Of a DNA stretch of 64,000 nucleotides, positions 1-64,000 are shown piece after piece; within the stretch, counting starts at the first letter, position 1, and every line of letters begins with the position of its first letter. Position numbers and translations under genes: made by a program. Source of the stretch: Paludibaculum fermentans (GTDB lineage: Bacteria; Acidobacteriota; Terriglobia; Bryobacterales; Bryobacteraceae). The notes under the pieces are model-generated. The model ran no database searches. It saw nothing but the letters and a program-made list of their open reading frames with translations, and was not told the DNA's origin. Where the stretch lies: NCBI RefSeq assembly GCF_015277775.1, contig NZ_CP063849.1, positions 3,224,001 to 3,288,000 of the forward strand, given 5' to 3'.

Positions 1-389
1 AGTTCGAGAATGGGGGTCTGGGCTGAGGCGCCGGCAGGTGGGCACAGCGAATAAACGGCCAGCAGGAAGCAACGAATACCGGTGAAAATGGACGGGCTCG
101 AACTGGAATTCCGCACAAGCCGTCAGTATAAACGATGCGAAAGGAGGGCAAGTTGGAGGAAAGGGCTCGGGCAGGAAGTGCTGAATCTGCGGGTGGGAGG
201 GCGGCGGGCCCAGGTGAGTGAATGCGCCAGTGATGGCGGCGGCGCTCGACTTGAACCAAGGCAGAAGAAAAACTGGCGTGCGTGTCGAATTGCGGCCGGC
301 TGGAGCGACGACCTAGTGTGAGGGAATGACGGCGCGGTGAACGGGGCGAACGGCACCGTCCGAGGCCAAGCCATTGAAAGGAAAGCGTC
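1..389. other. Left-edge stretch with no supported gene
   Basis: I see no convincing gene here. Short open frames exist on both strands, but none has a family motif, a good ribosome binding site or a sensible N-terminus. The last ~20 bases hold the Shine-Dalgarno sequence AAAGGAAAG of the YCII gene that starts at 390. The region may carry that gene's promoter, but I could not pick a convincing -35/-10 pair. Confidence 0.5.
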
Positions 390-776
390 ATGAAATTCAT
401 ATGCCTGGGCTACATTGAGCCGAACAAGCTTGAATCCCTGAGCGACAACGATCGGAATGCGATGGTGGACGAGTGCTTCACCTACGACGATGAATTGAGG
501 AAGGCCGGGCATTTCGCAGGCGGCGAGGCGTTGCAGGGTCCCGATGCGGCTCGGACATTGTGGTGGCAGAACGGCAAGGTAGTGGTGAAGGACGGCCCCT
601 ACGCTGAGACAAAGGAACAATTGGGTGGGATTCTGGTGCTGGAAGCGCGGGACTTGGCGCACGCCGTCGAACTGATGTCGAAGCATCCGGGGGTGAAGGC
701 CGGGCCTTTCGAGATCCGCCCGGCGGCCGACCTGACCGGGATGGTCCAGGAGAGCGAAGGGCGGAGGGCTCAGTAG
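390..776 (+). CDS. YCII-related (DGPF-type) protein
   Basis: A 128-residue protein of the YCII/DGPF family: small alpha/beta proteins with a dimeric ferredoxin-like fold and mostly unknown biochemistry. The family signature is visible in the middle as VKDGPYAETKEQLGG (about residues 67-81). It is preceded by the usual WWQNGK strand and followed by an LEARDLAHAVEL helix and a 'KHPGVKAGPFEIRP' end. Length fits the family. The ATG follows AAAGGAAAG at good spacing. Only 5 bp separate it from the alpha/beta hydrolase gene at 782, so the two are probably co-transcribed. In many genomes DGPF genes stand beside an ECF sigma factor; that partner is absent here. The specific substrate or role cannot be read from the sequence. 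Confidence 0.88.
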   Translation: MKFICLGYIEPNKLESLSDNDRNAMVDECFTYDDELRKAGHFAGGEALQGPDAARTLWWQNGKVVVKDGPYAETKEQLGGILVLEARDLAHAVELMSKHPGVKAGPFEIRPAADLTGMVQESEGRRAQ

Positions 777-781
777 ACGCC

Positions 782-1669
782 ATGAGAACGATGACCGCCT
801 CCGTTCTGGCAAAGCTGATTCTGCTCGCCCCGCCTGGCACGGCTGCTGAGGACACAGGGGCGCCCGGGTTCACGGAAGAGACGCCGCCGGGCATGCAGAG
901 CGGCTACGCTCCGGTGAACGGGCTGCGGATCTACTACGAGATTCACGGGACAGCGCGGGACGGGCATCCGCCGCTCGCGCTGCTGCATGGCGGCGGCGAT
1001 ACGATCCAGACCAGCTTCGGAAAGATCCTTCCGCTGCTGGCGCGGGGCCGGCAGGTGATCGCGTTCGAGCAACAGGGGTATGGGCACACGGCGGATGTCG
1101 CCGGACGCCCTTTCGGTTTCGAGCAGTCGGCGGACGATACCGCGGCGCTGCTGGAACATCTGCATGTGGGCCAGGCGGACCTGTTCGGCTTCAGCAATGG
1201 CGGGACCATCGCGCTGCAGGTGGCGATCCGCCATCCGAAGGTGGTTCGGCGGCTAGTGGTCGCTTCCGGACTGTTCCGGCGCAGTGGGGCCGATGCCTGG
1301 CTCTGGGCGGCGATGGCCAACGCCCAACTGGAGAACATGCCGAAAGAGTTGCAGGAGGAGTATCTGAAGGTGGCTCCGCATCCGGAGAATCTGCGGAGCT
1401 CCCATGACAAGGCGGCACAGCGGATGCGGGCGTTCAAAGACATTCCGGATGCGGCGATTCGGGGGATTGCGGCGCCGACGCTGGTGGTGGTGGGCGACTC
1501 GGATGTGGTGCGGCCGGAGCACGCGGTGGAGTTGTTCCGGTTGCTGCCGCGCGGGCGGCTGGCCGTGCTGCCGGGGACAGACCATATGGCCGTGATGGGG
1601 CGGGCAGGGTGGCTGGTGCCTATGGTGGAGGAGTGGCTGGGTATGGCGGATGAGGGGGCCGGTCGCTGA
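782..1669 (+). CDS. alpha/beta-fold hydrolase, probably exported
   Basis: A 295-residue alpha/beta hydrolase. The oxyanion-hole region LLHGGGDT lies near residues 68-74. The nucleophile elbow GFSNGG places the catalytic serine at residue 138. The acid is Asp239 or Asp241 in VVGDSDVV, and His268 in GTDHM completes the triad. The first ~22 residues are hydrophobic and end in an Ala-rich stretch, consistent with a signal peptide, so it may act in the periplasm. It follows the YCII gene by 5 bp. The family covers esterases, epoxide hydrolases, haloperoxidases and others, and the substrate cannot be assigned. Confidence is high for the fold and low for any reaction. Confidence 0.88.
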   Translation: MRTMTASVLAKLILLAPPGTAAEDTGAPGFTEETPPGMQSGYAPVNGLRIYYEIHGTARDGHPPLALLHGGGDTIQTSFGKILPLLARGRQVIAFEQQGYGHTADVAGRPFGFEQSADDTAALLEHLHVGQADLFGFSNGGTIALQVAIRHPKVVRRLVVASGLFRRSGADAWLWAAMANAQLENMPKELQEEYLKVAPHPENLRSSHDKAAQRMRAFKDIPDAAIRGIAAPTLVVVGDSDVVRPEHAVELFRLLPRGRLAVLPGTDHMAVMGRAGWLVPMVEEWLGMADEGAGR

Positions 1670-1945
1670 CGCGTCTCCGGGACTGGGTGGAGCGGCTTCG
1701 TTCGATTTGGTGGGGGTCGCCGGGCCGTGCCGCCGCGGTGGATGGGGAGTATCGCGGGTTCCCCCGCTCCTTGCAGTCGCGGCTGCTTGTTCGGCGATGC
1801 CGGGAACCAGGGAATGACTGCTGACGATGGGTTGGGAGCTTTCGGGGGCTCCTCCGCTCGTTGACACTCGCGGCTCAATTTCCGGCGGCTCGTCGGGCCG
1901 CGGCGGGTTGGGTGGGCGGGTGGGATCGATGGTAGAGTCAGCTAA

Positions 1946-3445
1946 ATGAGTGAGGATCTTTCCACCCGCCGGGATGCGCTACGGGGGCTGGCCGCGGCCT
2001 CATTGCTGCCGAGCTCCGTGTCGGCTGCGGCGGCGGGCCCGGAGCTGTGTTTTCTGAGTGCGATCGAAATGGCGCGGCTGATCCGCGCAAAGAAGCTCTC
2101 GGCTCGCGAGGTGCTGGCTGCTCATCTGAAACAGATCGAGCGCGTGAATCCCAAGGTCAACGCGATTGTCAGCCTGGCTCCGGAGATGGCCGCGGAGGCC
2201 GCCGCGCAGGCCGATGAGAGGCAGGCGCACGGCGAGAAGCTGGGGCCGCTGCATGGGCTGCCGGTGGCTCACAAGGACCTGATGGAGACGCGTGGGTTGC
2301 GGACGACCTACGGGTCTCCGCTCTTCAAGGATTTCGTGCCTACGGAAGACGACATCGTCGTGGAGCGCATGCGGCGGGCAGGCGCCGTCATTCTGGGCAA
2401 AACGAATACTCCAGAGTTTGGTGCTGGTTCGCAGACATTCAACAAAGTCTTTGGCGCGACCCTGAACCCCTACGATTTGACGAAGACTTGTGGCGGATCT
2501 TCGGGTGGGGCGGCGGTGGCGCTGGCTTGCGGGCTGGTGCCGGTGGCCAGCGGCTCGGATGCCGGCGGATCCCTGCGGAATCCGGCTGCGTTCTGCAATG
2601 TGGTGGGCTTCCGGCCTTCGGTCGGCCGCGTGCCGGCACCGAAGGCTGCGTTTGCGTGGTCGACATTCGCGACCTCGGGGTGCCTGGGGCGCACGGTGGC
2701 GGACCTCGCGTTTGCGTTCAGCACGATCGCGGGTCCGGATTCGCGCGCGCCGTTGTCGATCGAGGAGCCGGGCGAGCGCTTTGCGGCTCCACTGGGGCGC
2801 AGTCTCAAGGGGGTGCGCGTGGCGTTGTTCAAGGATCTAGGCGGCGTGCCGTTTGATCCGCGCGTGCGGAGCATCGTCGATGGCCATCGTAAGACGTTCG
2901 AATCCCTGGGCTGCATCGTCGAGCAGGCGGAGCCGGATTTCGCTCCGTGCGAGGTGGCGTTTCGTGTCCTGCGGGCGTGGAATTCCGCGGCAGGTAACGC
3001 CGACCGGCTGAAGCAGCACCCGGAGGCGTTCAAGGATACGCTGCGGGGCGAGATCGAAGAAGGATTGCGGCTGACGGGGCAGGATCTGGCGCGGGCCGAG
3101 ACCGCGCATGGTGTGATGTGGCGGCGATTCCAGGCGTTCCTGGAGAAGTATGAGTATTTCGTGCTGCCGACGACGCAGTTGCCGCCGTTCGACGTGAACA
3201 CGCCGTACCCGACGGAGATCGAGGGTGTGCGGTTCACAAACTACATCGACTGGATGAAAGCATGCTGGTACATCTCGGTGACCGGGAACCCGGCGGCCTC
3301 GGTGCCGGGCGGGTTTACGGCGGAGGGGCTGCCAGTGGGCGTGCAGATTGTCGGGCGGCACCACCAGGACTTTGCGGTGCTGCAGATGGCGCATGCGTTT
3401 GAGCAGTCTACGGGGTTTGGGAAGAAGCGGCCGGGCGTAGTGTAG
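1946..3445 (+). CDS. Amidase-signature family amidase, Tat-type leader
   Basis: A 499-residue amidase-signature (AS) enzyme that hydrolyses amide bonds with a Ser-cisSer-Lys triad. Lys110 sits in VAHKDL, the cis-serine is Ser185 in GGSSGG, and the acyl-forming serine is Ser209 in SDAGGSLRNPA. The spacing is that of the AS fold. The N-terminus reads STRRDALRG followed by an Ala/Leu-rich segment ending near residue 30, resembling a twin-arginine export signal ('Tat' secreted amidase). Length is normal for the family. It stands alone, 276 bp after the hydrolase and convergent with the large secreted protein at 3521-6550. It is not GatA by context, since no gatB or gatC is present. The natural amide substrate is unknown. 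Confidence 0.9.
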   Translation: MSEDLSTRRDALRGLAAASLLPSSVSAAAAGPELCFLSAIEMARLIRAKKLSAREVLAAHLKQIERVNPKVNAIVSLAPEMAAEAAAQADERQAHGEKLGPLHGLPVAHKDLMETRGLRTTYGSPLFKDFVPTEDDIVVERMRRAGAVILGKTNTPEFGAGSQTFNKVFGATLNPYDLTKTCGGSSGGAAVALACGLVPVASGSDAGGSLRNPAAFCNVVGFRPSVGRVPAPKAAFAWSTFATSGCLGRTVADLAFAFSTIAGPDSRAPLSIEEPGERFAAPLGRSLKGVRVALFKDLGGVPFDPRVRSIVDGHRKTFESLGCIVEQAEPDFAPCEVAFRVLRAWNSAAGNADRLKQHPEAFKDTLRGEIEEGLRLTGQDLARAETAHGVMWRRFQAFLEKYEYFVLPTTQLPPFDVNTPYPTEIEGVRFTNYIDWMKACWYISVTGNPAASVPGGFTAEGLPVGVQIVGRHHQDFAVLQMAHAFEQSTGFGKKRPGVV

Positions 3446-3520
3446 GCGCATGGGCTCGCGATCGAGGAGCAGTCGTGGGAGGGCGGGCCGGGCACTCCGC
3501 GGCTCCGGCGGAACCACCCG

Positions 3521-6500
3521 CTACGGAACGGGCAGAGCGGGGATCGTCGTAAATGCGGACGAGGCGTTGAAGCGCAGGCCCAGCAGGACGAGTTGGCCAG
3601 GCTCGGCGGTGGAGACCCGCACGGTTCCAATGGCTCCCGCGGCGGCGGGGATGCCCAGTTGCTGATCGTCCAGCGCCATGTCGGCATGACCGAGCGGCGG
3701 AATCGAAAAGGAACGTTCACCCAGGGTGGCAGCGCCCGTGGAGTCGAGCACGGTCAGCGTGACCGCGGCCGCCGCGCCGGACAGATTTGCCATCGCGATG
3801 CCAGTGGATGCGCCGTTCGTGTTGTCGAAGGGCATCAGGTAGGCCGCACCTTCCGGCAGGCCCAATGGGACGAGGCTTTCGGATAGTGGTCCGCTGTCAG
3901 GCTGGTGGGAGAATGTGGCATAAGCGACAACACTGGCGTTTGAGCGGAGTTGCAGCCAACCGCGCAGGACGGAGGCTCCGGCACCCGGTGATTTCAGGGT
4001 GAGAGTCGCTCCCGGAGCGAGGGTTCTTTCGAGAACGGAGCCTGAGAGCAGGTACTCGCCGAAGCGGTAGGAGAGGACGAGCGGCACGGGCATCGGCGCG
4101 CCGGCTCCATCGAAGAAACTGAGCAGGACGCGAGCGGCGTCTGCTCCCGGGTTGGCGATGGTGACGGCGGTCTGCCAGCCTCCGCCCGTGACCCAGTGCG
4201 GCAGTGCGGCGGCGACGCTCCACTGCGCGGCGGCCGCTGAAGCCTGCTCCAACGTCCACGAAATGCCGGCCACCGTGATGGCGCCCGAGCGCGCGGCGCC
4301 GGAGTTCCCGGACACCTGGAAGGTCACTGAGCCGCTGCCCGTGACGGAGGCCGGGCCCACGAGGGTCACCCAATCGAGCAAGGTGGAGGCCACCCAGTTG
4401 CAACCGGACTGTGTCGCGACGTTGACCACGCCGATGCCTCCGGAGGCCGGGAATGACTGCCCGGCGGAATCGACCGAGAACGTGCAGGGGCCGCCGCTGG
4501 TGGGTGAGGAGAGGGCCACGGCCAGGATGGAAGGGGCGCTGGTAAGGATCCCATTACCGGCGGTCAGGGAGAGCCGGTAGACGCCGGGCTGATTCGCGGA
4601 GAACGCGGGGTGCAGGGTCTTGGAGTCGCTGAAGTGGGCGTCCGCACCGGCAGGCTGGCTAATAATGCGCCACTCGAGGACGGGTTCCGGTTCAAAGACG
4701 GCCACTTCCGCGGCGTCGAGGGTCACCGCGTCGTTGACGGTGGCCTGGCGGTCCGGACCGGCATAGGCAACAGGGTCCCGTTGAGCGGCCAGGAGGGCGA
4801 CGGCGGGATAGATCTGTTCGTAGTAAGCGTTGTCGAGCGGGAAGCCCCAGGCGGCGAAACGGGGGCGGAGGTCGGAATGCAACGCGGCGCTGACGGCCGC
4901 GACAAAGAAGGTGGCTTGCTGGGTGTCACCGGAGAGGGCGAAGGGATATACAGCTTCGCTTTGCGGCAGGAAGGTAGAAAAGAAACGATAGAGCCAGGCG
5001 GAGCCGTAATCGTTCATCAACGCGGCAAGCATTTCATCGAGAATGTTGGCGTCCAGGGTCGTGTAGTCCGCGCCTTTCGCCAGGTAAGCCTTCAACAGCG
5101 TGCCGCCATTGAAGCGCATTTGACTGGCGATCTCTTGCACCCGGGTGGCACTGACGCCCGACACTTCCGGCGGCAATTCGTTCAGCCGTGCGGATACGGC
5201 CATGGCGGCCAGGCTGGCCAGCCCTTCGACAAAGGCGACGTTGTTGTTCTGGTTGGCGCCGGAGAAGGTGAAACGGGAGAAGCGCTGCGAACCCAGGGTG
5301 AAATTGTGGCCCATTTCGTGGAGAATGACGAACCACTGGGTAGAGACGGGCGTGACATCCACCCACAGGCAGCTACCGTCGTGGGATTTCGAGATGTCGG
5401 TGCCGAGACCGACAGGATTGCCGGAGCCACCGCAGGGCAGAGTCTCCTTGGCGGAATCAGGGTTGCCGGGACCGGCGACGTTGGCCAGGAATTGGGTGTC
5501 GCCGCGCCAGGGGATCACCCCGGTGATCTGCCGCTCCAGCAGGTAGCCGGCGTCGGTGGTCTCGGGCACCTGGAACTGGGGCAGCAGCGCGTTGTTGTCC
5601 AGATGGCCCGCCTGCTTCGGGGCGTAGTAAGTGATGTTGGGCTGAACCCAATAGGCGAGGTCGGGATCGAAGGGCGGATCGTTGACGCGGAGGGTCGCGT
5701 TATCCGAGGAGGGGACACCGTCGATGGAGGCGCTGAACGAGACGCCTTCGCTGCGGTCCTGTGGCGCGCGGAAGGCCGTGATCCAGCCATCTGAGGCCAT
5801 GGTGGCGACGGCGGAGGGGCCATGGAGTTCCGTGACGATTTTGTGTTTCGAGAGGTCGAGCGGGGTACCGTCGGCGTTCGCGGCATCGAATTCGAAACGA
5901 CCGGCAGGGTGGGTGCCGGGTGACAGATAGAGCAGGGGCGGCAGGACGCGGAAGTGGCCGGCGGAGACCTGCGCCGAACCGGTCTGCGGCAGCCCTTCCA
6001 CTTGAGCGACCACGTCGGCCAGGCCGAAGCCGGTGGCGGAGACTCGGCCGGCGGAGTCGACCTGAACAACCGCGGGATTGGAACTGGTGAACGAGAGCTT
6101 TCGACTGCGGGTGGGCACCAGGCGGCCCTGGGTATCCCGGAGTTCGACACGTAGGGTGCCGGTGGTCGTGCCTCCGCGCAGGGCGACTACCGCCGGCAGG
6201 ACCCGGACGGAGTAGCCGCAGGCGGGGTCCTCGGCTGAGGTGATGGTGGCGGTGACCGTGCGATCTGACGACTCGCCGGCCTGGGAGGTGGCGGTGGCCC
6301 GGATGGTATACACCCCATTCGCCGTGTACTGGTGGACGGAGGGGAACATCGAGTTATTCCGGGTGCCGTCGCCCCAATCCCAAGCGATGTTGGCGATGAC
6401 ATCACCGGTGGAGGGGGAGACGCCTCCATTCACCGAGACCTGGCCACAAGCAGCGACGGCCGGCGGGGTAAGGCTGAGGGAGATGGCGGAGAAAGCAGAC

Positions 6501-6550
6501 GGCGCAAATGCAATGAGGAGAAGAATGGCGAAGCGAGCAACGGGCCACAT
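3521..6550 (-). CDS. Large secreted PKD-domain protein with HExxH motif and BACON-like domain
   Basis: A 1009-residue secreted multidomain protein. A signal peptide (residues 1-~21, ending FAPSAFS) is followed by a PKD-like domain (about 25-110; NIAWDWGDGT) and Ig-like/bacterial Big-type segments (about 115-290). A central domain carries HEMGHN, placing metal ligands at His411 and His415 with Glu412 as base, so it is probably a zinc peptidase-like domain; I cannot place it in a named peptidase family. A second PKD-like stretch is near 590-680, and a BACON-like domain (CTFSVDSAG...GCNW...WTLEQA) is near 690-770. The last ~234 residues (GGGWQTAVTIANP ... FDNTNGASTGIA ... LGLRF) form a module also found at the end of the Ig-repeat protein at 38675-42916. 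It is probably exported and surface-attached or secreted. It is transcribed convergently with the amidase. Confidence 0.82.
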   Translation of the reverse strand: MWPVARFAILLLIAFAPSAFSAISLSLTPPAVAACGQVSVNGGVSPSTGDVIANIAWDWGDGTRNNSMFPSVHQYTANGVYTIRATATSQAGESSDRTVTATITSAEDPACGYSVRVLPAVVALRGGTTTGTLRVELRDTQGRLVPTRSRKLSFTSSNPAVVQVDSAGRVSATGFGLADVVAQVEGLPQTGSAQVSAGHFRVLPPLLYLSPGTHPAGRFEFDAANADGTPLDLSKHKIVTELHGPSAVATMASDGWITAFRAPQDRSEGVSFSASIDGVPSSDNATLRVNDPPFDPDLAYWVQPNITYYAPKQAGHLDNNALLPQFQVPETTDAGYLLERQITGVIPWRGDTQFLANVAGPGNPDSAKETLPCGGSGNPVGLGTDISKSHDGSCLWVDVTPVSTQWFVILHEMGHNFTLGSQRFSRFTFSGANQNNNVAFVEGLASLAAMAVSARLNELPPEVSGVSATRVQEIASQMRFNGGTLLKAYLAKGADYTTLDANILDEMLAALMNDYGSAWLYRFFSTFLPQSEAVYPFALSGDTQQATFFVAAVSAALHSDLRPRFAAWGFPLDNAYYEQIYPAVALLAAQRDPVAYAGPDRQATVNDAVTLDAAEVAVFEPEPVLEWRIISQPAGADAHFSDSKTLHPAFSANQPGVYRLSLTAGNGILTSAPSILAVALSSPTSGGPCTFSVDSAGQSFPASGGIGVVNVATQSGCNWVASTLLDWVTLVGPASVTGSGSVTFQVSGNSGAARSGAITVAGISWTLEQASAAAAQWSVAAALPHWVTGGGWQTAVTIANPGADAARVLLSFFDGAGAPMPVPLVLSYRFGEYLLSGSVLERTLAPGATLTLKSPGAGASVLRGWLQLRSNASVVAYATFSHQPDSGPLSESLVPLGLPEGAAYLMPFDNTNGASTGIAMANLSGAAAAVTLTVLDSTGAATLGERSFSIPPLGHADMALDDQQLGIPAAAGAIGTVRVSTAEPGQLVLLGLRFNASSAFTTIPALPVP

Positions 6551-6727
6551 CAGATTTGTCTATCCTATTCCCTTTTATCTTACGGCAAGGAAGAAACCGG
6601 ATCCGGCGTAGCAGGGCCGGGCGTACAGCCAGGGCAGATCGGATTCGCAGGAGATTCACATCCCAATATTCATTGCAGCGTTTGAGAGCTTTTTGTATAC
6701 AATTAATGCGGAATCGAGATCTCCAAA

Positions 6728-7150
6728 ATGGACAAAGAACAAGAATCGCCAAGCGCGGCCGTGACTCTGGATCAAGTCCTGAAGAAATACGGAAAGATCT
6801 GGATCTGGTCGATCCTGATGACATTCAGCGCCGCCGAGTTCATGCGAACGTTGGGCGGGGTGAATGTGTTGACATACAACATCCGCAATGGCCAGATAGG
6901 GGGCATTGCCGGCGAAGCGGCCATCCGTTGCATTTACGGAGGGATTGAGTGTGTCGCCTGTTTCCTGTCCCTCTTCTGGCTGTTCCAATTCATGGTGAGT
7001 GAGATACTCCCGATCTTCTTCGAGGTCACGGGCGAAGCGGAGATCTCAGACGGCGCCCGGTTGCTCTACTGGGCTTTCGGCGCAACCCTGATTGGCGTTG
7101 GGGCGGAACTGGGCGGCATGCTCCTGCTGGGCTTGATGCAATTGCGCTAA
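6728..7150 (+). CDS. Small membrane protein of unknown function
   Basis: A 140-residue protein that I do not recognise. After a charged, soluble N-terminus (about 1-30) there are three likely membrane spans: about 31-46 (IWIWSILMTFSAAEFM), 70-95 (a Cys-containing segment around CVACFLSLFWLFQFMV) and 112-138 (YWAFGATLIGVGAELGGMLLLG). Two Cys flank the second span. It stands alone between the divergent PKD protein and the operon at 7448. There is a TATACAAT-like element some 30 bp before the start, but no clear Shine-Dalgarno sequence. The real start could be one of the nearby in-frame codons. Confidence 0.6.
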   Translation: MDKEQESPSAAVTLDQVLKKYGKIWIWSILMTFSAAEFMRTLGGVNVLTYNIRNGQIGGIAGEAAIRCIYGGIECVACFLSLFWLFQFMVSEILPIFFEVTGEAEISDGARLLYWAFGATLIGVGAELGGMLLLGLMQLR

Positions 7151-7367
7151 CGGCGGGTTCGAGCGGCGGCGGGAGACCCTTCCTGAAGTCCTCCGCAAGA
7201 ATCCACGCAGAATCCTCCGGATCATGGAACATTCGTGAGAGATGTTACGTTTTCCCTGGTGTGGAGGACGTTTGTGACCGATCCCAGAGAGCTGGTGATG
7301 TTGCCGACGCATAAAGTCACGTACCCGGGGCGGAAGGTCGCTGTGACCCTCGATTAGCCCGGCATGG

Positions 7368-7385
7368 CCCTGGACCTGTCCAGGG
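7368..7385. promoter_or_regulatory. Perfect 8-bp inverted repeat before the PspA/ABC/AAA operon
   Basis: CCCTGGAC-CT-GTCCAGGG is a perfect dyad 62 bp upstream of the first operon gene. It lies just upstream of the putative -35 box at 7397. It has no U-tract, so a regulator-binding site or small hairpin is more likely than a terminator. The assignment is inference from symmetry and position only. Confidence 0.35.
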
Positions 7386-7396
7386 CAGGGTATGGT

Positions 7397-7426
7397 TTGA
7401 CTTTAATCCATTCATAGTCCTACGCT
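7397..7426 (+). promoter_or_regulatory. Possible sigma-70-type promoter of the operon
   Basis: A -35 box TTGACT (7397-7402) is followed after 18 bp by TACGCT (7421-7426), a weak -10. The gene start at 7448 is 21 bp further on. The -35 is near consensus and the -10 keeps only three consensus positions. Confidence 0.35.
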
Positions 7427-7447
7427 TACCGTGAGGGAAAAGCTGCG

Positions 7448-8155
7448 ATGAGCAAGAAGTGGTACAACTACTTCGTTTCGGTGGACTCTGTGACGGGGGA
7501 GCCGGCTTCTGGCGGCGAATCCGGCGAGAGCGCTTCGGGACCGGGTGCGCCCGCTCCGATGAGCGCGGCCGATGAGATCGCCGGCCTGGCCCACTCCATT
7601 CAACCAACACCCGCGCCGAAGTTTGCCAACCCGGTGGCCGATCCGGCCTCGTTTGCCCAGATTTACGAAGCGGCCGAAGTGCGCGTGCCTGCGCACGGGT
7701 TCACCATCTTCAAGATCGCCGAGATGCTCAAGAGCGAGCATATCCGCAGCCTGCCGGTGGAGATCAAGCGGAGTTCAGTCCTGCTGGCGCTGGATGCGGC
7801 CGGAGTGAAACTGCAGGAAGTGATCGAAGACGCGGTGCATCGCGACCGGGCGCTCGACACGTTTGAGGCGGTGCAGCAACGTTCGCTGGATCAACTGGAA
7901 GCCCGCAAGGCGGACGAGAACAAGCAACTGCAGGCGGAAGCCGACCGGGTGCTGAACGAGCTGCGGGCCAAGATCCAGGCCAACAACGACGAGGTTACAA
8001 AGGAACGGGAGCGCCTGCAGGGCTGGCGGTTCCAGAAGCAGCAGGAGGAGCGCCGGATCTTCGATGCGGTGGCTCCGTTTGTCCCGGAAAACCCAATCAC
8101 CACGGGGCCCGCCGTGACGCCCAAAGCAGAGTCCGGTAAAGTACCCGGCAATTAG
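7448..8155 (+). CDS. Operon-first coiled-coil protein of unknown family
   Basis: A 235-residue soluble protein with no family I can name. It has no signal peptide or membrane segment. The N-terminal ~60 residues are Ala/Gly/Pro/Ser-rich and look disordered. A compact helical part follows (about 70-135, including FTIFKIAEMLKSEHIRSLP and SSVLLALDAAGVKLQEVIEDAV). Then comes a long charged coiled coil (about 136-205, rich in Gln, Glu, Arg and Lys) and a Pro-rich tail. It is the first gene of a seven-gene block and the PspA gene follows after 20 bp. The coiled coil next to another coiled-coil protein suggests it binds PspA or the AAA+ ATPase, but that is inference. A GAGGG-like ribosome site precedes the ATG. 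Confidence 0.7.
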   Translation: MSKKWYNYFVSVDSVTGEPASGGESGESASGPGAPAPMSAADEIAGLAHSIQPTPAPKFANPVADPASFAQIYEAAEVRVPAHGFTIFKIAEMLKSEHIRSLPVEIKRSSVLLALDAAGVKLQEVIEDAVHRDRALDTFEAVQQRSLDQLEARKADENKQLQAEADRVLNELRAKIQANNDEVTKERERLQGWRFQKQQEERRIFDAVAPFVPENPITTGPAVTPKAESGKVPGN

Positions 8156-8175
8156 CCGGGAAGGAGCAGTGATTC

Positions 8176-8907
8176 ATGATGAACCGCCTGTCGCGGATCT
8201 TTCGTTCGTTTTTCGGTTTCTTCATCTCCATTGCCGAGGATCCCGAACTCATCCTCGAGCAGAACATTCGCGACATGAACGATCAGGTTCCGCGAATGAA
8301 CGAGAGCATCGCGATGGTGAAGGCCAACGTGACGCTGCTGGAGAAGGAAGAGTCGAAGTACCAGGCCCAGTTGAACGACCTCGGCGCCAAGGTGAAGGCC
8401 AGCATTCAGGCGGGCCGGGACGACCTGGCCGGGCAGTTCGCCATCCAACTGGAGCAGTTGCGCGGGGCGCTGGCACGCACGCAGGGCCAGTTGACGACGG
8501 CGCGGTCGGCTTACGACAAGGCCCTGAACGTCAAGAAGGCTTTCCTGCGCGAGAAGGAACGCAAGACGAACGAGGCGATGAATGCGATTCGCGATTACCG
8601 CCGTTCGAAGTGGCAGAAGCAGGTGGCCGATGCCATGGAGCAGTTCGAGGTGGCCGGTATCAGCCAGACGCACGATGAGATGGTGCGGAAGATCGAAGAG
8701 ACCACGGCGGTGAACGAGGCACGGATGGAGATGGCGATCGGCAATGTGGACCAGCAGCGGTTCCAGATTGAAGAAGACGCCGAGAAGTTGCGCGCGGCCG
8801 AACTGGTGAAGCAATTCAAGGCGGAGATGGGACTGATGACGCCTTCGGCGTCGACACCGGCGCCGGAGAAGACGATCGGCGGCCGCGAGCAGGATCGCAC
8901 CACGTAG
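8176..8907 (+). CDS. pspA: PspA/IM30 family membrane-remodelling protein
   Basis: A 243-residue, almost entirely helical protein of the PspA/IM30 (Vipp1) family, the ESCRT-III-like proteins that bind stressed inner membrane and stabilise it. The amphipathic N-terminal helix (NRLSRIFRSFFGFFISIAED) leads into 'DPELILEQNIRDMNDQVPRMNESIA', the typical family opening. Long charged helices run to about residue 215, and a short Thr/Ser/Pro tail ends the protein. Length matches PspA. It sits second in the operon, 20 bp after the coiled-coil gene, with a strong AAGGAG site. An ABC importer and AAA+ ATPase follow. No PspF, PspB or PspC homologue is visible here, so regulation and partners differ from the enterobacterial system. 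Confidence 0.88.
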   Translation: MMNRLSRIFRSFFGFFISIAEDPELILEQNIRDMNDQVPRMNESIAMVKANVTLLEKEESKYQAQLNDLGAKVKASIQAGRDDLAGQFAIQLEQLRGALARTQGQLTTARSAYDKALNVKKAFLREKERKTNEAMNAIRDYRRSKWQKQVADAMEQFEVAGISQTHDEMVRKIEETTAVNEARMEMAIGNVDQQRFQIEEDAEKLRAAELVKQFKAEMGLMTPSASTPAPEKTIGGREQDRTT

Positions 8908-8934
8908 TAACAGGAGGCGACCTAAGAGGCAATC

Positions 8935-10503
8935 ATGGCAATACGAATTGAAAAAGGCGGGTGGGCTTTCATCTTTGTGCTGGGCTTGGGCCTGGTGGGC
9001 TACAGCCTGGACCGGTATGGGGTGGTGAACCTGTCAGGTCTGCTCGGCAAGGGCGGCGACAAGGCGGCGAGCAAGTCGGCTGTGGACACGTCGAAGCCGC
9101 TGCCCACGACGGGCGACAAGGAATCGAACGAAGTCCGGGTGAGAGTGAATATCTGGGTGGGCTGCGTGGGCGGCCTGGTGGCCAACGGCGGCCTGGACAC
9201 CGCGGCGGGCTCTATCTACGACAAGAAGGGCATCAAGGTTTCGTTCAAGATCATTGACGACTGGACGGAAGGCACGGCCGCGCTGGCATCGAACAATGTC
9301 GATGTGATGCTGACTACGGCCGACGTCTGGGCCAAGGACTACGCGCAACTGGCCGAGAAGGGTTTCCATGCCCGGGCGGTCTATATGGTGGACTGGTCGC
9401 GCGGCGCGGATGGTGTAATCGGCAAGCAGGGCGTGAACAGTATTGAGGATCTGGCGGGCAAGAGCGTGGCCTTCGCGCCTTACACTCCGTCGCACTTCCT
9501 GCTGTGGAACGGCCTGAAGACCTCCGGCCTGACGACCGAGCAGCGGACTGAGATCTTCGCCAAGGCCGTGCATACGAAAGACGGCATCGAGCCGGCGACC
9601 CTCTTCGCGCAGCAGAAGGTGGACGCGGCCGTGGCGTGGGATCCGGACATGAGCGACGCGGTGGCGAAGCGCAAGGGATCGAAGAAGATCTACGACACGC
9701 GCGTGGCGAACCGGTTGATCGCGGACATCCTGGTGGTGAGCGACCGGTTCTCGAATGCCTCCCCGCAGACGCTGCGGAAGTTCCTGGAAGGCTGGCTGGA
9801 AGGCGTGGAGTTCATCAAGCAGCAGCCGTCGCGGGCGCACACGCTGATCGGGACGATCAAGGATTTCAACATCCCGGCCGATCTGGCGAAGACGATGCTG
9901 GAAGGCGTCAGGCTGAGCGATTACGCCGACAACAAGGCGTTCTTCGGCCAGGGCGCGGGCAGCGATTACCACAACATCATGGGCATGGCGCAGGACATGT
10001 ACCGCGAGATGCGACTGGTGAAGGGCGTACCGGATCTCGAGGGCAGCGTGGACCGGCGGTATGTGGCCGGCATGGAAGGCAAGTTCTCGTCGACGTCGAC
10101 CGAGGCGCCGATTGAGTACAAGGCTCCGCCGAAGGGCGCGACGCCCATCGCGACGCAGCGCCGGGCGATCTACTTCGAGACGAACTCGGCGGCGATGAGC
10201 ATGGACTCGCGAGCGGTGGTGGATGAAATTGGCGGCATGATGCGCGCGTACGAGAATACGGTGGTGGATATCGATGGGAACTCGGATGCCACCGGGTCGC
10301 GTGAGATCAATATGTCGCTCTCCCGGGAGCGTGCTGAGACGGTGAAGAGCTATCTGATGAAGAAGTACGGCTACCCGGCCAACCGCATGCGGACGGCTGG
10401 CAACGGGCCGGATAAGCCGATCGACAACAACGACACGCCGGAAGGCCGCGAGAAAAACCGCCGCACGGATATCAAGATCTACGCGAATCCGGCGGGGCAA
10501 TAA
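8935..10503 (+). CDS. ABC substrate-binding protein fused to an OmpA peptidoglycan-binding domain
   Basis: A 522-residue fusion. Residues about 10-28 (WAFIFVLGLGLVGYSLD) form one hydrophobic segment without a clear cleavage site, so it probably anchors the protein in the inner membrane. Residues about 65-370 resemble NMT1/TauA-type periplasmic binding proteins for small organic substrates ('GCVGGLVANGGLDTA', a GKSVAFAPYTPSHFLLW segment). Residues about 405-520 are an OmpA-like domain with NMSLSRERAETVKSYL and TPEGREKNRRTDI, the segments that hold meso-diaminopimelate of peptidoglycan. The gene lies between the PspA gene (27 bp upstream) and the permease gene, whose ATG shares a base with this stop codon. 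The fusion would hold the importer's receptor between membrane and cell wall. The ligand is unknown. Confidence 0.85.
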   Translation: MAIRIEKGGWAFIFVLGLGLVGYSLDRYGVVNLSGLLGKGGDKAASKSAVDTSKPLPTTGDKESNEVRVRVNIWVGCVGGLVANGGLDTAAGSIYDKKGIKVSFKIIDDWTEGTAALASNNVDVMLTTADVWAKDYAQLAEKGFHARAVYMVDWSRGADGVIGKQGVNSIEDLAGKSVAFAPYTPSHFLLWNGLKTSGLTTEQRTEIFAKAVHTKDGIEPATLFAQQKVDAAVAWDPDMSDAVAKRKGSKKIYDTRVANRLIADILVVSDRFSNASPQTLRKFLEGWLEGVEFIKQQPSRAHTLIGTIKDFNIPADLAKTMLEGVRLSDYADNKAFFGQGAGSDYHNIMGMAQDMYREMRLVKGVPDLEGSVDRRYVAGMEGKFSSTSTEAPIEYKAPPKGATPIATQRRAIYFETNSAAMSMDSRAVVDEIGGMMRAYENTVVDIDGNSDATGSREINMSLSRERAETVKSYLMKKYGYPANRMRTAGNGPDKPIDNNDTPEGREKNRRTDIKIYANPAGQ

Positions 10504-11336
10504 TGGCACATCCGTCCACTATCCGCAGGCCCATTGCAAAGCAGTGGCAATTGGGGCTCGGCGTGGCTGCCTGGACGCTGGTGGTGGTGGTGTGGTTCGT
10601 GCTGACGCGCGGCGACCTGCTGCCACCGCTGGCGCTGCCGGATCCGGCGGGCGTCGTGACGGCCATGGTGCGGCTGTGGACCGAATACGACCTACTGGGT
10701 AACGTCTTCCAGAGCTGGTGGCGCATCGCCCAGGCATTCGGCTGGTGTGTGGTGGTGGCGATCCCGCTGGGCCTGGTCATGGGCAGCTTCCCGTGGGTCT
10801 ACCACTTTGTGAATCCGGTGGCGGCGCCGATGCGGTCGATGCCGATCACCGCCTTTCTGCCCGCGTTCATCGCCCTGTTCGGGATGGACGAGGGGATGAA
10901 GGTGGGGTTCCTGTTCTTTGGGATGTTCTTCTACCTGCTGTCGCTGGTGGTGGAAGAAGTGAACAAGGTGGACAACGCGCTGCTGGAGACGGCCTATACG
11001 CTGGGCGCGAACGTGCCGCAGGCGGTGTGGCTGCTGTTCCGGGCCTCGTTCCCGGCGATCTTCGGTTCGTTCCGGATCCTCTACGACATCGGCTGGACCT
11101 ACGTGATTCTGGCCGAGATGGTGAATTCGCGGCGCGGCGTGGGCTACATGGTGGAAGCGGCGCGCAAGGTGCTGGATTTCGAGCGTGTATATGCAGGCAT
11201 CATCGCCATCGGCGTGGCCGCATTTCTGTTCCGATGGCTGTTGACGGCTCTGGAGAGCCGGCTATTCCCCTGGCAACAACCGGCGCTGCGGCAAGCGGCT
11301 CCGCCCGTCCCCACTGGCCATGCAACCAAAGAATAA
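10503..11336 (+). CDS. ABC transporter permease, nitrate/sulfonate/taurine type
   Basis: A 277-residue inner-membrane permease of the binding-protein-dependent class (SsuC/TauC-like). About six membrane spans are visible, the first near residues 17-37. The cytoplasmic EAA loop, which contacts the ATPase, reads LETAYTLGANVPQAVWLLFRASFPAIFGSFR near residues 160-190 and keeps the typical E-A-x3-G pattern in modified form. Start and stop overlap with both neighbours: one base with the binding-protein gene and 17 bases with the ATPase gene. This implies translational coupling and a 1:1 complex. The substrate is unknown; the family mostly handles sulfonates, taurine, nitrate or pyrimidine precursors. 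Confidence 0.88.
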   Translation: MAHPSTIRRPIAKQWQLGLGVAAWTLVVVVWFVLTRGDLLPPLALPDPAGVVTAMVRLWTEYDLLGNVFQSWWRIAQAFGWCVVVAIPLGLVMGSFPWVYHFVNPVAAPMRSMPITAFLPAFIALFGMDEGMKVGFLFFGMFFYLLSLVVEEVNKVDNALLETAYTLGANVPQAVWLLFRASFPAIFGSFRILYDIGWTYVILAEMVNSRRGVGYMVEAARKVLDFERVYAGIIAIGVAAFLFRWLLTALESRLFPWQQPALRQAAPPVPTGHATKE

Positions 11337-12144
11337 GATCGCCCTCCGCAACGTATCGCGGGTCTTCACCAACGCCGCCGGCGAGAAGATCGAGGCGTTG
11401 CGCGACGTAAATCTGGAGGTGGAGGACGAGTTCGCTCCGGACGGCCGGGACATCGGCGAGTTCCGGGTGCTGCTGGGTCCGTCGGGCTGCGGCAAGTCGA
11501 CGATCCTGCGGCTGATCGCCGGGCTGGACTTCCCTACGAAGGGCGAAGTTCTGATGAACGGCCAGCCGGTGACCGGACCGGGATCGGACCGCGGCATGGT
11601 GTTCCAGAAGTACACGTCGTTTGCCTGGCTGACGGTATCGAAGAATATCGAGTACGGGCTGTCGATCAAGGGCACGCCTCCGGCGGAGCGAAAGGAGATC
11701 GTGTCGCACCTGATCGACGCTGTCGGGTTGCGCGGGTTTGAGAACGCCTATCCGCACACGTTGTCAGGCGGCATGCAGCAGAGAGTGGCGATCGCGCGTT
11801 CGCTGGCCGTGCGGCCGCAGGTGCTGCTGATGGACGAGCCGTTCGGGGCGCTGGACGCGCAGACGCGCAACGAGATGCAGGACCTGCTGCTGCGGATCTG
11901 GGACGAGACGGCGGCCACGGTGCTGTTCGTCACGCACGACGTGGCGGAGGCGGTGTTCCTGGCGGACCGGATGTATATCGTGAGTTCGCGCCCGGGCACG
12001 ATCGTGGAGGAAATCCCGGTCCCGTTCGGGCGGCCGCGCGACCAGGGACTGAAGGAGCAGCGCGAATTCCAGGAAGTTGAGGCGCACGCCCTGGCCCGGT
12101 TGCGCAGAGCCGGCGGCGCCGGACAGGTGCGGGTCAGCGTTTAG
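11320..12144 (+). CDS. ABC transporter ATP-binding protein, nitrate/sulfonate/taurine type
   Basis: A 274-residue ATPase subunit for the permease encoded just upstream. The Walker A motif GPSGCGKST spans residues 53-61. The Q-loop region follows, then the ABC signature LSGGMQQR near residue 148, Walker B LLMDEPFGALDAQ near 170, and the switch His in FVTHDVAEAV. An acidic insertion (EVEDEFAPDGRDIGEF) precedes the Walker A strand and is longer than in SsuB/TauB. The gene begins 17 bases inside the permease gene. All catalytic residues are intact, so it should be active. No substrate can be deduced. Confidence 0.9.
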   Translation: MQPKNKIALRNVSRVFTNAAGEKIEALRDVNLEVEDEFAPDGRDIGEFRVLLGPSGCGKSTILRLIAGLDFPTKGEVLMNGQPVTGPGSDRGMVFQKYTSFAWLTVSKNIEYGLSIKGTPPAERKEIVSHLIDAVGLRGFENAYPHTLSGGMQQRVAIARSLAVRPQVLLMDEPFGALDAQTRNEMQDLLLRIWDETAATVLFVTHDVAEAVFLADRMYIVSSRPGTIVEEIPVPFGRPRDQGLKEQREFQEVEAHALARLRRAGGAGQVRVSV

Positions 12145-12205
12145 AAGCCGTGGCGGTTGCCGGGCGCACCCTTATACAATCGATTAGCAGACATACGCGT
12201 CGCAC

Positions 12206-13111
12206 ATGCCCAACGACAAGCCCAATTTCGGTACCGAGTTGAAGGGCGCTATCAACCACAAACTGGACGAAGCGGGCCTTTCGCAGCAGGACTACGTCAA
12301 GGCGGCGCTGAAGTGGCAGTACAACTGGATCGGCCTGGCCGGGGCGGCGGCATTCGCCGTGGTCTCGGGTACAGGCCTGCCGCTGGTGCTGGCCGCGGGG
12401 CTGGAGTTGATGTACGTCGCCCTGGTGCCGCAGAGCAGCCGGTTCCGGCGGCTGGTGCGGTCGTGGAAGTACGCCGGCGAGAAACGCGAGCACGACAAGC
12501 GGCTGGAAGAGATGTACAAGAACCTGCCGCCGGAGATGCGCAGCCGGTATGCGTTCGTCCAGCAGGTGGCGCAGGCGATCCGCACAAACTACCAGCAGCT
12601 TTCGGCCAGTTCGCAGATCTTTGCGCGGCAGATGGCGGAGCGGCTGGATGGGCTTCTGGAAGGCTATGTCCGGCTGCTGTTCACGGCCAATACGCATCGT
12701 GAGTACCTGAAATCGTTGAATCCGGACCAGGTGCGGAGCGAAGTGGCGTTCCTGGAGAAGTCGCTGGAGAAGAATGCGCCGAAGGTGCAGGAGATCAACC
12801 GGCGGCGCATCGAGATCCTGCGCAAGCGGGTGACGAAGTTCGAGAAGATCCAGGAGAACCGCCAGGTGATCGACGCGCAGTGTGCGGCGATCGAGGACGT
12901 GCTGCAGCTGATCCGCGACCAGTCGGTGACGATGCGCGATCCGCAGGAAGTGAGCGCGCAACTCGAGAACCTGGTGCAGGACGTGGAGCAGACCGAGCAG
13001 AGCGTGCGCGAGATGGAAGAGATTTACGCCCTGACCGCGCAGGAGAGCGATGAACTGCGCCTGCCCGAAGCCGGCGGGGAGCCCCCGCAACAGAACCGTG
13101 TCCGGAACTGA
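12206..13111 (+). CDS. Membrane-anchored coiled-coil protein of unknown family
   Basis: A 301-residue protein that I do not recognise. Residues about 45-80 (WIGLAGAAAFAVVSGTGLPL, then VLAAGLELMYVALVP) form one or two membrane spans. The rest is a long charged helical region, about residues 85-290, with heptad-like Leu/Glu/Arg/Gln spacing, probably in the cytoplasm. The gene follows the ABC ATPase after 61 bp and precedes the AAA+ gene by only 2 bp. A TATACA-like -10 element at 12173-12178 could give it a secondary promoter. Position suggests a membrane dock between PspA or the ABC importer and the AAA+ protein, but this is inference. Confidence 0.7.
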   Translation: MPNDKPNFGTELKGAINHKLDEAGLSQQDYVKAALKWQYNWIGLAGAAAFAVVSGTGLPLVLAAGLELMYVALVPQSSRFRRLVRSWKYAGEKREHDKRLEEMYKNLPPEMRSRYAFVQQVAQAIRTNYQQLSASSQIFARQMAERLDGLLEGYVRLLFTANTHREYLKSLNPDQVRSEVAFLEKSLEKNAPKVQEINRRRIEILRKRVTKFEKIQENRQVIDAQCAAIEDVLQLIRDQSVTMRDPQEVSAQLENLVQDVEQTEQSVREMEEIYALTAQESDELRLPEAGGEPPQQNRVRN

Positions 13112-13113
13112 AT

Positions 13114-14850
13114 ATGAGCTCGACCACACCGCCCTCCCCGCTGGAGCCGCTGCCCGCATGGGCGCGCCGGCTCTCTGAGAAGTACTATTCGCGGACGCTC
13201 GCCATGTTCGTGCTGCACGGCAATGTGCACGACCTGGTGCCGTGGAGGCGCGGCGACCGCACGGATTACGTGCCTTTGTCGAAATTCCTGAACGAGGGAC
13301 TGTTCGGACGCCGGGACCTGGTGCTGAGTTACGACCGGGGCGGCGGCATCACGTTTGCGAACAGTGACGTGCAGGCCGACTTCCAGCGCGCGCTGGTGGG
13401 TTACGACTCATTCCATGGCACGAAGTATTCGCAGGGACTGCCGCGCAATCCAGACGCCGTCCTGACCCTGATCGAGAGCTATCTGCGGCTGCGGGTGATG
13501 GACGGCAAGAAGATCGCGTTGATGCTGGATTTCGCAGACTCGATTGTCCCGGCCAGCGATTCGGCGTCGATGGGGTCTGAAGATCGCAACTGCCTGGTGA
13601 TGCTGAAGCGCTGGGCCCAGAACCAGCACTTCCTGCGGGCCGACGTCACTGTTTGCCTCATCGCGGAGAGCCTCTCGGCCGTGAATTCCGGGCTGGTGCA
13701 GAATCCAGGCGTCTCCGCGATCGAGATCCCGCTGCCGGACGAGGCGGAGCGCATCGAGTTCGTCAAATGGCAGATGGCGCTGACGCCGCTGCCGGAGGGC
13801 TCGGAAGTGACAGCGGAGACGCTGGCCAAGCTGGGCGCGGGGCTGAAGCGGGTTCAACTGCAGAACCTGATCTCGCACGCCAGCGAGAACCGGCAACCGC
13901 TGACGCTCGCGTTCCTGACGCGGTTGAAGAAGGAACTGATCGAAGCCGAATCAGGTGGACTGTTGGAGTTCGTGCAGAGCCGGTTTGACCTGTCGATGGT
14001 GGCGGGCCTGGAGCAGGCCAAGAAGAAGTTACAGGACGCGGCCACGGCGCTGCGGGTTGGACGCTTCGACGTGCTGCCGATGGGTTATGTGATCTCCGGT
14101 CCGGTGGGCACGGGCAAGACGTTCCTGACGACCTGTTTCGCCGGCGAAGTGGGGATCCCGGCCGTCATGCTGAAGAACTTCCGCAGCATGTGGCAGGGTG
14201 TGACGGAAGCCAACCTGGAACGGGTATTGACGTTGCTGAAGGCGATGAGCCCGATCGCGGTGGTCGTGGATGAGGCCGACGCGCAACTGGGCGACCGGTC
14301 GAGTTCCGGCGACAGTGGTGTCGGCAACCGGGTTTTCGCGCAGATCGCGCAGTTCATGGGCAATACGGAGTTGCGCGGCAAGGTGATCTGGTTCCTGCTG
14401 ACGTGCCGGCCCGACCTGCTGCCGGTGGACTTGAAGCGCCAGGGCCGTGCGGAAGAGCACATCGCCCTGTTTTACCCGCGCAGCGACGCCGAGCGGCTGG
14501 CGATGCTGCGGGCGATGCAGCGGAAGACGGGGACGCGCGTCGCTTCCGAGGAAGCGGAGCAGTTCTTCCTGGCCAACGCAGGGATGCTCTCGGGCGCTGA
14601 CACGGAAGCCGTCCTGGTGCGGGCTCGGATGAAGAGCGCCCTGGAAGGCGATGCGGCCGTCGACGTCGAGGACCTGAAGGCGGCCATCGCCGACTTCATT
14701 CCGCCCAGCTATCCGGACGAGATCGAATTGCAGAATCTGGTGGCGGTGCTGGAGTGCACTTCGCGCAGCCTGCTGCCGGAGGAGTACCGGACGATGGACC
14801 GCGGCGAGATCCAGCGACGCGTGGCCGAGCTGCTGGCACTGGCGCGCTAA
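13114..14850 (+). CDS. Ycf46-like AAA+ ATPase with degenerate N-terminal ATPase-like half
   Basis: A 578-residue protein in two halves. Residues about 1-260 look like a decayed P-loop/AAA fold: no Walker A is visible, but there is a Walker-B-like strand (KKIALMLDFADSI) and an 'IEIPLPDEAERIEFV' segment typical of Ycf46-type proteins. Residues about 275-500 hold an intact AAA+ core: Walker A GPVGTGKT (329-336), Walker B VVVDEAD (Asp386, Glu387), then a Gly/Ser stretch (RSSSGDSGVGNRVF) like that of Ycf46, and a sensor-1 region FLLTCRPD. The expected arginine finger is not obvious. It is the last gene of the operon. AAA+ proteins that remodel or release PspA/ESCRT-like polymers are known (PspF, Vps4), so a comparable role with the PspA at 8176 is plausible but unproven. 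Confidence 0.82.
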   Translation: MSSTTPPSPLEPLPAWARRLSEKYYSRTLAMFVLHGNVHDLVPWRRGDRTDYVPLSKFLNEGLFGRRDLVLSYDRGGGITFANSDVQADFQRALVGYDSFHGTKYSQGLPRNPDAVLTLIESYLRLRVMDGKKIALMLDFADSIVPASDSASMGSEDRNCLVMLKRWAQNQHFLRADVTVCLIAESLSAVNSGLVQNPGVSAIEIPLPDEAERIEFVKWQMALTPLPEGSEVTAETLAKLGAGLKRVQLQNLISHASENRQPLTLAFLTRLKKELIEAESGGLLEFVQSRFDLSMVAGLEQAKKKLQDAATALRVGRFDVLPMGYVISGPVGTGKTFLTTCFAGEVGIPAVMLKNFRSMWQGVTEANLERVLTLLKAMSPIAVVVDEADAQLGDRSSSGDSGVGNRVFAQIAQFMGNTELRGKVIWFLLTCRPDLLPVDLKRQGRAEEHIALFYPRSDAERLAMLRAMQRKTGTRVASEEAEQFFLANAGMLSGADTEAVLVRARMKSALEGDAAVDVEDLKAAIADFIPPSYPDEIELQNLVAVLECTSRSLLPEEYRTMDRGEIQRRVAELLALAR

Positions 14851-15079
14851 ACCGCTCCTCCTGACAGTCGCTTCCCTTCCCTAATCCCGTCCCACGGGAG
14901 ACACGCGGACATTTTCGACGGCCCCTATATTTTTCTTTGCCTGATGTGACTTCCGCGAGGGATCCCTTGTCAGAGGGAGTGGAAGGGAACACCGCGAATC
15001 TAAGATGGCCATCCCAGGCGCGCCGGCCCCACGTGTGCGCTGACGGGCCCGCCAGATCGCAGCAGTAGAACAGATCCAC

Positions 15080-15811
15080 ATGAAACAACCAGTCCGTCTC
15101 CTCAATCGTTGCTCGGCTGAATTCCTCGGCACATTCTGGCTTGTGTTCGGAGGGTGCGGCAGCGCCGTCCTGGCAGCCGCATTTCCAGGCCTCGGAATCG
15201 GCTTCGCCGGCGTGGCGCTCGCGTTCGGCCTCACCGTCCTGACCATGGCATACGCCATTGGCCATATCTCAGGGTGTCATTTGAATCCGGCTGTCTCCAT
15301 CGGTCTCGTGGCGGCCAAGCGGTTTCCGCTTGAGGAACTGCCGGCCTATGTCGCGTCGCAGACAGCGGGCGCCATCGCCGGAGCCGGGGTTCTGTATGTG
15401 ATCGCCAGCGGCAAGGCCGGATTCGACGCCAGCGGCGGCTTTGCCTCCAATGGGTTTGGCTTGCACTCGCCTGGCGGCTACTCGATGCTGGCTTGTCTGC
15501 TGGCCGAGATCGTGCTCACCTTTTTCTTTCTGTTCATCATTCTGGGGGCGACAGACCGCAGGGCGCCGCAAGGGTTCGCGCCGGTGGCCATCGGCCTCGG
15601 ACTCACGCTGATTCACCTAATCGGAATCCCGGTGACGAACCTCTCAGTCAATCCCGCGCGCAGCACTGGTCCGGCATTCTTCGTAGGTGGGTGGGCCATT
15701 GAGCAACTTTGGCTGTTCTGGGTTGCGCCGATCGCCGGCGCGATTCTGGCCGGTCTTCTGTACCCGGCGCTGGCGGGCAATTCGCTCCCGGCGGAAGACG
15801 AACTCCGCTAG
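15080..15811 (+). CDS. aqpZ: Aquaporin Z-type water channel
   Basis: A 243-residue MIP-family channel with both pore motifs intact: NPA at residues 69-71 (HLNPAVSIG) and at 191-193 ([11 protein letters not shown]). The residue after the second motif is Arg, as in all members. Six membrane segments with two half-helices fit the length. His181-like and other small selectivity-filter residues and the short loops favour water-selective AqpZ over glycerol-conducting GlpF, but this rests on sequence impression. It opens a cluster with MscL and an MscS-like channel, which fits osmotic adaptation. The start is the first ATG that gives a short cytoplasmic tail before the first span. Confidence 0.92.
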
Positions 15812-15852
15812 TGTCCGGCGACAACCTTTCGATTCAAGGAGAATTTGACCCC

Positions 15853-16170
15853 ATGAGAATCATTCAACTGGCTCCGGCTTTGCTGGTTGCGGCATCGCTA
15901 TTCGCGGCTCCACAGGCCGCCACCAAAGCCGCGGCTGCAAAATCGGCGGCGTCCCAGACGGCCAAAGCGGCGCCGGCGGCGGCACTTCTGGACCTCAACT
16001 CGGCCACGACGGAACAACTGGAGGCGCTGCCGGGCATCGGCAAAGCCTACGGCGAAAGAATCATCAAGGGCCGGCCGTACAAGGGCAAGAACGAACTGGT
16101 GGATAAGCAGATTGTGCCCGCGTCGGTCTACTCCAAGATCAAGGACAAAGTGATCGCGAAACAGAAGTAG
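15853..16170 (+). CDS. Exported helix-hairpin-helix protein (ComEA-like)
   Basis: A 105-residue protein with a signal peptide (residues 1-~20, [13 protein letters not shown]), an Ala/Lys-rich linker (about 21-45) and one helix-hairpin-helix domain (about 48-100). That domain reads [27 protein letters not shown], matching the ComEA/SLBB-type HhH domain that binds DNA non-specifically. ComEA proteins carry incoming DNA in natural transformation, but many soil bacteria have similar short exported HhH proteins without a proven competence role. The ATG at 15853 follows CAAGGAG. A longer in-frame start inside aqpZ is unlikely because it would remove the signal peptide. Confidence 0.82.
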
Positions 16171-16228
16171 CGGCGGCCGGCAGAGTATCAGGTTCGGACC
16201 AAAGCAGTAGAAGAAGTAAGGAACCAAG

Positions 16229-16663
16229 ATGTTAAAAGACTTCAGAGCCTTCGTGATGAAAGGCAATGTATTGGACCTGGCGGTCGCGGTCATCATCGGC
16301 GCGGCGTTCGGCGCGATTGTCACCTCGATGGTGAATGACATTATCATGCCGCCGATCGGCATGCTGTTGAGCGGGATCGACTTTAAGGAACTGTTCCTGG
16401 CCTTGAACGGGCAGCACTACGCCTCGCTGGCGGCGGCGAAAGCGGCAGCGGCCCCGGTGATCGCCTATGGCGTGTTCCTGAACGCGGTGATCAATTTCCT
16501 GATCGTCGCGTTCGTGATCTTCGTCGTGGTGCGGGCAGCCAGCAAGCTGCAGAAGCCGGCACCCGCGACAGCGCCGACCACAAAGGACTGCGCGTTCTGT
16601 TTCACCGCGATTCCGATTCCGGCCAAGCGGTGTCCGCACTGCACCTCGCAGTTGACAGCCTAA
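16229..16663 (+). CDS. mscL: Large-conductance mechanosensitive channel MscL with C-terminal zinc ribbon
   Basis: A 144-residue MscL, the pentameric pore that releases solutes on hypo-osmotic shock. The N-terminal helix and TM1 ([20 protein letters not shown]) are canonical, and TM2 is the segment around [19 protein letters not shown]. Instead of the usual charged C-terminal bundle, the protein ends in a zinc-ribbon-like element with Cys121, Cys124, Cys135 and Cys138 (CAFC...CPHC). The extra metal site may act as a redox or metal-sensing cap on the pore (inference). The gene lies 58 bp after the HhH gene and in the same direction as aqpZ, so the three may share a transcript. Confidence 0.92.
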
Positions 16664-16683
16664 TCAGACCATCCATCAAGACC

Positions 16684-17757
16684 ATGTCAATTCTCAAACT
16701 CAATGGACTGCCCGCAGTGTGCCTGCTTGCGTCCGTGATGCTCGCCACAGCGATGGGCGACCAGATCGTACTCAAGGATGGCGACCGGGTAACTGGCAGC
16801 ATCGTCAAGAAGGACGGCCAGACCGTCACCATCCTCAGCAAGAATTTCGGCGCGGTGACCCTGAAATGGGATGACATCGCGACGGTGAAGACCGACCAGC
16901 CGCTGAACGTCGTGCTGGCCGGCGACCAGACGGTGAAGGCGAACATCCAGACCCAGGATGGCCGCATTGAAGTCGCCGCGCCTGGCGCCCCGCGCGTGGT
17001 GGATGCGACCGGCATTGTCGCGCTGCGGAACGACGCGGAGCAGAAGGTCTATGAGCGGCTGCGGCATCCGGGCCTGCTGGATCTTTGGACCATCAACGGG
17101 AGCCTGAGCCTGGCCGGCACCAAAGGCAACGCGGAGACGCTGGTCATCACCACCCCGCTGAACTTCGCGCGGGTTTCCAGCACCAGCAAGACGACCGCGT
17201 ACTTCAACTCCATCCGCTCGTCCGCCACGATCAATGGAGTCAATTCGCAAACGGCGAGCGCCATCCGCGGTGGCTGGGGTTACAGCCGGAACCTCAACAG
17301 CAAGCTGTTCCTGAACGGCTTCAACGATTATGAGTACGACAAGTTCCAGTCTCTGGACCTGCGCGTCGTGCTGGGCGGAGGCGCCGGGTTTCACGCCTGG
17401 AAGGGCGCGCACGGCAGCCTGGATCTGGTGGGCGGCGGCGCGTGGAACCGTGAGAAGTTCGATCCAGCCCCGCAGGCCGCATTCACGCGGAGTTCGGCCG
17501 AGGCGTACTGGGGCGACGACCTGGCCTACAAGCTGAGCGCCCGGACCAGCCTGGTGCAGGGCTTCCGCATGTTCAACAATCTCACGACCACCGGCCAGTA
17601 CCGCATGAACTTCGACGTGGGCGCCACCACGTCGTTGACCAAGTGGCTGACCTGGAATGTTTCCATCAGCGACCGGTACCTGAGCAATCCGGTGCAGGGG
17701 CGCAGGGCCAACGATCTGCTTTACACTACCGGGCTCGGATTTACCTTCGCCCGTTAG
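16684..17757 (+). CDS. DUF481 outer-membrane-type protein
   Basis: A 357-residue exported protein. A signal peptide (residues 1-~26, LLASVMLATAMG) is followed by an N-terminal beta domain (about 28-120, starting DQIVLKDGDRVTGSIVKKDGQ). From about 140 to the end is the DUF481 region (YdiY-like), a series of amphipathic beta strands that should form a membrane beta barrel ending in aromatic-rich 'LLYTTGLGFTFAR'. The C-terminal residue is Arg, not Phe. An earlier in-frame GTG at 16630 overlaps mscL and would put 18 residues before the signal peptide, so I chose the ATG at 16684, although it has no good Shine-Dalgarno sequence. A strong terminator follows at 17775. Function is unknown; its place beside mscL and aqpZ suggests an envelope role. 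Confidence 0.85.
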   Translation: MSILKLNGLPAVCLLASVMLATAMGDQIVLKDGDRVTGSIVKKDGQTVTILSKNFGAVTLKWDDIATVKTDQPLNVVLAGDQTVKANIQTQDGRIEVAAPGAPRVVDATGIVALRNDAEQKVYERLRHPGLLDLWTINGSLSLAGTKGNAETLVITTPLNFARVSSTSKTTAYFNSIRSSATINGVNSQTASAIRGGWGYSRNLNSKLFLNGFNDYEYDKFQSLDLRVVLGGGAGFHAWKGAHGSLDLVGGGAWNREKFDPAPQAAFTRSSAEAYWGDDLAYKLSARTSLVQGFRMFNNLTTTGQYRMNFDVGATTSLTKWLTWNVSISDRYLSNPVQGRRANDLLYTTGLGFTFAR

Positions 17758-17774
17758 CAGGAATCGGAGGCGAC

Positions 17775-17811
17775 GGGATCGGGGCCGGAGGATTGCCCCG
17801 ATCCCTTTTTT
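17775..17811 (+). terminator. Strong rho-independent terminator
   Basis: A perfect 10-bp GC-rich stem (GGGATCGGGG / CCCCGATCCC) with an 11-base loop is followed directly by TTTTTT. It lies 17 bp after the DUF481 stop codon and closes the aqpZ-HhH-mscL-DUF481 run, so the sigma-factor gene at 17970 needs its own promoter. Confidence 0.9.
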
Positions 17812-17969
17812 CCCATGGGAGTGACAGTCAAAACAATAAGATAGCATGTTGTTTCAGCGAGTTGAAGCGCCCCGGAGCCGCCAAAGACAGGGCATGCGAG
17901 CAATTCCGGGCACGAAGACAGCGCCTTCGCTGTGAGCCGCGGCGCCCGAAGTTGTGAGATGCTCATCGC

Positions 17970-18584
17970 ATGGCGGATGAGTCCAGGCAGGAGACGGAAG
18001 ACCGCGATGAGGAGCTGTTGCGGGCTGTACGGGCAGCGCCCGAGGGGGATTTGCGGGCATTCGAGCAGTTGATCGAGCTGTACCAGAAGCGGATCCTGGC
18101 GGACTGCCGGTTTTTGACGCGCGATGAGAACAATTCAGAAGATCTCGCGCAGGAAGTATTCGTGAAGGCCTTCTTCGCACTGCGGACCTTTGAGGGGCGC
18201 TCGACCTTCCGTCACTGGCTGCAGCGAATCAAGGTTCATCACTGCCTGAATCACCTGAAGAAGCGCGGCGGCAAAGATTCGCTCTCCATCGATGACGAGG
18301 TCATGGAGGCGCATGAGAAGCTGCAGGTTCCGGCGGACGCCGAACGGAAATTGGAAGAGGAAGGGCAGCGGCAGCGGATTGGAGAGATCCTGAACTCCCT
18401 GCCAGCTACGCTTCGAATCCCGTTGGTGATGTGCGATATGGACGAACTCTCCTATGAGGAGATAGCGGCTTCGCTTGGCATCGGACTTTCCGCCGTGAAG
18501 ATGCGCATCAAGCGCGCGCGGGAGTTGTTCCGGTTCCGGTATGCGGTGGAAGAGGCCGCGGCGGCAGGGAGGGGAAAACAATGA
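17970..18584 (+). CDS. RNA polymerase ECF-type sigma factor
   Basis: A 204-residue sigma-70 family factor with the two-domain ECF layout. Region 2 (about 27-95) holds FEQLIELYQKRI and the -10-recognition helix DLAQEVFVKAFFALRTFEGRS. Region 4 (about 130-195) holds LPATLRIPLVMCDMDELSYEEIAASLGIGLSAVKMRIKRARE, the helix-turn-helix that reads the -35 element. The stop overlaps the next start by four bases (ATGA), so the 84-residue protein downstream is translationally coupled and is a natural candidate for an anti-sigma partner. An MscS-like channel gene follows, hinting that the regulon concerns membrane tension or envelope stress (inference). Confidence 0.9.
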   Translation: MADESRQETEDRDEELLRAVRAAPEGDLRAFEQLIELYQKRILADCRFLTRDENNSEDLAQEVFVKAFFALRTFEGRSTFRHWLQRIKVHHCLNHLKKRGGKDSLSIDDEVMEAHEKLQVPADAERKLEEEGQRQRIGEILNSLPATLRIPLVMCDMDELSYEEIAASLGIGLSAVKMRIKRARELFRFRYAVEEAAAAGRGKQ

Positions 18585-18835
18585 ATCCGGAAGACGGAAA
18601 CCAGGCCGGCGGCACACCCATCGATCAGGAGACAGGGGAGCCAATCCAGGCGCTGAGGGATCAGGAAATGGAGACCTCCCCGGCCTTCACCGCCAAGGTC
18701 CGCAGGAGCATCCACCGCAGGACCACGGCCGCGCAAGTGGCGGGTTACTCGTGGCACCTGCCGAAGGTGACACTGCTCGAGATGGCACGATTGCTGGGCT
18801 ACGTCGTGAAGACGGCGGGCAAGGACAAGGAGTAG
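18581..18835 (+). CDS. Small protein coupled to the ECF sigma factor
   Basis: An 84-residue protein of unknown family. It has an acidic, Gly/Gln-rich first half and a basic second half (FTAKVRRSIHRRTTAAQVAGYSW, then LPKVTLLEMARLLGYVV). There is no zinc-binding HxxxCxxC motif and no convincing membrane span, so it is not a standard zinc-binding anti-sigma factor. The ATGA overlap with the sigma gene and the 5-bp gap to the MscS gene make a real gene very likely. A role as a soluble sigma-factor modulator is possible but is based on position only. Confidence 0.65.
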   Translation: MNPEDGNQAGGTPIDQETGEPIQALRDQEMETSPAFTAKVRRSIHRRTTAAQVAGYSWHLPKVTLLEMARLLGYVVKTAGKDKE

Positions 18836-18840
18836 TTGCC

Positions 18841-19644
18841 GTGAAGGATAAGCTGGTACAGGCTTTTGGCGGACTGTTGGATTCCATCATCGCCGCGGCG
18901 CCCAAGGTCGTCGTGGGCATTCTTCTGGCCGCCGCCGCGCTGCTCGTCGCGAAGCTGATCGAGCGCATCCTGCGCAAGGCCCTGGTGCGGATGCGGCTGG
19001 ACGACCTGGTAGCCAAGGCGGGCATCGACCAGGCGATCCACAGAATTGGGATCCGCCAGGAGCTGACGATCCTCCTGCCCCGGCTCACTTACTTTCTGAT
19101 CCTGCTGGTGCTGGCCCGTACGGCGGGCGATGCCCTGGGCCTGGATGCGATCTCCGGCGCGATCGGGGCATTCTTCGCTTACCTGCCGAATATCTTCGCG
19201 GCCCTGGTGCTGCTGATCCTCGGCAGCACCGTGGGGCAGTTCGTGGGCCAGATGGTGAGCCAGTCGGCTGAGAGTTCGGGCATCGAATTTGCACCGGCAC
19301 TGGGCAAGCTGGTTTCGGGCGCAATCCTATTCGTGTGCGCCATGATGGCGATCGCGCAGTTGAAGATCGACACCGACATTGTGCGCATCGTCACCGGGCT
19401 GGTACTGGGCGGCGCGTCGCTGGCCTTCGGCCTTTCTTTTGGGTTGGGGACACGCGATATCATTCGCAACATCACCGCCGGGTTCTATGCGCGCAAAGTG
19501 CTGACAATGGGGAAACCCTTGGAGATCGCCGGCCAGCAAGGCGTGCTGCGCGCGATCACGGCCACCCACATCGTCCTGCAATCGGAAAGCGGCGAGACTA
19601 CAATCTCGAACTCGAACATTCTGGATCACGTGACAAAGCAGTAG
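18841..19644 (+). CDS. MscS-like mechanosensitive channel / conserved TM helix protein
   Basis: A 267-residue membrane protein with four or five predicted spans. One is near residues 20-40 (VVVGILLAAAALLVAKLI) and others are near 78-95, 105-130, 155-175 and 185-205. The last span with AFGLSFGLGTRDIIRNITAGFYARK is the pore-lining-like 'conserved TM helix/MS channel' element, followed by a short beta domain (PLEIAGQQGVLRAITATHIV). It is shorter than E. coli MscS. The start is GTG at 18841, five bases after the upstream stop; longer frames would overlap the small gene entirely. With mscL and aqpZ it suggests control of turgor. Confidence 0.82.
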   Translation: MKDKLVQAFGGLLDSIIAAAPKVVVGILLAAAALLVAKLIERILRKALVRMRLDDLVAKAGIDQAIHRIGIRQELTILLPRLTYFLILLVLARTAGDALGLDAISGAIGAFFAYLPNIFAALVLLILGSTVGQFVGQMVSQSAESSGIEFAPALGKLVSGAILFVCAMMAIAQLKIDTDIVRIVTGLVLGGASLAFGLSFGLGTRDIIRNITAGFYARKVLTMGKPLEIAGQQGVLRAITATHIVLQSESGETTISNSNILDHVTKQ

Positions 19645-19701
19645 GCTTCGCACCGGCAGCGGCGCTCCGGCTTGCCTGCGCCTGCAACCTCACAACCGCC
19701 G

Positions 19702-19725
19702 CCCGCCGCGCCAAATGGCGGCGGG
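19702..19725. terminator. Possible bidirectional hairpin between convergent genes
   Basis: CCCGCCG (19702-19708) pairs with CGGCGGG (19719-19725) around a 10-base loop. It lies between the convergent MscS-like gene and the Gln-rich protein gene. There is no run of T on either side, so it may terminate weakly or only protect 3' ends. Confidence 0.35.
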
Positions 19726-19749
19726 ATTCCGGCTCCCTCGGTCAATCGG

Positions 19750-20628
19750 TTACAGAACCACGGTGATGGCCAGCCGGACACGTGGATACCGCCGGTTATA
19801 CAGGTAGTACCCGTCGTCGTAGTCAATGTACACGTCGTCATCGTCGTACCAGTTCTCGGCCCAATACTCCGGATACCGGTCCAGCATCATGAATGAGAAC
19901 CCACCGTATTGGAATCGCGGGTAGCCCATGTACATGACGGGGCGCTGGCGTATGCGGAAGTAATGTTGGCTGCCGAAGCTGAGGGTGAAGCGATCCTGCG
20001 GAATGTAGTAGCCGCCATAGCCTCCGCGCTGCCCCCACTCACGATGCTCGTTCGCCCAGTTCTGCGCACGCCCCTGCTGCCAGGTGGCCTGCCCCTGCCA
20101 GGCGCCTTGCCTCTGCCAGCCGCGCTGCTGTTGCCAGGACATGGCCTGCTGCTGAGTCCGCTGCTGCTGTTGATACTGCTGGGCTCGTTGTTGCTGCTGG
20201 CGCTGTTCGCCGATGCGCTGTTGTTGCTGCTGCTGTTGCCGCTGCTCCTGGCCCCGTTGCTGTTGCTGGCGTTGTTCGCCGGCCCGATCCTGCTGTTGTT
20301 GCCGCTGCTGCTCCTGGGCCCGCTGCTGCTGCTGGCGCTGTTCCCCGCCGCGCTGCTGAGGCTCCGGGGCTCGCTGTTGCCGCTGCTCCTGGGCCCGGGG
20401 CGCCTGCGCCGGCTGATCCGGTCTACGCGCCGGCTGGCCCTGCTCCCGCCCCTGGGGCGGCTCTTTCCCCCTCTGCTGCTGTGCTGGAGGCCCACCACGC
20501 TGCTGCTTGTCCTGCTGCCTCTCCGGCTTTGCTTCTTTTTCCTGCTGCCCTGGCTGCGCCTGGGCCGGATGGCAGCAGCCCAGCGCCAGAATCAATCCGG
20601 CAATGACCGTGACTCGTTCGAATTGCAT
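19750..20628 (-). CDS. Exported Gln/Arg-rich low-complexity protein
   Basis: A 292-residue protein in three parts. A signal peptide (residues 1-~24, ending QAQ, with a Cys pair just before it) comes first. Residues about 25-200 are almost only Gln, Arg, Ala, Glu and Pro, with short runs such as QQQQRAQEQ and RGQEQRQQQ. A C-terminal domain (about 200-292) is rich in Tyr, Phe and Asp, with YYIPQDRFTLSFGSQHYFRI, an acidic YDDDDVYIDYDDGYY patch and a hydrophobic end. Similar Tyr-rich ends occur in RcnB-like periplasmic proteins, but I cannot confirm that. The GGAG ribosome site is 8-9 bases upstream of the ATG. The repeats should be prone to length changes. The function is unknown; polymer or surface binding is possible. 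Confidence 0.72.
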   Translation of the reverse strand: MQFERVTVIAGLILALGCCHPAQAQPGQQEKEAKPERQQDKQQRGGPPAQQQRGKEPPQGREQGQPARRPDQPAQAPRAQEQRQQRAPEPQQRGGEQRQQQQRAQEQQRQQQQDRAGEQRQQQQRGQEQRQQQQQQQRIGEQRQQQQRAQQYQQQQRTQQQAMSWQQQRGWQRQGAWQGQATWQQGRAQNWANEHREWGQRGGYGGYYIPQDRFTLSFGSQHYFRIRQRPVMYMGYPRFQYGGFSFMMLDRYPEYWAENWYDDDDVYIDYDDGYYLYNRRYPRVRLAITVVL

Positions 20629-21400
20629 TGTCCGTGTCTCCGTTACAACGTTCGTTCACCTTTGGGGAAGGCACGTCGAGGGCCGAAGAGGGGGTAGACG
20701 TCGAGCCGACAGCAGGCCATGGGTTTAGCGAACGGTGGATTGTTCCCGCCAAGGGCGGCAGGAGGGCGGTTAACGCCGGACGGTCAGTTGACCATATGCG
20801 GTCAACACCGGCGATTCCATGAATCTGGCTGGCGTTGGGAAGCCCAATCGCACCAGCCGATTGCCCTTCACGCCCCTGCCTCCGATTGGATGGACACGCG
20901 CCATGCTGGCGTGGGCCCGCTCGTGATGACCTGCAGAACCCGCCTCCTGAGGGGGCAGAAGGCGAGTGAGCGGTCAAAGTTTCTGGCCGCCGCGGCCCTG
21001 GAGCGGCCGGAATTGCGGAGTGGGTAGAATTTGCCGCGCAGCATTGTCCGCTATGGCCCGGTTTCCCCTCCATTTCGCGCCGGTTGCGGCCATTGCGAGG
21101 CCTGTTTGACTGCCTTGGCGGCCTGGACCTCGAAGTGCAAAGAAGAGCGCAGACGCGGTGTGCTGGAGCGATACCGGTGACCGCGTTGCCCACTGGGGCT
21201 GATTGCTCATTGAGCCTTCGCCGCGCCTGTTTGAGGCGGCCGGGCAGCGAACGCCGCGCCGATGTCAGACCAGCCAACAACTGGCTGATTCCGGAGGACC
21301 GGCATAGTCAGCATCCGCTTCCGGTGCATGTATTGACCCTTCACGGCCAGCCGCTGGGAACACGGCGGAGCCAGAAGGCAAACCTCATAAGGAGAACGCC
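20629..21400. other. Gene-free stretch before the small stress genes
   Basis: I see no supportable gene in these ~770 bases; the short frames present lack motifs and ribosome sites. The stretch must hold the leftward promoter of the Gln-rich gene and the rightward promoter of the CsbD gene. The one notable element is the dyad at 20775-20814. Confidence 0.5.
20775..20814. promoter_or_regulatory. Nested inverted repeat, operator-like
   Basis: GTTGACC (20788-20794) and GGTCAAC (20801-20807) flank a 6-base centre, and an outer arm CGCCGG / CCGGCG adds symmetry. The element lies ~150 bp upstream of the leftward Gln-rich gene. It could bind a dimeric regulator. No transcription signal next to it is clear. 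Confidence 0.3.
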
Positions 21401-21580
21401 ATGAATTCGAGCACGAAGAACGAGATTGAAGGAAAATTCCACGAGGTCAAAGGCAAGGTCAAGGAGAAGGTCGGCGAACTCACCGACAACCCTAAGTTGA
21501 AGGGGGAGGGCCAAGGCGAAAAGGTCGCCGGAAAGATCCAGAAGAAGGCCGGCCAGATCCAGAAGGTATTCGAGAAGTAG
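21401..21580 (+). CDS. CsbD family stress-response protein
   Basis: A 59-residue, highly charged protein with the CsbD pattern: IEGKFHEVKGKVKEKVGELTDNPKLKGEGQGEK, then a second K-rich helix. CsbD proteins are small and soluble and are induced by general stress in many bacteria; their molecular role is unknown. The ATG follows AAGGAG at ideal spacing. Its length is typical (about 60 residues). It heads a run of three very small genes in the same direction (CsbD, a two-span membrane protein, a DUF3309-like protein), which probably respond to the same stress. Confidence 0.88.
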   Translation: MNSSTKNEIEGKFHEVKGKVKEKVGELTDNPKLKGEGQGEKVAGKIQKKAGQIQKVFEK

Positions 21581-21679
21581 GCTGCTGAGACCAGTGCAGC
21601 GGACGGCGACGTAGCCTGGAGTCCGCTCCAGGCAGAAGGGCGCCGCCGCTGCACAACACCGCCGCAAAAGGAGACCACT

Positions 21680-21892
21680 ATGCAGAGAACTCTGGGAGCC
21701 GTTCTGATTGTGCTTGGCCTGATCGGCCTCGCGTGGGGAGGCTTCAGTTATACGACGAAAGAAAAGGTAGTTGATCTCGGCCCAATTGAGGCAACACGAG
21801 AGAAGACCCACAGCGTCCCACTGCCCCCGATTGCCGGCGCCGCGGCCTTGATCGGCGGTATTGCTCTGGTAGTCGTATCGAAGCCCAAGTGA
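21680..21892 (+). CDS. Small two-span membrane protein
   Basis: A 70-residue protein with two membrane spans (about 4-22, LGAVLIVLGLIGLAWGGFS, and 48-66, IAGAAALIGGIALVVVS). They are separated by a short polar loop with KEKVVDLGPIEATREKT. Similar small proteins with a 'VVDLGPI' loop are widespread next to stress genes, but I know no function. AAAAGGAG lies upstream of the ATG. It is 99 bp after the CsbD gene. Confidence 0.75.
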   Translation: MQRTLGAVLIVLGLIGLAWGGFSYTTKEKVVDLGPIEATREKTHSVPLPPIAGAAALIGGIALVVVSKPK

Positions 21893-21937
21893 AAAATCCG
21901 GCCGAGCGCCGGTGATTGTTGGAAAGGAAACTGCCGT

Positions 21938-22093
21938 ATGTTGATCCTGCTGATTCTCTTGATACTGGTCCTCGGTGGAGGGGGCGGATACTATGGCCAC
22001 AGCCGCTGGGGCTATGGCGGAGGAGCCGGCATCGGGCTGGGCACCATCCTCCTGCTGGTTCTGATTCTCTACCTTCTCGGCATGCTCAGGTAA
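21938..22093 (+). CDS. DUF3309-like tiny membrane protein
   Basis: A 51-residue protein with two hydrophobic segments (about 1-13 and 33-50) around a Gly/Tyr/His/Trp-rich turn (GGGGGYYGHSRWGYGGG). This is the pattern of DUF3309, very short membrane proteins of unknown function found near stress genes. GGAAAGGAAA precedes the ATG. It ends the run of three tiny genes. Confidence 0.75.
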   Translation: MLILLILLILVLGGGGGYYGHSRWGYGGGAGIGLGTILLLVLILYLLGMLR

Positions 22094-22186
22094 CGGGTGA
22101 CTGCGCCCTGGCCGCCACTCTCTTCAGGACGGCGGCCACCCCGCCCGCGGGCTTGCGCCACGCGTCGATCAGAGTAGTGTGGACTT

Positions 22187-23194
22187 ATGCCTCTACCTGA
22201 CCGCAATCGACGAATTGTCCTGGCCGCCGTACCGGTGGGGCTGCCGCTGGAATCGGATTTCCTGCTGGAGGAGGCGGCACTGCCCACCTGCCCCACCGGC
22301 GGCCTGCTGGTCCGCTCCGTCTGGATCTCCGTCGACCCCTATTTGCGTGGCCGCATCACCGGCCGGCGGTCCTATGTGGATCCCATCCTGACTGGATCCG
22401 TCATGGAAAGCGGAGCCGTGGGTGAGGTGATCGAGTCCCGGCATCCGGCGATCGGCGTGGGTGCCTTCGTCACCGGCATGTGGGGCTGGCAGGATTACGC
22501 GGCAGTGGAAGCGGAGAAGGTCCTCCGGCTCGATCCGGCAGAGGCCCCGATTCAGACTGCCCTTGGGGTTCTGGGCATGCCGGGCATGACCGCCTATTTC
22601 GGCCTCACCGAACTGTGCGCCCCGAAGGCCGGCGAAACCGTACTGGTATCCGGCGCGGCCGGCGCCGTCGGTTCAGCGGTAGGACAAATCGCGAAGATTC
22701 TCGGGTGCAAGGTAGTGGGCACCACGGGGACCGACAGCAAGGTGCAATACATCCGGTCGCTCGGCTTTGACGGTGCGCTGAACTACCGCACCGACCAACC
22801 GTATCCCGAAGCGTTGGCGCGGCTGTGCCCGAACGGCATCGACTGCTACTTCGACAACGTCGGCGGAGAATTGACCGACGCCGCAATGACACTGATGAAC
22901 TTCCGGGGCCGCGTAGCGGTGTGCGGTCAGATTTCCCAATATAACGACAGGTCGAAGGACGTGGGACAGCGCCCCTTCACCGAGATTCTGGTGAAGCAAC
23001 TCAGGGTGGAAGGCTTCATCGTGACGCGCTGGGCCGCCCGGTTCCCCGAAGGCCGGAAACAGATGGCGACCTGGTGGAAAGAAGGCCGCCTGCGGAACGA
23101 GGAAACAATTACCGACGGGCTGGAGAACGCGCCGAAGGCGTTCATCGGGTTGTTCCGTGGCGAGAACACCGGCAAGGCATTAGTGCGGCTCTGA
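22187..23194 (+). CDS. NADP-dependent medium-chain oxidoreductase (CurA/leukotriene-B4-dehydrogenase type)
   Basis: A 335-residue zinc-independent MDR enzyme of the double-bond-reductase group. The N-terminal GroES-like half has VDPYLRGRITG, the family marker. The Rossmann half has VSGAAGAVGSAVGQIAKILG near residues 153-172, the nucleotide-binding motif in the NADPH-preferring form. Also visible are GMPGMTAYFGL and the substrate-region FDNVGGELTDAAM. Enzymes of this type reduce the C=C bond of enones or 2-alkenals using NADPH and often detoxify reactive aldehydes. It has no evident operon partner. Confidence is high for the family and low for the substrate. Confidence 0.9.
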   Translation: MPLPDRNRRIVLAAVPVGLPLESDFLLEEAALPTCPTGGLLVRSVWISVDPYLRGRITGRRSYVDPILTGSVMESGAVGEVIESRHPAIGVGAFVTGMWGWQDYAAVEAEKVLRLDPAEAPIQTALGVLGMPGMTAYFGLTELCAPKAGETVLVSGAAGAVGSAVGQIAKILGCKVVGTTGTDSKVQYIRSLGFDGALNYRTDQPYPEALARLCPNGIDCYFDNVGGELTDAAMTLMNFRGRVAVCGQISQYNDRSKDVGQRPFTEILVKQLRVEGFIVTRWAARFPEGRKQMATWWKEGRLRNEETITDGLENAPKAFIGLFRGENTGKALVRL

Positions 23195-23222
23195 GGAGCC
23201 GACACAGCTGGATTTTCCCGGA

Positions 23223-24125
23223 TCACGGTTTGGCCGCAAGCAAGCGGGCGGCCCTCTCTTCCTCGCCCGCGGCCTGGCAGATGGCGGCCAGGATCTTCGC
23301 AAGAGTCTGGAATTCCGGCGGCGGAACCTGGGCACCGAGAGCGGCGAGAGCCTCCTGCCATCCCCCATCCAACAAGGCATCGATCCAAGCCGGGCAGTCG
23401 ATCTCCGAGGTGCGGATTCCGAGGGCTGACACCGCCTCCTGAACCTCCATAATCTCCTGTCCCCCGTCGGAATCCCAGCGGGAGGCCGGCAGATTGGCGC
23501 TCCAGGCCGCGTTGTAAAGCTCGAAGTAGTGCTGGCTCCAGGTGTAGGCACTGCGCGCTTCGTCGGGCAGGTCCACAGCCAGTGCGTGGCCCGCATCGCT
23601 CCACATCTGGCCCAACAGGTGATGCTGCCAATGCCCGGCGTCGCGAAACAGCGCGGCGGCGGGCAACTCCTGCCGCTTCCTCTCGGCGCGGGCTCTCAGC
23701 ACGGCCGCGCGCCGTTCTACGATCTCCGGAGCTTCAGCTACCGTCACGCGCCGCGGCGGCGGGCTGGCGAGCTTGGCATTGGGATGCGGCACGCCATCGT
23801 TGCCAGGCCGCGGCAGGCCCGAACCGTCGACGGCATAGAGCTTGTTCATCACCCGGCCATGCGCCTCCATGCGGCGGTCGTTCTCCTCGAGAGAGGTGAA
23901 CATCATGCCTTGCGGGACTAGGGCACCCAGGGCGGCGTGGAAGTGAGCCGAGGCGCCCGCCTGTCGTGCAAAGAAGAACGAATCGCCCCAGCGTTCTTCG
24001 ATCTCGGCTCGCGCCCAGGTGGCTTCCAGCGAATCGGCGGAGGCGGCGAAACCGGCCCGCCATGCATCGAGCGCCGCCGAGAACTCCCCCTGGTCGAGTA
24101 GCGCTGCCCAGTCAGTGGATGCCAT
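23223..24125 (-). CDS. Uncharacterised soluble protein
   Basis: A 300-residue protein that I do not recognise. It has no signal peptide or membrane span and is rich in Ala, Glu and Trp. It seems helical, with TPR-like Ala/Leu patterns near the start (WAALLDQGEFSAALDAWRAGF) and in the middle (LFRDAGHWQHHLLGQMWSDAGHALA). The start at the ATG 24125 gives the most compact N-terminus; a TTG at 24173 is also in frame but has no better ribosome site. It is convergent with the oxidoreductase gene, and no neighbour suggests a role. Confidence 0.65.
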   Translation of the reverse strand: MASTDWAALLDQGEFSAALDAWRAGFAASADSLEATWARAEIEERWGDSFFFARQAGASAHFHAALGALVPQGMMFTSLEENDRRMEAHGRVMNKLYAVDGSGLPRPGNDGVPHPNAKLASPPPRRVTVAEAPEIVERRAAVLRARAERKRQELPAAALFRDAGHWQHHLLGQMWSDAGHALAVDLPDEARSAYTWSQHYFELYNAAWSANLPASRWDSDGGQEIMEVQEAVSALGIRTSEIDCPAWIDALLDGGWQEALAALGAQVPPPEFQTLAKILAAICQAAGEEERAARLLAAKP

Positions 24126-24315
24126 GAATCCAGTTTCCACCGAAAGGGAACCTCCGGCACGGGCCAACCGCAATTCAGCGTCAACCCCAGCAATGCCGGC
24201 GCGCTAGACCCCAAATCAGGGCACCGCCTGTCACCAGGCCGCATCATCTGCATCTCTCCCTGCAGGCCGGAGAATTCCGCCCGGATCCCGCCTTTACCCG
24301 GAGGAAAGAGAACTG

Positions 24316-24843
24316 ATGAGCTTCCTGAGCCGGCGCCGCTGGTCGCCCTACGCCGTTGGCAGCCTGATCGGCATGCTGTCCTGGTTTGCCTTCGTTACGG
24401 CCGACCGTCCGCTAGGAGTCTCCACGGCCCTGGCCAAAACCGCCGGCATGGTGGAACAGACCATCGCCCCTGGCTACGTCGCGGCGAACCCCTACTTCAG
24501 GAAATTCGCTCCGGCCGTGGATTGGGAGTGGATGCTCGTCGCAGGCATTTTCCTGGGCGCATTCGTGAGTGCCCGCCTGTCCGGCGACAAGCCGGAGGCG
24601 CAGGTCCCACGGCTCTGGCAGCGCCGCTTCGGGCCGTCCCGGGCCTTGCGCTATGCGGCAGCCTTTGTGGGCGGAGTAATCCTCGCCGTGGGCGCCCGGC
24701 TCGCCGGCGGCTGCACCAGCGGCAACGGCATCAGCGGGTCGCTCCAACTGGCTGTCTCTGGCTGGCTCTTCTTCGCCTGCCTGTTTGCCTCCGGCCTCGC
24801 GACGGCGTTCCTGCTCTACGGGAAGGAGGCCGAGCTTGACTGA
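24316..24843 (+). CDS. YeeE/YedE family transporter, first half
   Basis: A 175-residue membrane protein of the YeeE/YedE (sulfur transport) family. Members take up thiosulfate through hydrogen bonds to conserved cysteines. Three to four spans are visible (about 12-30, 70-90, 113-135 and 150-170). The marker motif is GGCTSGNGISGSLQ, with the functional Cys near residue 137. The family usually has two such repeats; here the second repeat is a separate gene that overlaps this stop by 8 bases, so the pair should form one two-subunit transporter. GGAGGAAAG precedes the ATG. No sulfurtransferase gene is adjacent, so the sulfur species is uncertain. Confidence 0.88.
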   Translation: MSFLSRRRWSPYAVGSLIGMLSWFAFVTADRPLGVSTALAKTAGMVEQTIAPGYVAANPYFRKFAPAVDWEWMLVAGIFLGAFVSARLSGDKPEAQVPRLWQRRFGPSRALRYAAAFVGGVILAVGARLAGGCTSGNGISGSLQLAVSGWLFFACLFASGLATAFLLYGKEAELD

Positions 24844-25372
24844 ATCCGCGCCACGGCTGCTGCTGGGGCTGTTCACCGGCTTCCTCTTCGGTTTCTTCCT
24901 CCAGAAGGGCCACGTCGCCAAGTTCCGCGTCATCGCCGGACAGTTCCTGCTGCGCGACTTCACCGTACTGAAGACGATGCTCACCGCCATAGTCGTGGGC
25001 GGCATCGGGGTCTACGCCCTCAAGGCAATGGGCCTGGCAACCCTCCACGTAAAGCCGGCGCAACTCGTGGCAGTCACCATCGGCGGACTCGTGTTTGGAG
25101 TGGGGATGGTCCTGCTCGGCTACTGTCCGGGCACGGGCGTGGCCGCCGCCGCCGAAGGGCAGCGGGATGCCCTGTTTGGCATTCTCGGGATGATCCTGGG
25201 CTCCGCCGTCTTCGCTGAGTTCTACGGAATCATCTCCACTTCCATCATGAAGTGGTACGATCTGGGCCCCGTAACAATACCGGACCTGCTGGGCGTGCCC
25301 ACCTGGACGGTGCTCGCGGCATTGACCGTCGCCGCCCTGGCGCTGTTCCACCAGTTGGACCGATCGCGGTAG
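24836..25372 (+). CDS. YeeE/YedE family transporter, second half (TTG start)
   Basis: A 178-residue partner of the gene at 24316, with spans near 7-20, 35-60, 70-90 and 105-175. It carries LLGYCPGTGVAAAAEGQ, the second Cys-containing motif of the family (DUF6691-like half). I chose the TTG at 24836 because GGAAGGAGG lies 6 bases before it, and it overlaps the upstream stop by 8 bases, as in translationally coupled pairs. An upstream in-frame ATG at 24785 would run 59 bases into the first gene and lacks a ribosome site. The same kind of split pair occurs in many bacteria. Confidence 0.85.
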   Translation: MTESAPRLLLGLFTGFLFGFFLQKGHVAKFRVIAGQFLLRDFTVLKTMLTAIVVGGIGVYALKAMGLATLHVKPAQLVAVTIGGLVFGVGMVLLGYCPGTGVAAAAEGQRDALFGILGMILGSAVFAEFYGIISTSIMKWYDLGPVTIPDLLGVPTWTVLAALTVAALALFHQLDRSR

Positions 25373-25396
25373 CGGCGCGAAGCCCGTTCGCGCCGC
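25372..25396. terminator. Perfect hairpin between convergent genes
   Basis: GCGGCGCGAA and TTCGCGCCGC form a perfect 10-bp stem with a 5-base loop, starting on the last base of the transporter gene and ending 31 bp before the msrA stop. There is no T-run, so it may act as a bidirectional, factor-assisted terminator. Confidence 0.5.
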
Positions 25397-25427
25397 CGCA
25401 TCATACCTGCCCGGGCGCTGCCCGCCC

Positions 25428-26099
25428 TTACTTCCGCTTGCGCACGCAGCCCGGGTACATCTTCTTGAGCTTCTCCACCTTCGGGTCGGAGACGTTCACG
25501 ATGTACGGGTTCTCGTGGTTCAGCGTCGCGTAGTTCTGGTGGTAGTTCTCGGCCGTGTAGAACTTGTCCAGCGGCACAACCTGCGTCACGATAGGCTTCT
25601 TCAGCGCCTGCGCGTCGTTGAGTTGCTTGATATAGGCCTCCGCCACGTGCTTCTGCTCTTCGTTGGCGTAGAAGATGGCGCTGCGGTACTGAGTGCCGAT
25701 ATCGGCGCCCTGCCGGTTGAGCGAAGTGGGATCGTGCGCCACGCTGAAGAAGATCTTCAGCAACTGGCCGTACGAGATCTTCGCCGGTTCGAACGTGATG
25801 AGAATCGACTCGGCGTGGCCGGTGCGGCCCGTGGAGACGATGTCGTACTTGGCTGTGTCCTTCGTGCCGCCGGCGTACCCGGAGATCACGTCGTCCACGC
25901 CTTCCACCATCTCGAACACCGCCTCGGTACACCAGAAGCAGCCGCCGGCCAGCACCGCGGTCTGCTTGCCCTGGGCGGGCTTGGCGTCCACCACGGGATC
26001 AGGGAAATTGCCGGTCGCCGCGGTTACCATTGCACCACCGCCTGCGAGCGTCGCGAAAAGGAGAGCCGGAAGCCGGCTGAGGATCGGTTTGATCGCCAT
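25428..26099 (-). CDS. msrA: Peptide methionine-S-sulfoxide reductase, exported
   Basis: A 223-residue MsrA. The catalytic motif GGCFWCTEA puts the attacking Cys at residue 54 and Cys57 nearby. Also conserved are DIGTQYRS and the AENYHQNY segment near the C-terminus, where other resolving groups sit. The enzyme repairs the S-form of methionine sulfoxide in proteins. About 30 extra residues at the N-terminus (ILSRLPALLFATLAGGGAM) form a signal peptide, so the product should act outside the cytoplasm. The start is taken at the ATG 26099; a GTG at 26105 is equally in frame and possible. It is divergent from the large glycosidase gene at 26263. Confidence 0.9.
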   Translation of the reverse strand: MAIKPILSRLPALLFATLAGGGAMVTAATGNFPDPVVDAKPAQGKQTAVLAGGCFWCTEAVFEMVEGVDDVISGYAGGTKDTAKYDIVSTGRTGHAESILITFEPAKISYGQLLKIFFSVAHDPTSLNRQGADIGTQYRSAIFYANEEQKHVAEAYIKQLNDAQALKKPIVTQVVPLDKFYTAENYHQNYATLNHENPYIVNVSDPKVEKLKKMYPGCVRKRK

Positions 26100-26262
26100 G
26101 CGCACATTTATCACCCAAGGGTATAGATGAATTCCCGCCCTCTCGGGAATGGAATATTTTAGTACCCGGCGGCGGCCGGCCGATTCCAGCCCATTGGATT
26201 GAACGCCGTGCGCCGGCAGCCGCGGCGTTGTGCCGGGTCCCTCAAACCAGTCATAAATAGGC

Positions 26263-29028
26263 ATGGAAGGTCTTCGTTCCGGATATCTGGCCGCGATTCT
26301 GACAGCCTTGGCCGTGGCTCCCTGCGCGGCGGCCGCCGAGCCGGCCCGGCAGCAGTTGGACCTGAATGGAACCTGGCAGTTCCGGCTCGACCCGGCCAAC
26401 TCCGGTCTGCAGGAAAAGTGGTTTGCCGCCCCGGATCCGTTCCCTGAAAAGATCGCCGTACCCGGCGCCTGGCAGGCCCAGGGCTTCGGCAACGCCTCTC
26501 CGCAGTTGCGCCACAGCTTCGAAGGAACCGCCTGGTACCGCCGCACCGTGAACGTCCCCGCCAACTGGGCCGGCCAGCGGACCGTCCTGCGCCTGGGCGG
26601 CGCTCATCGCCGGGTGACGCTCTTCGTCAACGGTGTGGAACTCGGCGGCCACGACGGCTTCAGCGCGCCGTTCGAGTTCGACATCAGCAGCGCCCTCCGT
26701 CCCGGCGGCGACAACTCCATCGTGCTGAGGATCGAGAATCCGCCCGTCGCCATTGAGGCCTCACCCGACCTCCAGAAGCCGCTGATGCCCACGGGCATGC
26801 TGAACTACATCGGCAACTGGGGCGGCATCTTCGGCTCTGTCGAACTCGCGTCGGAACCGCGCCTCCGCCTCTCGTCGGTTCTCGTCACCTCCGACGTAAG
26901 CCGCCGCCGCGTGTCGTTCCGGATCCGCGTGGACGCCCCCGGCCAGGCCAGGCCGCTCACCGTCAGGGTGACGGTGCCTGGTGCGCCGGCAGCCACCCAA
27001 CCCGTCCCCTCATCCGCAGCGGAGCCGGAGGCGGTGGTCGACATCGATGCCGCGCGGCTCCCCTTGTGGTCCCCCGACAGTCCAGAGCTGCTCACCGCCT
27101 CGATTCAACTGCTGGACCAAAACCGCGCCATCGATCGCCTGGAGCAGCGCTTCGGCTACCGGGAAGTGACCACCAGCGGCGGCACAATCCTGCTAAATGG
27201 AAAGCCGCTCTATCTGCGCGGTTACGGCGATGACAACGTCGAAGTGCTCACCGGCTTTCCGCCTTCTTCGAAGGCCATCTTCCTGGAGCGCCTGAAGCTC
27301 TCCAGGAGTTTCGGCTTCAACGCCGTCCGGTTCCATTCCATGACGCCGCCGGCCGCCTATTTCGAGGCCGCCGACGAGGTAGGCATGCTGGTCATGGCCG
27401 AACTGCCCGCCGCGTACACGCAATACTTCTTCGCGCATCGCGACTTCCTCAAACGCGAATTGAACAGCGTACTGCTGGCCTACCGCAACCATCCCTCCCT
27501 GCTCAGCCTGGCCTTCGGCAACGAATTCAACCTCGAATGGCTCAAAACCGAACCCGAGCGCGCGGAGTTCCTTGCCTCCATCGCCGATTTCTACAAGTCG
27601 GCCAAGCAACTGGCCCCCGCCACTCTCATCCTTTCCAACGACGGCCTGGACATGCGCCCCTCCGACATGGTCAGCATCTACCATGGCGCGCCGGGCGACC
27701 GGCCCACCGTGCGCCACGAGTTCGGGCAATACTACTGCTCCCTGCCGGATATCAGCCTGAAGCAGCAGTTCACCGGAGTCCTGCTGCCCACATGGCTCGA
27801 CGCCAAGTCGAAGTGGGTGGCGGACAACCACCTGGAAGCCATCTACCCCGCCTACGTGCACAACTCCCAGCGCTTGCAGCAGTTGGGCCGCAAATACCAG
27901 ATCGAAAAGGTGCGCCTGAATGGCGGCGTCAGCGGCTACCACTACTGGCTGATCGTCGACTACCCGGGCGGTACCGGCGAAGGCGACTCCTGGGAGGAGG
28001 GTTGGTTCGATTACTTCTGGAAACCCAAGGGCATCACCCCGGAAGAGGGCCGCGCGCTGAACACGCCCGTCCTGCTCATGCTGGATGCCGGCGTCGACAA
28101 CCGTACGCTGTGGGCGGGCGAACCGAAGCAGGTGGGCATTCAGGTGTCGAACTATGGCGCGGAGGCCGTGCACGATGGCCGCCTCACCTGGGAACTGCGC
28201 GACGGCAGCCAGCGCATCGCGGGCGCCGCGCTCTCCGGCGTGGAGGCGGAACTCGGCAAGGTGTCGAAACTCGGTTCCATCCTGCTCGACGCCGGCGCCG
28301 CCTCGGCCGCGAGAAAGCTGGAATTGCGAATCACCCTCGACACCCGCCACGGCGAGTACACGAACACCTGGCAATTCTGGGCCTACCCCAAGCCCAGCCG
28401 GGCGGCCGCGCCGGCAGTCCCCGTGGTCTCGAACCTCCGCCTGGCCGCGCTCAACCGCCAGTATCCGTGGCTGCAGTCCGGATCCTCAAAGCTCACACCG
28501 GAGAGCCTGCTGATCACAGAGGATCTGGACGCCGCGGCCCTGGCCCATCTCAACGCCGGCGGCCGCGTGTGGCTGATGCTGCGGCAGACGCTGGATCGAC
28601 GCGGCGTGGAGTTCTTTCCCGCCTCCGGCGGCGCGGCGGGCACCATGATTCAGGAACACCCGGCCCTCTCCGGCTTCCCTCACGACGGACTGGCCGATCT
28701 GCAGTTCTACAATCTGATCAACGGGGCGTTCCCCCTGCCCATCGACAACTGGCCGGCGCGGATCCAGCCCTTCGTGGGCGGCATCCGGACCACGTCGTCA
28801 TTCCTGAGCAAAACCAAGAACCTCTCCCGCATGGCGTATGCGGTGGAAGGCAAAGTGGGGCCGGGCCGCCTGCTGGTCACCACCCTGCGGCTGCGCGAGC
28901 ACTTCGACGAGGCCTATCCGGAAGCAATTGCGCTCTTCGATTCGCTGCTGCGCTACACCACCGGCCCGCAGTTCGACCCGAAGGAAACGATCCCGGATTC
29001 CGGCATCCGCCGGTTGACGGTCGATTAA
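26263..29028 (+). CDS. Secreted glycoside hydrolase family 2 enzyme
   Basis: A 921-residue GH2-type enzyme. A signal peptide (1-~26) leads to the jelly-roll sugar-binding domain (about 30-175, with GTWQFRLDP and LFVNGVELGGHDGFSAPFEF), then the Ig-like domain (about 190-300) and the TIM barrel (about 305-600). The acid/base is Glu421 in FGNEFN, and the likely nucleophile is Glu486 in VRHEFGQ, 65 residues later, as the clan requires. A long C-terminal region (about 620-921) holds a further beta-rich domain and a ~200-residue part without an obvious family. It should cleave beta-linked sugars (galactose, glucuronic acid or mannose are the usual GH2 substrates) from plant or microbial polymers outside the cytoplasm. 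It stands alone. Confidence 0.85.
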   Translation: MEGLRSGYLAAILTALAVAPCAAAAEPARQQLDLNGTWQFRLDPANSGLQEKWFAAPDPFPEKIAVPGAWQAQGFGNASPQLRHSFEGTAWYRRTVNVPANWAGQRTVLRLGGAHRRVTLFVNGVELGGHDGFSAPFEFDISSALRPGGDNSIVLRIENPPVAIEASPDLQKPLMPTGMLNYIGNWGGIFGSVELASEPRLRLSSVLVTSDVSRRRVSFRIRVDAPGQARPLTVRVTVPGAPAATQPVPSSAAEPEAVVDIDAARLPLWSPDSPELLTASIQLLDQNRAIDRLEQRFGYREVTTSGGTILLNGKPLYLRGYGDDNVEVLTGFPPSSKAIFLERLKLSRSFGFNAVRFHSMTPPAAYFEAADEVGMLVMAELPAAYTQYFFAHRDFLKRELNSVLLAYRNHPSLLSLAFGNEFNLEWLKTEPERAEFLASIADFYKSAKQLAPATLILSNDGLDMRPSDMVSIYHGAPGDRPTVRHEFGQYYCSLPDISLKQQFTGVLLPTWLDAKSKWVADNHLEAIYPAYVHNSQRLQQLGRKYQIEKVRLNGGVSGYHYWLIVDYPGGTGEGDSWEEGWFDYFWKPKGITPEEGRALNTPVLLMLDAGVDNRTLWAGEPKQVGIQVSNYGAEAVHDGRLTWELRDGSQRIAGAALSGVEAELGKVSKLGSILLDAGAASAARKLELRITLDTRHGEYTNTWQFWAYPKPSRAAAPAVPVVSNLRLAALNRQYPWLQSGSSKLTPESLLITEDLDAAALAHLNAGGRVWLMLRQTLDRRGVEFFPASGGAAGTMIQEHPALSGFPHDGLADLQFYNLINGAFPLPIDNWPARIQPFVGGIRTTSSFLSKTKNLSRMAYAVEGKVGPGRLLVTTLRLREHFDEAYPEAIALFDSLLRYTTGPQFDPKETIPDSGIRRLTVD

Positions 29029-29038
29029 CCGGGGCTCG

Positions 29039-29662
29039 CTACTCAGAAGCGGCAAACGGCCGGCGCACCCGCCTGCCCGCTGCGGCCCCGATCAGAGACA
29101 GTACCCGCCACCCGTGTCCGGCTCGCGGAGCCTCTGAAACGTAGATCTCTTCCAGCCCGTCGACGGGGTCCATCCGGACACCCACGCGGGAGAAGCCGAG
29201 TTTCCTGGCCACGGCCGCCGAAGGCGTATTCGCGGCCGCAATCGAAACCACAAACTTCTTCACACCCTGCTGCCGGCCGGCCCAGCGCATCAAACCCTGC
29301 GCTGCTTCCGTGGCAAACCCCTTGTTGCGGAAACCCGGGAAGACTGTGTAGCCAAACTCCACCGCCTCGGTAGCCCACGACTCCAGGTACGGCGGATTCG
29401 GCGCCGTATGAAACCCGCAGAAGCCCACCATTACCTTGGTCTCGCGGTGCATCATGGCCCGCAGCGACCACGGCTGATACCGCGCATCAGCCCGCAGATC
29501 GGCCAGGCGTAGCGCCACCAGATCCCGTTCCAGCCACCACTCCGGCGGAATGGTGCCCCCAAGAATTCTGGCGGCCTCAATCCACTGGCCGGCCGCCGAG
29601 GCTTCCAGAAACTCCTCCGGCATGAGGCTGAGATTCAGACGCCGGGTACGAATCGAGGTCAC
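29039..29662 (-). CDS. GNAT family N-acetyltransferase (RimJ/RimL type)
   Basis: A 207-residue acetyltransferase. It opens with 'IRTRRLNLSLMPEEFLEA', typical of the RimJ/RimL branch. The acetyl-CoA loop region is visible as the segment after EFGYTVFPGFRNKGFATEAAQGLMRWA (about residues 105-131), with R/Q-x-x-G-x-A/G replaced by RNKGFA. Late in the protein, NTPSAAVARKLGFSRVG is the classic GNAT motif B. The acceptor is unknown: a ribosomal protein N-terminus, a small amine or an antibiotic are all possible. The start is GTG with a moderate AGGATAG site. It is convergent with the glycosidase gene (10 bp apart). Confidence 0.88.
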   Translation of the reverse strand: MTSIRTRRLNLSLMPEEFLEASAAGQWIEAARILGGTIPPEWWLERDLVALRLADLRADARYQPWSLRAMMHRETKVMVGFCGFHTAPNPPYLESWATEAVEFGYTVFPGFRNKGFATEAAQGLMRWAGRQQGVKKFVVSIAAANTPSAAVARKLGFSRVGVRMDPVDGLEEIYVSEAPRAGHGWRVLSLIGAAAGRRVRRPFAASE

Positions 29663-29726
29663 CCATCTATCCTACCTAGACACAGGGAATGGATGCCTTA
29701 GGACCTTCCCACCGGCGGCAGCGGGT

Positions 29727-30413
29727 CTAGCGCGGCGCGGCTTCCCTGTCTTTGAACTCCTTGCGGTCAAACACTTTCACCAGGCCCTCTTCGATCTCCA
29801 CGAAGACCTGCTTCGGCGGCTTCGTTCCATCCACCCGCAGCGTGTTGCGCGGCGTGTACCAGGAGTTCAGGAAGCTCTCTTCCCTGTGGTAGTCCGCCAA
29901 CCGGCGGTCGATGTTACCAGGTGTGTCGTCCACGCTCTTGCGCTTCAACATGCGCGCTCGTACGATCTCCTCCGACACTTCCAAAACGACAACCTTCGGC
30001 GGCTGCAATGCACGCGTGTTCAGGAAGGAATCGAGGAACTTCGCCTGCGCTTCCGAATTAGGGTACCCGTCCAGGATGAAGCCCTTGGCCGTATCCGCCT
30101 GGCCGGCTCGCGCGCTGATCAGCTCGATCGCGGCCTCGTCGCTCAGTAATTCCCCGGAGTTCGCCACCCTCGCTTTGCTGCCCGGCACCGGCCCCTGGCC
30201 GCGCATCGCTTGTTGTGCCAGCTCCGCGACAGAGATGACAGGCACCTTGTACTTCCTGCCAAGATTCCGCGCCTGCACGCTCTTGCCGCTGCCCGGGGGC
30301 CCCACCAGAATTACCACCTGGCCCAATCCCAAAGGAGCCGGCGCGCCCTCGGCCGCAGGCAGAATCAACCCGGCGATCACCGCCAGCAGGCACCCGACTG
30401 ACAGTCGCAGCAT
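29727..30413 (-). CDS. Adenylate-kinase-like P-loop protein with a predicted signal peptide
   Basis: A 228-residue P-loop kinase close to adenylate kinases. The Walker A motif GPPGSGKS lies at residues 38-45, an NMP-binding region around 60-100, and the signature GFILDGYPNSEAQA near 111-124. An Arg-rich region follows (RARMLKRKSVDDTPGNIDRRL). The LID is very short, as in the short-form enzymes. The first ~24 residues (LRLSVGCLLAVIAGLILPAAEG) form a textbook signal peptide, which is odd for a nucleotide kinase that needs ATP. It could be an exported enzyme with another role, a membrane-anchored cytosolic protein, or a mis-called start; no later start codon precedes the Walker A strand, so the leader seems real. 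Confidence 0.75.
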   Translation of the reverse strand: MLRLSVGCLLAVIAGLILPAAEGAPAPLGLGQVVILVGPPGSGKSVQARNLGRKYKVPVISVAELAQQAMRGQGPVPGSKARVANSGELLSDEAAIELISARAGQADTAKGFILDGYPNSEAQAKFLDSFLNTRALQPPKVVVLEVSEEIVRARMLKRKSVDDTPGNIDRRLADYHREESFLNSWYTPRNTLRVDGTKPPKQVFVEIEEGLVKVFDRKEFKDREAAPR

Positions 30414-30492
30414 GATCCCAGTCTAGCGATCCATTAGACATTCTTCACCTGATCATCCAAATTGCGACGTGAGGCAGAACCCATCGCCCCTC

Positions 30493-30521
30493 TTGACTCC
30501 AAAGCCGGGCCGGGACATACT
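30493..30521 (+). promoter_or_regulatory. Sigma-70-type promoter of the PadR-permease pair
   Basis: TTGACT (30493-30498) and CATACT (30516-30521) are separated by exactly 17 bp, and the PadR ATG is 26 bp further on. The -35 is near consensus and the -10 fits at four positions. A PadR dimer would be expected to bind around here, but I see no perfect operator. Confidence 0.55.
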
Positions 30522-30547
30522 CAGTTGCGTAGGTAAGCAAACTAGGT

Positions 30548-30877
30548 ATGGCCAAGGCTACTTTCCCGCAAGGCTCACTGCCGCTTCTGGTCCTCAAGAT
30601 CCTCGCCCAGACCGGCCCCCAGCACGGTTACGCCATCACGCTGAAGATCGAGCACCTGTCCGACGAGGCGCTCAGTGTCGAGGAAGGCTCGCTCTATCCG
30701 GCCCTCCACCGGCTGGAAGAGGCCGGCTGGATCCAGGCGGAATGGACCGTCACGGGCAATAAGCGCCGCGCCCGCATCTACGAGATCACTGAGGCGGGAC
30801 GCCGCCAGCTATTGGAAGAAGAGCAGCGCTGGCGCACCTCCACTGCGGCCGTCGACCGCATTCTCCGGCACGCCTGA
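30548..30877 (+). CDS. PadR family transcriptional regulator
   Basis: A 109-residue winged-helix repressor of the PadR family: LLVLKILAQTGPQHGYAITLKIEHLSDEALSVEEGSLYPALHRLEEAGWI, then the wing with KRRARIYEITEAGRRQLLEE. The C-terminal dimerisation helix is short (PadR subfamily-2-like). PadR-ADOP pairs are numerous in Acidobacteriota; the regulator probably controls its own gene and the permease that begins 11 bp after it. The inducing signal is unknown. Confidence 0.92.
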   Translation: MAKATFPQGSLPLLVLKILAQTGPQHGYAITLKIEHLSDEALSVEEGSLYPALHRLEEAGWIQAEWTVTGNKRRARIYEITEAGRRQLLEEEQRWRTSTAAVDRILRHA

Positions 30878-30888
30878 AGGGGGCTCAC

Positions 30889-33474
30889 ATGTCCTGGATT
30901 ACCAGACTCCGCAACGTTTTTCGCAAGGACGACCTGGATCGCGACCTCGACGATGAGCTGCAATTCCACGCCGAGCAGCGCGCCGCGGATCTCGGCCTGA
31001 CGCCAGCCGAAGCCCAACGCCGCCTGGGCCACACCGCCCGCATCCTGGAGGAAAGCCGCGACGTGAAACTGGCCCGCTGGCTCGAGACCGTCCTGCAGGA
31101 TCTTCGCCTCGCCTTCCGCATCTGGCGCAAACGGCCGCTGGTGGCCGTCACGGCCATCCTCACCATCGCTCTCGGGGCCGGCATGAATGTCGCCGTCTTC
31201 CGCGTGATCTGGAACGTGATGCTCAAGCCGTTGCCCTACGCGGAGCCCGCCCGCCTGATGCAGGTCTGGGTCGAGGAGAAAGAGCCCCGAACTCCGCCCG
31301 AGAACGTCCTGATCGACAAGTGGCAGCACAGCAGCCTGACCTTCTCCGCCTTCGCCGCCTACCGGCCATGGAGCATCACCATCATCGGTCAAGGCAACCC
31401 CGAGCAGGTCTTCACCGGAATGGTCTCCCGGAATTTCTTCGAAACGCTGGGAACCCCGTTGCTGGCGGGCCGCGCCTTCACCCCGGACGAGATGAGCAGC
31501 GGATCCGACAATGCGATCCTGCTGCGCGAAGGCTACTGGCGGCGCCGCTTTGCCGGCGACCCGGGCCTTGTGGGCTCCGAGATCGAAGCCGACGGCACAC
31601 TATGCCGCGTGATCGGCATTGTCCCCGACTCCTTCCTTGCAACACCCCTGATCCAGGTAGCGCGCGGCGGCTCCACCGCGTTGGGTGGAGCCCGGGCGGA
31701 ACCGGACGCGTTCATGCCGCTATCCAGGGCACGCGTAGGAGGAATGCGCCTCCCCACCCACACCAGCTTCCTGATTGGCCGTCTCAACCCGGGCATCCCG
31801 GCTGGCCAGGCGGCCAACGAACTGGCCGCCATCGCCGGTCCGGGCGAGCGCCGCCGCATCTGGCTCTCGCCACTGGAAGAGGAAGTCGGCTACCAGTTGC
31901 GGCCGGCCCTGCTGGCCCTGATTGCCGCCACCGGCTGCGTCCTGCTCATCGCCTGTGCGAATCTGGCCAATCTGATGCTCGCGCAGGTCGTGCTGCGCCG
32001 CCGTGAACTGGCCGTGCGCGCCGCCCTCGGCGCGGGCATGTCACGGGTCATGCGGCAACTGGTCACCGAGGCCATGGCTCTCTCGCTCGCCGGCGGAGCC
32101 GCGGGCCTGCTGCTCTCCCAGTTACTCTATGGTGTCATCGTCGGCCTCTATCCGGACACGATTCCGCGCACGGCCAACTCCGCGCCCGATTGGATCATCT
32201 ACCTCTTCGCGCTCGGCCTCACCATCCTCACCGGCCTGCTGTTCGGTGTACTGCCCGCCTGGCGCGCGGCCAGTGAAGCGAAGGAGGAAGCCCTGCGTGT
32301 CGGCAATCCCTGGATGAGCCGAGGCAGCCGCCGCTGGTCCAGCGCCATGGTGGCCCTCCAGGCGGGCCTGACTACTGTTGTCTTGATCGCCGCGGGCCTG
32401 CTGGCGCGAACCTTCCTCACCTTGCGAGACATCGATATCGGCATCGATCGCGACCACATCCTCACGGCCAGCATCGACCTGCCCGCAACTCGCTACAAAA
32501 CCAGGGACGACCGCGCCCGCTTCGGCCGCGCCTGGCTCGACCGCCTGAATGCGATTCCCGGCGTTGCCTCCGCGGGCATCTCCAATTCCCTGCCCTTGCG
32601 CTACACGATGCTGCTGGATCTGCGCATCTTCGTCCCGGGCTCCGACCAGGAGCAACTCGTCGGTGGACGCGCCGTGGGCGGCGACTATTTCAAAGCCCTC
32701 GGCATGCGCTGGGCGGCGGGCGGCCCCTTCGACCCCGCGGTCAAGGGACAAGTGGCCGTGAACGAAGCCTTCGTCCGCAAGTTCCTCAAGGACAAACAGC
32801 CGGTCGGCTTCCAGTTGCCCCAAGGCAAGACGTCGATGCTGATCACAGGCGTCATCAAGGACGTCCGCCACCGCGGCCTGCGCGAAGCGCCGCAACCGGA
32901 ACTCTATCTTTCCTATGACAGCTTTCCGCTGAACCCGGTCGATACTGTGATTCGTTCCAACCTGCCTACGGCGCAAATCATCGCGGCCATGCGCCGGGAG
33001 TTGAAGGCACTGGACGATCAGGTGGTGCTGGCGAGACCCCTGGCGATGGAGGAAGTGGTGAACGGTGAACTGGCGCGGCCGCGCTTTCAGGTGGTGCTGC
33101 TGGGCCTCTTTGCCGGTGTTGCCCTGGCTTTGGCGGCCATTGGCACCTACGGCGTGATCGCTTATAACGTACGGAGCCGTACGCCGGAACTGGGCCTGCG
33201 GAGGGCGCTCGGCGCCAGCACGCTGAACATACAGCAGTTGATCCTGGCAGGAGGCTTGAAGGCTCCGATGGTCGGTTTGGCGGCGGGACTCCTGCTCGGC
33301 TGGCTCGTCATCGGCCGGTTATTGGAAGCGATGCTCTACGGCGTAACCGCCCGGGACCCGAAAGTGCTGATATTCACGGCAGTCACGCTGGCAGCCACCA
33401 GCTTATCGGCCTGCCTGCTGCCAGGACGGGCGGCAGCCCGCATCGACCCCGGCGTCGCGCTGCGTCAGGAGTAG
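30889..33474 (+). CDS. ADOP-type duplicated MacB/FtsX permease
   Basis: An 861-residue membrane protein made of two FtsX-like units. A cytoplasmic N-terminal extension (1-~85, RLRNVFRKDDLDRDLDDELQFH) is typical of the 'acidobacterial duplicated orphan permease' (ADOP) family. Then come span 1 (about 90-110), a MacB periplasmic domain (about 115-330), three spans (about 345-460), span 5 near 505, a second periplasmic domain (about 530-700) and three final spans (about 735-845). No ATPase is encoded beside it, which is why the family is called 'orphan'. It probably acts in export or in envelope signalling with an ATPase encoded elsewhere. It is co-transcribed with padR. Confidence 0.92.
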   Translation: MSWITRLRNVFRKDDLDRDLDDELQFHAEQRAADLGLTPAEAQRRLGHTARILEESRDVKLARWLETVLQDLRLAFRIWRKRPLVAVTAILTIALGAGMNVAVFRVIWNVMLKPLPYAEPARLMQVWVEEKEPRTPPENVLIDKWQHSSLTFSAFAAYRPWSITIIGQGNPEQVFTGMVSRNFFETLGTPLLAGRAFTPDEMSSGSDNAILLREGYWRRRFAGDPGLVGSEIEADGTLCRVIGIVPDSFLATPLIQVARGGSTALGGARAEPDAFMPLSRARVGGMRLPTHTSFLIGRLNPGIPAGQAANELAAIAGPGERRRIWLSPLEEEVGYQLRPALLALIAATGCVLLIACANLANLMLAQVVLRRRELAVRAALGAGMSRVMRQLVTEAMALSLAGGAAGLLLSQLLYGVIVGLYPDTIPRTANSAPDWIIYLFALGLTILTGLLFGVLPAWRAASEAKEEALRVGNPWMSRGSRRWSSAMVALQAGLTTVVLIAAGLLARTFLTLRDIDIGIDRDHILTASIDLPATRYKTRDDRARFGRAWLDRLNAIPGVASAGISNSLPLRYTMLLDLRIFVPGSDQEQLVGGRAVGGDYFKALGMRWAAGGPFDPAVKGQVAVNEAFVRKFLKDKQPVGFQLPQGKTSMLITGVIKDVRHRGLREAPQPELYLSYDSFPLNPVDTVIRSNLPTAQIIAAMRRELKALDDQVVLARPLAMEEVVNGELARPRFQVVLLGLFAGVALALAAIGTYGVIAYNVRSRTPELGLRRALGASTLNIQQLILAGGLKAPMVGLAAGLLLGWLVIGRLLEAMLYGVTARDPKVLIFTAVTLAATSLSACLLPGRAAARIDPGVALRQE

Positions 33475-33574
33475 CAGCAACGTCCGCCGGGGCCCGCGCA
33501 GGCACACGGCGACCTTCCGGTCCGCATCTCAAACAATTCGATTGTCAGGATTCAAGTACTACAAAACAGGCCGC

Positions 33575-33766
33575 TTAGCTCTGCTTCCGGCGGCGCACCA
33601 GGACGTGCTCCGGCTCGGTCTCGACTTGCTCTTCGAGTTCAGCGAGCTCGCGCTCGATGATCGCGCGTTCCAGCGCTTCGTAATCTTCCTCGGCGGAGCC
33701 TTCCCGGCTCTGCTCAATCTTCTCGAGAATCTCGCGTTCTAGTTCTAAACGGTCTTTGAGGCTCAT
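33575..33766 (-). CDS. Small acidic coiled-coil protein
   Basis: A 63-residue protein with no known family. It is nearly all charged helix (LKDRLELEREILEKIEQSREGSAEEDYEALERAI ...), ending in a basic RRRKQS tail. The ATG follows CCAGGAGGGCGAT, one of the best ribosome sites in the window, which is why I accept this start; the frame continues upstream, but only as an antisense frame of the glycosidase gene. It is divergent from the glycosidase at 33944. Possibly a small regulator or assembly factor, but I cannot say. Confidence 0.6.
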   Translation of the reverse strand: MSLKDRLELEREILEKIEQSREGSAEEDYEALERAIIERELAELEEQVETEPEHVLVRRRKQS

Positions 33767-33943
33767 ATCGCCCTCCTGGGAGTGCCAGATAGCACCCTCA
33801 CTTAACAAGACGCTTTTGAACGCATTTTGTTTCGGAAAAGTGAAGGCAAGGCGCACTTTCCTGACTTTCCACACCGGGATGCCGGTTTGCCCGTTCGCCC
33901 GCAAGTCCGGCTGGAAGCAGATAATCAGGTATAAAGGTAATCG

Positions 33944-36900
33944 ATGAGACCTACGATTATGGCCGTTTTCGCGCTGGGGCTGTCGCTCCAGGCTCAGGAT
34001 TTTACCAGGGGCGTTGGCATCTACCCTGGCGACCCAAAACAGGATTTCGGGCCAATGCTTCGGCCCGATTCCGGTCCGGCGCGCAATCTGGCCCTGCGGC
34101 GGCCCGCCTTCCACTCCAGCAGCTACGATTACAACCTGACCGCCCAGCTCGTCACGGATGGCATCAAGGACACTCGCGTCCCCCGCTGGGTCTCCGTCTC
34201 GACCAGCCAGCAGGGCGCCCTCAAAAAGAATGAACGCGAGTGGCTGCTCGACGGCAATTGGGTCAGCGGCGTAACCCTGCACGGCAAACAGGCATGGGTC
34301 CAGTTCGAGATCGGCGGCGACGATCCGCCGGAGATCGACCGCATCGAAGTCGACGCCCGCCTGGTGGCCCACGGCGAACCGGAGAACTGGAACTGCCGCG
34401 TGACCGGTTCCGACGATGGCCAGAGCTGGAAAGAGCTCGGCCAGGCCAGCCAGATGTCCCGGCCGACAGGCGAAATCCTGCGCTCGGTCCACTTCCGGCA
34501 GCCGGCCCGCGCCCGCTTCTACCGGATCGTGTTCCAGGACGCCCGCGCCGCCAGCTGGCAGGCGAATGAGGTCACGTTCTACCGCGGCAACGTCCAGGTT
34601 CACCTGGGTGGCCCCTGGAACTTCACCAGCGCCTGGAAACCCGCCGGCGCCGGCCCGGAGTGGGTCTCTGTCGATCTCGGGGCGGAAGCGAAGCTTCAGC
34701 GGGTCGTCCTCACCTGGATCCGCCGCGCCGCCGAGGGCGCCCTGCAGACTTCCTCCGATGGGACGAGCTGGAAAACCGTGCAGCCCCTGCCCGCCGGCAC
34801 GGGGCCCTCCGACTCCATCGACCTGCCGCAGCCTCTTCAGGCACGCTACGTGCGCCTCCAGCTCACGAAACCCGCCTCCCCCGAGGGTTACCTGCTGAGC
34901 GAGCTTGAAGTCTTCGGTACGGGCGGCCTGGTGCCGCAGCCCAAACCCGCGCCGGCCCTCCGCGCCGACGGCAGGCTCGACCTGGCGGGCGGCGGCTGGC
35001 GCGTACAGCGCGATTCCCTGGTCCCCTCCGGCGGGCAGGAGCTCTCCCAGCCCGGTTACCGCGACGCGGATTGGGTGGTGGCCACTGTCCCCGGCACCGT
35101 ACTCTCCAGCTACTACAACGCCGGCGCCCTGCCCGACCCGAACTTCGGTGACAACCAGTTGATGATCTCGGATTCGTTCTTCCACGCCGACTTCTGGTAC
35201 CGCGACGAGTTCACTGCCCCGCCCGCCCAATCTCCAGACCAGCACTTCTGGCTCAATCTCGACGGCATCAACTGGAAGGCGGAGATCTATCTCAACGGCT
35301 CGCGCCTGGGCCGCGTCGAAGGCGGCTTCCTGCGCGGCCGTTTCGACGTCACCAAACTCCTCAAACCGGGCGGCCGCAACGCCATCGCCATTCGCATCGA
35401 GAAACTGGCCCACCCTGGCAGCATCAAGGAAAAGACCTACGAGAGCCCCGACAAGAACGGCGGCGTCCCCGGAGCCGACAACCCCACCTACCACGCCGCC
35501 ATCGGCTGGGACTGGATCCCCACCATCCGAGGCCGCGATACAGGCATCTGGAACGATGTCTACCTCACCTCCACCGGTGCGGTCACCCTGGAAGATCCGC
35601 GGGTCGTCACGGCCCTGCCCCTGCCCGATACTTCCCAGGCCGATGTGACGCTTGAGGTCACCCTCAGGAACAACTCCACCGCCCCCGTAAGCGGTGTCCT
35701 GACCGGCCGCTTCGGCGACGCCACGGTGGCAGCCAAAGTCACCCTGCCCGGCGGCGGGGAACAAACGGTAAAGCTGGATCCATCCAACAATCCTGTCTTA
35801 CATCTTCGGAATCCGAAGCTATGGTGGCCGGCGGGTTACGGCCAGCCCGACCTCTATGACGTGGAGCTGCATTTCGAGACCGCCGCCAACCAGGTCTCCG
35901 ACCGCAAGTCGTTCCGGGCCGGCGTCCGGCAGTTCACCTACAGCGAAGAGGGCGGCGCCCTGCGCATGTGGATCAACGGCCGCCGGTTCGTCCCGCGCGG
36001 GGGTAACTGGGGCTTCGGGGAATCCATGCTCCGCTATCGCGCCCGCGAGTACGACGCGGCCATCCGCTACCACCGCGACATGAACTTCACCATGATCCGG
36101 AACTGGGTGGGTCAGATCGGCGAGGACGCGTTTTATGAGGCCTGCGACCGCCACGGCATCGTCGTCTGGCAGGATTTCTGGCTGGCCAACCCCTGGGACG
36201 GCCCCGATCCGGATGACAACGAAATGTTCATGGGGAACGTCAAAGACACCATCCGGCGCATCCGCAACCATGCCTCCATTGGCCTGTACTGCGGTAGAAA
36301 TGAAGGGTTTCCGCCCAAACCCATCGACGATGGCATCCGCGAGGCACTCGCCGCCCTGCACCCCGGCATCCACTACATCTCCAGCTCCGCCGACGATGTC
36401 GTCAGCGGTCATGGGCCCTATCAGGCGATGCCCCTCAAGACCTATTTCACTGAGCGGGCCACCCCCAAGTTCCATAGCGAGATGGGCATGCCCAACATCG
36501 TCAGCATGGACAGCCTCAAGCAGATGATGCCGGAGTCCGCCATGTGGCCCCAGGGCCGGATGTGGGGGCTTCATGATTTCTGCCTCACCGGTGCGCAGGG
36601 CGGCGCCTCATTCCTCGAACGCATTGAGAAGAGCTATGGGGGAGCGAAGAATATCGCTGATTGGGTCGAACTTGCTCAATTCGTGAACTACGAAGGTCAT
36701 CGGGCAATGTTTGAATCGCAGAGTAAATTCCGGATGGGTCTCCTGATTTGGATGAGCCATCCCACTTGGCCGTCGTTTGTCTGGCAGACGTACGACTATT
36801 TCCTCGAACCGGGCTCAGGTTATTTTGGAAGTAAGAAAGCCTCCGAGCCGCTTCACATCCAATGGAATCCTTCCACCGATGCGATCGAGGTCGTCAACTA

Positions 36901-37492
36901 CAGCGCGGGCGACCAGGTGGGTCTGTCAGCCCAGCTACAGATTCTGAACCTGGACGGGGCAATCAAGCGGGAAGTTTCCTATACCTTGGATTCAAGGGAG
37001 GACAGCACCGTGATCCCCGGCAGGATCGAGTATCCCTCCGGCCTCTCTTCCGTACATTTCTTACGGCTGAAACTTTCTAAGAACGGCCGGTTGATCTCTG
37101 ACAACTTCTACTGGCGCGGGCTCCAGGAAGCCAATTTCCAGGCCCTTCGGCAATTGTCCAGGGCACGGGTATCGGCATCGACCCAGGTTCGGCGCCAGGC
37201 CGGATCCTGGCTTCTGACCACCGAGTTGAGAAACGTCTCCCCCACCCCGGCCCTCATGGTGCGGGCCAAGGCAGTCCGGTCCGGCAGCGGCGATCGGATT
37301 CTGCCCGCCCTGTATAGCGATAATTACATCGCGCTCATGCCCGGCGAGGTGCGCACCATTGTTACCGAGATACGGGAAGCCGACACCCGCGGCGAGGCGC
37401 CCCGCGTCTCCATTGCCGGTTATAACCTCGAGGAAGTTGACCAGAGTGCGGCGGGAGCAAAACAGGCCGCGCCTCCAGTCAGGCCGGAATAA
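33944..37492 (+). CDS. Secreted GH2-type glycosidase with discoidin-like domains
   Basis: An 1182-residue exported enzyme. A short signal peptide (1-~18) is followed by two discoidin/F5-F8C-like sugar-binding domains (about 40-215 and 220-330, each ending in a surface strand such as YRIVFQDARAASWQANEVTFYRG). Then come the GH2 jelly-roll domain (about 350-560, LDGINWKAEIYLNGSRLGRVEG), two Ig-like domains and the TIM barrel. The acid/base is Glu787 in CGRNEGFPP and the nucleophile is Glu846 in FHSEMGMP, 59 residues later. The 'VVWQDFWLANPW' segment resembles exo-beta-glucosaminidase and beta-mannosidase branches of GH2, so amino-sugar or mannose polymers are likely substrates (inference). It is divergent from the small acidic protein. 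Confidence 0.85.
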   Translation: MRPTIMAVFALGLSLQAQDFTRGVGIYPGDPKQDFGPMLRPDSGPARNLALRRPAFHSSSYDYNLTAQLVTDGIKDTRVPRWVSVSTSQQGALKKNEREWLLDGNWVSGVTLHGKQAWVQFEIGGDDPPEIDRIEVDARLVAHGEPENWNCRVTGSDDGQSWKELGQASQMSRPTGEILRSVHFRQPARARFYRIVFQDARAASWQANEVTFYRGNVQVHLGGPWNFTSAWKPAGAGPEWVSVDLGAEAKLQRVVLTWIRRAAEGALQTSSDGTSWKTVQPLPAGTGPSDSIDLPQPLQARYVRLQLTKPASPEGYLLSELEVFGTGGLVPQPKPAPALRADGRLDLAGGGWRVQRDSLVPSGGQELSQPGYRDADWVVATVPGTVLSSYYNAGALPDPNFGDNQLMISDSFFHADFWYRDEFTAPPAQSPDQHFWLNLDGINWKAEIYLNGSRLGRVEGGFLRGRFDVTKLLKPGGRNAIAIRIEKLAHPGSIKEKTYESPDKNGGVPGADNPTYHAAIGWDWIPTIRGRDTGIWNDVYLTSTGAVTLEDPRVVTALPLPDTSQADVTLEVTLRNNSTAPVSGVLTGRFGDATVAAKVTLPGGGEQTVKLDPSNNPVLHLRNPKLWWPAGYGQPDLYDVELHFETAANQVSDRKSFRAGVRQFTYSEEGGALRMWINGRRFVPRGGNWGFGESMLRYRAREYDAAIRYHRDMNFTMIRNWVGQIGEDAFYEACDRHGIVVWQDFWLANPWDGPDPDDNEMFMGNVKDTIRRIRNHASIGLYCGRNEGFPPKPIDDGIREALAALHPGIHYISSSADDVVSGHGPYQAMPLKTYFTERATPKFHSEMGMPNIVSMDSLKQMMPESAMWPQGRMWGLHDFCLTGAQGGASFLERIEKSYGGAKNIADWVELAQFVNYEGHRAMFESQSKFRMGLLIWMSHPTWPSFVWQTYDYFLEPGSGYFGSKKASEPLHIQWNPSTDAIEVVNYSAGDQVGLSAQLQILNLDGAIKREVSYTLDSREDSTVIPGRIEYPSGLSSVHFLRLKLSKNGRLISDNFYWRGLQEANFQALRQLSRARVSASTQVRRQAGSWLLTTELRNVSPTPALMVRAKAVRSGSGDRILPALYSDNYIALMPGEVRTIVTEIREADTRGEAPRVSIAGYNLEEVDQSAAGAKQAAPPVRPE

Positions 37493-37632
37493 TATCCTGA
37501 TTGCGGCCAAGAGTAGGGCCAGCCGGCCCATTACTCTCTTAACAATAATGTCTAGTCTGAGGGGGTGGTTATTCACCGCGCCGGGGCCACCTCCTTGACC
37601 CGTTGTTTGCATCTATGATATGTAGTAATGCA

Positions 37633-37908
37633 ATGGCGGATCCAAAACCAACCAAAATTGAGAAGGCCCTTGACTTCAAGGCCAAGTATCAGACCCTGAT
37701 GAACGAAGCCCGTGACGAAGCTATCGCTTCGATCCAGGGCCAAATTGGGACTCTCAAAGAGCTCGGCTTCACATTCGAACTCGTGGAGTCGGGCAGCCGG
37801 TTCAGCGCCAAGGCCCCCAAGGCCGGCGAGAAGAAACAACGCACTTGCAAGATTTGTGGCAAGACCGGCCATAATGCAAGAACCTGCCCTCAAAGACCGA
37901 ACGCCTAA
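37633..37908 (+). CDS. CCHC zinc-knuckle protein
   Basis: A 91-residue cytoplasmic protein. The first ~65 residues are helical and charged (KIEKALDFKAKYQTLMNEARDEAIASIQ). The end carries one retroviral-type zinc knuckle, CKICGKTGHNARTC, with the exact C-x2-C-x4-H-x4-C spacing and the Gly-His pair. Such knuckles bind single-stranded RNA or DNA and are common in eukaryotes but rare in bacteria. Upstream in-frame starts (an ATG at 37615 and a near-start at 37603) are possible, and none has a good ribosome site. A strong terminator follows. Nucleic-acid binding is likely; the target is unknown. Confidence 0.75.
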   Translation: MADPKPTKIEKALDFKAKYQTLMNEARDEAIASIQGQIGTLKELGFTFELVESGSRFSAKAPKAGEKKQRTCKICGKTGHNARTCPQRPNA

Positions 37909-37929
37909 TACGTCGTCAAGATTGAGTAG

Positions 37930-37967
37930 ACCCGCCACCCGCTCTCACGCGAGTGGCGGGTTTTTCG
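37930..37967 (+). terminator. Rho-independent terminator after the zinc-knuckle gene
   Basis: A 9-bp stem (ACCCGCCAC / GTGGCGGGT, 37930-37938 with 37953-37961) encloses a 14-base loop and is followed by a T-run. It lies 22 bp after the stop codon, so the zinc-knuckle gene is an independent transcript unit or the end of the glycosidase unit. Confidence 0.9.
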
Positions 37968-38608
37968 TTTCCAGCGGACCCACCGCCGGCGTCCGGGCGG
38001 CTCCAACGCCAGGGCACGGCCGCCGGCTGAATCGGTCCAAAACTACACCAATTTGAGTGCAATTTACGCGTAAAAGCCACTCATTCAAGTGACGATTTCT
38101 ATCTAAAGATAGCTAACGTCTGACTCATGCCAGGCGAACGCACTCGCTCACGCACCGCCTTGCCGCCGCTGGCTCAGCTGCCGCATGGCAGGCTGCGGCC
38201 AAGTCAGATCGGACGCCATGTTCCTCACTCCAGAGGATTTCCCCATGCTCCAGCCTCGCGGCCTCCCCCGCCCCACGGTTCCCACCAGGCTCAATAAGCC
38301 CCATCATCGCCCAGCCGCCCTGAACTTCGGAATCCGAATTTCTTCTTTTCAATAACTATAAATCTCTCCACATACAATCACTATTATTCCGAATAACCAA
38401 TCCTCGATCTTGGGCGCGGCAGGGTAGTACCCCCATCGATAAGCTGGCCGTCTTGCGCCCATGACGGCTCATCAATGAATACCTGCGCTATTCCGGAGTG
38501 ATGATAACCACCTCCGGGAAGAGCGGCGGCAGGCACCTGTGACCCCCTGCTTCTCCAGGCAGGCCGTCCGCGCTCTCTACCGGCTCTACGCCTTCCCACA
38601 AATAGGAA
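37968..38608. other. Gene-free, partly AT-rich interval with a long dyad
   Basis: No supported gene. From about 38040 to 38115 and again from 38345 to 38400 the base composition becomes AT-rich against a GC-rich background. TTTACGCGTAAA (38063-38074) is a 12-bp palindrome, flanked symmetrically by TGAGTG (38054-38059) and CACTCA (38078-38083). CTATCT-AA-AGATAG follows at 38099-38112. These are features of a regulated promoter or small-RNA gene, but I cannot define either. Confidence 0.4.
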
Positions 38609-38647
38609 ACGGCCCGGCCGCACCCTTCTGGGGCACAGCCGGGCCGT
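38609..38647 (-). terminator. Terminator of the Ig-repeat protein gene
   Basis: ACGGCCCGGC (38609-38618) and GCCGGGCCGT (38638-38647) form a perfect 10-bp stem. Read leftward it is followed by TTCCTATTT. It lies 27 bp beyond the stop codon of the leftward gene that ends at 38675. Confidence 0.75.
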
Positions 38648-38674
38648 CTCTTCAACGGACTCGCTCGAGGGCCG

Positions 38675-41600
38675 CTAACGGCCAGTGACCGGTAGCGACG
38701 TGAAACTCAGCGTTGGGCTGAATCGCAGGCCCAGGGCCACGGTTCCGGAGTTTTGGTTGTTCACGAACTCAACCGTTCCGCGCCGCCCGCTGAGGACGGG
38801 GAAACGATCCGTCATCGAGAACGAGGTGTGCCCGCCGGCGCCGATGGCGATGGCATCACGGCCCAACTCATTCCCGCTGTCGTCCCGCATGATCGCGGTG
38901 AGTGTACCCGTACTGTCGAGGTTCACCAGGGCCACACCAGTGGAGAATCCGTTCGTGTGGTCATAGGAAACCAGAACATTCGTGGGGAACTTCGTTTCCA
39001 GGGGAGAGGTGCCCTCGGAATCGCTGCCCGACCCGCTGCGCTGCCGGAATATCGCGTACCCCGAGAGCGCCGCCGAACTCCGCACATCCGCCCAGCCCAC
39101 CGATGTGGTCGAGATCAGGGCTTCTGTATCGATCTGCAGCAGCCCGTTGGAGGCGATCGTGCGATCCACGACAGCCGCCGAGACCGTCACCGAACTGCCT
39201 GCCTGCGAGACGGTCAGGGGCAGCACCAGCGGAGTGCCATCCTCGGCCATCAGGTTCACCCGCACCTGGGCGGGCGAGGAGGTGGGATTGAGCAGGACGA
39301 TGCTGGTCTTCCAGCCTCCACCGGAGGCCAGTTGGGCGATGACACCGGCTCGCGGCTGCGTTGTGCCCGAACCGATCGTGATCGTGAATGGAGTCGAGGA
39401 GGAAAGGCCCGTCCCGTCGACAATCCTCACCACAAACTGGAACTGGCCCTGGAGCGTAGGAATGCCCGTCAGCGTGCCGGCATTGGAAAGCGTCAGCCCA
39501 TTCGGCAGGGCGCCGGAAGTGACACTCCAGTTGTAGGGGCCCGTGCCGCCGTTCGCGCCAAACGTCAGGAAGTAGCTGGAGCCGACGCTGCCGTCGGGCA
39601 GCGGCGAGGTCGTCGTGATCGTGACGCCGCCGGTGATCGTCAGCGAGAACGACTGTGTCGTGCTGGCGCCGCTGGCATCCACCACGCGGACGACGAATTG
39701 ATAGGTGCCGCCGGAGGTCGGCGTCCCGCTGATGATGCCCTGCGTCGAGAACAGCATCCCTGTGGGCAGCGTCCCCGAGCTGATCGACCAGGTGTAAGGA
39801 GCCGTGCCGCCCGTCGCCGAGAAGGTCTGCGAATAGAAGAAATTCGCTGTGCCGCCCGGCAGCGGGGAGACATTCGTGATGTGCAGCACCGAGCCCACCG
39901 AGAGCGTGTATAGCTGATTCACAGCCGCGCCCTGGCTATCGCTGGCCCGGATCGTGAAAGAGAAGGTCCCGCTGGAAGTGGGTGTTCCGCTCAGCACTCC
40001 ACCCGTCGAGATGTTGAGCCCAGGCGGCAGCGCGCCCGAGAAGAGCGAGAAGATGTACGGCGCTACGCCGCCCGATGCGGTCAGGGTCTGCGAATAGGTC
40101 ACGCCGACCGAACCGCCAGGCACCGTCGAGGGTGAGATCACAATGCCCGAAACCACAGACCCGACGGCCAGCGTAAACGTGCCCGTCACCGAAGCGCCGG
40201 CCGCATCCTGCGCGCGGACTGTGAACGACGAGGTCGCCGCACCCAGGGGCGTGCCGGAAATCAGGCCGCTGGTGTTCAGGGTGAGCCCGGCAGGCAGTGT
40301 CCCGCCCTGCAGCGAGAAGATGTACGGCGGCGTGCCGCCCGTGGCGGCGATCGTCTGTGAATAGGCTACTCCGACCGAACCATTGGGCAGCGTGGCCGGC
40401 GTCGTGAGCGTCAGGCCCGACCCGACGGTGAGGGAGAACACCCCCTGCACCGAGGCGCCGGTGTTGTCTGTCAGCAGGATGCTGAACGAGTACGTGCCGG
40501 CCGTCGTCGGGGTGCCGCTCAGCGAGCCGTTGGTGCTGAGTTGGAGCCCCGGAGGAATCGAGCCGCCCGAGAACGTCCAGATGTAGGGAGGCGTCCCGCC
40601 GCTGCCGGCCATCGTGGCCGTGTACGCCTGGTTCAGCGGCGCAACAGGGAGCGGAGACGGTGTCGTGATCGCCAGCGTGCTGCCCGCAAGCGTCACAGTG
40701 AGATTCATCGTCTTCGTCGTGACGACGCTCTGCCCATCGGTGACACGCAGCAGGAAGATATAGGACCCGACGGTGGTGGGTGTGCCGGAGATGAGGCCGC
40801 TGGGCGACAGGCCCAGCCCGGGCGGAATCGAACCTTCCGTCTGGATCCAGGTGTACGGCTGTGTGCCGCCGCTGGCCGTCATGGTTTGCGAATACGGCAC
40901 GTTCACAGTCGCGCCGGGTAGCGTCGACGGTGTGTCGATGTTGAAACCGGCGGCGCCGACCGTCAACACGAAGTCCTTGGTGGTCGTCAATCCGGTCGCA
41001 TCGCTGACCAGGACCGTGAAGGTGTACGAACCGGCGACGGTCGGTGTCCCGGACAGTTGGCCGCTGGCAGCGAGGCTGATCCCGGCCGGCAGGGAGCCAC
41101 CCGGGACGCTGAACGTGTAAGGCGCCGTGCCGCCCACCGCCGTCAGAGTCTGCGAATAGGCAGCGCCCGTCGGTGCGTTCGGTAGCGGTGAGGCGGTCAC
41201 GAAGCTCAGCGTGCTGCCCACGGTGACGTTGAACGACTGCAGCGTGAAGGCTCCAGACGAGTCGGTCACTCGAGCAACGAAGTTATACGTGCCGTTCGCA
41301 GTCGGGGTGCCGTTGACGACACCAATGGACAACAGCGTGAGCCCTGCCGGCAGCGAACCGCCCGCCTGGCTCCAGGTATACGGGCCGGATCCGCCGGTGA
41401 CGGCAAGCGCTTGGCTATACACGGCGCCCAGCGATCCGGACGGCAGCGGGTTGGCCGTGGTGATCTGCAGCGACGGACTAATGGAGATCACCAGCGGGAC
41501 AGTCGCCGAGGTGGAACTTGCGTCGGTGACCCTGGCAAAGAAGGTGGTGGTGCCCGCCGTAGTCGGCACGCCGGAAATCACACCCAATGGCGAGAGGCTC

Positions 41601-42916
41601 AATCCGGCCGGCAGCACGCCGCTGAAGTTGTTCCAGGTGTACGGCGGAGTGCCGCCAACGCTGCTTAACGAGTATTGATAGGCGGCCCCGATACTCCCCG
41701 AAGGCAGGGGCGATACCGTCGTCACCGCCAGGCCAACGCCGATGGTCAGCGTGAACGGCTGGGTGGCCAGGTTCAAGCCGTTGTCCTGGACCTTCGCGGT
41801 GAAGCTCACCGTGACTGGCCCGGTCGGCGTACCGCTCAGCAGGCCCGCCGGTGAGAGCGTGAGACCGGCCGGCAGTTGGCCCGACGTGAGCGACCATGTG
41901 TAGGGAGCCGCGCCGCCCACCACGTTCAGAGCGGTGCTGTAGAACGACGCCACCGATCCGATCGGCAGGCTCGAGTTCGTCGTAATGGTCAGCACCGATG
42001 AGATGCTGATGGAGAACAACTGCGTCGCAAACGCCGAAGTCGTATCGGTCACACGGGCGGTAAAGGTAAAGGTTCCGCCGGAGAAGGGTGTACCGGTCAA
42101 AGCGCCGCCGGGTGAGAGCTGCACGCCGGGCGGCAGTGTGCCCGAATCCAGGCTCCAGGTATAACTCGGACTTCCTCCGGTCGCCGTCAGGTTGGTGTTG
42201 TAGGGCAGCCCCAGCGTGCCGCTCGGCAGTGGGCTCAGCGAACTGATCGCCAGCCCCTGCGCAATCACCAGTGAGAAATTGCGGGTAGACGACACCTGCG
42301 AGGAGTCGGTGACCCGGACGGTCACCTGCGACGTACCCGACACCGTGGGCGTTCCGCCCAGTACTCCACTGGTATTCAAGGTCAGGCCCGCGGGCAGCGA
42401 GCCGCCGGATACCGCGTAACTCAGCGTGCCGGTGCCGCCTTGGCCCGTGATCACGGTGGAATAAGGGATGCCGACGGAGCCGCGCGGCAGCGCCGCGGTC
42501 GTCACCACCGGACTGCCGGTCGATTGCACGGTCAACGATCCCGTGTTTGATCCGCCGGCCGTTGTCAGCGTCTTGTAACCGCCAGGCGCGGCAAACGAAC
42601 CGGCCGGAAAATAGAAAGTGAAGGCAGTGGGCGCTCCGATGGCATTGTGGACGTCGACCACCAATAAGTCATAGTTCAGCTGCGCATTGGGAAAGAACCC
42701 AATATCATCGCAGGCGGGAGAGCAGGACGCCTGCGAGGAAGCCACAACCGTGGCGGAGGAAACGAGGGCGGGGGCGGTGTACTGAAAATTGAGAGTGCGT
42801 CCGTCTGACGCAACGCCGGTGAAACTGTACACAGCGGTGGCGGCAAACGACGGTGTAATTGCTCCGATCATCAGCAACAAAGCAAGGAGGATCTTTGATG
42901 TGGGCATACGTTTCAT
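38675..42916 (-). CDS. Giant secreted protein of twelve Ig-like repeats
   Basis: A 1413-residue exported protein. A signal peptide (1-~25, LLALLLMIGAITPSFA) and a ~110-residue N-terminal domain come first. Twelve repeats of about 86 residues follow (about 135-1185), each with the pattern SPLPxGxxGxxYSxxLxAxGGxxPYTWSxxxGxLPxGLxLSxxGxLSGTPTxxGTxxFxxRVTD. This is the 'putative Ig domain' (He_PIG-like) repeat common in secreted bacterial proteins. The last ~223 residues are the same C-terminal module (GGGWKTSIVLLNP ... YDHTNGFSTGVALVNL ... LGLRFSP) seen in the PKD protein at 3521-6550. Each repeat has highly similar DNA, so copy number may vary. It is likely an adhesin or cell-surface scaffold; no catalytic motif is visible. 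Transcribed leftward from a promoter near 42920-43140. Confidence 0.88.
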   Translation of the reverse strand: MKRMPTSKILLALLLMIGAITPSFAATAVYSFTGVASDGRTLNFQYTAPALVSSATVVASSQASCSPACDDIGFFPNAQLNYDLLVVDVHNAIGAPTAFTFYFPAGSFAAPGGYKTLTTAGGSNTGSLTVQSTGSPVVTTAALPRGSVGIPYSTVITGQGGTGTLSYAVSGGSLPAGLTLNTSGVLGGTPTVSGTSQVTVRVTDSSQVSSTRNFSLVIAQGLAISSLSPLPSGTLGLPYNTNLTATGGSPSYTWSLDSGTLPPGVQLSPGGALTGTPFSGGTFTFTARVTDTTSAFATQLFSISISSVLTITTNSSLPIGSVASFYSTALNVVGGAAPYTWSLTSGQLPAGLTLSPAGLLSGTPTGPVTVSFTAKVQDNGLNLATQPFTLTIGVGLAVTTVSPLPSGSIGAAYQYSLSSVGGTPPYTWNNFSGVLPAGLSLSPLGVISGVPTTAGTTTFFARVTDASSTSATVPLVISISPSLQITTANPLPSGSLGAVYSQALAVTGGSGPYTWSQAGGSLPAGLTLLSIGVVNGTPTANGTYNFVARVTDSSGAFTLQSFNVTVGSTLSFVTASPLPNAPTGAAYSQTLTAVGGTAPYTFSVPGGSLPAGISLAASGQLSGTPTVAGSYTFTVLVSDATGLTTTKDFVLTVGAAGFNIDTPSTLPGATVNVPYSQTMTASGGTQPYTWIQTEGSIPPGLGLSPSGLISGTPTTVGSYIFLLRVTDGQSVVTTKTMNLTVTLAGSTLAITTPSPLPVAPLNQAYTATMAGSGGTPPYIWTFSGGSIPPGLQLSTNGSLSGTPTTAGTYSFSILLTDNTGASVQGVFSLTVGSGLTLTTPATLPNGSVGVAYSQTIAATGGTPPYIFSLQGGTLPAGLTLNTSGLISGTPLGAATSSFTVRAQDAAGASVTGTFTLAVGSVVSGIVISPSTVPGGSVGVTYSQTLTASGGVAPYIFSLFSGALPPGLNISTGGVLSGTPTSSGTFSFTIRASDSQGAAVNQLYTLSVGSVLHITNVSPLPGGTANFFYSQTFSATGGTAPYTWSISSGTLPTGMLFSTQGIISGTPTSGGTYQFVVRVVDASGASTTQSFSLTITGGVTITTTSPLPDGSVGSSYFLTFGANGGTGPYNWSVTSGALPNGLTLSNAGTLTGIPTLQGQFQFVVRIVDGTGLSSSTPFTITIGSGTTQPRAGVIAQLASGGGWKTSIVLLNPTSSPAQVRVNLMAEDGTPLVLPLTVSQAGSSVTVSAAVVDRTIASNGLLQIDTEALISTTSVGWADVRSSAALSGYAIFRQRSGSGSDSEGTSPLETKFPTNVLVSYDHTNGFSTGVALVNLDSTGTLTAIMRDDSGNELGRDAIAIGAGGHTSFSMTDRFPVLSGRRGTVEFVNNQNSGTVALGLRFSPTLSFTSLPVTGR

Positions 42917-43144
42917 AATTTCTGAGGCAATTGAACGGCCAGCATCTCCAATGGCCCGAAAACCCCGGGTTCAGGCGGAGGGGCGGGCCCTGCGTGTGGC
43001 AATTTCCGCCTCAGTATAAGCTCCTCCAATAGGCCATGTCCAAACAATTCTCTCGCTAATGTTTTGGGACAGCCGCCTGAAATCCGCATGTCAGGTCTAA
43101 GGTATCTGGCTGAGATGGACGATAGAGAGCTGGAGAGGCCGAGT

Positions 43145-43759
43145 ATGCAGATCAGCAGTGACGCAAGAATTGAAATCCTGAAGGACTCCGAAGAGCGCCC
43201 CCTACTCGTTCTGGAAAGCCGCCAGATGACCGCCATCGCCTTCGGCGTGGTCCTGGTCATCGGCATCGTGGCCTGCACGGCCTACCTGGTCGGGCGCAGG
43301 CTCCCTGAACGTGCGGCGGCGGCAAGTCCGGCCCCGGCCGTGCATACCCGCCGGGCCAGGACGGTTGCGAGGCCCGCCGTCAGCGCTCCGCCCCCGGCGG
43401 CCAGCGTAGCCGCCGCCACGCCGGCCCCCGCCCCAACACCGGTCCAGGCGCAGGCCGTCAAGCCACCCGCCCCACCCCAACCGGCGCCCGTCCAGAATCC
43501 CGCGCCCGCCGTTTCCAGCACGGGCCTGATCCAGCCGGTGAAGGGCCAGAACTTCCTCCAGGTCGGCAACCTGACCCCTGACACGGTGCAGCCCTTTGTG
43601 GAAAGCCTGAATGCCAAGGGCTTCCGGGCCAAACTCGCGGCAGGCGCCGACAGGAATAGCGTGCGCATCCTCATCGGCCCCCTCAAGAATGCGGAGATTG
43701 CTCCGGTCTCGGCGGACCTGACGAAGGCCGGCTTCGCCAACTTCCCCAAGTTCTATTGA
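43145..43759 (+). CDS. Inner-membrane SPOR-domain protein
   Basis: A 204-residue protein with a short cytoplasmic N-terminus, one membrane span (about 30-50, TAIAFGVVLVIGIVACTAYLVG), a ~75-residue Pro/Ala linker and a C-terminal SPOR-like domain (about 130-204, FLQVGNLTPDTVQPFVESLNAKGF ... VRILIGPLKNAE). SPOR domains bind peptidoglycan stripped of stem peptides at the division septum. I chose the ATG at 43145 because GGAGAGG lies 6 bases before it; in-frame ATGs at 43088 and 43115 have no such site. The stop codon abuts the convergent pckA stop, with no base between. Confidence 0.78.
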   Translation: MQISSDARIEILKDSEERPLLVLESRQMTAIAFGVVLVIGIVACTAYLVGRRLPERAAAASPAPAVHTRRARTVARPAVSAPPPAASVAAATPAPAPTPVQAQAVKPPAPPQPAPVQNPAPAVSSTGLIQPVKGQNFLQVGNLTPDTVQPFVESLNAKGFRAKLAAGADRNSVRILIGPLKNAEIAPVSADLTKAGFANFPKFY

Positions 43760-45409
43760 TCAGTGCCGGTGCGGCCCATGGGCCTCCAACCCGGCCGGGA
43801 TTCCTTCCTGTCCGGTCAGCAACCGGAAGTTCTCAATGAACCGGGAGGCCAGTGTGTCGTACTTCCGCTGGTACTCCTCGCGGCTGGGCCAGGTGTTTGC
43901 AGGATCCAGGATTGAGTCCGGAACGCCTTCGCAGCGCTTCGGAACCTGCAGCCCGAACACCTCGTCCCGCCAGTACTCCACCTGATCTAGCGCCCCGCCC
44001 AACGCCGCATTGAGCAGCGCGCGGGTGTACCGGATGCTGATGCGCTTCCCTACCCCAAACGGCCCACCAGTCCAGCCCGTATTGACAAGCCATACCTGGA
44101 CCCCGTGCGACAGCAGCTTCGCTTTCAGCATCATGGCGTACTTATATGGGTGGTGCACCATGAACGGAGCGCCGAAGCAGGCGCTGAACGTGATCTCCGG
44201 TTCCGTGCCTAAACCGATCTCCGTCCCGGCGATCTTGCTCGTGTATCCGCTCATGAAGTGGTAGACCGCCTGATCAGGTGTTAACCGGGCAATTGGCGGC
44301 AATACACCTGAGGCGTCGCATGTCAGGAACACCACGTTGCGGGGATGGCCAGCCCGCTTCTCCGGCAACGCGTTGTCGATGTACCGCAGCGGGTACGCAG
44401 CGCGGGTGTTCTCGGTCAATCGGTCGTCATTCAAGTCGAGCCTGCGCGTCCGGGGATCGAATACGACATTTTCCAGAATCGTACCGAAGCGCCGCGTACA
44501 GGCATGAATCTGCGGTTCAGCCGACTCCGACAAACGGATGACCTTGGCATAACAGCCGTCTTCGAAGTTGAACACACCGTCATCCGACCAGCCGTGTTCG
44601 TCATCGCCAATCAGCCTGCGCCCCGGATCGGCCGAAAGGGTCGTTTTACCCGTCCCCGAAAGACCAAAGAAGATGGCGGAGTCGCCCCCGCCGCCAACAT
44701 TGGCCGAACAGTGCATCGGCAAAACCCCATCCAGGGGCAATAAGGCGTTCAATACCGTGAAGACTGTCTTCTTGATCTCCCCGCCATAACACGTGCCTCC
44801 AATGATCGCCAGGCGGGCCGCCAGATTCAGCACGATAAAGGTCTCGGTCCTGGTTGAGTCAATCAATGGGCTGGCGTTGAAGCCCGGCGCGGCGATCACC
44901 GTGAACTCCGGAATGTGGCTCCGGTAGCCCTCCAGGTTCTCCGGCTTCAGAAACATGGTTCGTGCGAACAGGCTGTGCCAGGCGGTCTCGGTAATGATTC
45001 GCACCGGCAGGCGGTAAGCCGGATCCGCGCCGCCGAAGCAGTCCTGCACAAACACGTCGCGCCCCTGCAGGTAAGCCTGGATGCGCGCCAGCAGCGAATG
45101 GAAGCTTTCCGGCGGAAACGGACGGTTGTGCTGGCCCCACCAGATGTAGTCCTCCGACGAGGCTTCGCGGACTACGAACTTGTCCGCGGCCGCCCGCGCG
45201 GTGTGTTTACCGGTATGCACCACCAGCGGACCTTCGTGGCACAGGAAGCCTTCTCCGCGGACGATCGATTCCTCATAGAGTGCCGGTTCGGTCAGATTCC
45301 AATAGACCCGGTTCAACCCGGTAAGACCATGGTTCTGAAGACCATAGGCGCTCGCGGCGGCTCCGGCTTGAGGCGCCGCGGGCGTAGGAGTGTCGGGATA
45401 TCGGCTCAT
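43760..45409 (-). CDS. pckA: Phosphoenolpyruvate carboxykinase (ATP)
   Basis: A 549-residue ATP-type PEP carboxykinase, which makes PEP and CO2 from oxaloacetate and ATP and so commits carbon to gluconeogenesis. The kinase-1a motif FGLSGTGKTTLSAD with the phosphate-binding lysine, the kinase-2 segment LIGDDEHGW and the GVFNFEDGCYAK stretch are intact, and the size is right for the ATP type. The ATG follows AGGAGAACGCC; longer in-frame starts would run into the neighbour. The start is 10 bp after the stop of the upstream aminotransferase gene, whose stop overlaps the ribosome site, so the two are translationally coupled. The C-terminal end meets the SPOR gene stop. Confidence 0.95.
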   Translation of the reverse strand: MSRYPDTPTPAAPQAGAAASAYGLQNHGLTGLNRVYWNLTEPALYEESIVRGEGFLCHEGPLVVHTGKHTARAAADKFVVREASSEDYIWWGQHNRPFPPESFHSLLARIQAYLQGRDVFVQDCFGGADPAYRLPVRIITETAWHSLFARTMFLKPENLEGYRSHIPEFTVIAAPGFNASPLIDSTRTETFIVLNLAARLAIIGGTCYGGEIKKTVFTVLNALLPLDGVLPMHCSANVGGGGDSAIFFGLSGTGKTTLSADPGRRLIGDDEHGWSDDGVFNFEDGCYAKVIRLSESAEPQIHACTRRFGTILENVVFDPRTRRLDLNDDRLTENTRAAYPLRYIDNALPEKRAGHPRNVVFLTCDASGVLPPIARLTPDQAVYHFMSGYTSKIAGTEIGLGTEPEITFSACFGAPFMVHHPYKYAMMLKAKLLSHGVQVWLVNTGWTGGPFGVGKRISIRYTRALLNAALGGALDQVEYWRDEVFGLQVPKRCEGVPDSILDPANTWPSREEYQRKYDTLASRFIENFRLLTGQEGIPAGLEAHGPHRH

Positions 45410-45419
45410 GGCGTTCTCC

Positions 45420-46637
45420 TTACATCCAGTCGCGCACCAGCCGGCGGTCGCCGAGGTACAGTTCATTGGGAGCAGTGGGGTCCAGAGCCCACCGGATCCG
45501 CTCCACCCCCTGCGTGATCTCCTTGGCGGTCCCGCAGAAGCTCAACCGCAGGTGCCCCTCCATCCCAAACTCGCGGCCCGGCACGGTCACAACCCGGACC
45601 TTTTGGAGCAGAAACTCCGACAGCTTCTGGGTGTTCTTCTCGTAGTTGCTGAAGTCCGGGAAGCAATAGAACGCCCCATCCGGCCGTGTCACATGGACAC
45701 CGGGGAACGCATTCAACTGGTCCATCAGGATGTTGCGGTTGTTCTCCAGGGTCAGCCGGAGGGCTTCGATGGAGTTCTGGATCCCGTTGAGAGCGCCAAC
45801 CGCCGCCCATTGGGAAGGAGTAGCCGGTCCGGAAGTCTGTTGCGACTGGATGGTCGCCATGGCCTGCACCAACTCCCGGCTGCCGACCGCCCAACCGATC
45901 CGGAAGCCGGTCATGGCATACATCTTGGAGACACAGTTGATCACCAGCAGCTTCGACTGCTCCAGGTCTTCAGTGGAGAAGTCGTAGCAGTTGATGGGCG
46001 CCCGGCCATCGAACACCAGCCGGTTGTAGGTGTCGTCCATGATCAGGTACAACGACTTACGAGCGGCAAGCTCCACCACCTGGCCGATGAAATCGCGGCT
46101 GTACATCACGCCCGACGGGTTATTTGGACTATTGAGAATGATGGCTTTGGTATAGCTGCCCACCGCGTCTTCGATCTCGCGCAGGGTGGGGTAGAAACTG
46201 CCGTCCTCCGGAACGATGGGCACCGGCACGCCGCCGGCGAGCTTCACCATTTCCGGGTAGCTCACCCAGTAAGGCGCCGGAAAGATGACTTCATCCTTCG
46301 GATCCAGGATGGCGATCAGGGCGGCCATGATGGCCTGCTTGGCGCCGCACGAGGCGACCACGTTTTCCGGCCGTACCTGCCGGCCGTAGTGCTCCTCGGT
46401 GTAGCGGATGATCGCCTTCTTCAGGGCAGGGATTCCATCCGGAGGGGTATATTTAATGTCCCCGGAGTTGAGCACCCCCGTGCAGGCGATGATCGCGTCG
46501 ATGGGCGTCTTGCTTTTCGGTTCTCCGCCACCCAAATGGATCACCGGCTCGCCCTTCTCCCGAAGCAGCGCGGCGGTCTGGTTCAACTTGAGCGTGACGG
46601 ACTCGTGAATCGAGCGGGCCATCTGGCTGAGGCTCAT
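45420..46637 (-). CDS. Class I/II PLP-dependent aminotransferase (aspartate aminotransferase-like)
   Basis: A 405-residue fold-type-I aminotransferase. It opens with the N-terminal 'SIHESVTLKLNQTAALLREKGEPVIHLGGGEP' pattern, and TPPDGIPALKKAI follows. The substrate and cofactor residues NSPNNPSG and DDTYNRLVF are present. The PLP lysine is in NCVSKMYAMTGFRIG, and the final Arg that holds the alpha-carboxylate is in GHLRLSFCG. This places it in the subgroup with aspartate aminotransferases. It would convert aspartate and 2-oxoglutarate to oxaloacetate and glutamate, and the oxaloacetate feeds the PEP carboxykinase gene just downstream. It is co-transcribed with pckA. Confidence 0.9.
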   Translation of the reverse strand: MSLSQMARSIHESVTLKLNQTAALLREKGEPVIHLGGGEPKSKTPIDAIIACTGVLNSGDIKYTPPDGIPALKKAIIRYTEEHYGRQVRPENVVASCGAKQAIMAALIAILDPKDEVIFPAPYWVSYPEMVKLAGGVPVPIVPEDGSFYPTLREIEDAVGSYTKAIILNSPNNPSGVMYSRDFIGQVVELAARKSLYLIMDDTYNRLVFDGRAPINCYDFSTEDLEQSKLLVINCVSKMYAMTGFRIGWAVGSRELVQAMATIQSQQTSGPATPSQWAAVGALNGIQNSIEALRLTLENNRNILMDQLNAFPGVHVTRPDGAFYCFPDFSNYEKNTQKLSEFLLQKVRVVTVPGREFGMEGHLRLSFCGTAKEITQGVERIRWALDPTAPNELYLGDRRLVRDWM

Positions 46638-46777
46638 CGTTCCTCTCCCGCCCAGAGATTTCCCGTTGAGCCCTCTGACTCGTCCCGCCCGCCAAGATTT
46701 GGCTGGCGGAGATTAGGGATATCATGACCGCGCCCCCGCTTGGGACGCAAGCGAAATCGCAGCCGGAACCGGCGAAG

Positions 46778-47557
46778 CTACCACATGTGGTAGTAGCCGT
46801 CTTCACTGCCGACTTTGACGTCTACCCCGAACAGGGCGCTGAGCGAGTCCGCCCGCAGGCCCTGTTCCTTCGATCCGTCCGAGTGCATCCGGCCTTCGCG
46901 CAGCGTGATCACGCGGCCGATCTCCGGGATGATGTCGGGCAGATGGTGGGTCACCAGAATCACCGTCACGCCCCCTTCAGCCAGCTTCCGCATGGAGTCC
47001 CGCACCTCGCGCTGGGCGCGAACATCCAGGCTGTTGGTGGGCTCATCCAGGATCAGGGCTTTGGGTCCGTGGACGAGCGCCCGCGCAAAGACGGCCCGCC
47101 GCTGTTCACCGCTGGACATCTCAGTGAGCTTGCGCTCGGCCAGATGCTCAATATCGAAGAAAGCCAGGGCTTTGCGGGCTTCCTCCTCCATGCGGGGCGT
47201 CACTTCGTGATTGGGCCAGATGCCGATGCTGCCGAAGAACCCGCTGAGCGCCGTCTCCATGGCCGAGTAAGGTTTGACGCAAGTCTCCACCAGGTCGTTG
47301 GTCACGATCCCCAGCAGGCTGCGCAACTCGAACAAGTGCCAGACCTCTTTGCCCCAGATCCGCAGGCGGCAGACCGGCGGAGCGTAGCGCGGGTAGCACT
47401 CGCGGGTGATGGCCTTGATCAGCGTGGATTTGCCGCTGCCGTTCGGGCCCAGGATGGCGGTGTGCTCCCCGGTTTCGATGGAGAAAGTCACTTCCCGCAA
47501 TGCCGGGTACCCCTCGCGGTGGATGGTGACGTTCTCGAATTCGATCAGTTTGGGCAT
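46778..47557 (-). CDS. ABC-type ATPase without an adjacent permease
   Basis: A 259-residue ATPase with all motifs intact: Walker A GPNGSGKST near residues 36-44, a Q-loop replaced by a longer WHLFELRSLLGIVTNDLVE segment, the signature as LTEMSSGEQRR near 143, Walker B ALILDEPTNSLD and the switch His in LVTHHLPDI. The SSGEQRR signature and a WPNHEVTPRMEEEA insertion resemble the ModF/PhnL-like or iron/molybdate-related single-ATPase subgroup. No permease or binding protein is encoded nearby. It may serve a transporter encoded elsewhere or act on a cytoplasmic target. It is divergent from the glycosyltransferase gene. Confidence 0.82.
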   Translation of the reverse strand: MPKLIEFENVTIHREGYPALREVTFSIETGEHTAILGPNGSGKSTLIKAITRECYPRYAPPVCRLRIWGKEVWHLFELRSLLGIVTNDLVETCVKPYSAMETALSGFFGSIGIWPNHEVTPRMEEEARKALAFFDIEHLAERKLTEMSSGEQRRAVFARALVHGPKALILDEPTNSLDVRAQREVRDSMRKLAEGGVTVILVTHHLPDIIPEIGRVITLREGRMHSDGSKEQGLRADSLSALFGVDVKVGSEDGYYHMW

Positions 47558-47612
47558 GAACCCGTCATTTTAGCGGACCCCTTTGGCAGCCGTGAAATGC
47601 TAGCCTCAAGGT

Positions 47613-49061
47613 TTGAAGCGCGTCCTTCCGATCGTAGTCATTCTCCTCCTGCAGGCCGTTTTGCTATTCGCAAACCTGGACCTGCTGCCCATCTGGACCG
47701 ATGAGCTGTTCACGTTCAGCACCGTGCCGCATCCGCTGAACGAGATCGTCCCCATCCTGCAGAAGGACATCCACCCGCCGCTCTACTACTTCCTGCTGCA
47801 CGGGTGGCCCTGGCACTCGCTGGCCGGGATGCGCGCGTTCTCCGGCGTCTGGACGCTGATCGCCACCTTCCTGCTGGACCTGCTCTGGACCCGGCGCTGG
47901 CGGCCATCGCGCCGCTGGCTGGCGCTGGGCATTTTCGCGTTTTCGCCTTGCGTTCTACTGTATGGCCGGATGGCCCGGTCATACTCCATGCAGACCGCGC
48001 TGATGATCGCCGCGGTCTACTTCGTCTGGCGCTGGATCCGGACCAAAGACGGCTATTGGCCGGCCCTAGTCTCCGTCTTGCTGCTGCTCTACACCCACTA
48101 CGTGCCGGGCTTCGCGGTGCTGGCCGCCTGCTCGCTGCCTGCCTTGGCCTTCCTCGGCTTCCGCCGGACCGCGCTGCTGATGGTAGGCGCTTTGGTGGGC
48201 TACCTGCCGTGGCTGTTCAAGTTCGCCGATGCCCTGAGCCGCTGGGGCCAGGCGGCGGGTTTCTCGTCGCGTTACACGCTGACGGGCTCGTCGTGGCTGG
48301 AGCAGCCTATCAAGATCGGCTTCGGCGTGGTGTCCCTGACCATCGGCGAGAGCTTCCCCTTCGTGGCATTACTGCTGGTCCCGCTGGTGCTATGGCTCGC
48401 CAGGCGCGGCTCCAGGATCAGCCCCAAACCGCTGGTCGTCTTCCTGTCGGCGCTCACGATTGTGGGCTACCTGGGGGTCTCGCGCTGGGTGAGCTATCCG
48501 TTCATTCCGGCGCGGCTGCTCTGGCTGATCCCCTTTCTCGCCATGGCCGTGGCAATTGGATTGACCCCCATCGGCCGGGTGCGCTGGTGGGCGGCGGCGC
48601 TGCTGCTGGTCACCACGGCGGTGTCGATCACCTTCTACTTCACCCGGCAGAACTACCTGAACCCGGGCTACGCGGCACCGCTGCGGGAGATCGCCGAACG
48701 GCTGAACCAACAGGCGACGCCAGCCGACCTGATCCTGATCGATGCCTTCAATACCGACGGAGTCGCGCTGCAGCACTACCTGTCGGGCCGCACTCCCTCG
48801 GTCGTGCTGACCCATGAGGGACAGCCGGAAGCCGACCGCCTGCTGCCGGCGGCGCAGACGGTCTGGGTGGTCCGCAACCAGCGCGACATTTCGCCGGACC
48901 ACGTGACCACCAACCGCGAGAATGCGGCCTGCTCGACCCGCCATCGGGAAGTGAGCCTCTATGAACCCTACGCCGAGTGGCAGCAGGTGCTGCTGCAGCG
49001 GTTCATGAAGCCCGCGCCCACGCACTTCTACCAGTTGACCACCTGCGCACCGGCGCACTAA
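47613..49061 (+). CDS. Membrane glycosyltransferase (GT39/ArnT-like)
   Basis: A 482-residue multispanning protein with ~10 membrane helices. It begins with span 1 (VVILLLQAVLLFANLDLL), followed by the loop IWTDELFTFSTVPHP, whose Asp-Glu pair is the catalytic signature of GT39/GT83 (lipid-linked sugar transferases). A final ~90-residue soluble part (about 390-482) lies outside the membrane. It probably transfers sugar from a polyprenyl donor to a lipid, polymer or protein at the periplasmic face. The TTG at 47613 is the only possible start, because an in-frame stop lies 10 bases upstream. It is divergent from the ABC ATPase by 55 bp. Confidence 0.85.
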   Translation: MKRVLPIVVILLLQAVLLFANLDLLPIWTDELFTFSTVPHPLNEIVPILQKDIHPPLYYFLLHGWPWHSLAGMRAFSGVWTLIATFLLDLLWTRRWRPSRRWLALGIFAFSPCVLLYGRMARSYSMQTALMIAAVYFVWRWIRTKDGYWPALVSVLLLLYTHYVPGFAVLAACSLPALAFLGFRRTALLMVGALVGYLPWLFKFADALSRWGQAAGFSSRYTLTGSSWLEQPIKIGFGVVSLTIGESFPFVALLLVPLVLWLARRGSRISPKPLVVFLSALTIVGYLGVSRWVSYPFIPARLLWLIPFLAMAVAIGLTPIGRVRWWAAALLLVTTAVSITFYFTRQNYLNPGYAAPLREIAERLNQQATPADLILIDAFNTDGVALQHYLSGRTPSVVLTHEGQPEADRLLPAAQTVWVVRNQRDISPDHVTTNRENAACSTRHREVSLYEPYAEWQQVLLQRFMKPAPTHFYQLTTCAPAH

Positions 49062-49068
49062 GGCCCGG

Positions 49069-51792
49069 TTAGCGGATCTCCTCCAGCCGCCGCCGGTCAT
49101 AGTGGGACGATGCGCCATGCTTGGGCCACTCGGCCCAGAGCTGGCGAGCCTTTTTGGTATATGAGGAATCGAACCACGCGGCGGACTCGTAAAGCAGGCT
49201 GAGGTGGTGGATCATCTCCAGGCTGTCGGAGTGGTCGAGCAGGTACTTCTCCACGCGGTCCAGTGCCTGCTGGGTGAGTCGGCGCGCCTCGTCCGGCTGT
49301 GCCTGCCGGAAGATCGCGGCCAATTCCCGGCGCGCCTCGGCGCCGATGAGCTCATAACCCGCGCTGGGTGTATCGACCCCCTCCAGGTCCGCGGTGACGG
49401 TCTTGAGGATCGCCGCGGACTCCGAAGTATTGCGGGTGGCGGCGAGGGCTACGCCGAGGTCTGTCCTGTACCGCAGGACGTGCCGCAGATAGACACGGTC
49501 GGCCGGTGAGGTGGAGAGCACGTCGCCCGCCAGGGCCACGGCGCGGCGGAGATGCCTGACCGCCATGGCAGGCTGCGTGCCACGGAGTACGCGTCCATAT
49601 TGAGCGGCCGTGTAGGCGAGATCGAGCTTGGCGGTGCGGTTGGCGGGATCGGCCTGCTCCAGATGCTCGGCGATGGTCAGGGCGGCGCCAGTGTGCTCGA
49701 TTGCGTCGGAGCTGAGGCGCAGATTGGGGATGAGCGGGTCGCCCAGCAGCGCTCCCAGCGAGAGGTGCGCCGCCATCAAGCTACGGCGTTCGGTCTGCCC
49801 GGCCTTGGGTGTCCTGGCCATCGCCGCGAAGCCGTCAAACGAGGTCCGGTACAGTTTCAAGGCAGTGTCCAGGTCGCCGCGCATGACCTTGGCGTCGGCG
49901 AGGCGCTGGGTGACGAGCGCGACGCCACGGTCAGACCGGGTTCCAGGAGCCAACTGCCGCACCTTCTCATAGATGGGCAATGCCTGGGTGTAGCGTTGTT
50001 CGGCGAGGGTGGCCCGGTTGGAGTCGGCATAGCGCTCGCCCAGTTCGCGATAGAGGGACGCGAGGGTGCGCAGGTTGTCGAGCTCGGGCCGCGCCTGCAC
50101 CAGGGTTTCCGCGAGAGCGGTGGAGTCCGTGAGGCGCTGCTCATACTTGGCGTCTCCATCCTTCTTGTGGAGGCGGTGCTCCAGCAGGCCGAGCATCCGT
50201 TCGGCCTCGATGATCTGCTTCAACAGGCTGGGGTCGCGCACCCCGGCGGCGAAGAGGCCGCGCCCAATCTCGACGGACTTCTGGTAGCTCTTGAGGGCAT
50301 CCTCGCTGCGCCCGAGGCTGGCGGCGCGAGGCCCGCCCTGGACGTCACCCAGCTTGCGGTAAGCGGCCGCCAGTTCTGCCCGCAGTTCCATGTCGTTGCC
50401 GGCCTCGGAGGCGAGGCTGTCCAGGTACTCGCTGGCGGTCTTGACCAGCGACTCGCGGGCCGGCGTGGAGCCTTCGAGGTTGCGGATCTGCTCATCGAAG
50501 TCGAGCAGGAAGCGGTTGGCGAGCTGGCGCACCTGGCGGAAGCGCATCTCAGCGCGGCGTGCCTGCTGGCGCGCCACGGAGGCCTGCCACGAGGTGACTC
50601 CGGCAGCGCCGGCAAGCGTGATGACGAAGAGGGCCGCGGCCGCACTGGCGACCCGGTGGCGCCGCAGGAACTTGCGGGCGCGGTAGGCACGCGAATCGCG
50701 CCGGGCCTGGATGGGCAACCCCGTGAGGAAGCGGCGGATGTCGTCGGCGAGGTGCTCCACCGAACCGTACCGGCGTGCCGGATCCTTGTGCATGGCCTCG
50801 AGAACGATGACATCAAGCTCGGGGTCGATCTGGTGAAAGGTGCCGGTGCGGGCGGCGGCCGCACTGGGGCGCTCCGTCTCCGTCTCACATACGGCGCGGT
50901 CGATCTCGAGCGGCGTGTAGTCCTTGAGCCGGTGGGGCTTGACGCCGCTGAGCATCTCGTAGAGCACGACGCCGAGGGAGTAGACGTCGGAGGCCGTGGT
51001 GACCGGTTCGCCGCGCACCTGCTCGGGGCTGGCATAGTCGGGCGTGAGCAGGCGCATGCCGGTGGAGGTGTGCATGATCGCCTCGTTCAGCGCGCCCGGC
51101 TCCAGCAATTTAGCGATACCGAAGTCGAGCAGTTTGGGCTCGCCGGCGGCGGTGACGAGGATGTTGCTGGGCTTCAGGTCGCGATGGATGACGAGGAAGC
51201 GGTGGGCGTACTGGACGGCAGCCGCGATCTTGAGGAAGAGCTGGAGGCGGGCGCGAATGCCGAGGGCGTGCTGCTCGATGTAGCTGGTCACCGGCAGGCC
51301 TTCGACATACTCCATGACGATGTAAGGCATGCCGTCCCCGGTCTCACCGCCATCGAGAAGGCGCGCGATGTTCTGGTGCTCCAGCGAGGCGAGGATCTGG
51401 CGCTCGTGGCGGAAGCGTTCGTGGATGAAGTCGCCGTAGCCGGAGAAGCGCGCCAGCTTGATGGCGACCCGCTTGTGGTACTGCTGGTCGGCTCGTTCAG
51501 CCAGATAGACGGCGCCCATGCCTCCGCGCCCGATCTCCTTGAGGATGCGGTAGGCGCCTACGGTGCGCGGCGCGGACTCAGTTCCGGCCGCAGCCATGGA
51601 CGAGGCAGCACGTCCGATGGCGCTTTCGACGAAGGTGCCCGAGCCTTCGTCGGCTTCCAGCAGGGATTCGACTTCAGAGCGCAGGGCGATGTCGCCGCCG
51701 CAGGCGCCGGCAAGAAAGGCGCCGCGTTCGGCTGGAGGCAGGGCGGCGGCCTCGAAGAAGAGATCCTGTATTCGTTCCCAGCGGTCGTCCAT
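49069..51792 (-). CDS. Transmembrane Ser/Thr protein kinase with TPR-like repeats
   Basis: A 907-residue eukaryotic-type kinase. The N-terminal ~70 residues (DRWERIQDLFFEAAALPPAERGAFLAGACGGD) are the usual leader of Acidobacteriota kinases. The catalytic domain runs about 85-360, with the ATP lysine Lys112, HRDLKPSN with Asp205, and the DFG Asp223. A single membrane span lies at about 384-405, followed by a ~500-residue C-terminal TPR-like helical region. The ATP site and catalytic residues are complete, so the kinase should be active. The start chosen (51792) matches the conserved leader. Only 18 bp separate it from the divergent sigma-factor gene at 51811, which suggests a joint regulatory unit. 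It probably senses an external signal. Confidence 0.9.
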   Translation of the reverse strand: MDDRWERIQDLFFEAAALPPAERGAFLAGACGGDIALRSEVESLLEADEGSGTFVESAIGRAASSMAAAGTESAPRTVGAYRILKEIGRGGMGAVYLAERADQQYHKRVAIKLARFSGYGDFIHERFRHERQILASLEHQNIARLLDGGETGDGMPYIVMEYVEGLPVTSYIEQHALGIRARLQLFLKIAAAVQYAHRFLVIHRDLKPSNILVTAAGEPKLLDFGIAKLLEPGALNEAIMHTSTGMRLLTPDYASPEQVRGEPVTTASDVYSLGVVLYEMLSGVKPHRLKDYTPLEIDRAVCETETERPSAAAARTGTFHQIDPELDVIVLEAMHKDPARRYGSVEHLADDIRRFLTGLPIQARRDSRAYRARKFLRRHRVASAAAALFVITLAGAAGVTSWQASVARQQARRAEMRFRQVRQLANRFLLDFDEQIRNLEGSTPARESLVKTASEYLDSLASEAGNDMELRAELAAAYRKLGDVQGGPRAASLGRSEDALKSYQKSVEIGRGLFAAGVRDPSLLKQIIEAERMLGLLEHRLHKKDGDAKYEQRLTDSTALAETLVQARPELDNLRTLASLYRELGERYADSNRATLAEQRYTQALPIYEKVRQLAPGTRSDRGVALVTQRLADAKVMRGDLDTALKLYRTSFDGFAAMARTPKAGQTERRSLMAAHLSLGALLGDPLIPNLRLSSDAIEHTGAALTIAEHLEQADPANRTAKLDLAYTAAQYGRVLRGTQPAMAVRHLRRAVALAGDVLSTSPADRVYLRHVLRYRTDLGVALAATRNTSESAAILKTVTADLEGVDTPSAGYELIGAEARRELAAIFRQAQPDEARRLTQQALDRVEKYLLDHSDSLEMIHHLSLLYESAAWFDSSYTKKARQLWAEWPKHGASSHYDRRRLEEIR

Positions 51793-51810
51793 CTGAGCTA
51801 TTGATATATC

Positions 51811-52455
51811 ATGTCCGGAAATACGGAGCACTCTGGGGCGGATGTCACGCAACTGTTGGCGGCCTGGCAGATTGGGGACTCCAGCGCCCTGGAGGCCTTA
51901 ACACCGCTGGTGTTTGATGAGCTGAGAAAGCTGGCTGCCTCGTACATGCGCCGAGAGAGGCCGGGGCACACGCTGCAGGCGACGGCTCTGGTCAATGAGG
52001 CGTATCTGAAGCTGGCGGGCATCGAGAACAAAGACTGGCGCAGCCGGGCCCATTTCTTCGCAATCGCGGCCCATATCATGAGGCAACTCCTGATGGAACA
52101 TGCGCGGGGACGGAACGCCCAGAAGCGGGGCGGCGGACTGGCTCCGGTGCAGTTGGACGAAGCCCTGCTGGTAGGCGTGCAGCGCGACGAGGACCTGCTG
52201 CACCTGGACGACGGGTTGACCGCGCTGGCGGCCCAGGATGAACGGAAGAGCCGGATCATCGAGATGCGCTACTTCGGCGGGCTGGAGGTGGCGGAGATCG
52301 CGGAGGTGACCGGCGTGTCGGTGGCCACCGTGGGACGGGAACTGCGGATCGGGTTGGCGTGGCTGCATCGCTATTTGAAAGACGGGACCGGCCGGACGGC
52401 GGATGACGGCCGGACGTCAGGTGACGCCCGGCCGTCAAGTGGATCGTCAACTTGA
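51811..52455 (+). CDS. ECF39/TIGR02999-type sigma factor
   Basis: A 214-residue sigma factor of the ECF39-like group often linked to Ser/Thr kinases in Acidobacteriota and Planctomycetes. Region 2 has LTPLVFDELRKLAASYMRRERPGHTLQATALVNEAYLKL. Region 4 has RIIEMRYFGGLEVAEIAEVTGVSVATVGRELR. The C-terminal tail (about 190-214) is Gly/Asp/Arg/Ser-rich and is encoded by short GC-rich repeats (GACGGCCGGACG-like). The linkage to the divergent kinase suggests that phosphorylation controls it, as in related systems. There is no good ribosome site before the ATG, so it may be leaderless or the start may differ by a few codons. Confidence 0.88.
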   Translation: MSGNTEHSGADVTQLLAAWQIGDSSALEALTPLVFDELRKLAASYMRRERPGHTLQATALVNEAYLKLAGIENKDWRSRAHFFAIAAHIMRQLLMEHARGRNAQKRGGGLAPVQLDEALLVGVQRDEDLLHLDDGLTALAAQDERKSRIIEMRYFGGLEVAEIAEVTGVSVATVGRELRIGLAWLHRYLKDGTGRTADDGRTSGDARPSSGSST

Positions 52456-52459
52456 GTGG

Positions 52460-55400
52460 TTAGCTCCCCAAGCCAAGGCCCAGGACGGGAGCGTAGACGG
52501 ACACGTCGTCCACAAAGAAGCTGGTGACGGTGGAGGCGTTCTGGTCGACGCTGAACTCCAGGTAGACCGTCGTGCCGCGGAGAGCCTGCAGTTGAGCCTG
52601 ATTCAGGCTATAGACGACCCGGGTGTAGCCGGCGACGGCGTCCTGCGGAGGGAGGGTTGTGCCGCCGTTCACGCTGGTGATGGGCAGCAGCACCTGATTG
52701 TTGATGGAGACCAGCGCCGCCTTGAAGACATCGCCGGGGTCCTTCGTGGTCACGCGCAGCTTCAGGTAGAAGGAGATGGTGACGGACTGGGGGTTCTGCG
52801 GGATGGCGATCAACTGCCGGAGCTTGGAAGTGCCGGCGGCGCCCGAGGTGGTGAAGCGCGCGTAGCGCACGCCGGTCTGCGAGTAGTTCAGCTGGTTCTC
52901 GGCGTCATTGGTACCGATGGAGGAGTTCAGGCCAGGCAGGGTCCAGCCGGACTGGCCGTTTTCGAAGCCGCCGTTGGTGACGATGTTCTTCTTGCCGGTG
53001 AAGGTGATGGGCACGATGTTGGAGCCGAACTCCGAGTCATCGTAGCGGACGAGGAAGGCCTGGACGTTGTAGGTCCCGGGCGGCACCTGGCCGGTGTTGA
53101 AGACGGCGCCATCGAGCGTGTTTCCGTCGATACCCACGGTCTGGCCGTTGATGCGGTATTGGACCAGCTTGATGGTATCCGCACTGACACCGCTGGTGGC
53201 GGCGCGCATGCGGAGGACGTCGCCGGGTTCATCCAGCTCGGCCTTGAGGGTGATCGCCTGGGGGAGCGTGTAGGTGAGGCTGACTGCGTCGATGACGAAG
53301 CGGGTGGTATTGGACTTGATGAGCGACGCCTTCAGACGGAGGAGCATGTCCTTGTCCTTGAACGGGGTGACATTGAACTCCAGGCGCTTGTAATGGTGCA
53401 GCGGGTCGCTAATGGTCACTTCCTCGCTGGAGATGTCGGCCAGGGGCGTGGTCTTGTTGATGCCGGCGTCGTAGAGGTCGACGAACAGGTTCTCGCCGGG
53501 CAGGTACTCGACGCCGACGACGCGGTAGCGGATGCTGAGCTTCGCGTTCAAGGCTTCCTTGGGCAGCTTGAACTTGCGGCTGGCGGTCTGTCCGTCGTCG
53601 CGGAAGCGCAGGTAGTTCTGGCCGAGGTAGGCGCTGGCGGCGTTGGTCCAGATCATCTCGCCGGTGGAGATGCCCCAACCGTCCGGACCGTCTTCAAAGC
53701 TGCCGTTGTCGAGCGCGCGGTTGACGCCGGTGATGGTGAACTGGGCGGATTTGAGGGTGGACTTGCCCATGAAGTCGACCGCGCGGGCGAAGGCGGTGTA
53801 GGTGCCGGGCTTCAGCGCGGAGATATCGATGACGGCCTGGTAAGGCGGCATCATGCGGGTGGCCCGGACTGAGTTGCCGAGGCCGAACTCCACCATGGGG
53901 AAGGTGTCGTCGCTGGCCGAAGCGGTGACGAGGAGGCTGCCCTCGGTCTCGTCGAGGACGAGAGAGGTGACGGACACCTGGGGCTGCGCGGTGTCCTTCA
54001 CGGCCTTGCCGACATTGATGGCGGCCCAGGCATTGGTGACGGCGCGTACTTCGGCTGAATCGGCGCCATAGGCGTATTCGGCGGCGTCGACCCAGGCATC
54101 GCGCATGGTGGCGAAGGTAGGGTCGTTGTCCGGCGGGAAGACGGTGGTGGCCAGGAACCAGATGCGCGCCGCTTTGGCGAGGCCGATGCCGGCCATGCCC
54201 TTGGGGAAGTAGTTGGAGTAAGTGGGGGAGTCCGGGTCAGTGGAGGCGCCTTCCACGAGCATCACGAACATGTGGCCGTAGGCGCAGCCCTGGACGTGTT
54301 CCTCGAAGGTGCCCATTCCAGACTGCCAGTAGCGGCGGCCGGTCTGGTTGTAAAACGGGGGCTTCGAGGGGTCTGGCGGGTAGCTGCCGGGGTTGTACAT
54401 GCGGCTGTGGAAGTAGTTGTTGTCGTTGGCGTAGACCAGGGAACTGCCCTTCCCCAGGCTGACGTTGGTGTAGAAGTTCGTGATCGCCCCCAGGATGTCG
54501 CCATGGCCCTCATTCAGACCGGAGGCCTCGCTGGGCCGGTCGTAGTCGGTGGTCATGTGATAGCCCCAGACGCCATGGCCGAGTTCGTGGGCGATGGTGG
54601 GCAGGGAGATGTTGGGGAAGACCGCCTTCTCCGGATCCGGGTCAACGATGCCGTCGCCGAAGAAGGCGGCCTGGGCGCCGTAGTTGTAGTGGGCGTCGGT
54701 GTAGTTGACGTCGTAGTGGGCGCGGGTGCTGATGGGCGTATTGTTGCCGTCGAGGCCCTTGTAGTTGAAGACCTTGGCCAGCACATCGTAGGTGCGGGCG
54801 ACAGCCCAGAAAATGTCGACAGCGGGCGACTGCGCGGTCTGCCCGTTGAGGGGCATGTTGGAGCCGTAGCGCTGGTTGTCGCCCCAACTGTTGGAGCCGT
54901 CGGTGATGGTGCTGGTCTTCTTGAACTTGTGGGAGTCGGAGTTGTTGTTGCTGCGCGTGGCGTTGCCGGGCGACTTGCCGCGGGTGATGTCGTAGAGCTG
55001 GTACTCGCCATTCACCTTGGTGGTATTGACCTGGACCTTGCGGCGGTAGATGGGAAAGCCATTGCCGACGGCGGGTTCGCGGACGTCCTCGTTGGCCTCG
55101 GCCGAGGTCTTGCGGACAATGCGGCCGGTGGCGGCGTCGAGGAAGTAGTAAGTGGCGGGGAAGTGGAACTCATCGGCGGCTTCCTCCTCCGGCATGGCGA
55201 GGACGCGGTAGACGAGGCGGAAGCCGGCCACGCGCCGCGATTCGTCGTCGGCATTCGGGGCCGGGCCGCTTGCGGGCGCGGGGAGGGCGAGGGTCTCGAC
55301 GACCGGATCGATATAAAGCTCCGGGATGCCTGCGATGGCCGAAGCAGGCATGCTGGCGAGGGCACGGTTGCCGGCGGCGAGATCCAGGCGAATGGTCTCG

Positions 55401-55789
55401 ATGGCCTGCTGGGCGGTGGTGGCCGCCTTGGTGTCCACGTCGATGCGGCGATGGAGCCGGTTGGTGGGTGGGAGCATCTGGCCGTCCACGGTGAGGTGGG
55501 TGACCAATTGGCCGGTCCGGACCGGGATGCCCTGGAAGAACTGGAGGAAGCGGACGTGCAGCGTGCCGAACTCGTCGAGCACGGGGTTGGCCGCGGGCTG
55601 CAGGGTTGTGCCGGCATCCAGGCCCAGGCGGGTTTGCTGGGCTTCGACATAGGCGCGGCTGGTTTCGACGCGGGTGGACTGCTGCAGTTCCAACCGGGCC
55701 AATTCGTCCTCCGAGAGAGTCCGCCTTTCGGCGAATAAGAGACCACCGGTGAAGGCGGCCAAGATCAACATGGATGATGTGAGTCGCAT
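52460..55789 (-). CDS. Secreted M4 (thermolysin-like) metallopeptidase with C-terminal beta domains
   Basis: An 1109-residue exported protease. A signal peptide (1-~20) is followed by an FTP/PepSY propeptide (about 30-200) that keeps the enzyme inactive until cleavage. The M4 catalytic domain (about 220-560) carries HELGH at residues 401-405 and the third zinc ligand Glu427 in NEGHGD. The C-terminal ~500 residues form several beta-sandwich domains (pre-peptidase C-terminal/Ig-like and two carbohydrate-binding-like, ending in a 'VTSFFVDDVSVYAPVLG' strand), probably for anchoring. The gene ends 4 bp before the sigma gene's stop on the opposite strand. I chose the ATG at 55789 because it gives a clean signal peptide. 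Confidence 0.9.
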   Translation of the reverse strand: MRLTSSMLILAAFTGGLLFAERRTLSEDELARLELQQSTRVETSRAYVEAQQTRLGLDAGTTLQPAANPVLDEFGTLHVRFLQFFQGIPVRTGQLVTHLTVDGQMLPPTNRLHRRIDVDTKAATTAQQAIETIRLDLAAGNRALASMPASAIAGIPELYIDPVVETLALPAPASGPAPNADDESRRVAGFRLVYRVLAMPEEEAADEFHFPATYYFLDAATGRIVRKTSAEANEDVREPAVGNGFPIYRRKVQVNTTKVNGEYQLYDITRGKSPGNATRSNNNSDSHKFKKTSTITDGSNSWGDNQRYGSNMPLNGQTAQSPAVDIFWAVARTYDVLAKVFNYKGLDGNNTPISTRAHYDVNYTDAHYNYGAQAAFFGDGIVDPDPEKAVFPNISLPTIAHELGHGVWGYHMTTDYDRPSEASGLNEGHGDILGAITNFYTNVSLGKGSSLVYANDNNYFHSRMYNPGSYPPDPSKPPFYNQTGRRYWQSGMGTFEEHVQGCAYGHMFVMLVEGASTDPDSPTYSNYFPKGMAGIGLAKAARIWFLATTVFPPDNDPTFATMRDAWVDAAEYAYGADSAEVRAVTNAWAAINVGKAVKDTAQPQVSVTSLVLDETEGSLLVTASASDDTFPMVEFGLGNSVRATRMMPPYQAVIDISALKPGTYTAFARAVDFMGKSTLKSAQFTITGVNRALDNGSFEDGPDGWGISTGEMIWTNAASAYLGQNYLRFRDDGQTASRKFKLPKEALNAKLSIRYRVVGVEYLPGENLFVDLYDAGINKTTPLADISSEEVTISDPLHHYKRLEFNVTPFKDKDMLLRLKASLIKSNTTRFVIDAVSLTYTLPQAITLKAELDEPGDVLRMRAATSGVSADTIKLVQYRINGQTVGIDGNTLDGAVFNTGQVPPGTYNVQAFLVRYDDSEFGSNIVPITFTGKKNIVTNGGFENGQSGWTLPGLNSSIGTNDAENQLNYSQTGVRYARFTTSGAAGTSKLRQLIAIPQNPQSVTISFYLKLRVTTKDPGDVFKAALVSINNQVLLPITSVNGGTTLPPQDAVAGYTRVVYSLNQAQLQALRGTTVYLEFSVDQNASTVTSFFVDDVSVYAPVLGLGLGS

Positions 55790-55987
55790 CTCTGATTTCC
55801 TCACTGACTCAGTGTGGAAGGCGGGGTCCAGATCGATCACGAGGGATTAAGAAATTCTGGTTCGTGGTGGACGGCGCCAGGATGGGGGCTTCCCGCGCGA
55901 GGCCGGCTTCCGTGGCAACATAGAAAGACGAACTCGCCCGCGTCGGCGAAGCGATCCACAATCAAAAGCCTTCCGAGGGAGACCTGC

Positions 55988-57250
55988 TTGCTAACCAGAC
56001 GCGCGCTTATGGCCACCGCCGCTTCCGCGGCCGCCGCGCCACTCCTGTCCGCCCAGACGAAACCGCTGCCACCTTCGATTGCCGCTCTCAAGAGCCGCCG
56101 CGGCGAGATGAAGCCCATCACGAACGAGGAGCGCCAGGCCCGCCTGGACCGCGCCCAGCGGCTGATGGCCGAGAAAAAGGTCGATGCCATCTGCATGGCC
56201 GGCGGCACGTCGCTGCAGTACTTCGCCAACGTGCGATGGGGCAACAGCGAGCGGATGCTGATGATGGTGCTGCCCGCCAAGGGGGAGCCCTTCTTCGTGG
56301 TCCCGAGCTTTGAAGAGGACCGCGCGCGGGAGCAGATCGCGTTGGGTCCGGCCGGGACGAAGGCGCAGGTGACGCGCTGGGAAGAGGACGAGAGTCCTTA
56401 TGAGAAGGTGGCGCTGGGGTTGAAGGAGCGAGGGATCCGCACGGGCACGCTCGGCGTGGAGGAGACCACCAAGTTCGTCTTCAGCGAGGGCATCGGCAAG
56501 GCCGCGACGCAGGTGAAGATCGCGAATGGGACGGAGATCACGGCGGGCTGCCGCATGATCAAGAGCCCGGCGGAGCTGGCGCTGATGCGTCTGGCCAACA
56601 GCGTCACCATGGAAGCCTATGAAGCGGCCTGGAAGGCGATTACGCCGGGGATGACGCATCGTGAGTTCGGAGAGCTGATCACGGCGGCGCATGCACAACT
56701 GGGTTTCCAGGGGGGCGCGATGGTGCTGACGGCCGAGTACTCCGCGCTGCCGCATGGGACCATCAAGCCGCAGATCATTCGTGAGGGGACGATTGTGCTG
56801 ATCGACGGGGAGTGCCGGGCGGACGGGTATCCATCCGACATCACGCGCACGTTCGTTATCGGCAAGCCCACGGACAAGATGAAGAAGGTCTTCGACATCG
56901 TGCGAAAGGCACAGGATGCGGCGCTGAAGACGGCGCGGCCCGGGGTGGCCTGCGAGGCGGTGGATGCGGCCGCCCGCAAGGTGATCGCGGACGCGGGCTA
57001 CGGGCCGGACTACAAGTACTTCACGCACCGCCTGGGCCATGGCATGGGCATGGACGGGCACGAGTGGCCTTACCTGGTGCGCGGCAACAAGCTGCCGCTG
57101 GCGAAGGACATGACGTTCAGCGACGAACCGGGCATCTATATCAAAGGCGAGTTCGGGGTCCGGCTGGAGGACGACATGCACATTACGGAGAGCGGAGCGG
57201 AGCTGTTCACGCCGCAGAGTTCGTCGCTGGAGCAGCCGTTCGCCGTGTAG
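55988..57250 (+). CDS. Xaa-Pro aminopeptidase-type M24 metallopeptidase, Tat-type leader
   Basis: A 420-residue M24 enzyme with the pita-bread fold. The metal ligands are visible: the Asp pair in LIDGECRADGYPSDITRT, the His in HRLGHGMGMDG, and the two Glu in TFSDEPGIYI and VRLEDDMHIT. It should cleave X-Pro bonds of peptides. The first residues (LLTRRALMATAASAAAAPLLSA) resemble a twin-arginine export signal, so it may act in the periplasm. The start is TTG at 55988, with GAGGGAG 6 bases before it; the frame is open upstream but without signals. On the other strand an open frame (the 'AANRANA' gene) runs through this whole gene. Confidence 0.88.
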   Translation: MLTRRALMATAASAAAAPLLSAQTKPLPPSIAALKSRRGEMKPITNEERQARLDRAQRLMAEKKVDAICMAGGTSLQYFANVRWGNSERMLMMVLPAKGEPFFVVPSFEEDRAREQIALGPAGTKAQVTRWEEDESPYEKVALGLKERGIRTGTLGVEETTKFVFSEGIGKAATQVKIANGTEITAGCRMIKSPAELALMRLANSVTMEAYEAAWKAITPGMTHREFGELITAAHAQLGFQGGAMVLTAEYSALPHGTIKPQIIREGTIVLIDGECRADGYPSDITRTFVIGKPTDKMKKVFDIVRKAQDAALKTARPGVACEAVDAAARKVIADAGYGPDYKYFTHRLGHGMGMDGHEWPYLVRGNKLPLAKDMTFSDEPGIYIKGEFGVRLEDDMHITESGAELFTPQSSSLEQPFAV

Positions 57251-58198
57251 CCGGGCAGCCCTGGATGGGCGGAGCCGGCATCGTTCCGGGGCACCTTCCC
57301 AGCGTTGGCGGTGGGAGCGGGTTCGCACGGCCGCGGGTGACGGCGTGAAGCTTCCACGGCGGCTTCGCCGGTTCCCTGGAGAGATTGGCTTGTTGGGCGT
57401 GGATGGCCGGTGGCGGAGCGACCCCCCGGGCCGGTGAGGGGTTGCGTCACGATGCAGTGTCGAGATGAGCTCCGGGTTGCTGGCAGTAGTTTGGCTGGGT
57501 CCTCGCGGCGTGGACTCGCAGGGGCTTTGCGGGCGGTTCGCGGGCCATGCGCCGGGAACTGCCAGGGTGGGCCGGAGACAGGAAAGTGGGTTTGTTCCCT
57601 CAAATTCCGGGGTGGGTTCCGGGGTGACGGGTTGGCTGGCCGGCGGTTCCGGAGTAGATGGGTTTGTTCCCTCAAATTCCGCGGTGGGTAGGGTGGTTGC
57701 GGGCTCGGCCTGCTCGCAGGAGGCCAGGAGTTGCGTGAGGTGGTCCAGGCCGGCTGGAGTGGCGAGGATGGCGGCCTCAACCCGGCGGAGGCGCATTTGG
57801 ATCCAACCGGCGTAGCGATTGAGAGCCTGGATGTAGCCGTGCTGGCGGAGGACCCATTCCCGTGCGGTGTCTTCGTTGCCGCGGCCATATTCGAGTCCGG
57901 CGTTGAAGAGGGCGCGTTCGCGGCTGTCGTGGAGGGTGAGGTGGCCCTGGAGCATGTGCCAGTCGTACGTGAGGCCGCGCAGAGTCGGATCGGCCAGGTT
58001 TTGCGTGCGGGCCTCGGCGATGGCTCGGAAGTGGGCTTCGATGCGGGGCGGCATGCGGTGGTCTTCGCTGTAGGCTCCCGTGCGGCGGGCATTGTCGGCG
58101 ACTTTGGCTTTGCCCTGTACGGTGCGCGGGCCAGTGGATTTACGGGCGTTGGCTCGGTTGGCAGCGAGGCGCTTTTCGGAGATTTGGGTCAGGGGCAT
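55991..58198 (-). CDS. 'AANRANA' family protein with antisense run-on
   Basis: The N-terminal ~180 residues (58198 down to about 57650) show the pattern EKRLAANRANARKSTGPRTVQGKAKVADNARRTGAYS and a helical region (MLQGHLTLHDSRERALFNAGLEYGR). I know this as a common Acidobacteriota family of unknown function. A Pro/Ser/Thr/Glu-rich linker follows, with a repeated EFEGTNP element. From about 57250 on, the frame is simply the mirror of the M24 peptidase gene and is probably not natural protein. The true gene may therefore have lost its own stop codon or be frameshifted near 57.3-57.6 kb. I give the full open frame, but only the 57300-58198 part is supported. It has its start just left of the composition change at 58.4 kb. 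Confidence 0.4.
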   Translation of the reverse strand: MPLTQISEKRLAANRANARKSTGPRTVQGKAKVADNARRTGAYSEDHRMPPRIEAHFRAIAEARTQNLADPTLRGLTYDWHMLQGHLTLHDSRERALFNAGLEYGRGNEDTAREWVLRQHGYIQALNRYAGWIQMRLRRVEAAILATPAGLDHLTQLLASCEQAEPATTLPTAEFEGTNPSTPEPPASQPVTPEPTPEFEGTNPLSCLRPTLAVPGAWPANRPQSPCESTPRGPSQTTASNPELISTLHRDATPHRPGGSLRHRPSTPNKPISPGNRRSRRGSFTPSPAAVRTRSHRQRWEGAPERCRLRPSRAARLHGERLLQRRTLRREQLRSALRNVHVVLQPDPELAFDIDARFVAERHVLRQRQLVAAHQVRPLVPVHAHAMAQAVREVLVVRPVARVRDHLAGGRIHRLAGHPGPRRLQRRILCLSHDVEDLLHLVRGLADNERARDVGWIPVRPALPVDQHNRPLTNDLRLDGPMRQRGVLGRQHHRAPLETQLCMRRRDQLSELTMRHPRRNRLPGRFIGFHGDAVGQTHQRQLRRALDHAAARRDLRPIRDLHLRRGLADALAEDELGGLLHAERARADPSLLQPQRHLLIRTLVLFPARHLRLRPGRTQRDLLPRAVLFKARDHEEGLPLGGQHHHQHPLAVAPSHVGEVLQRRAAGHADGIDLFLGHQPLGAVQAGLALLVRDGLHLAAAALESGNRRWQRFRLGGQEWRGGRGSGGGHKRASG
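57588..57689. repeat. 72-bp-offset direct repeat inside the 'AANRANA' gene
   Basis: Two copies (57588-57617 and 57660-57689) of a ~29-bp sequence beginning GGGTTTGTTCCCTCAAATTC differ at only one or two positions near the right end. The offset of 72 bp is 24 codons, so the reading frame (EFEGTNP) is kept. This suggests recent tandem duplication. Confidence 0.75.
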
Positions 58199-58947
58199 GG
58201 GTCGGGTCCTTTCCGGGTTCCTGTTCGTGAGGGCCTTGGGTTCAGAGCACCTGCGGGATGGGGCGGATGGTCAGCAGGCCGGTGTCCGGGAAGGCGCAAG
58301 CGGGTGGTTCGGGTCTGTTCATGTGAAATGTCCTCTATACCCATTCTTAGGGGGGCATGGACCAAGTATTCAGGAGAGGGATGTCTGTAATTGGTTGATT
58401 ATAGGGGAGAAGATTTTTTTGATCTTCGTGTGATGAAAGAAGCTCAATGTGGCAAAACGGGGGAATACTGCGGGGGAGGCGGAGTTTCGTGAGGAGGGGG
58501 TGGGGGTTGGCTGGGTTGCGGCGTGGCACGCGCGGGTGCTCGTTCGTGAAGTCCACTGTCCGGACTCGTGGATCTGAAGGATGGCGACCCGTCCCAGTGG
58601 CCATTTCGATGAGTTAAATACGTACCCTGGAGTACTTTATGGTCGAGGGATGGGCGTCATTGCGCCATGTAAGTTATTGCATTCAGGCCAGTTGCTGGAC
58701 CAGTAGAGCCAGGCGGGTTTCCGGACTTCGAGTGGGCAAACGTCGAATGGCGCGGAGACTGAGGCTGTAAGGCCTTCCTTTTCAATGGCTTGTTGAAGGG
58801 TGCACGCCAGGCTGTCCCTGCTCCCTGTCCCCGCCCCCACAAGTCCCCAGTGCCTTCTGGGCGGACGAAGAGGGGCCTTGGCGGCTGAACCATGACGCGC
58901 CACCATTCCTCCTCCTGTAGTCCAGAATATTTTGGGAATATTTTCTA
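58199..58947. other. Non-coding boundary region
   Basis: I find no supportable gene. Frames such as 58637-58906 (leftward) have no motif or ribosome site. GC content starts to fall around 58380-58450 and there is a T-rich hairpin-like patch near 58410. This is where the window changes from house-keeping and surface genes to accessory genes, so it may hold the scar of an old insertion, but I see no direct repeat or integrase. Confidence 0.45.
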
Positions 58948-58976
58948 TTGCTTTTTTGGAATCCGAGACCTAAGAT
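58948..58976 (+). promoter_or_regulatory. Sigma-70-type promoter of the ImmA pair
   Basis: TTGCTT (58948-58953) and TAAGAT (58971-58976) have a 17-bp spacer. The gene start at 59019 is 42 bp further on, with AGGAG just before it. It is the best promoter match in the right-hand block. Confidence 0.55.
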
Positions 58977-59018
58977 AGAGGTGTCCGGGTCCGAAACGTG
59001 GCCCGGCAGGAGAACTGA

Positions 59019-59630
59019 TTGTCAAACCTCCTATCTGTCGATGAGATCTCTCAGATTCTACGACCGCATACCAATCGCCTAGCCCAGTCTGTTTGGCCTA
59101 CATGGCAACGATACGAGGCCATTCCAATTGCTGATCGGCTGACATACGACCTGGGAGCGGAAGCGAAGATCCTGAATCGATATATCATTCACAACATAAA
59201 ACGTGAATTCGCTGGGGTCCCAGGAGTGCACTTTAGTGAGCAGTGCGGGTTCTTTTTGGGAATCGAAGGCCTTGGCATTGGTATTGACGGGACCGTGGCA
59301 TGTCGATTCAAAAAGCTGAATGAAATTGGCGAATCTAGGTCATATCCTACGGACCGGGCGATCGCAATAAGAAACAATGACACAGACGACCTAGAGGGGA
59401 TCCCGGCCCGAGCAACAATCATTGACATAGGCTATGTGTTAACTCCACATAGGACAGGCTTTCGCGATGTTCAAGCTATTCGAGTGGTGGATACTCGTTT
59501 TATTATGAGTTTTCCCCAGCAAGAAGGCGGAACTGTATTGGCTCCGATGCCGCTCTTTACCAATCCACCCGCTCCACGGTTTCAGATTGTGCAAGGCAGG
59601 AGAGAATCCAAGGATATCGGAAGTAAATAG
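59019..59630 (+). CDS. Unknown protein paired with an ImmA/IrrE protease
   Basis: A 203-residue soluble protein that I do not recognise. It has a helical start (VDEISQILRPHTNRLAQSVWPTWQRYEAIPIADRL) and a mixed alpha/beta core with a Gly-rich turn (GVHFSEQCGFFLGIEGLGIGIDG), then strands (ARATIIDIGYVLTP, IRVVDTRFIMSF). It has no signal peptide or catalytic motif that I can name. The start is TTG with a strong AGGAG site 7 bases before. The next gene begins 2 bp after its stop, so the two are one unit. In XRE-ImmA pairs the first gene is often the toxin or the protease target; that role is possible here. Codon usage is more AT-rich than in the genes left of 58 kb. Confidence 0.68.
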   Translation: MSNLLSVDEISQILRPHTNRLAQSVWPTWQRYEAIPIADRLTYDLGAEAKILNRYIIHNIKREFAGVPGVHFSEQCGFFLGIEGLGIGIDGTVACRFKKLNEIGESRSYPTDRAIAIRNNDTDDLEGIPARATIIDIGYVLTPHRTGFRDVQAIRVVDTRFIMSFPQQEGGTVLAPMPLFTNPPAPRFQIVQGRRESKDIGSK

Positions 59631-59632
59631 CG

Positions 59633-60712
59633 ATGAAGTACAATCCGGCGATGGTCACGCTTGCACGCGAGTCCAGAGGACTCACGCAAAGTGAACTCGC
59701 AGAGAAGGCCGGATTACCGCAAGGCACACTCTCAAAACTGGAGTCCGGCGCCCTTGTACTTAGCGACGATGTTGTTAAGAGTTTCTCTCGTGTTCTTCTG
59801 TATCCCTCCAGTTTCTTTCAACAAACGGATCCCGTTTACCCATTTGGCTCAAGCACCTTCTACCATCGAAAGCAACAGAGCGTTCCCGCTTCCATACTTA
59901 AGCGCATTGAAGCCAAGATCAACATTTACCGCGGGCATATCGTCCGGCTACTTCGAGCAACGAACGTCAGTGCTCAATGCAGATTTCGGCGATCGGATCC
60001 TGATGAGTACGGTGGCCGCATTGAGGAGATCGCGGGTCTGACGCGTGCGGCGTGGCGGCTTCAACCGGGGCCGATTGCTAATCTTGTCCGCGTAGTTGAG
60101 GGCGCAGGTGGTATTATCGTGCGCTTTAACTTCGAGACATCTAAGATGTTCGGATTGAGCGAATGGGTCCCCCCCGCCCCCCCACTCTTTTTTATAAACA
60201 GCAATCCGGAGATTTCGGCTGATCGTGACCGCTTTACTCTTGCTCACGAGATTGGCCACGTTCTACTTCATGATCTTCCTAATCCAAACATGGAAAACGA
60301 GGCCAATCGTTTTGCAGGTGAGCTCCTCATGCCAGAGACAGATATTCGCGCTCATTTGATTCCACCTATTAAACTTCATACAGTCGCACGCCTTAAACCT
60401 TTCTGGAAAGTCTCAATGGCCGCTCTGATAGAACGTGCGCGCGAGCTTGACGTGGTAAACCATAATCAGTATGTCTATCTTCGAATGCAGTTACAGCAGA
60501 AGGGATACAGACACAGGGAGCCCGTAGAGCTGGACATACAGCGCGAGCAGCCATCATTGCTGTCTGAAATCATCGAAGCTCACCTAGGACAACTTGGATA
60601 CTCAATTGATGAACTTGCTGAGATGGTCAATATCCACACGGACGAATTCAAGGAATACCACGGAATCGCTCCACAGGGCCGTCACGGGCTGCGTGTGATC
60701 CGGAAGTCATAG
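59633..60712 (+). CDS. XRE-HTH / ImmA-IrrE metallopeptidase
   Basis: A 359-residue regulator-protease. Residues 1-65 form an XRE helix-turn-helix (MVTLARESRGLTQSELAEKAGLPQGTLSKLESG). Residues about 140-300 form the ImmA/IrrE (COG2856) zinc peptidase with HEIGH at 205-209 and ENEANRFAGELLMP, which gives the third ligand. A ~60-residue C-terminal extension follows. Such proteins cut a repressor or partner upon a signal (ImmA cuts ImmR; IrrE cuts DdrO), and XRE-COG2856 pairs are predicted toxin-antitoxin-like units. The protein upstream is the likely partner. The gene contains CCCCCCC-G-CCCCCCC at 60169-60183 followed by six T, which could slip in replication. Confidence 0.88.
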   Translation: MKYNPAMVTLARESRGLTQSELAEKAGLPQGTLSKLESGALVLSDDVVKSFSRVLLYPSSFFQQTDPVYPFGSSTFYHRKQQSVPASILKRIEAKINIYRGHIVRLLRATNVSAQCRFRRSDPDEYGGRIEEIAGLTRAAWRLQPGPIANLVRVVEGAGGIIVRFNFETSKMFGLSEWVPPAPPLFFINSNPEISADRDRFTLAHEIGHVLLHDLPNPNMENEANRFAGELLMPETDIRAHLIPPIKLHTVARLKPFWKVSMAALIERARELDVVNHNQYVYLRMQLQQKGYRHREPVELDIQREQPSLLSEIIEAHLGQLGYSIDELAEMVNIHTDEFKEYHGIAPQGRHGLRVIRKS

Positions 60713-61545
60713 CAGACTGACCTTTTGGACTTCCCAACCGCCACTGTCGGGATGAGCCATCCACATTGGATCTGATGTAAGGGAACTTCCAAGATCTTTC
60801 GACCTGTGCCAATCGGCCTCATGCGGGTATACCCTACCCTACCCCTCCGGCCCCTCTCCGGACACAAGCGTGACGAGGCTCCAATGACGCAAGCGCTCGT
60901 GTCACCCAATCGCGGAACCTCACATTGTGCAGGATTGCAGTTTCGGTCGGACGTTTGAGTCAGCAGTGGAAACCTCGAATACGGATTGGACCGCCACAAT
61001 CTGTGCAGCCACCCCGGGATTAATCTGCTTCAAAGATGGTCCAACGCACTTGGATGAAGTCAGCAATCGAAAACAGGTTCAGTTGCCCACTCGCGCCTGT
61101 GCCCCCGAAACCTACCTTCCAGTTGTGCCTGCCTCATCCCCAGGTTTGGGATTCCCGAAGCGGCATTGATCGGTGCGCGCAGGCTGGGGTGCGGTGGAGT
61201 GGTAGTCTTCCTTCAGCCTGAGCGTCAATGCAGTCTCCGAGCCCCGTTTTAGAAGCGCCTGCTGGATGCCACGCCGGCATTCGGCGATGGTCCAACCTGA
61301 AGCTTGGGAAGTCGACAGGGAGATCGGCAGGGCGAAGGAAGTTCCACCGACGGGAGTGCAGGGAAAGTGTGTTTTCCCTTGCCAACTACTTATCATGGAT
61401 GTCCCCCTCCCCCCCTCCCTTCGTGGGTGATTGCAACCGATTGGCGGCTTGGTTCTGGCGAATAGCTGGGACGGGTCAGACTGAAGAGCTCTGAGGCGGC
61501 CAACACGAGCCACCCCGTGGGTATAGAGTATTTCTTGGACACTCC
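60713..61545. other. Gene-free interval between the two accessory modules
   Basis: No gene is supported in these ~830 bases. Several short frames overlap each other on both strands, but none has a family motif or ribosome site. A C-rich patch (CCCCCTCCCCCCCTCCCT, around 61403-61420) stands out. It may be the remains of a decayed gene. Confidence 0.45.
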
Positions 61546-62067
61546 ATGAGTTTCTTTTCAACGGTCATAGTCTCAATGTCATCATTGTTGCTGGCAATAC
61601 GGCTCATCTGGCGACATCGCCGAGAACCGAGCGTCTTCGCTCTCTCCATTGGCCTGGGGATGATCAGCCTGTACCTGCTCTTGCTCCATGTGCTGTTCGG
61701 GTTTCCGGCAGCTCAGGAAGTGCAAGCAAAGTCAGGTTCAGACTATGGATTTTTGACCATGGTCCTCGCACTGTACATCTGTATGCTGCTAGGCATGATG
61801 GCTGAATATGGCTATCATCACTTCTCATTGCCGGTTGGCAGTAGGCAACGCTTCGACTTCGGCAGCATTGCGAGACCAATCTTGGTATCTCCCCTAGTAT
61901 TCATACCCCTAGTATCCTCTATCCAAAACTCAGGCTTAGACCTCGTCCACATGGATGGTATGCGCTTTATGGTCTTTGTTGTTGCCTTCGAAAACGGCTT
62001 CCTTTGGCGCGGCTACTCCGGCGTTGCGCTATCCCGCTTTGGACCCAAGCCACCCACCGGGGGGTAA
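61546..62067 (+). CDS. Five-span membrane protein upstream of the caspase gene
   Basis: A 173-residue membrane protein that I do not recognise. Spans are likely near 5-22, 32-52 (SIGLGMISLYLLLLHVLFGF), 68-85 (LTMVLALYICMLLGMMA), 110-128 and 137-152. Short charged loops and the tail FENGFLWRGYSGVALSRFGPK follow. The next gene, a caspase-like protease, begins 5 bp after its stop, so they should be co-expressed. It might be a membrane effector, target or anchor for the protease (inference). No good ribosome site precedes the ATG, and six G lie just before the stop. Confidence 0.68.
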   Translation: MSFFSTVIVSMSSLLLAIRLIWRHRREPSVFALSIGLGMISLYLLLLHVLFGFPAAQEVQAKSGSDYGFLTMVLALYICMLLGMMAEYGYHHFSLPVGSRQRFDFGSIARPILVSPLVFIPLVSSIQNSGLDLVHMDGMRFMVFVVAFENGFLWRGYSGVALSRFGPKPPTGG

Positions 62068-62072
62068 GGTAG

Positions 62073-64000
62073 ATGAAACCACTTTCTGTTGCCACAGCTC
62101 TGTTCGCGAGCTCCGTCGCCCTCGCGCTCCCACCAGGAACCTCCCAGCGATCACTCCCAGATGGCGTGGTCCTGTATGAAAGAATGCTCTCCCGGTCACC
62201 CCTTCCTGGGTTCTGGGAATCATTCTTCAGTCTGTTCGAGATTCGGAACGATCCCAAGACTGCAATGCCCTTCAAACGGAGTGTCGCATTGCTGGTCGGC
62301 ATCGGTGACTACTCGGGGCTACAAAAACTTAAATCTGTATCAAAGGACCTCGCAGAGATGCGTGACTTCCTCCTCGCGGAAGGCAGCTTCGACAAGGTGT
62401 ACGTGATGGGCGACACCACCACCCCTCAATTAGTGGATCAATACATGATGGAGAGGTTTGTGTCCGAACTGACAGAAGATGACCGCTTACTCTTCTACTA
62501 TTCCGGGCACGGAACTGATACGGGCCATGGTGATGCGTTCCTACAATTTCGAGATGCAGTACCGGATGTCTGGAGTCGTGGCGTCCTGCGCGCAGACCAA
62601 TATCTCATCTGGAGTCGAATGCTGAAGGCCAAGCACGTGCTGTTCATCTACGATGCGTGCTTCGCTGGTGAGGCAATTGCCAAGGCAGGTATGGCCGAAC
62701 CCCGGAGTTCCATTTCCGAGCTCAGCGGAAACGGCAGCCGGATCGTCGTCACGGCAGGAACTGGAAGCCAGCGTTCCTGGGTGTTGAAGGCCTCTGCAGA
62801 CAGGCAGTACAGTATCTTTACAGAAGCGTTGCTGAAAGCACTCCGGGGGGGCTCCGCAGATAGCCATAATCGTGGCTTTGTCACCATCAATGAGGCGGTA
62901 GCCGAAACGCACGTCGTGCTTGCAGAGGTCACAAACCGGCTAGGGCCTGGCCACGAGATGAAGCCCGAACTGGCCACGCTTGATTCAGGACGGAGCGGCA
63001 CATTTGTTTTCCTGAACCCCCACGCCAGGAAGCCAGTGATAGCAAGAGGTGATGCAACCTTCATGGGGATGGCTGGGTCGAAAGGCAATAGTCCGGATAC
63101 GGATTGGCAACTCGAATTGGCACATTGGAGGAGTATTGATAGTCTGAACGACCCTGACCTTTACAACAGGCACTGCGAAATGTTCCCTAAGGGTGTATTT
63201 TGCCCGATTGCACAGCGAATAATGGTGTTGCGCGGCCAATCAACGCCCGGAGTCCCTACGGAAAACATCGCTGTGGTCGGGCCTTTTACCACAAATGGGA
63301 CCCGCGAAGCAATGATGCGACTGGCCAAAGCCTATGAATCCGGCACAGGCGGTTCCGCCTTGAATACAGCGGCGGCAGTCTCGCATTATGAGCAAGCTGC
63401 TCAAATGGGTGATCCAGTTGCCGCTCGTCGCCTGGGCAATATCTTTTACTGGGGTCGTAAAGGTATTTCCGCAGATATGACGAAAGCCGCCTTTTGGTAC
63501 CGGCAGGGAACGTACCTTGGTGATGCGGATTCCTTTGCGTTTCTTGGCGCAATGCACCTCTCAGGTAAGGGCGGCGTGGTCCGAGGCGAACGGGAGGCGC
63601 TGGAGTGCTTTCAAAGAGCGGCCGACCTTGGCAGCTTTCGTGGCACCTCCTACTTGGGGTTAATGTTCGAACGCGGAATTGCGGGACTGCAACGAGACGA
63701 AGCTAAGGCAGTCGCCCTTTACCAAAAGGCTGCGGACTTGGGCGATCCTCGGGCGATGGCGTATTTGGCGGAGATGTATGAATTTGGAAGGGGGGGGCTA
63801 CTTAAGGATGCAGACAGGGCATCTGCATTGTACAGTCGATCTGCTGAGCTTGGAGACTCTCGCGGGCTCAGTTGCCTAGGCACAGCCTATCTTAGAGGTC
63901 GCAGTTGGTTACCTAAAGATGAGAACAAGGCCCTCGATCTGTTTAAACGTGCTGCGGACATGGGTGATGCTATTGGGCTTATCAACTTGGGCGTGATGTA
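62073..64000 (+). CDS. Secreted caspase-like (C14) protease with Sel1 repeats, cut by the window edge
   Basis: The frame is open from the ATG at 62073 to the right edge, giving at least 642 residues. A signal peptide (1-~19, SVATALFASSVALA) precedes a linker. The C14 caspase/metacaspase domain spans about 68-300: SVALLVGIGDYSG, the catalytic His146 in YYSGHGTDTG and the catalytic Cys196 in YDACFAGEAI. Both dyad residues are present, so it should be active. From about 413 onward at least six Sel1-like helical repeats (YEQAAQMGDPVAARRLGNIFYWG, YQKAADLGDPRAMAYLAEMYEFG ...) continue past the edge. Prokaryotic caspases act in regulated cell death and in defence systems, but usually in the cytoplasm; the leader is therefore unusual. 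G7 (62845-62851) and G8 (63790-63797) tracts lie inside the frame. AAGG lies 4 bases before the ATG. Confidence 0.85.
   Translation, partial: MKPLSVATALFASSVALALPPGTSQRSLPDGVVLYERMLSRSPLPGFWESFFSLFEIRNDPKTAMPFKRSVALLVGIGDYSGLQKLKSVSKDLAEMRDFLLAEGSFDKVYVMGDTTTPQLVDQYMMERFVSELTEDDRLLFYYSGHGTDTGHGDAFLQFRDAVPDVWSRGVLRADQYLIWSRMLKAKHVLFIYDACFAGEAIAKAGMAEPRSSISELSGNGSRIVVTAGTGSQRSWVLKASADRQYSIFTEALLKALRGGSADSHNRGFVTINEAVAETHVVLAEVTNRLGPGHEMKPELATLDSGRSGTFVFLNPHARKPVIARGDATFMGMAGSKGNSPDTDWQLELAHWRSIDSLNDPDLYNRHCEMFPKGVFCPIAQRIMVLRGQSTPGVPTENIAVVGPFTTNGTREAMMRLAKAYESGTGGSALNTAAAVSHYEQAAQMGDPVAARRLGNIFYWGRKGISADMTKAAFWYRQGTYLGDADSFAFLGAMHLSGKGGVVRGEREALECFQRAADLGSFRGTSYLGLMFERGIAGLQRDEAKAVALYQKAADLGDPRAMAYLAEMYEFGRGGLLKDADRASALYSRSAELGDSRGLSCLGTAYLRGRSWLPKDENKALDLFKRAADMGDAIGLINLGVM

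Follow-up and report, generated by a model that had tools for sequence, protein, structure and literature searches.

Paludibaculum fermentans carries a run of seven genes that encodes a PspA-family protein, an AAA+ ATPase, two helical proteins without a family and an ABC importer whose binding protein ends in an OmpA domain. By comparing this operon with its counterparts in other genomes, we found that the importer can be swapped as a whole without loss of the membrane-remodelling part, and that one gene, gene 6, is a part common to the core and the importer; neither point was found in the passages of Ravi et al. 2024 (PMC11237479) on the same operon type. Our preferred, although tentative, reading is that an ESCRT-III-like PspA polymer with its own AAA+ enzyme may be attached, through gene 6, to an ABC importer that is tethered to peptidoglycan.

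The operon lies within a 64,000-nucleotide stretch of the chromosome, the window that we analysed, and comprises the following genes:

Gene 1, 7448..8155, + strand: 235 aa, accessory to core and importer alike, no Pfam family above cut-off.
Gene 2, 8176..8907, + strand: 243 aa, PspA/IM30 of the bacterial ESCRT-III superfamily, PF04012 PspA_IM30 at 67.9 bits (cut-off 33.9).
Gene 3, 8935..10503, + strand: 522 aa, PF09084 NMT1 at 37.1 bits (cut-off 20.5) and PF00691 OmpA at 64.1 bits (cut-off 27.2).
Gene 4, 10503..11336, + strand: 277 aa, TauC/SsuC-like ABC permease, PF00528 at 58.3 bits (cut-off 26.4).
Gene 5, 11320..12144, + strand: 274 aa, ABC ATPase, PF00005 at 102.9 bits (cut-off 25).
Gene 6, 12206..13111, + strand: 301 aa, proposed membrane adaptor, no Pfam family above cut-off.
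Gene 7, 13114..14850, + strand: 578 aa, AAA+ ATPase, PF00004 at 75.7 bits (cut-off 21.2), covering residues 326–451 only.

An earlier note on this DNA had described seven co-directional genes with gaps of 20, 27, −1, −17, 61 and 2 bp, which the list of open reading frames (7448–14850, all on the + strand) confirms exactly, and its assignments of PspA, a binding protein fused to OmpA, a permease, an ABC ATPase and an AAA+ protein agree with Pfam matches above cut-off for genes 2–5 and 7. Its proposal of a candidate new system is not supported: the PspA–AAA+–ABC operon type is already known, having been pointed out in 2024 together with much the same interpretation (PMC11237479). One operon described there (example OGG56892.1) consists of PspA, a membrane coiled-coil ‘Snf7 homolog’, an AAA+ protein with two AAA copies of which the N-terminal one is inactive, an ABC ATPase, a permease and an OmpA-fused binding protein. 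It is read as membrane remodelling that depends on ATP and is tied to the transport of solutes, with the OmpA part on peptidoglycan. Genes 2 to 7 agree with that list at the level of gene content, most clearly in having a PspA_IM30 protein, a coiled-coil protein with a transmembrane segment, and an ABC ATPase, permease and OmpA-fused binding protein, and the proposed role is much the same. By contrast, the passages of Ravi et al. on this operon type do not name gene 1, nor did we find there the importer exchange, the stand-alone importer–gene 6 loci, the circular gene orders or the frequencies described below.

We followed the genes across 297 genomes drawn evenly from the phylum, with counts that take no account of relatedness. 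Gene 6 is present in 41 of the 48 genomes with gene 7 versus 20 of the 249 without it, and PspA is present in 56 of the 61 genomes with gene 6 versus 28 of the 236 without it, where the Pfam search for PspA (E ≤ 1e-8) misses some operon copies: genomes G064, G116 and G203 are counted as PspA-less, yet clusters L049, L052 and L050 hold one by profile. Among the 48 genomes with gene 7, gene 6 was undetected in seven and PspA in nine, and gene 7 is missing from 20 of the 61 genomes with gene 6. Counted by family label, gene 7 occurs in 27, gene 6 in 23 and both in 22, and a Fisher test at this level is rough, its total (77) being the highest label seen. Of 30 genomes chosen because gene 7 stands apart or lies in a clipped stretch, 25 have gene 6 and 25 have PspA (24 of these above the Pfam cut-off), and 10 of the small stretches taken from them show PspA close to gene 6. 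The co-occurrence of genes 6, 7 and PspA in the phylum sample thus bears out the earlier view that the genes belong together. Some genomes (G257, G258) have, besides the operon copy, another PspA located elsewhere that scores higher.

Other genomes retain the gene set, and the same seven genes occur in three circular orders, 1–7, 4–5–6–7–1–2–3 (L045, L050) and 7–1–2–3–4–5–6 (L060), so the set is more than a chance assembly. The operon is not one fixed unit: of the 33 phylum loci with enough flank, 6 have all seven genes together on one strand, 20 have PspA with gene 6 and gene 7, and 9 have gene 7 alone. All seven are together at 15 of the 51 contig loci with enough flank, which derive from the best 80 of at least 545 confirmed matches and therefore lean to close relatives. 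Loci with short flanks (14/47 in the phylum, 29/80 among contigs) were left out of these counts, as keeping short but complete loci would inflate the seven-gene class, and the 9 kb limit used for gene order cuts off PspA in several myxobacterial loci.

At 8 of the 33 phylum loci and 11 of the 51 contig loci (again from the best 80 of at least 545 confirmed matches), the PspA–gene 6–gene 7 core has no importer beside it, and an importer of either type was not found in 8 of 20 gene 7 genomes examined at E ≤ 1e-10 (G132, G259, G235, G275, G219, G165, G096 and G026), from which we conclude that the core does not need one. Both observations argue against an explanation in which PspA, gene 6 and the AAA+ protein serve to assemble an importer that spans the envelope, or to control its quality, by inserting it, removing broken copies and closing leaks around it, membrane care not being their purpose. 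We regard this explanation as unlikely, even though gene 6, and often gene 1, accompany importers that lack PspA and gene 7 (L206–L209, L212), and even though classical AAA proteins such as CDC48 and FtsH, to which gene 7 is related by sequence, work on protein complexes.

Stand-alone importers were sought in the 30 chosen genomes for the first type and in all 297 for the second, and at 9 of the 13 loci examined, gene 6 lies at or near the importer without PspA or the AAA+ gene. It follows the ATPase gene directly in L206, L207, L212, L214 and L215, where neither PspA nor gene 7 is present; it is separated from it by one called open reading frame of 128–129 codons in L208 and L209, and it lies near the importer in L213 and L216. 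It was not found at the other four (L210, L217, L218 and L219). Conversely, all eight regions of one family (one of them 4 kb long) hold a PspA–gene 6 pair without a nearby gene 7 or importer. Gene 6 thus occurs beside both modules.

The importer itself has been exchanged. Between loci L099 and L103, identity is 75–91% for genes 1, 2, 6 and 7 but 28–37% for genes 3–5, and their likeness at the DNA level ends about 28 codons into gene 3 and returns at gene 6. The exchange is also seen for L099 against L102 and, in a second lineage, for L070 against L069 and L071, with the number and direction of the exchanges resting on pairwise identities. Across 32 seven-gene loci, distances correlate at 0.84–0.92 within genes 1, 2, 6 and 7 and at 0.93–0.95 within genes 3–5, compared with 0.52–0.67 between the two modules. 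When L101–L103 are removed, the values between modules rise to 0.73–0.87, against 0.83–0.91 and 0.88–0.93 within them, so that the gap depends on the exchanged loci. These correlations use seven-gene loci only, as unrelated ABC proteins would otherwise be mixed into gene 5.

An exchanged importer beside an unchanged core, the importer-free cores and the several genomes that hold importer and core at different places would all fit two unrelated units on a shared promoter, with the core (genes 1, 2, 6 and 7) and an ordinary importer functionally unconnected. We nevertheless consider this quite improbable, given that both modules occur together in three circular orders, that gene 6 sits between or beside both, and that the exchanged importer of L101–L103 again has an OmpA end.

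Within the importer, gene 3 combines a hydrophobic N-terminal segment (residues ~10–23), an NMT1/SsuA-like substrate-binding domain (94–377 by the SsuA model) and a C-terminal OmpA domain (413–509), the last with the motif DATGSREINMSLSRERA at 451, which we take to be a mark of peptidoglycan binding. This probably fixes the binding protein in the space from membrane to wall. The families of genes 3–5 are those of the binding protein, permease and ATPase of SsuABC/TauABC-type importers; unlike in these, the binding protein is fused to OmpA and has the additional N-terminal segment, and all matches listed fall below the curated cut-offs (25 of 43, 8 of 8 and 25 of 197 rows), so sulfonate or taurine specificity is not assigned on these matches.

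A binding protein in such a position could also act as a sensor, with the ABC unit reporting a periplasmic solute or the wall spacing and switching on PspA assembly through gene 6, which would make the importer the input of a stress response. The exchangeability of the importer type is compatible with this, as is a myxobacterial relative (L115) in which a MacB/FtsX-like ABC unit, an NMT1-like binding protein and a Ser/Thr kinase share one gene run. However, the Walker A (53), signature (148) and Walker B (168) motifs of gene 5 are intact, as would be expected for real transport, the seven genes of the window include no signalling domain and many core loci have no importer, and we hold the sensor explanation to be improbable.

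At E ≤ 0.001 the genome has no PF04012 match other than gene 2, which scores below many PspA proteins of the phylum and matches solved Vipp1/PspA structures (best E 3e-7); judging from this match to solved polymers, it is a putative membrane-bound helical polymer of the PspA/Vipp1 branch of the ESCRT-III superfamily. Gene 7, whose ATPase motifs are intact, has a single P-loop (GPVGTGKT at 329), a Walker B motif (DEAD at 386–389) and LKRQGR at 440–445, and a motif scan located no second P-loop anywhere in the protein, including its N-terminal ~290 residues. By family it is a classical AAA protein, not a sigma-54 activator. In one relative (L063), a 959-residue frame with an Arg-rich, unrelated-looking lead was set aside as an overlong open frame rather than a fusion of gene 7.

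An ESCRT-III superfamily polymer protein next to a classical AAA ATPase gene recalls eukaryotic and archaeal ESCRT-III with Vps4, for which the C-terminal domain Vps4_C serves as a criterion. Gene 7 differs in that it has no MIT or Vps4_C match (Pfam, up to E 1) and in that its nearest solved relatives by sequence are CDC48/p97-type AAA domains, and the membrane protein gene 6 lies in between. Vps4 is accepted by its MIT domain or, in archaea and eukaryotes, by adjoining ESCRT genes, as described in PMC10936438.

A PADLOC scan of five proteins gave AAA-domain (IetA, TRIP13), MotB/OmpA-like (ZorB) and weak coiled-coil matches, and anti-phage defence was provisionally set aside. Gene 7 reaches at most 32.8 bits against the IetA models in PADLOC and, in NCBIfam, 26.2 bits where the cut-off is 510, and no IetS model was reported among the five proteins scanned, a set to which genes 4 and 5 do not belong.

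Gene 6 has two adjacent membrane helices (38–54 and 58–76; hydropathy windows within 42–76) followed by long coiled-coil helices (134–170, 192–242 and 246–282), in a helical predicted structure with a mean pLDDT of 82 and a pTM of 0.66. We found no sequence kinship with PspA (hhalign probability 1.5) and no confident structural match (Foldseek, VIA), and in a sequence search of the PDB a chain named H12 matched at E 0.0024, while two further matches lay at ~0.7. Nothing firm emerged from profile comparison, Foldseek or VIA, and a Snf7/ESCRT-III identity for gene 6 is hypothetical; its recurrent BAR-domain rows may reflect long helical bundles alone. Gene 1 begins with a disordered N-terminus that includes a conserved KKWYNYFVSVD start, followed by a small helical region (40–117) and one long helix (122–208), in a model with a mean pLDDT of 81 and a pTM of 0.56; it has no PDB match at E ≤ 0.001, no fold match and no family above cut-off. 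The guess that these coiled-coil proteins are adaptors fits gene 6.

The classical proteobacterial psp operon (pspF–pspABC) has PspA in common with this locus. We found no PspB in the genome, a PspC domain only at C1:1418672-1418842, far from pspA, and no match to the sigma-54 activator (pspF) family among nine proteins scanned (the seven genes, an upstream 140-aa gene and AqpZ). The locus is therefore not the classical Psp response, as had been proposed; the accompanying statement that PspF, PspB and PspC are absent is correct for PspB, whereas for PspC it is valid for the locus only, since a PspC-domain gene exists elsewhere in the genome. PspA also sits beside other genes in the Band-7/flotillin-linked systems of the same phylum reported in PMC9239133; unlike there, no band-7 match was obtained among the window's seven genes.

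Sigma-54-like patterns are no commoner than chance in the window, with none between 6548 and 15868, and sigma-70-like sites, fewer than in shuffles, number one in 12 kb (at 16317). Two osmotic genes lie downstream of the operon:

AqpZ gene, 15080–15811.
MscL-like gene, 16229–16663.

Open reading frames like these two or the upstream 140-aa gene were absent from 127 relatives' stretches (L032–L158; phmmer E ≤ 1e-8), and we therefore treat the osmotic genes as chance neighbours.

In our preferred reading of a docked PspA polymer, gene 6 would be an inner-membrane protein next to the importer that recruits PspA, and PspA would coat and stabilise the membrane there. Gene 7 would spend ATP to dismantle PspA or gene 6–PspA complexes, giving turnover of the coat, and gene 1 would be a helical accessory. 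The OmpA part of gene 3 would keep the binding protein near the wall, placing the site at a contact between inner membrane and wall, and the importer would provide a place or a signal rather than a fixed chemistry and could thus be swapped for another tethered importer. Every physical contact in this scheme is inferred, and so are the choice of PspA as substrate of the AAA+ enzyme, the stabilisation of the membrane and the ligand. A bolder extension, which we think doubtful, is that gene 6 is a general docking protein of a bacterial ESCRT machine built from modules, whose cargo or input units can be exchanged, and that the N-terminal segment of gene 3 is kept in the exchange because it meets the core.

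This conserved and linked AAA+ enzyme is a directly testable candidate for how bacterial PspA polymers come apart, and the importer exchanges are natural experiments that part the core from the importer and point to gene 6 as the link that deserves study.

The operon at 7448-14850 of the window consists of seven plus-strand open reading frames (ORFs) lying where the earlier note had placed them, with the spacings that it gave (20, 27, -1, -17, 61 and 2 bp). Pfam and NCBIfam bear out its PspA/IM30 protein, binding protein-OmpA fusion, permease, ATPase and AAA domain, and give no family above cut-off for genes 1 and 6:

Gene 1, plus strand: helical protein
Gene 2, plus strand: PspA/IM30
Gene 3, plus strand: NMT1/SsuA-like binding domain with fused OmpA
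Gene 4, plus strand: TauC-like permease
Gene 5, plus strand: SaoA/TauB-like ABC ATPase
Gene 6, plus strand: membrane coiled-coil protein
Gene 7, plus strand: classical AAA domain

By motif check, Walker A, signature and Walker B are all intact in gene 5, and gene 7 has one P-loop, at residue 329. The operon PspA is the sole PF04012 match at E <= 0.001 in its own genome (9.53 Mb, two contigs); distant from pspA, this genome carries a PspC-domain gene (C1:1418672-1418842, 80.7 bits). Among the matches listed, from which very near records may be missing, the nearest relatives of gene 7 are Bryobacterales/Bryobacteraceae MAG proteins with 82-83% identity, which makes this branch of Acidobacteriota the likeliest source of the window. 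A 140-aa protein just upstream of the operon (6728-7150) matches neither Pfam nor NCBIfam. Downstream lie an aquaporin Z gene (15080-15811, NCBIfam 390.9 bits) and, at 16229-16663, what we take from its sequence to be an MscL-like mechanosensitive channel gene; none of the 127 relatives' stretches checked holds an aquaporin Z-like or MscL-like ORF.

The operon had been proposed as a candidate new system, but it belongs to an operon type already in print for genes 2 to 7 (Ravi et al. 2024, PMC11237479) and is hence not new. In the sections of that paper available to us, the printed reading takes in most of the earlier interpretation and the gene 6 counterpart is called a Snf7 homolog. Literature searches, which covered few subscription papers and no preprints, returned no other paper on this operon or printing that paper's example accessions, and the available passages of PMC10936438, PMC11746142 and PMC9239133 likewise do not mention the operon. 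As far as this literature and the sections of PMC11237479 go, the importer exchange and the pattern of gene 6 described below are additions.

In an even sampling of the phylum (297 genomes), we found gene 7 (E <= 1e-20) in 48, gene 6 (E <= 1e-8) in 61 and PspA (E <= 1e-8) in 84. Gene 6 is present in 41 of the 48 gene 7 genomes, and PspA in 56 of the 61 gene 6 genomes and 39 of the 48 gene 7 genomes, the PspA numbers being too low as G064, G116 and G203 were scored PspA-free, yet their cluster PspA was found by another profile. We scored 47 gene 7 neighbourhoods of this sample with profiles built from the window proteins and their matches, together with contig loci representing the best 80 of at least 545 gene 7 matches, which include Bacteroidota/Balneolota-type, myxobacterial and one Cloacimonetes record. 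The full set lies on one strand within 9 kb in 6 of the 33 phylum loci with enough flank, and in 15 of 51 such contig loci. PspA, gene 6 and gene 7 stand together in 20/33 and 34/51, and gene 7 stands alone in 9/33 and 8/51, respectively. As the orders 1-7, 4-5-6-7-1-2-3 and 7-1-2-3-4-5-6 all occur, content is kept and order is variable.

Thirty-two loci hold the complete set of seven. In these, pairwise distances show correlations of 0.84-0.92 among genes 1, 2, 6 and 7 (the core), 0.93-0.95 among genes 3-5 (the importer) and 0.52-0.67 from one set to the other. When L101-L103 are excluded, the between-set values rise to 0.73-0.87, near those within sets, and the two-module picture therefore depends on exchanged loci and on loci with one module missing.

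In L101, L102 and L103, each a metagenome record of its own, another importer replaces genes 3-5, as judged by pairwise identities. A 602-residue protein takes the place of gene 3, with OmpA its sole Pfam match in L101, where the permease and ATPase are diverged. Between L099 and L103, genes 1, 2, 6 and 7 share 75, 91, 87 and 90% identity, whereas identity in genes 3, 4 and 5, over the stretch that can be aligned, is only 28, 30 and 37%. Their DNA likeness runs from upstream to L103 position 2114, 85 bases into gene 3, breaks, and restarts where gene 6 begins (5453); gene 3 thus retains its first ~28 codons. At this N-terminus, residues including K7 G8 G9 W10 I13 F14 G17 G19 G22 Y23 are invariant in five aligned proteins. 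Judged by eye, a hydrophobic segment starts most of the full-length OmpA-fused gene 3 proteins listed; that of the window has no 19-residue hydropathy window reaching 1.6, and is predicted as a likely uncleaved anchor. A second exchange, in L070, involves a different family: against its same-family relatives L069 and L071, genes 1, 2, 6 and 7 retain 59-62, 78-81, 53-54 and 69-71% identity and genes 3-5 25-41%, whereas the genes 3-5 of L069 and of L071 are 78-82% identical to each other. L070 and L103 share 56-69% in the importer and 19-37% in the core. Additional binding protein-OmpA type genes lie upstream of PspA in L072, L073 and L076, where the profile detects no gene 6, and a second binding-protein gene lies between PspA and gene 3 in L081 (970-2031) and L082 (4733-5703, split over two frames).

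We further chose 30 genomes in which gene 7 stands apart or its stretch is truncated: 13 genomes of the phylum, L130, and all but one (L107) of the 17 contig loci for which scoring had shown gene 7 only. Of these 30, 25 have gene 6 and 25 have PspA (E <= 0.001; 24 PspA above the Pfam cut-off), and PspA or its end adjoins gene 6 in ten small gene 6 stretches (L159, L160, L162, L163, L164, L166, L168, L169, L171 and L182). Among the 20 of 297 genomes with gene 6 and without gene 7, 18 are labelled family f21, in which all eight regions examined hold a PspA-gene 6 pair with neither importer nor gene 7 nearby (the L194 region spans only 4 kb).

Importers also stand alone. The second type, exchanged as in L101-L103, occurs in 6/297 genomes: in L206-L209 the binding protein is followed by permease, ATPase and gene 6, with a weak match to gene 1 (53-62 bits) last and neither PspA nor gene 7, and a called ORF of 128-129 codons separates ATPase and gene 6 in L208 and L209; L211 sits within a PspA cluster, and gene 6 was not found in L210. 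The first type, as in the window, has matches in 8 of a set of 30 genomes chosen for this search. Gene 6 lies immediately 3' of the importer in L212, L214 and L215, after it with one opposite-strand gene between in L213, and divergent, adjoining gene 3, in L216, PspA and gene 7 being absent from all five stretches; it was not found in L217 and L219. L218 (G188:C12:5000-24000) holds fragments: a permease, gene 1 and a short piece of gene 3 lie apart, which may reflect an importer cluster that is decaying or has moved. In total, gene 6 is present at 9 of the 13 loci with a stand-alone importer, and gene 1 at five of these nine (L206-L209, L212). Taken with the PspA pairs, gene 6 therefore accompanies an importer without PspA, PspA without an importer, or the two together. 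The predicted structure of gene 6 combines two membrane helices with a long coiled-coil bundle, and structure and sequence searches found no solved relative of this protein with confidence.

Other gene sets accompany PspA, gene 6 and gene 7 elsewhere. The myxobacterial run in L115 (1538-11716) comprises PspA, an NMT1-like binding protein lacking OmpA, gene 6, a 527-residue uncharacterised protein, an ABC pair of MacB/FtsX type, a PEGA-domain Ser/Thr kinase and gene 7, the ABC pair and kinase replacing the tethered importer. The Balneolota-type L121 holds PspA, a 154-residue uncharacterised protein, gene 6, enoyl-CoA hydratase-like and CNNM/CorC-like genes, and gene 7.

As read from sequence, the steady part of this operon type is PspA-gene 6, often with gene 7, the exchangeable part is the wall-tethered importer, and gene 6 is common to both. 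In a putative PspA-gene 6-AAA+-importer assembly, gene 6 would dock a coat of PspA to the membrane next to the importer, and the gene 7 AAA+ protein may turn this coat over.
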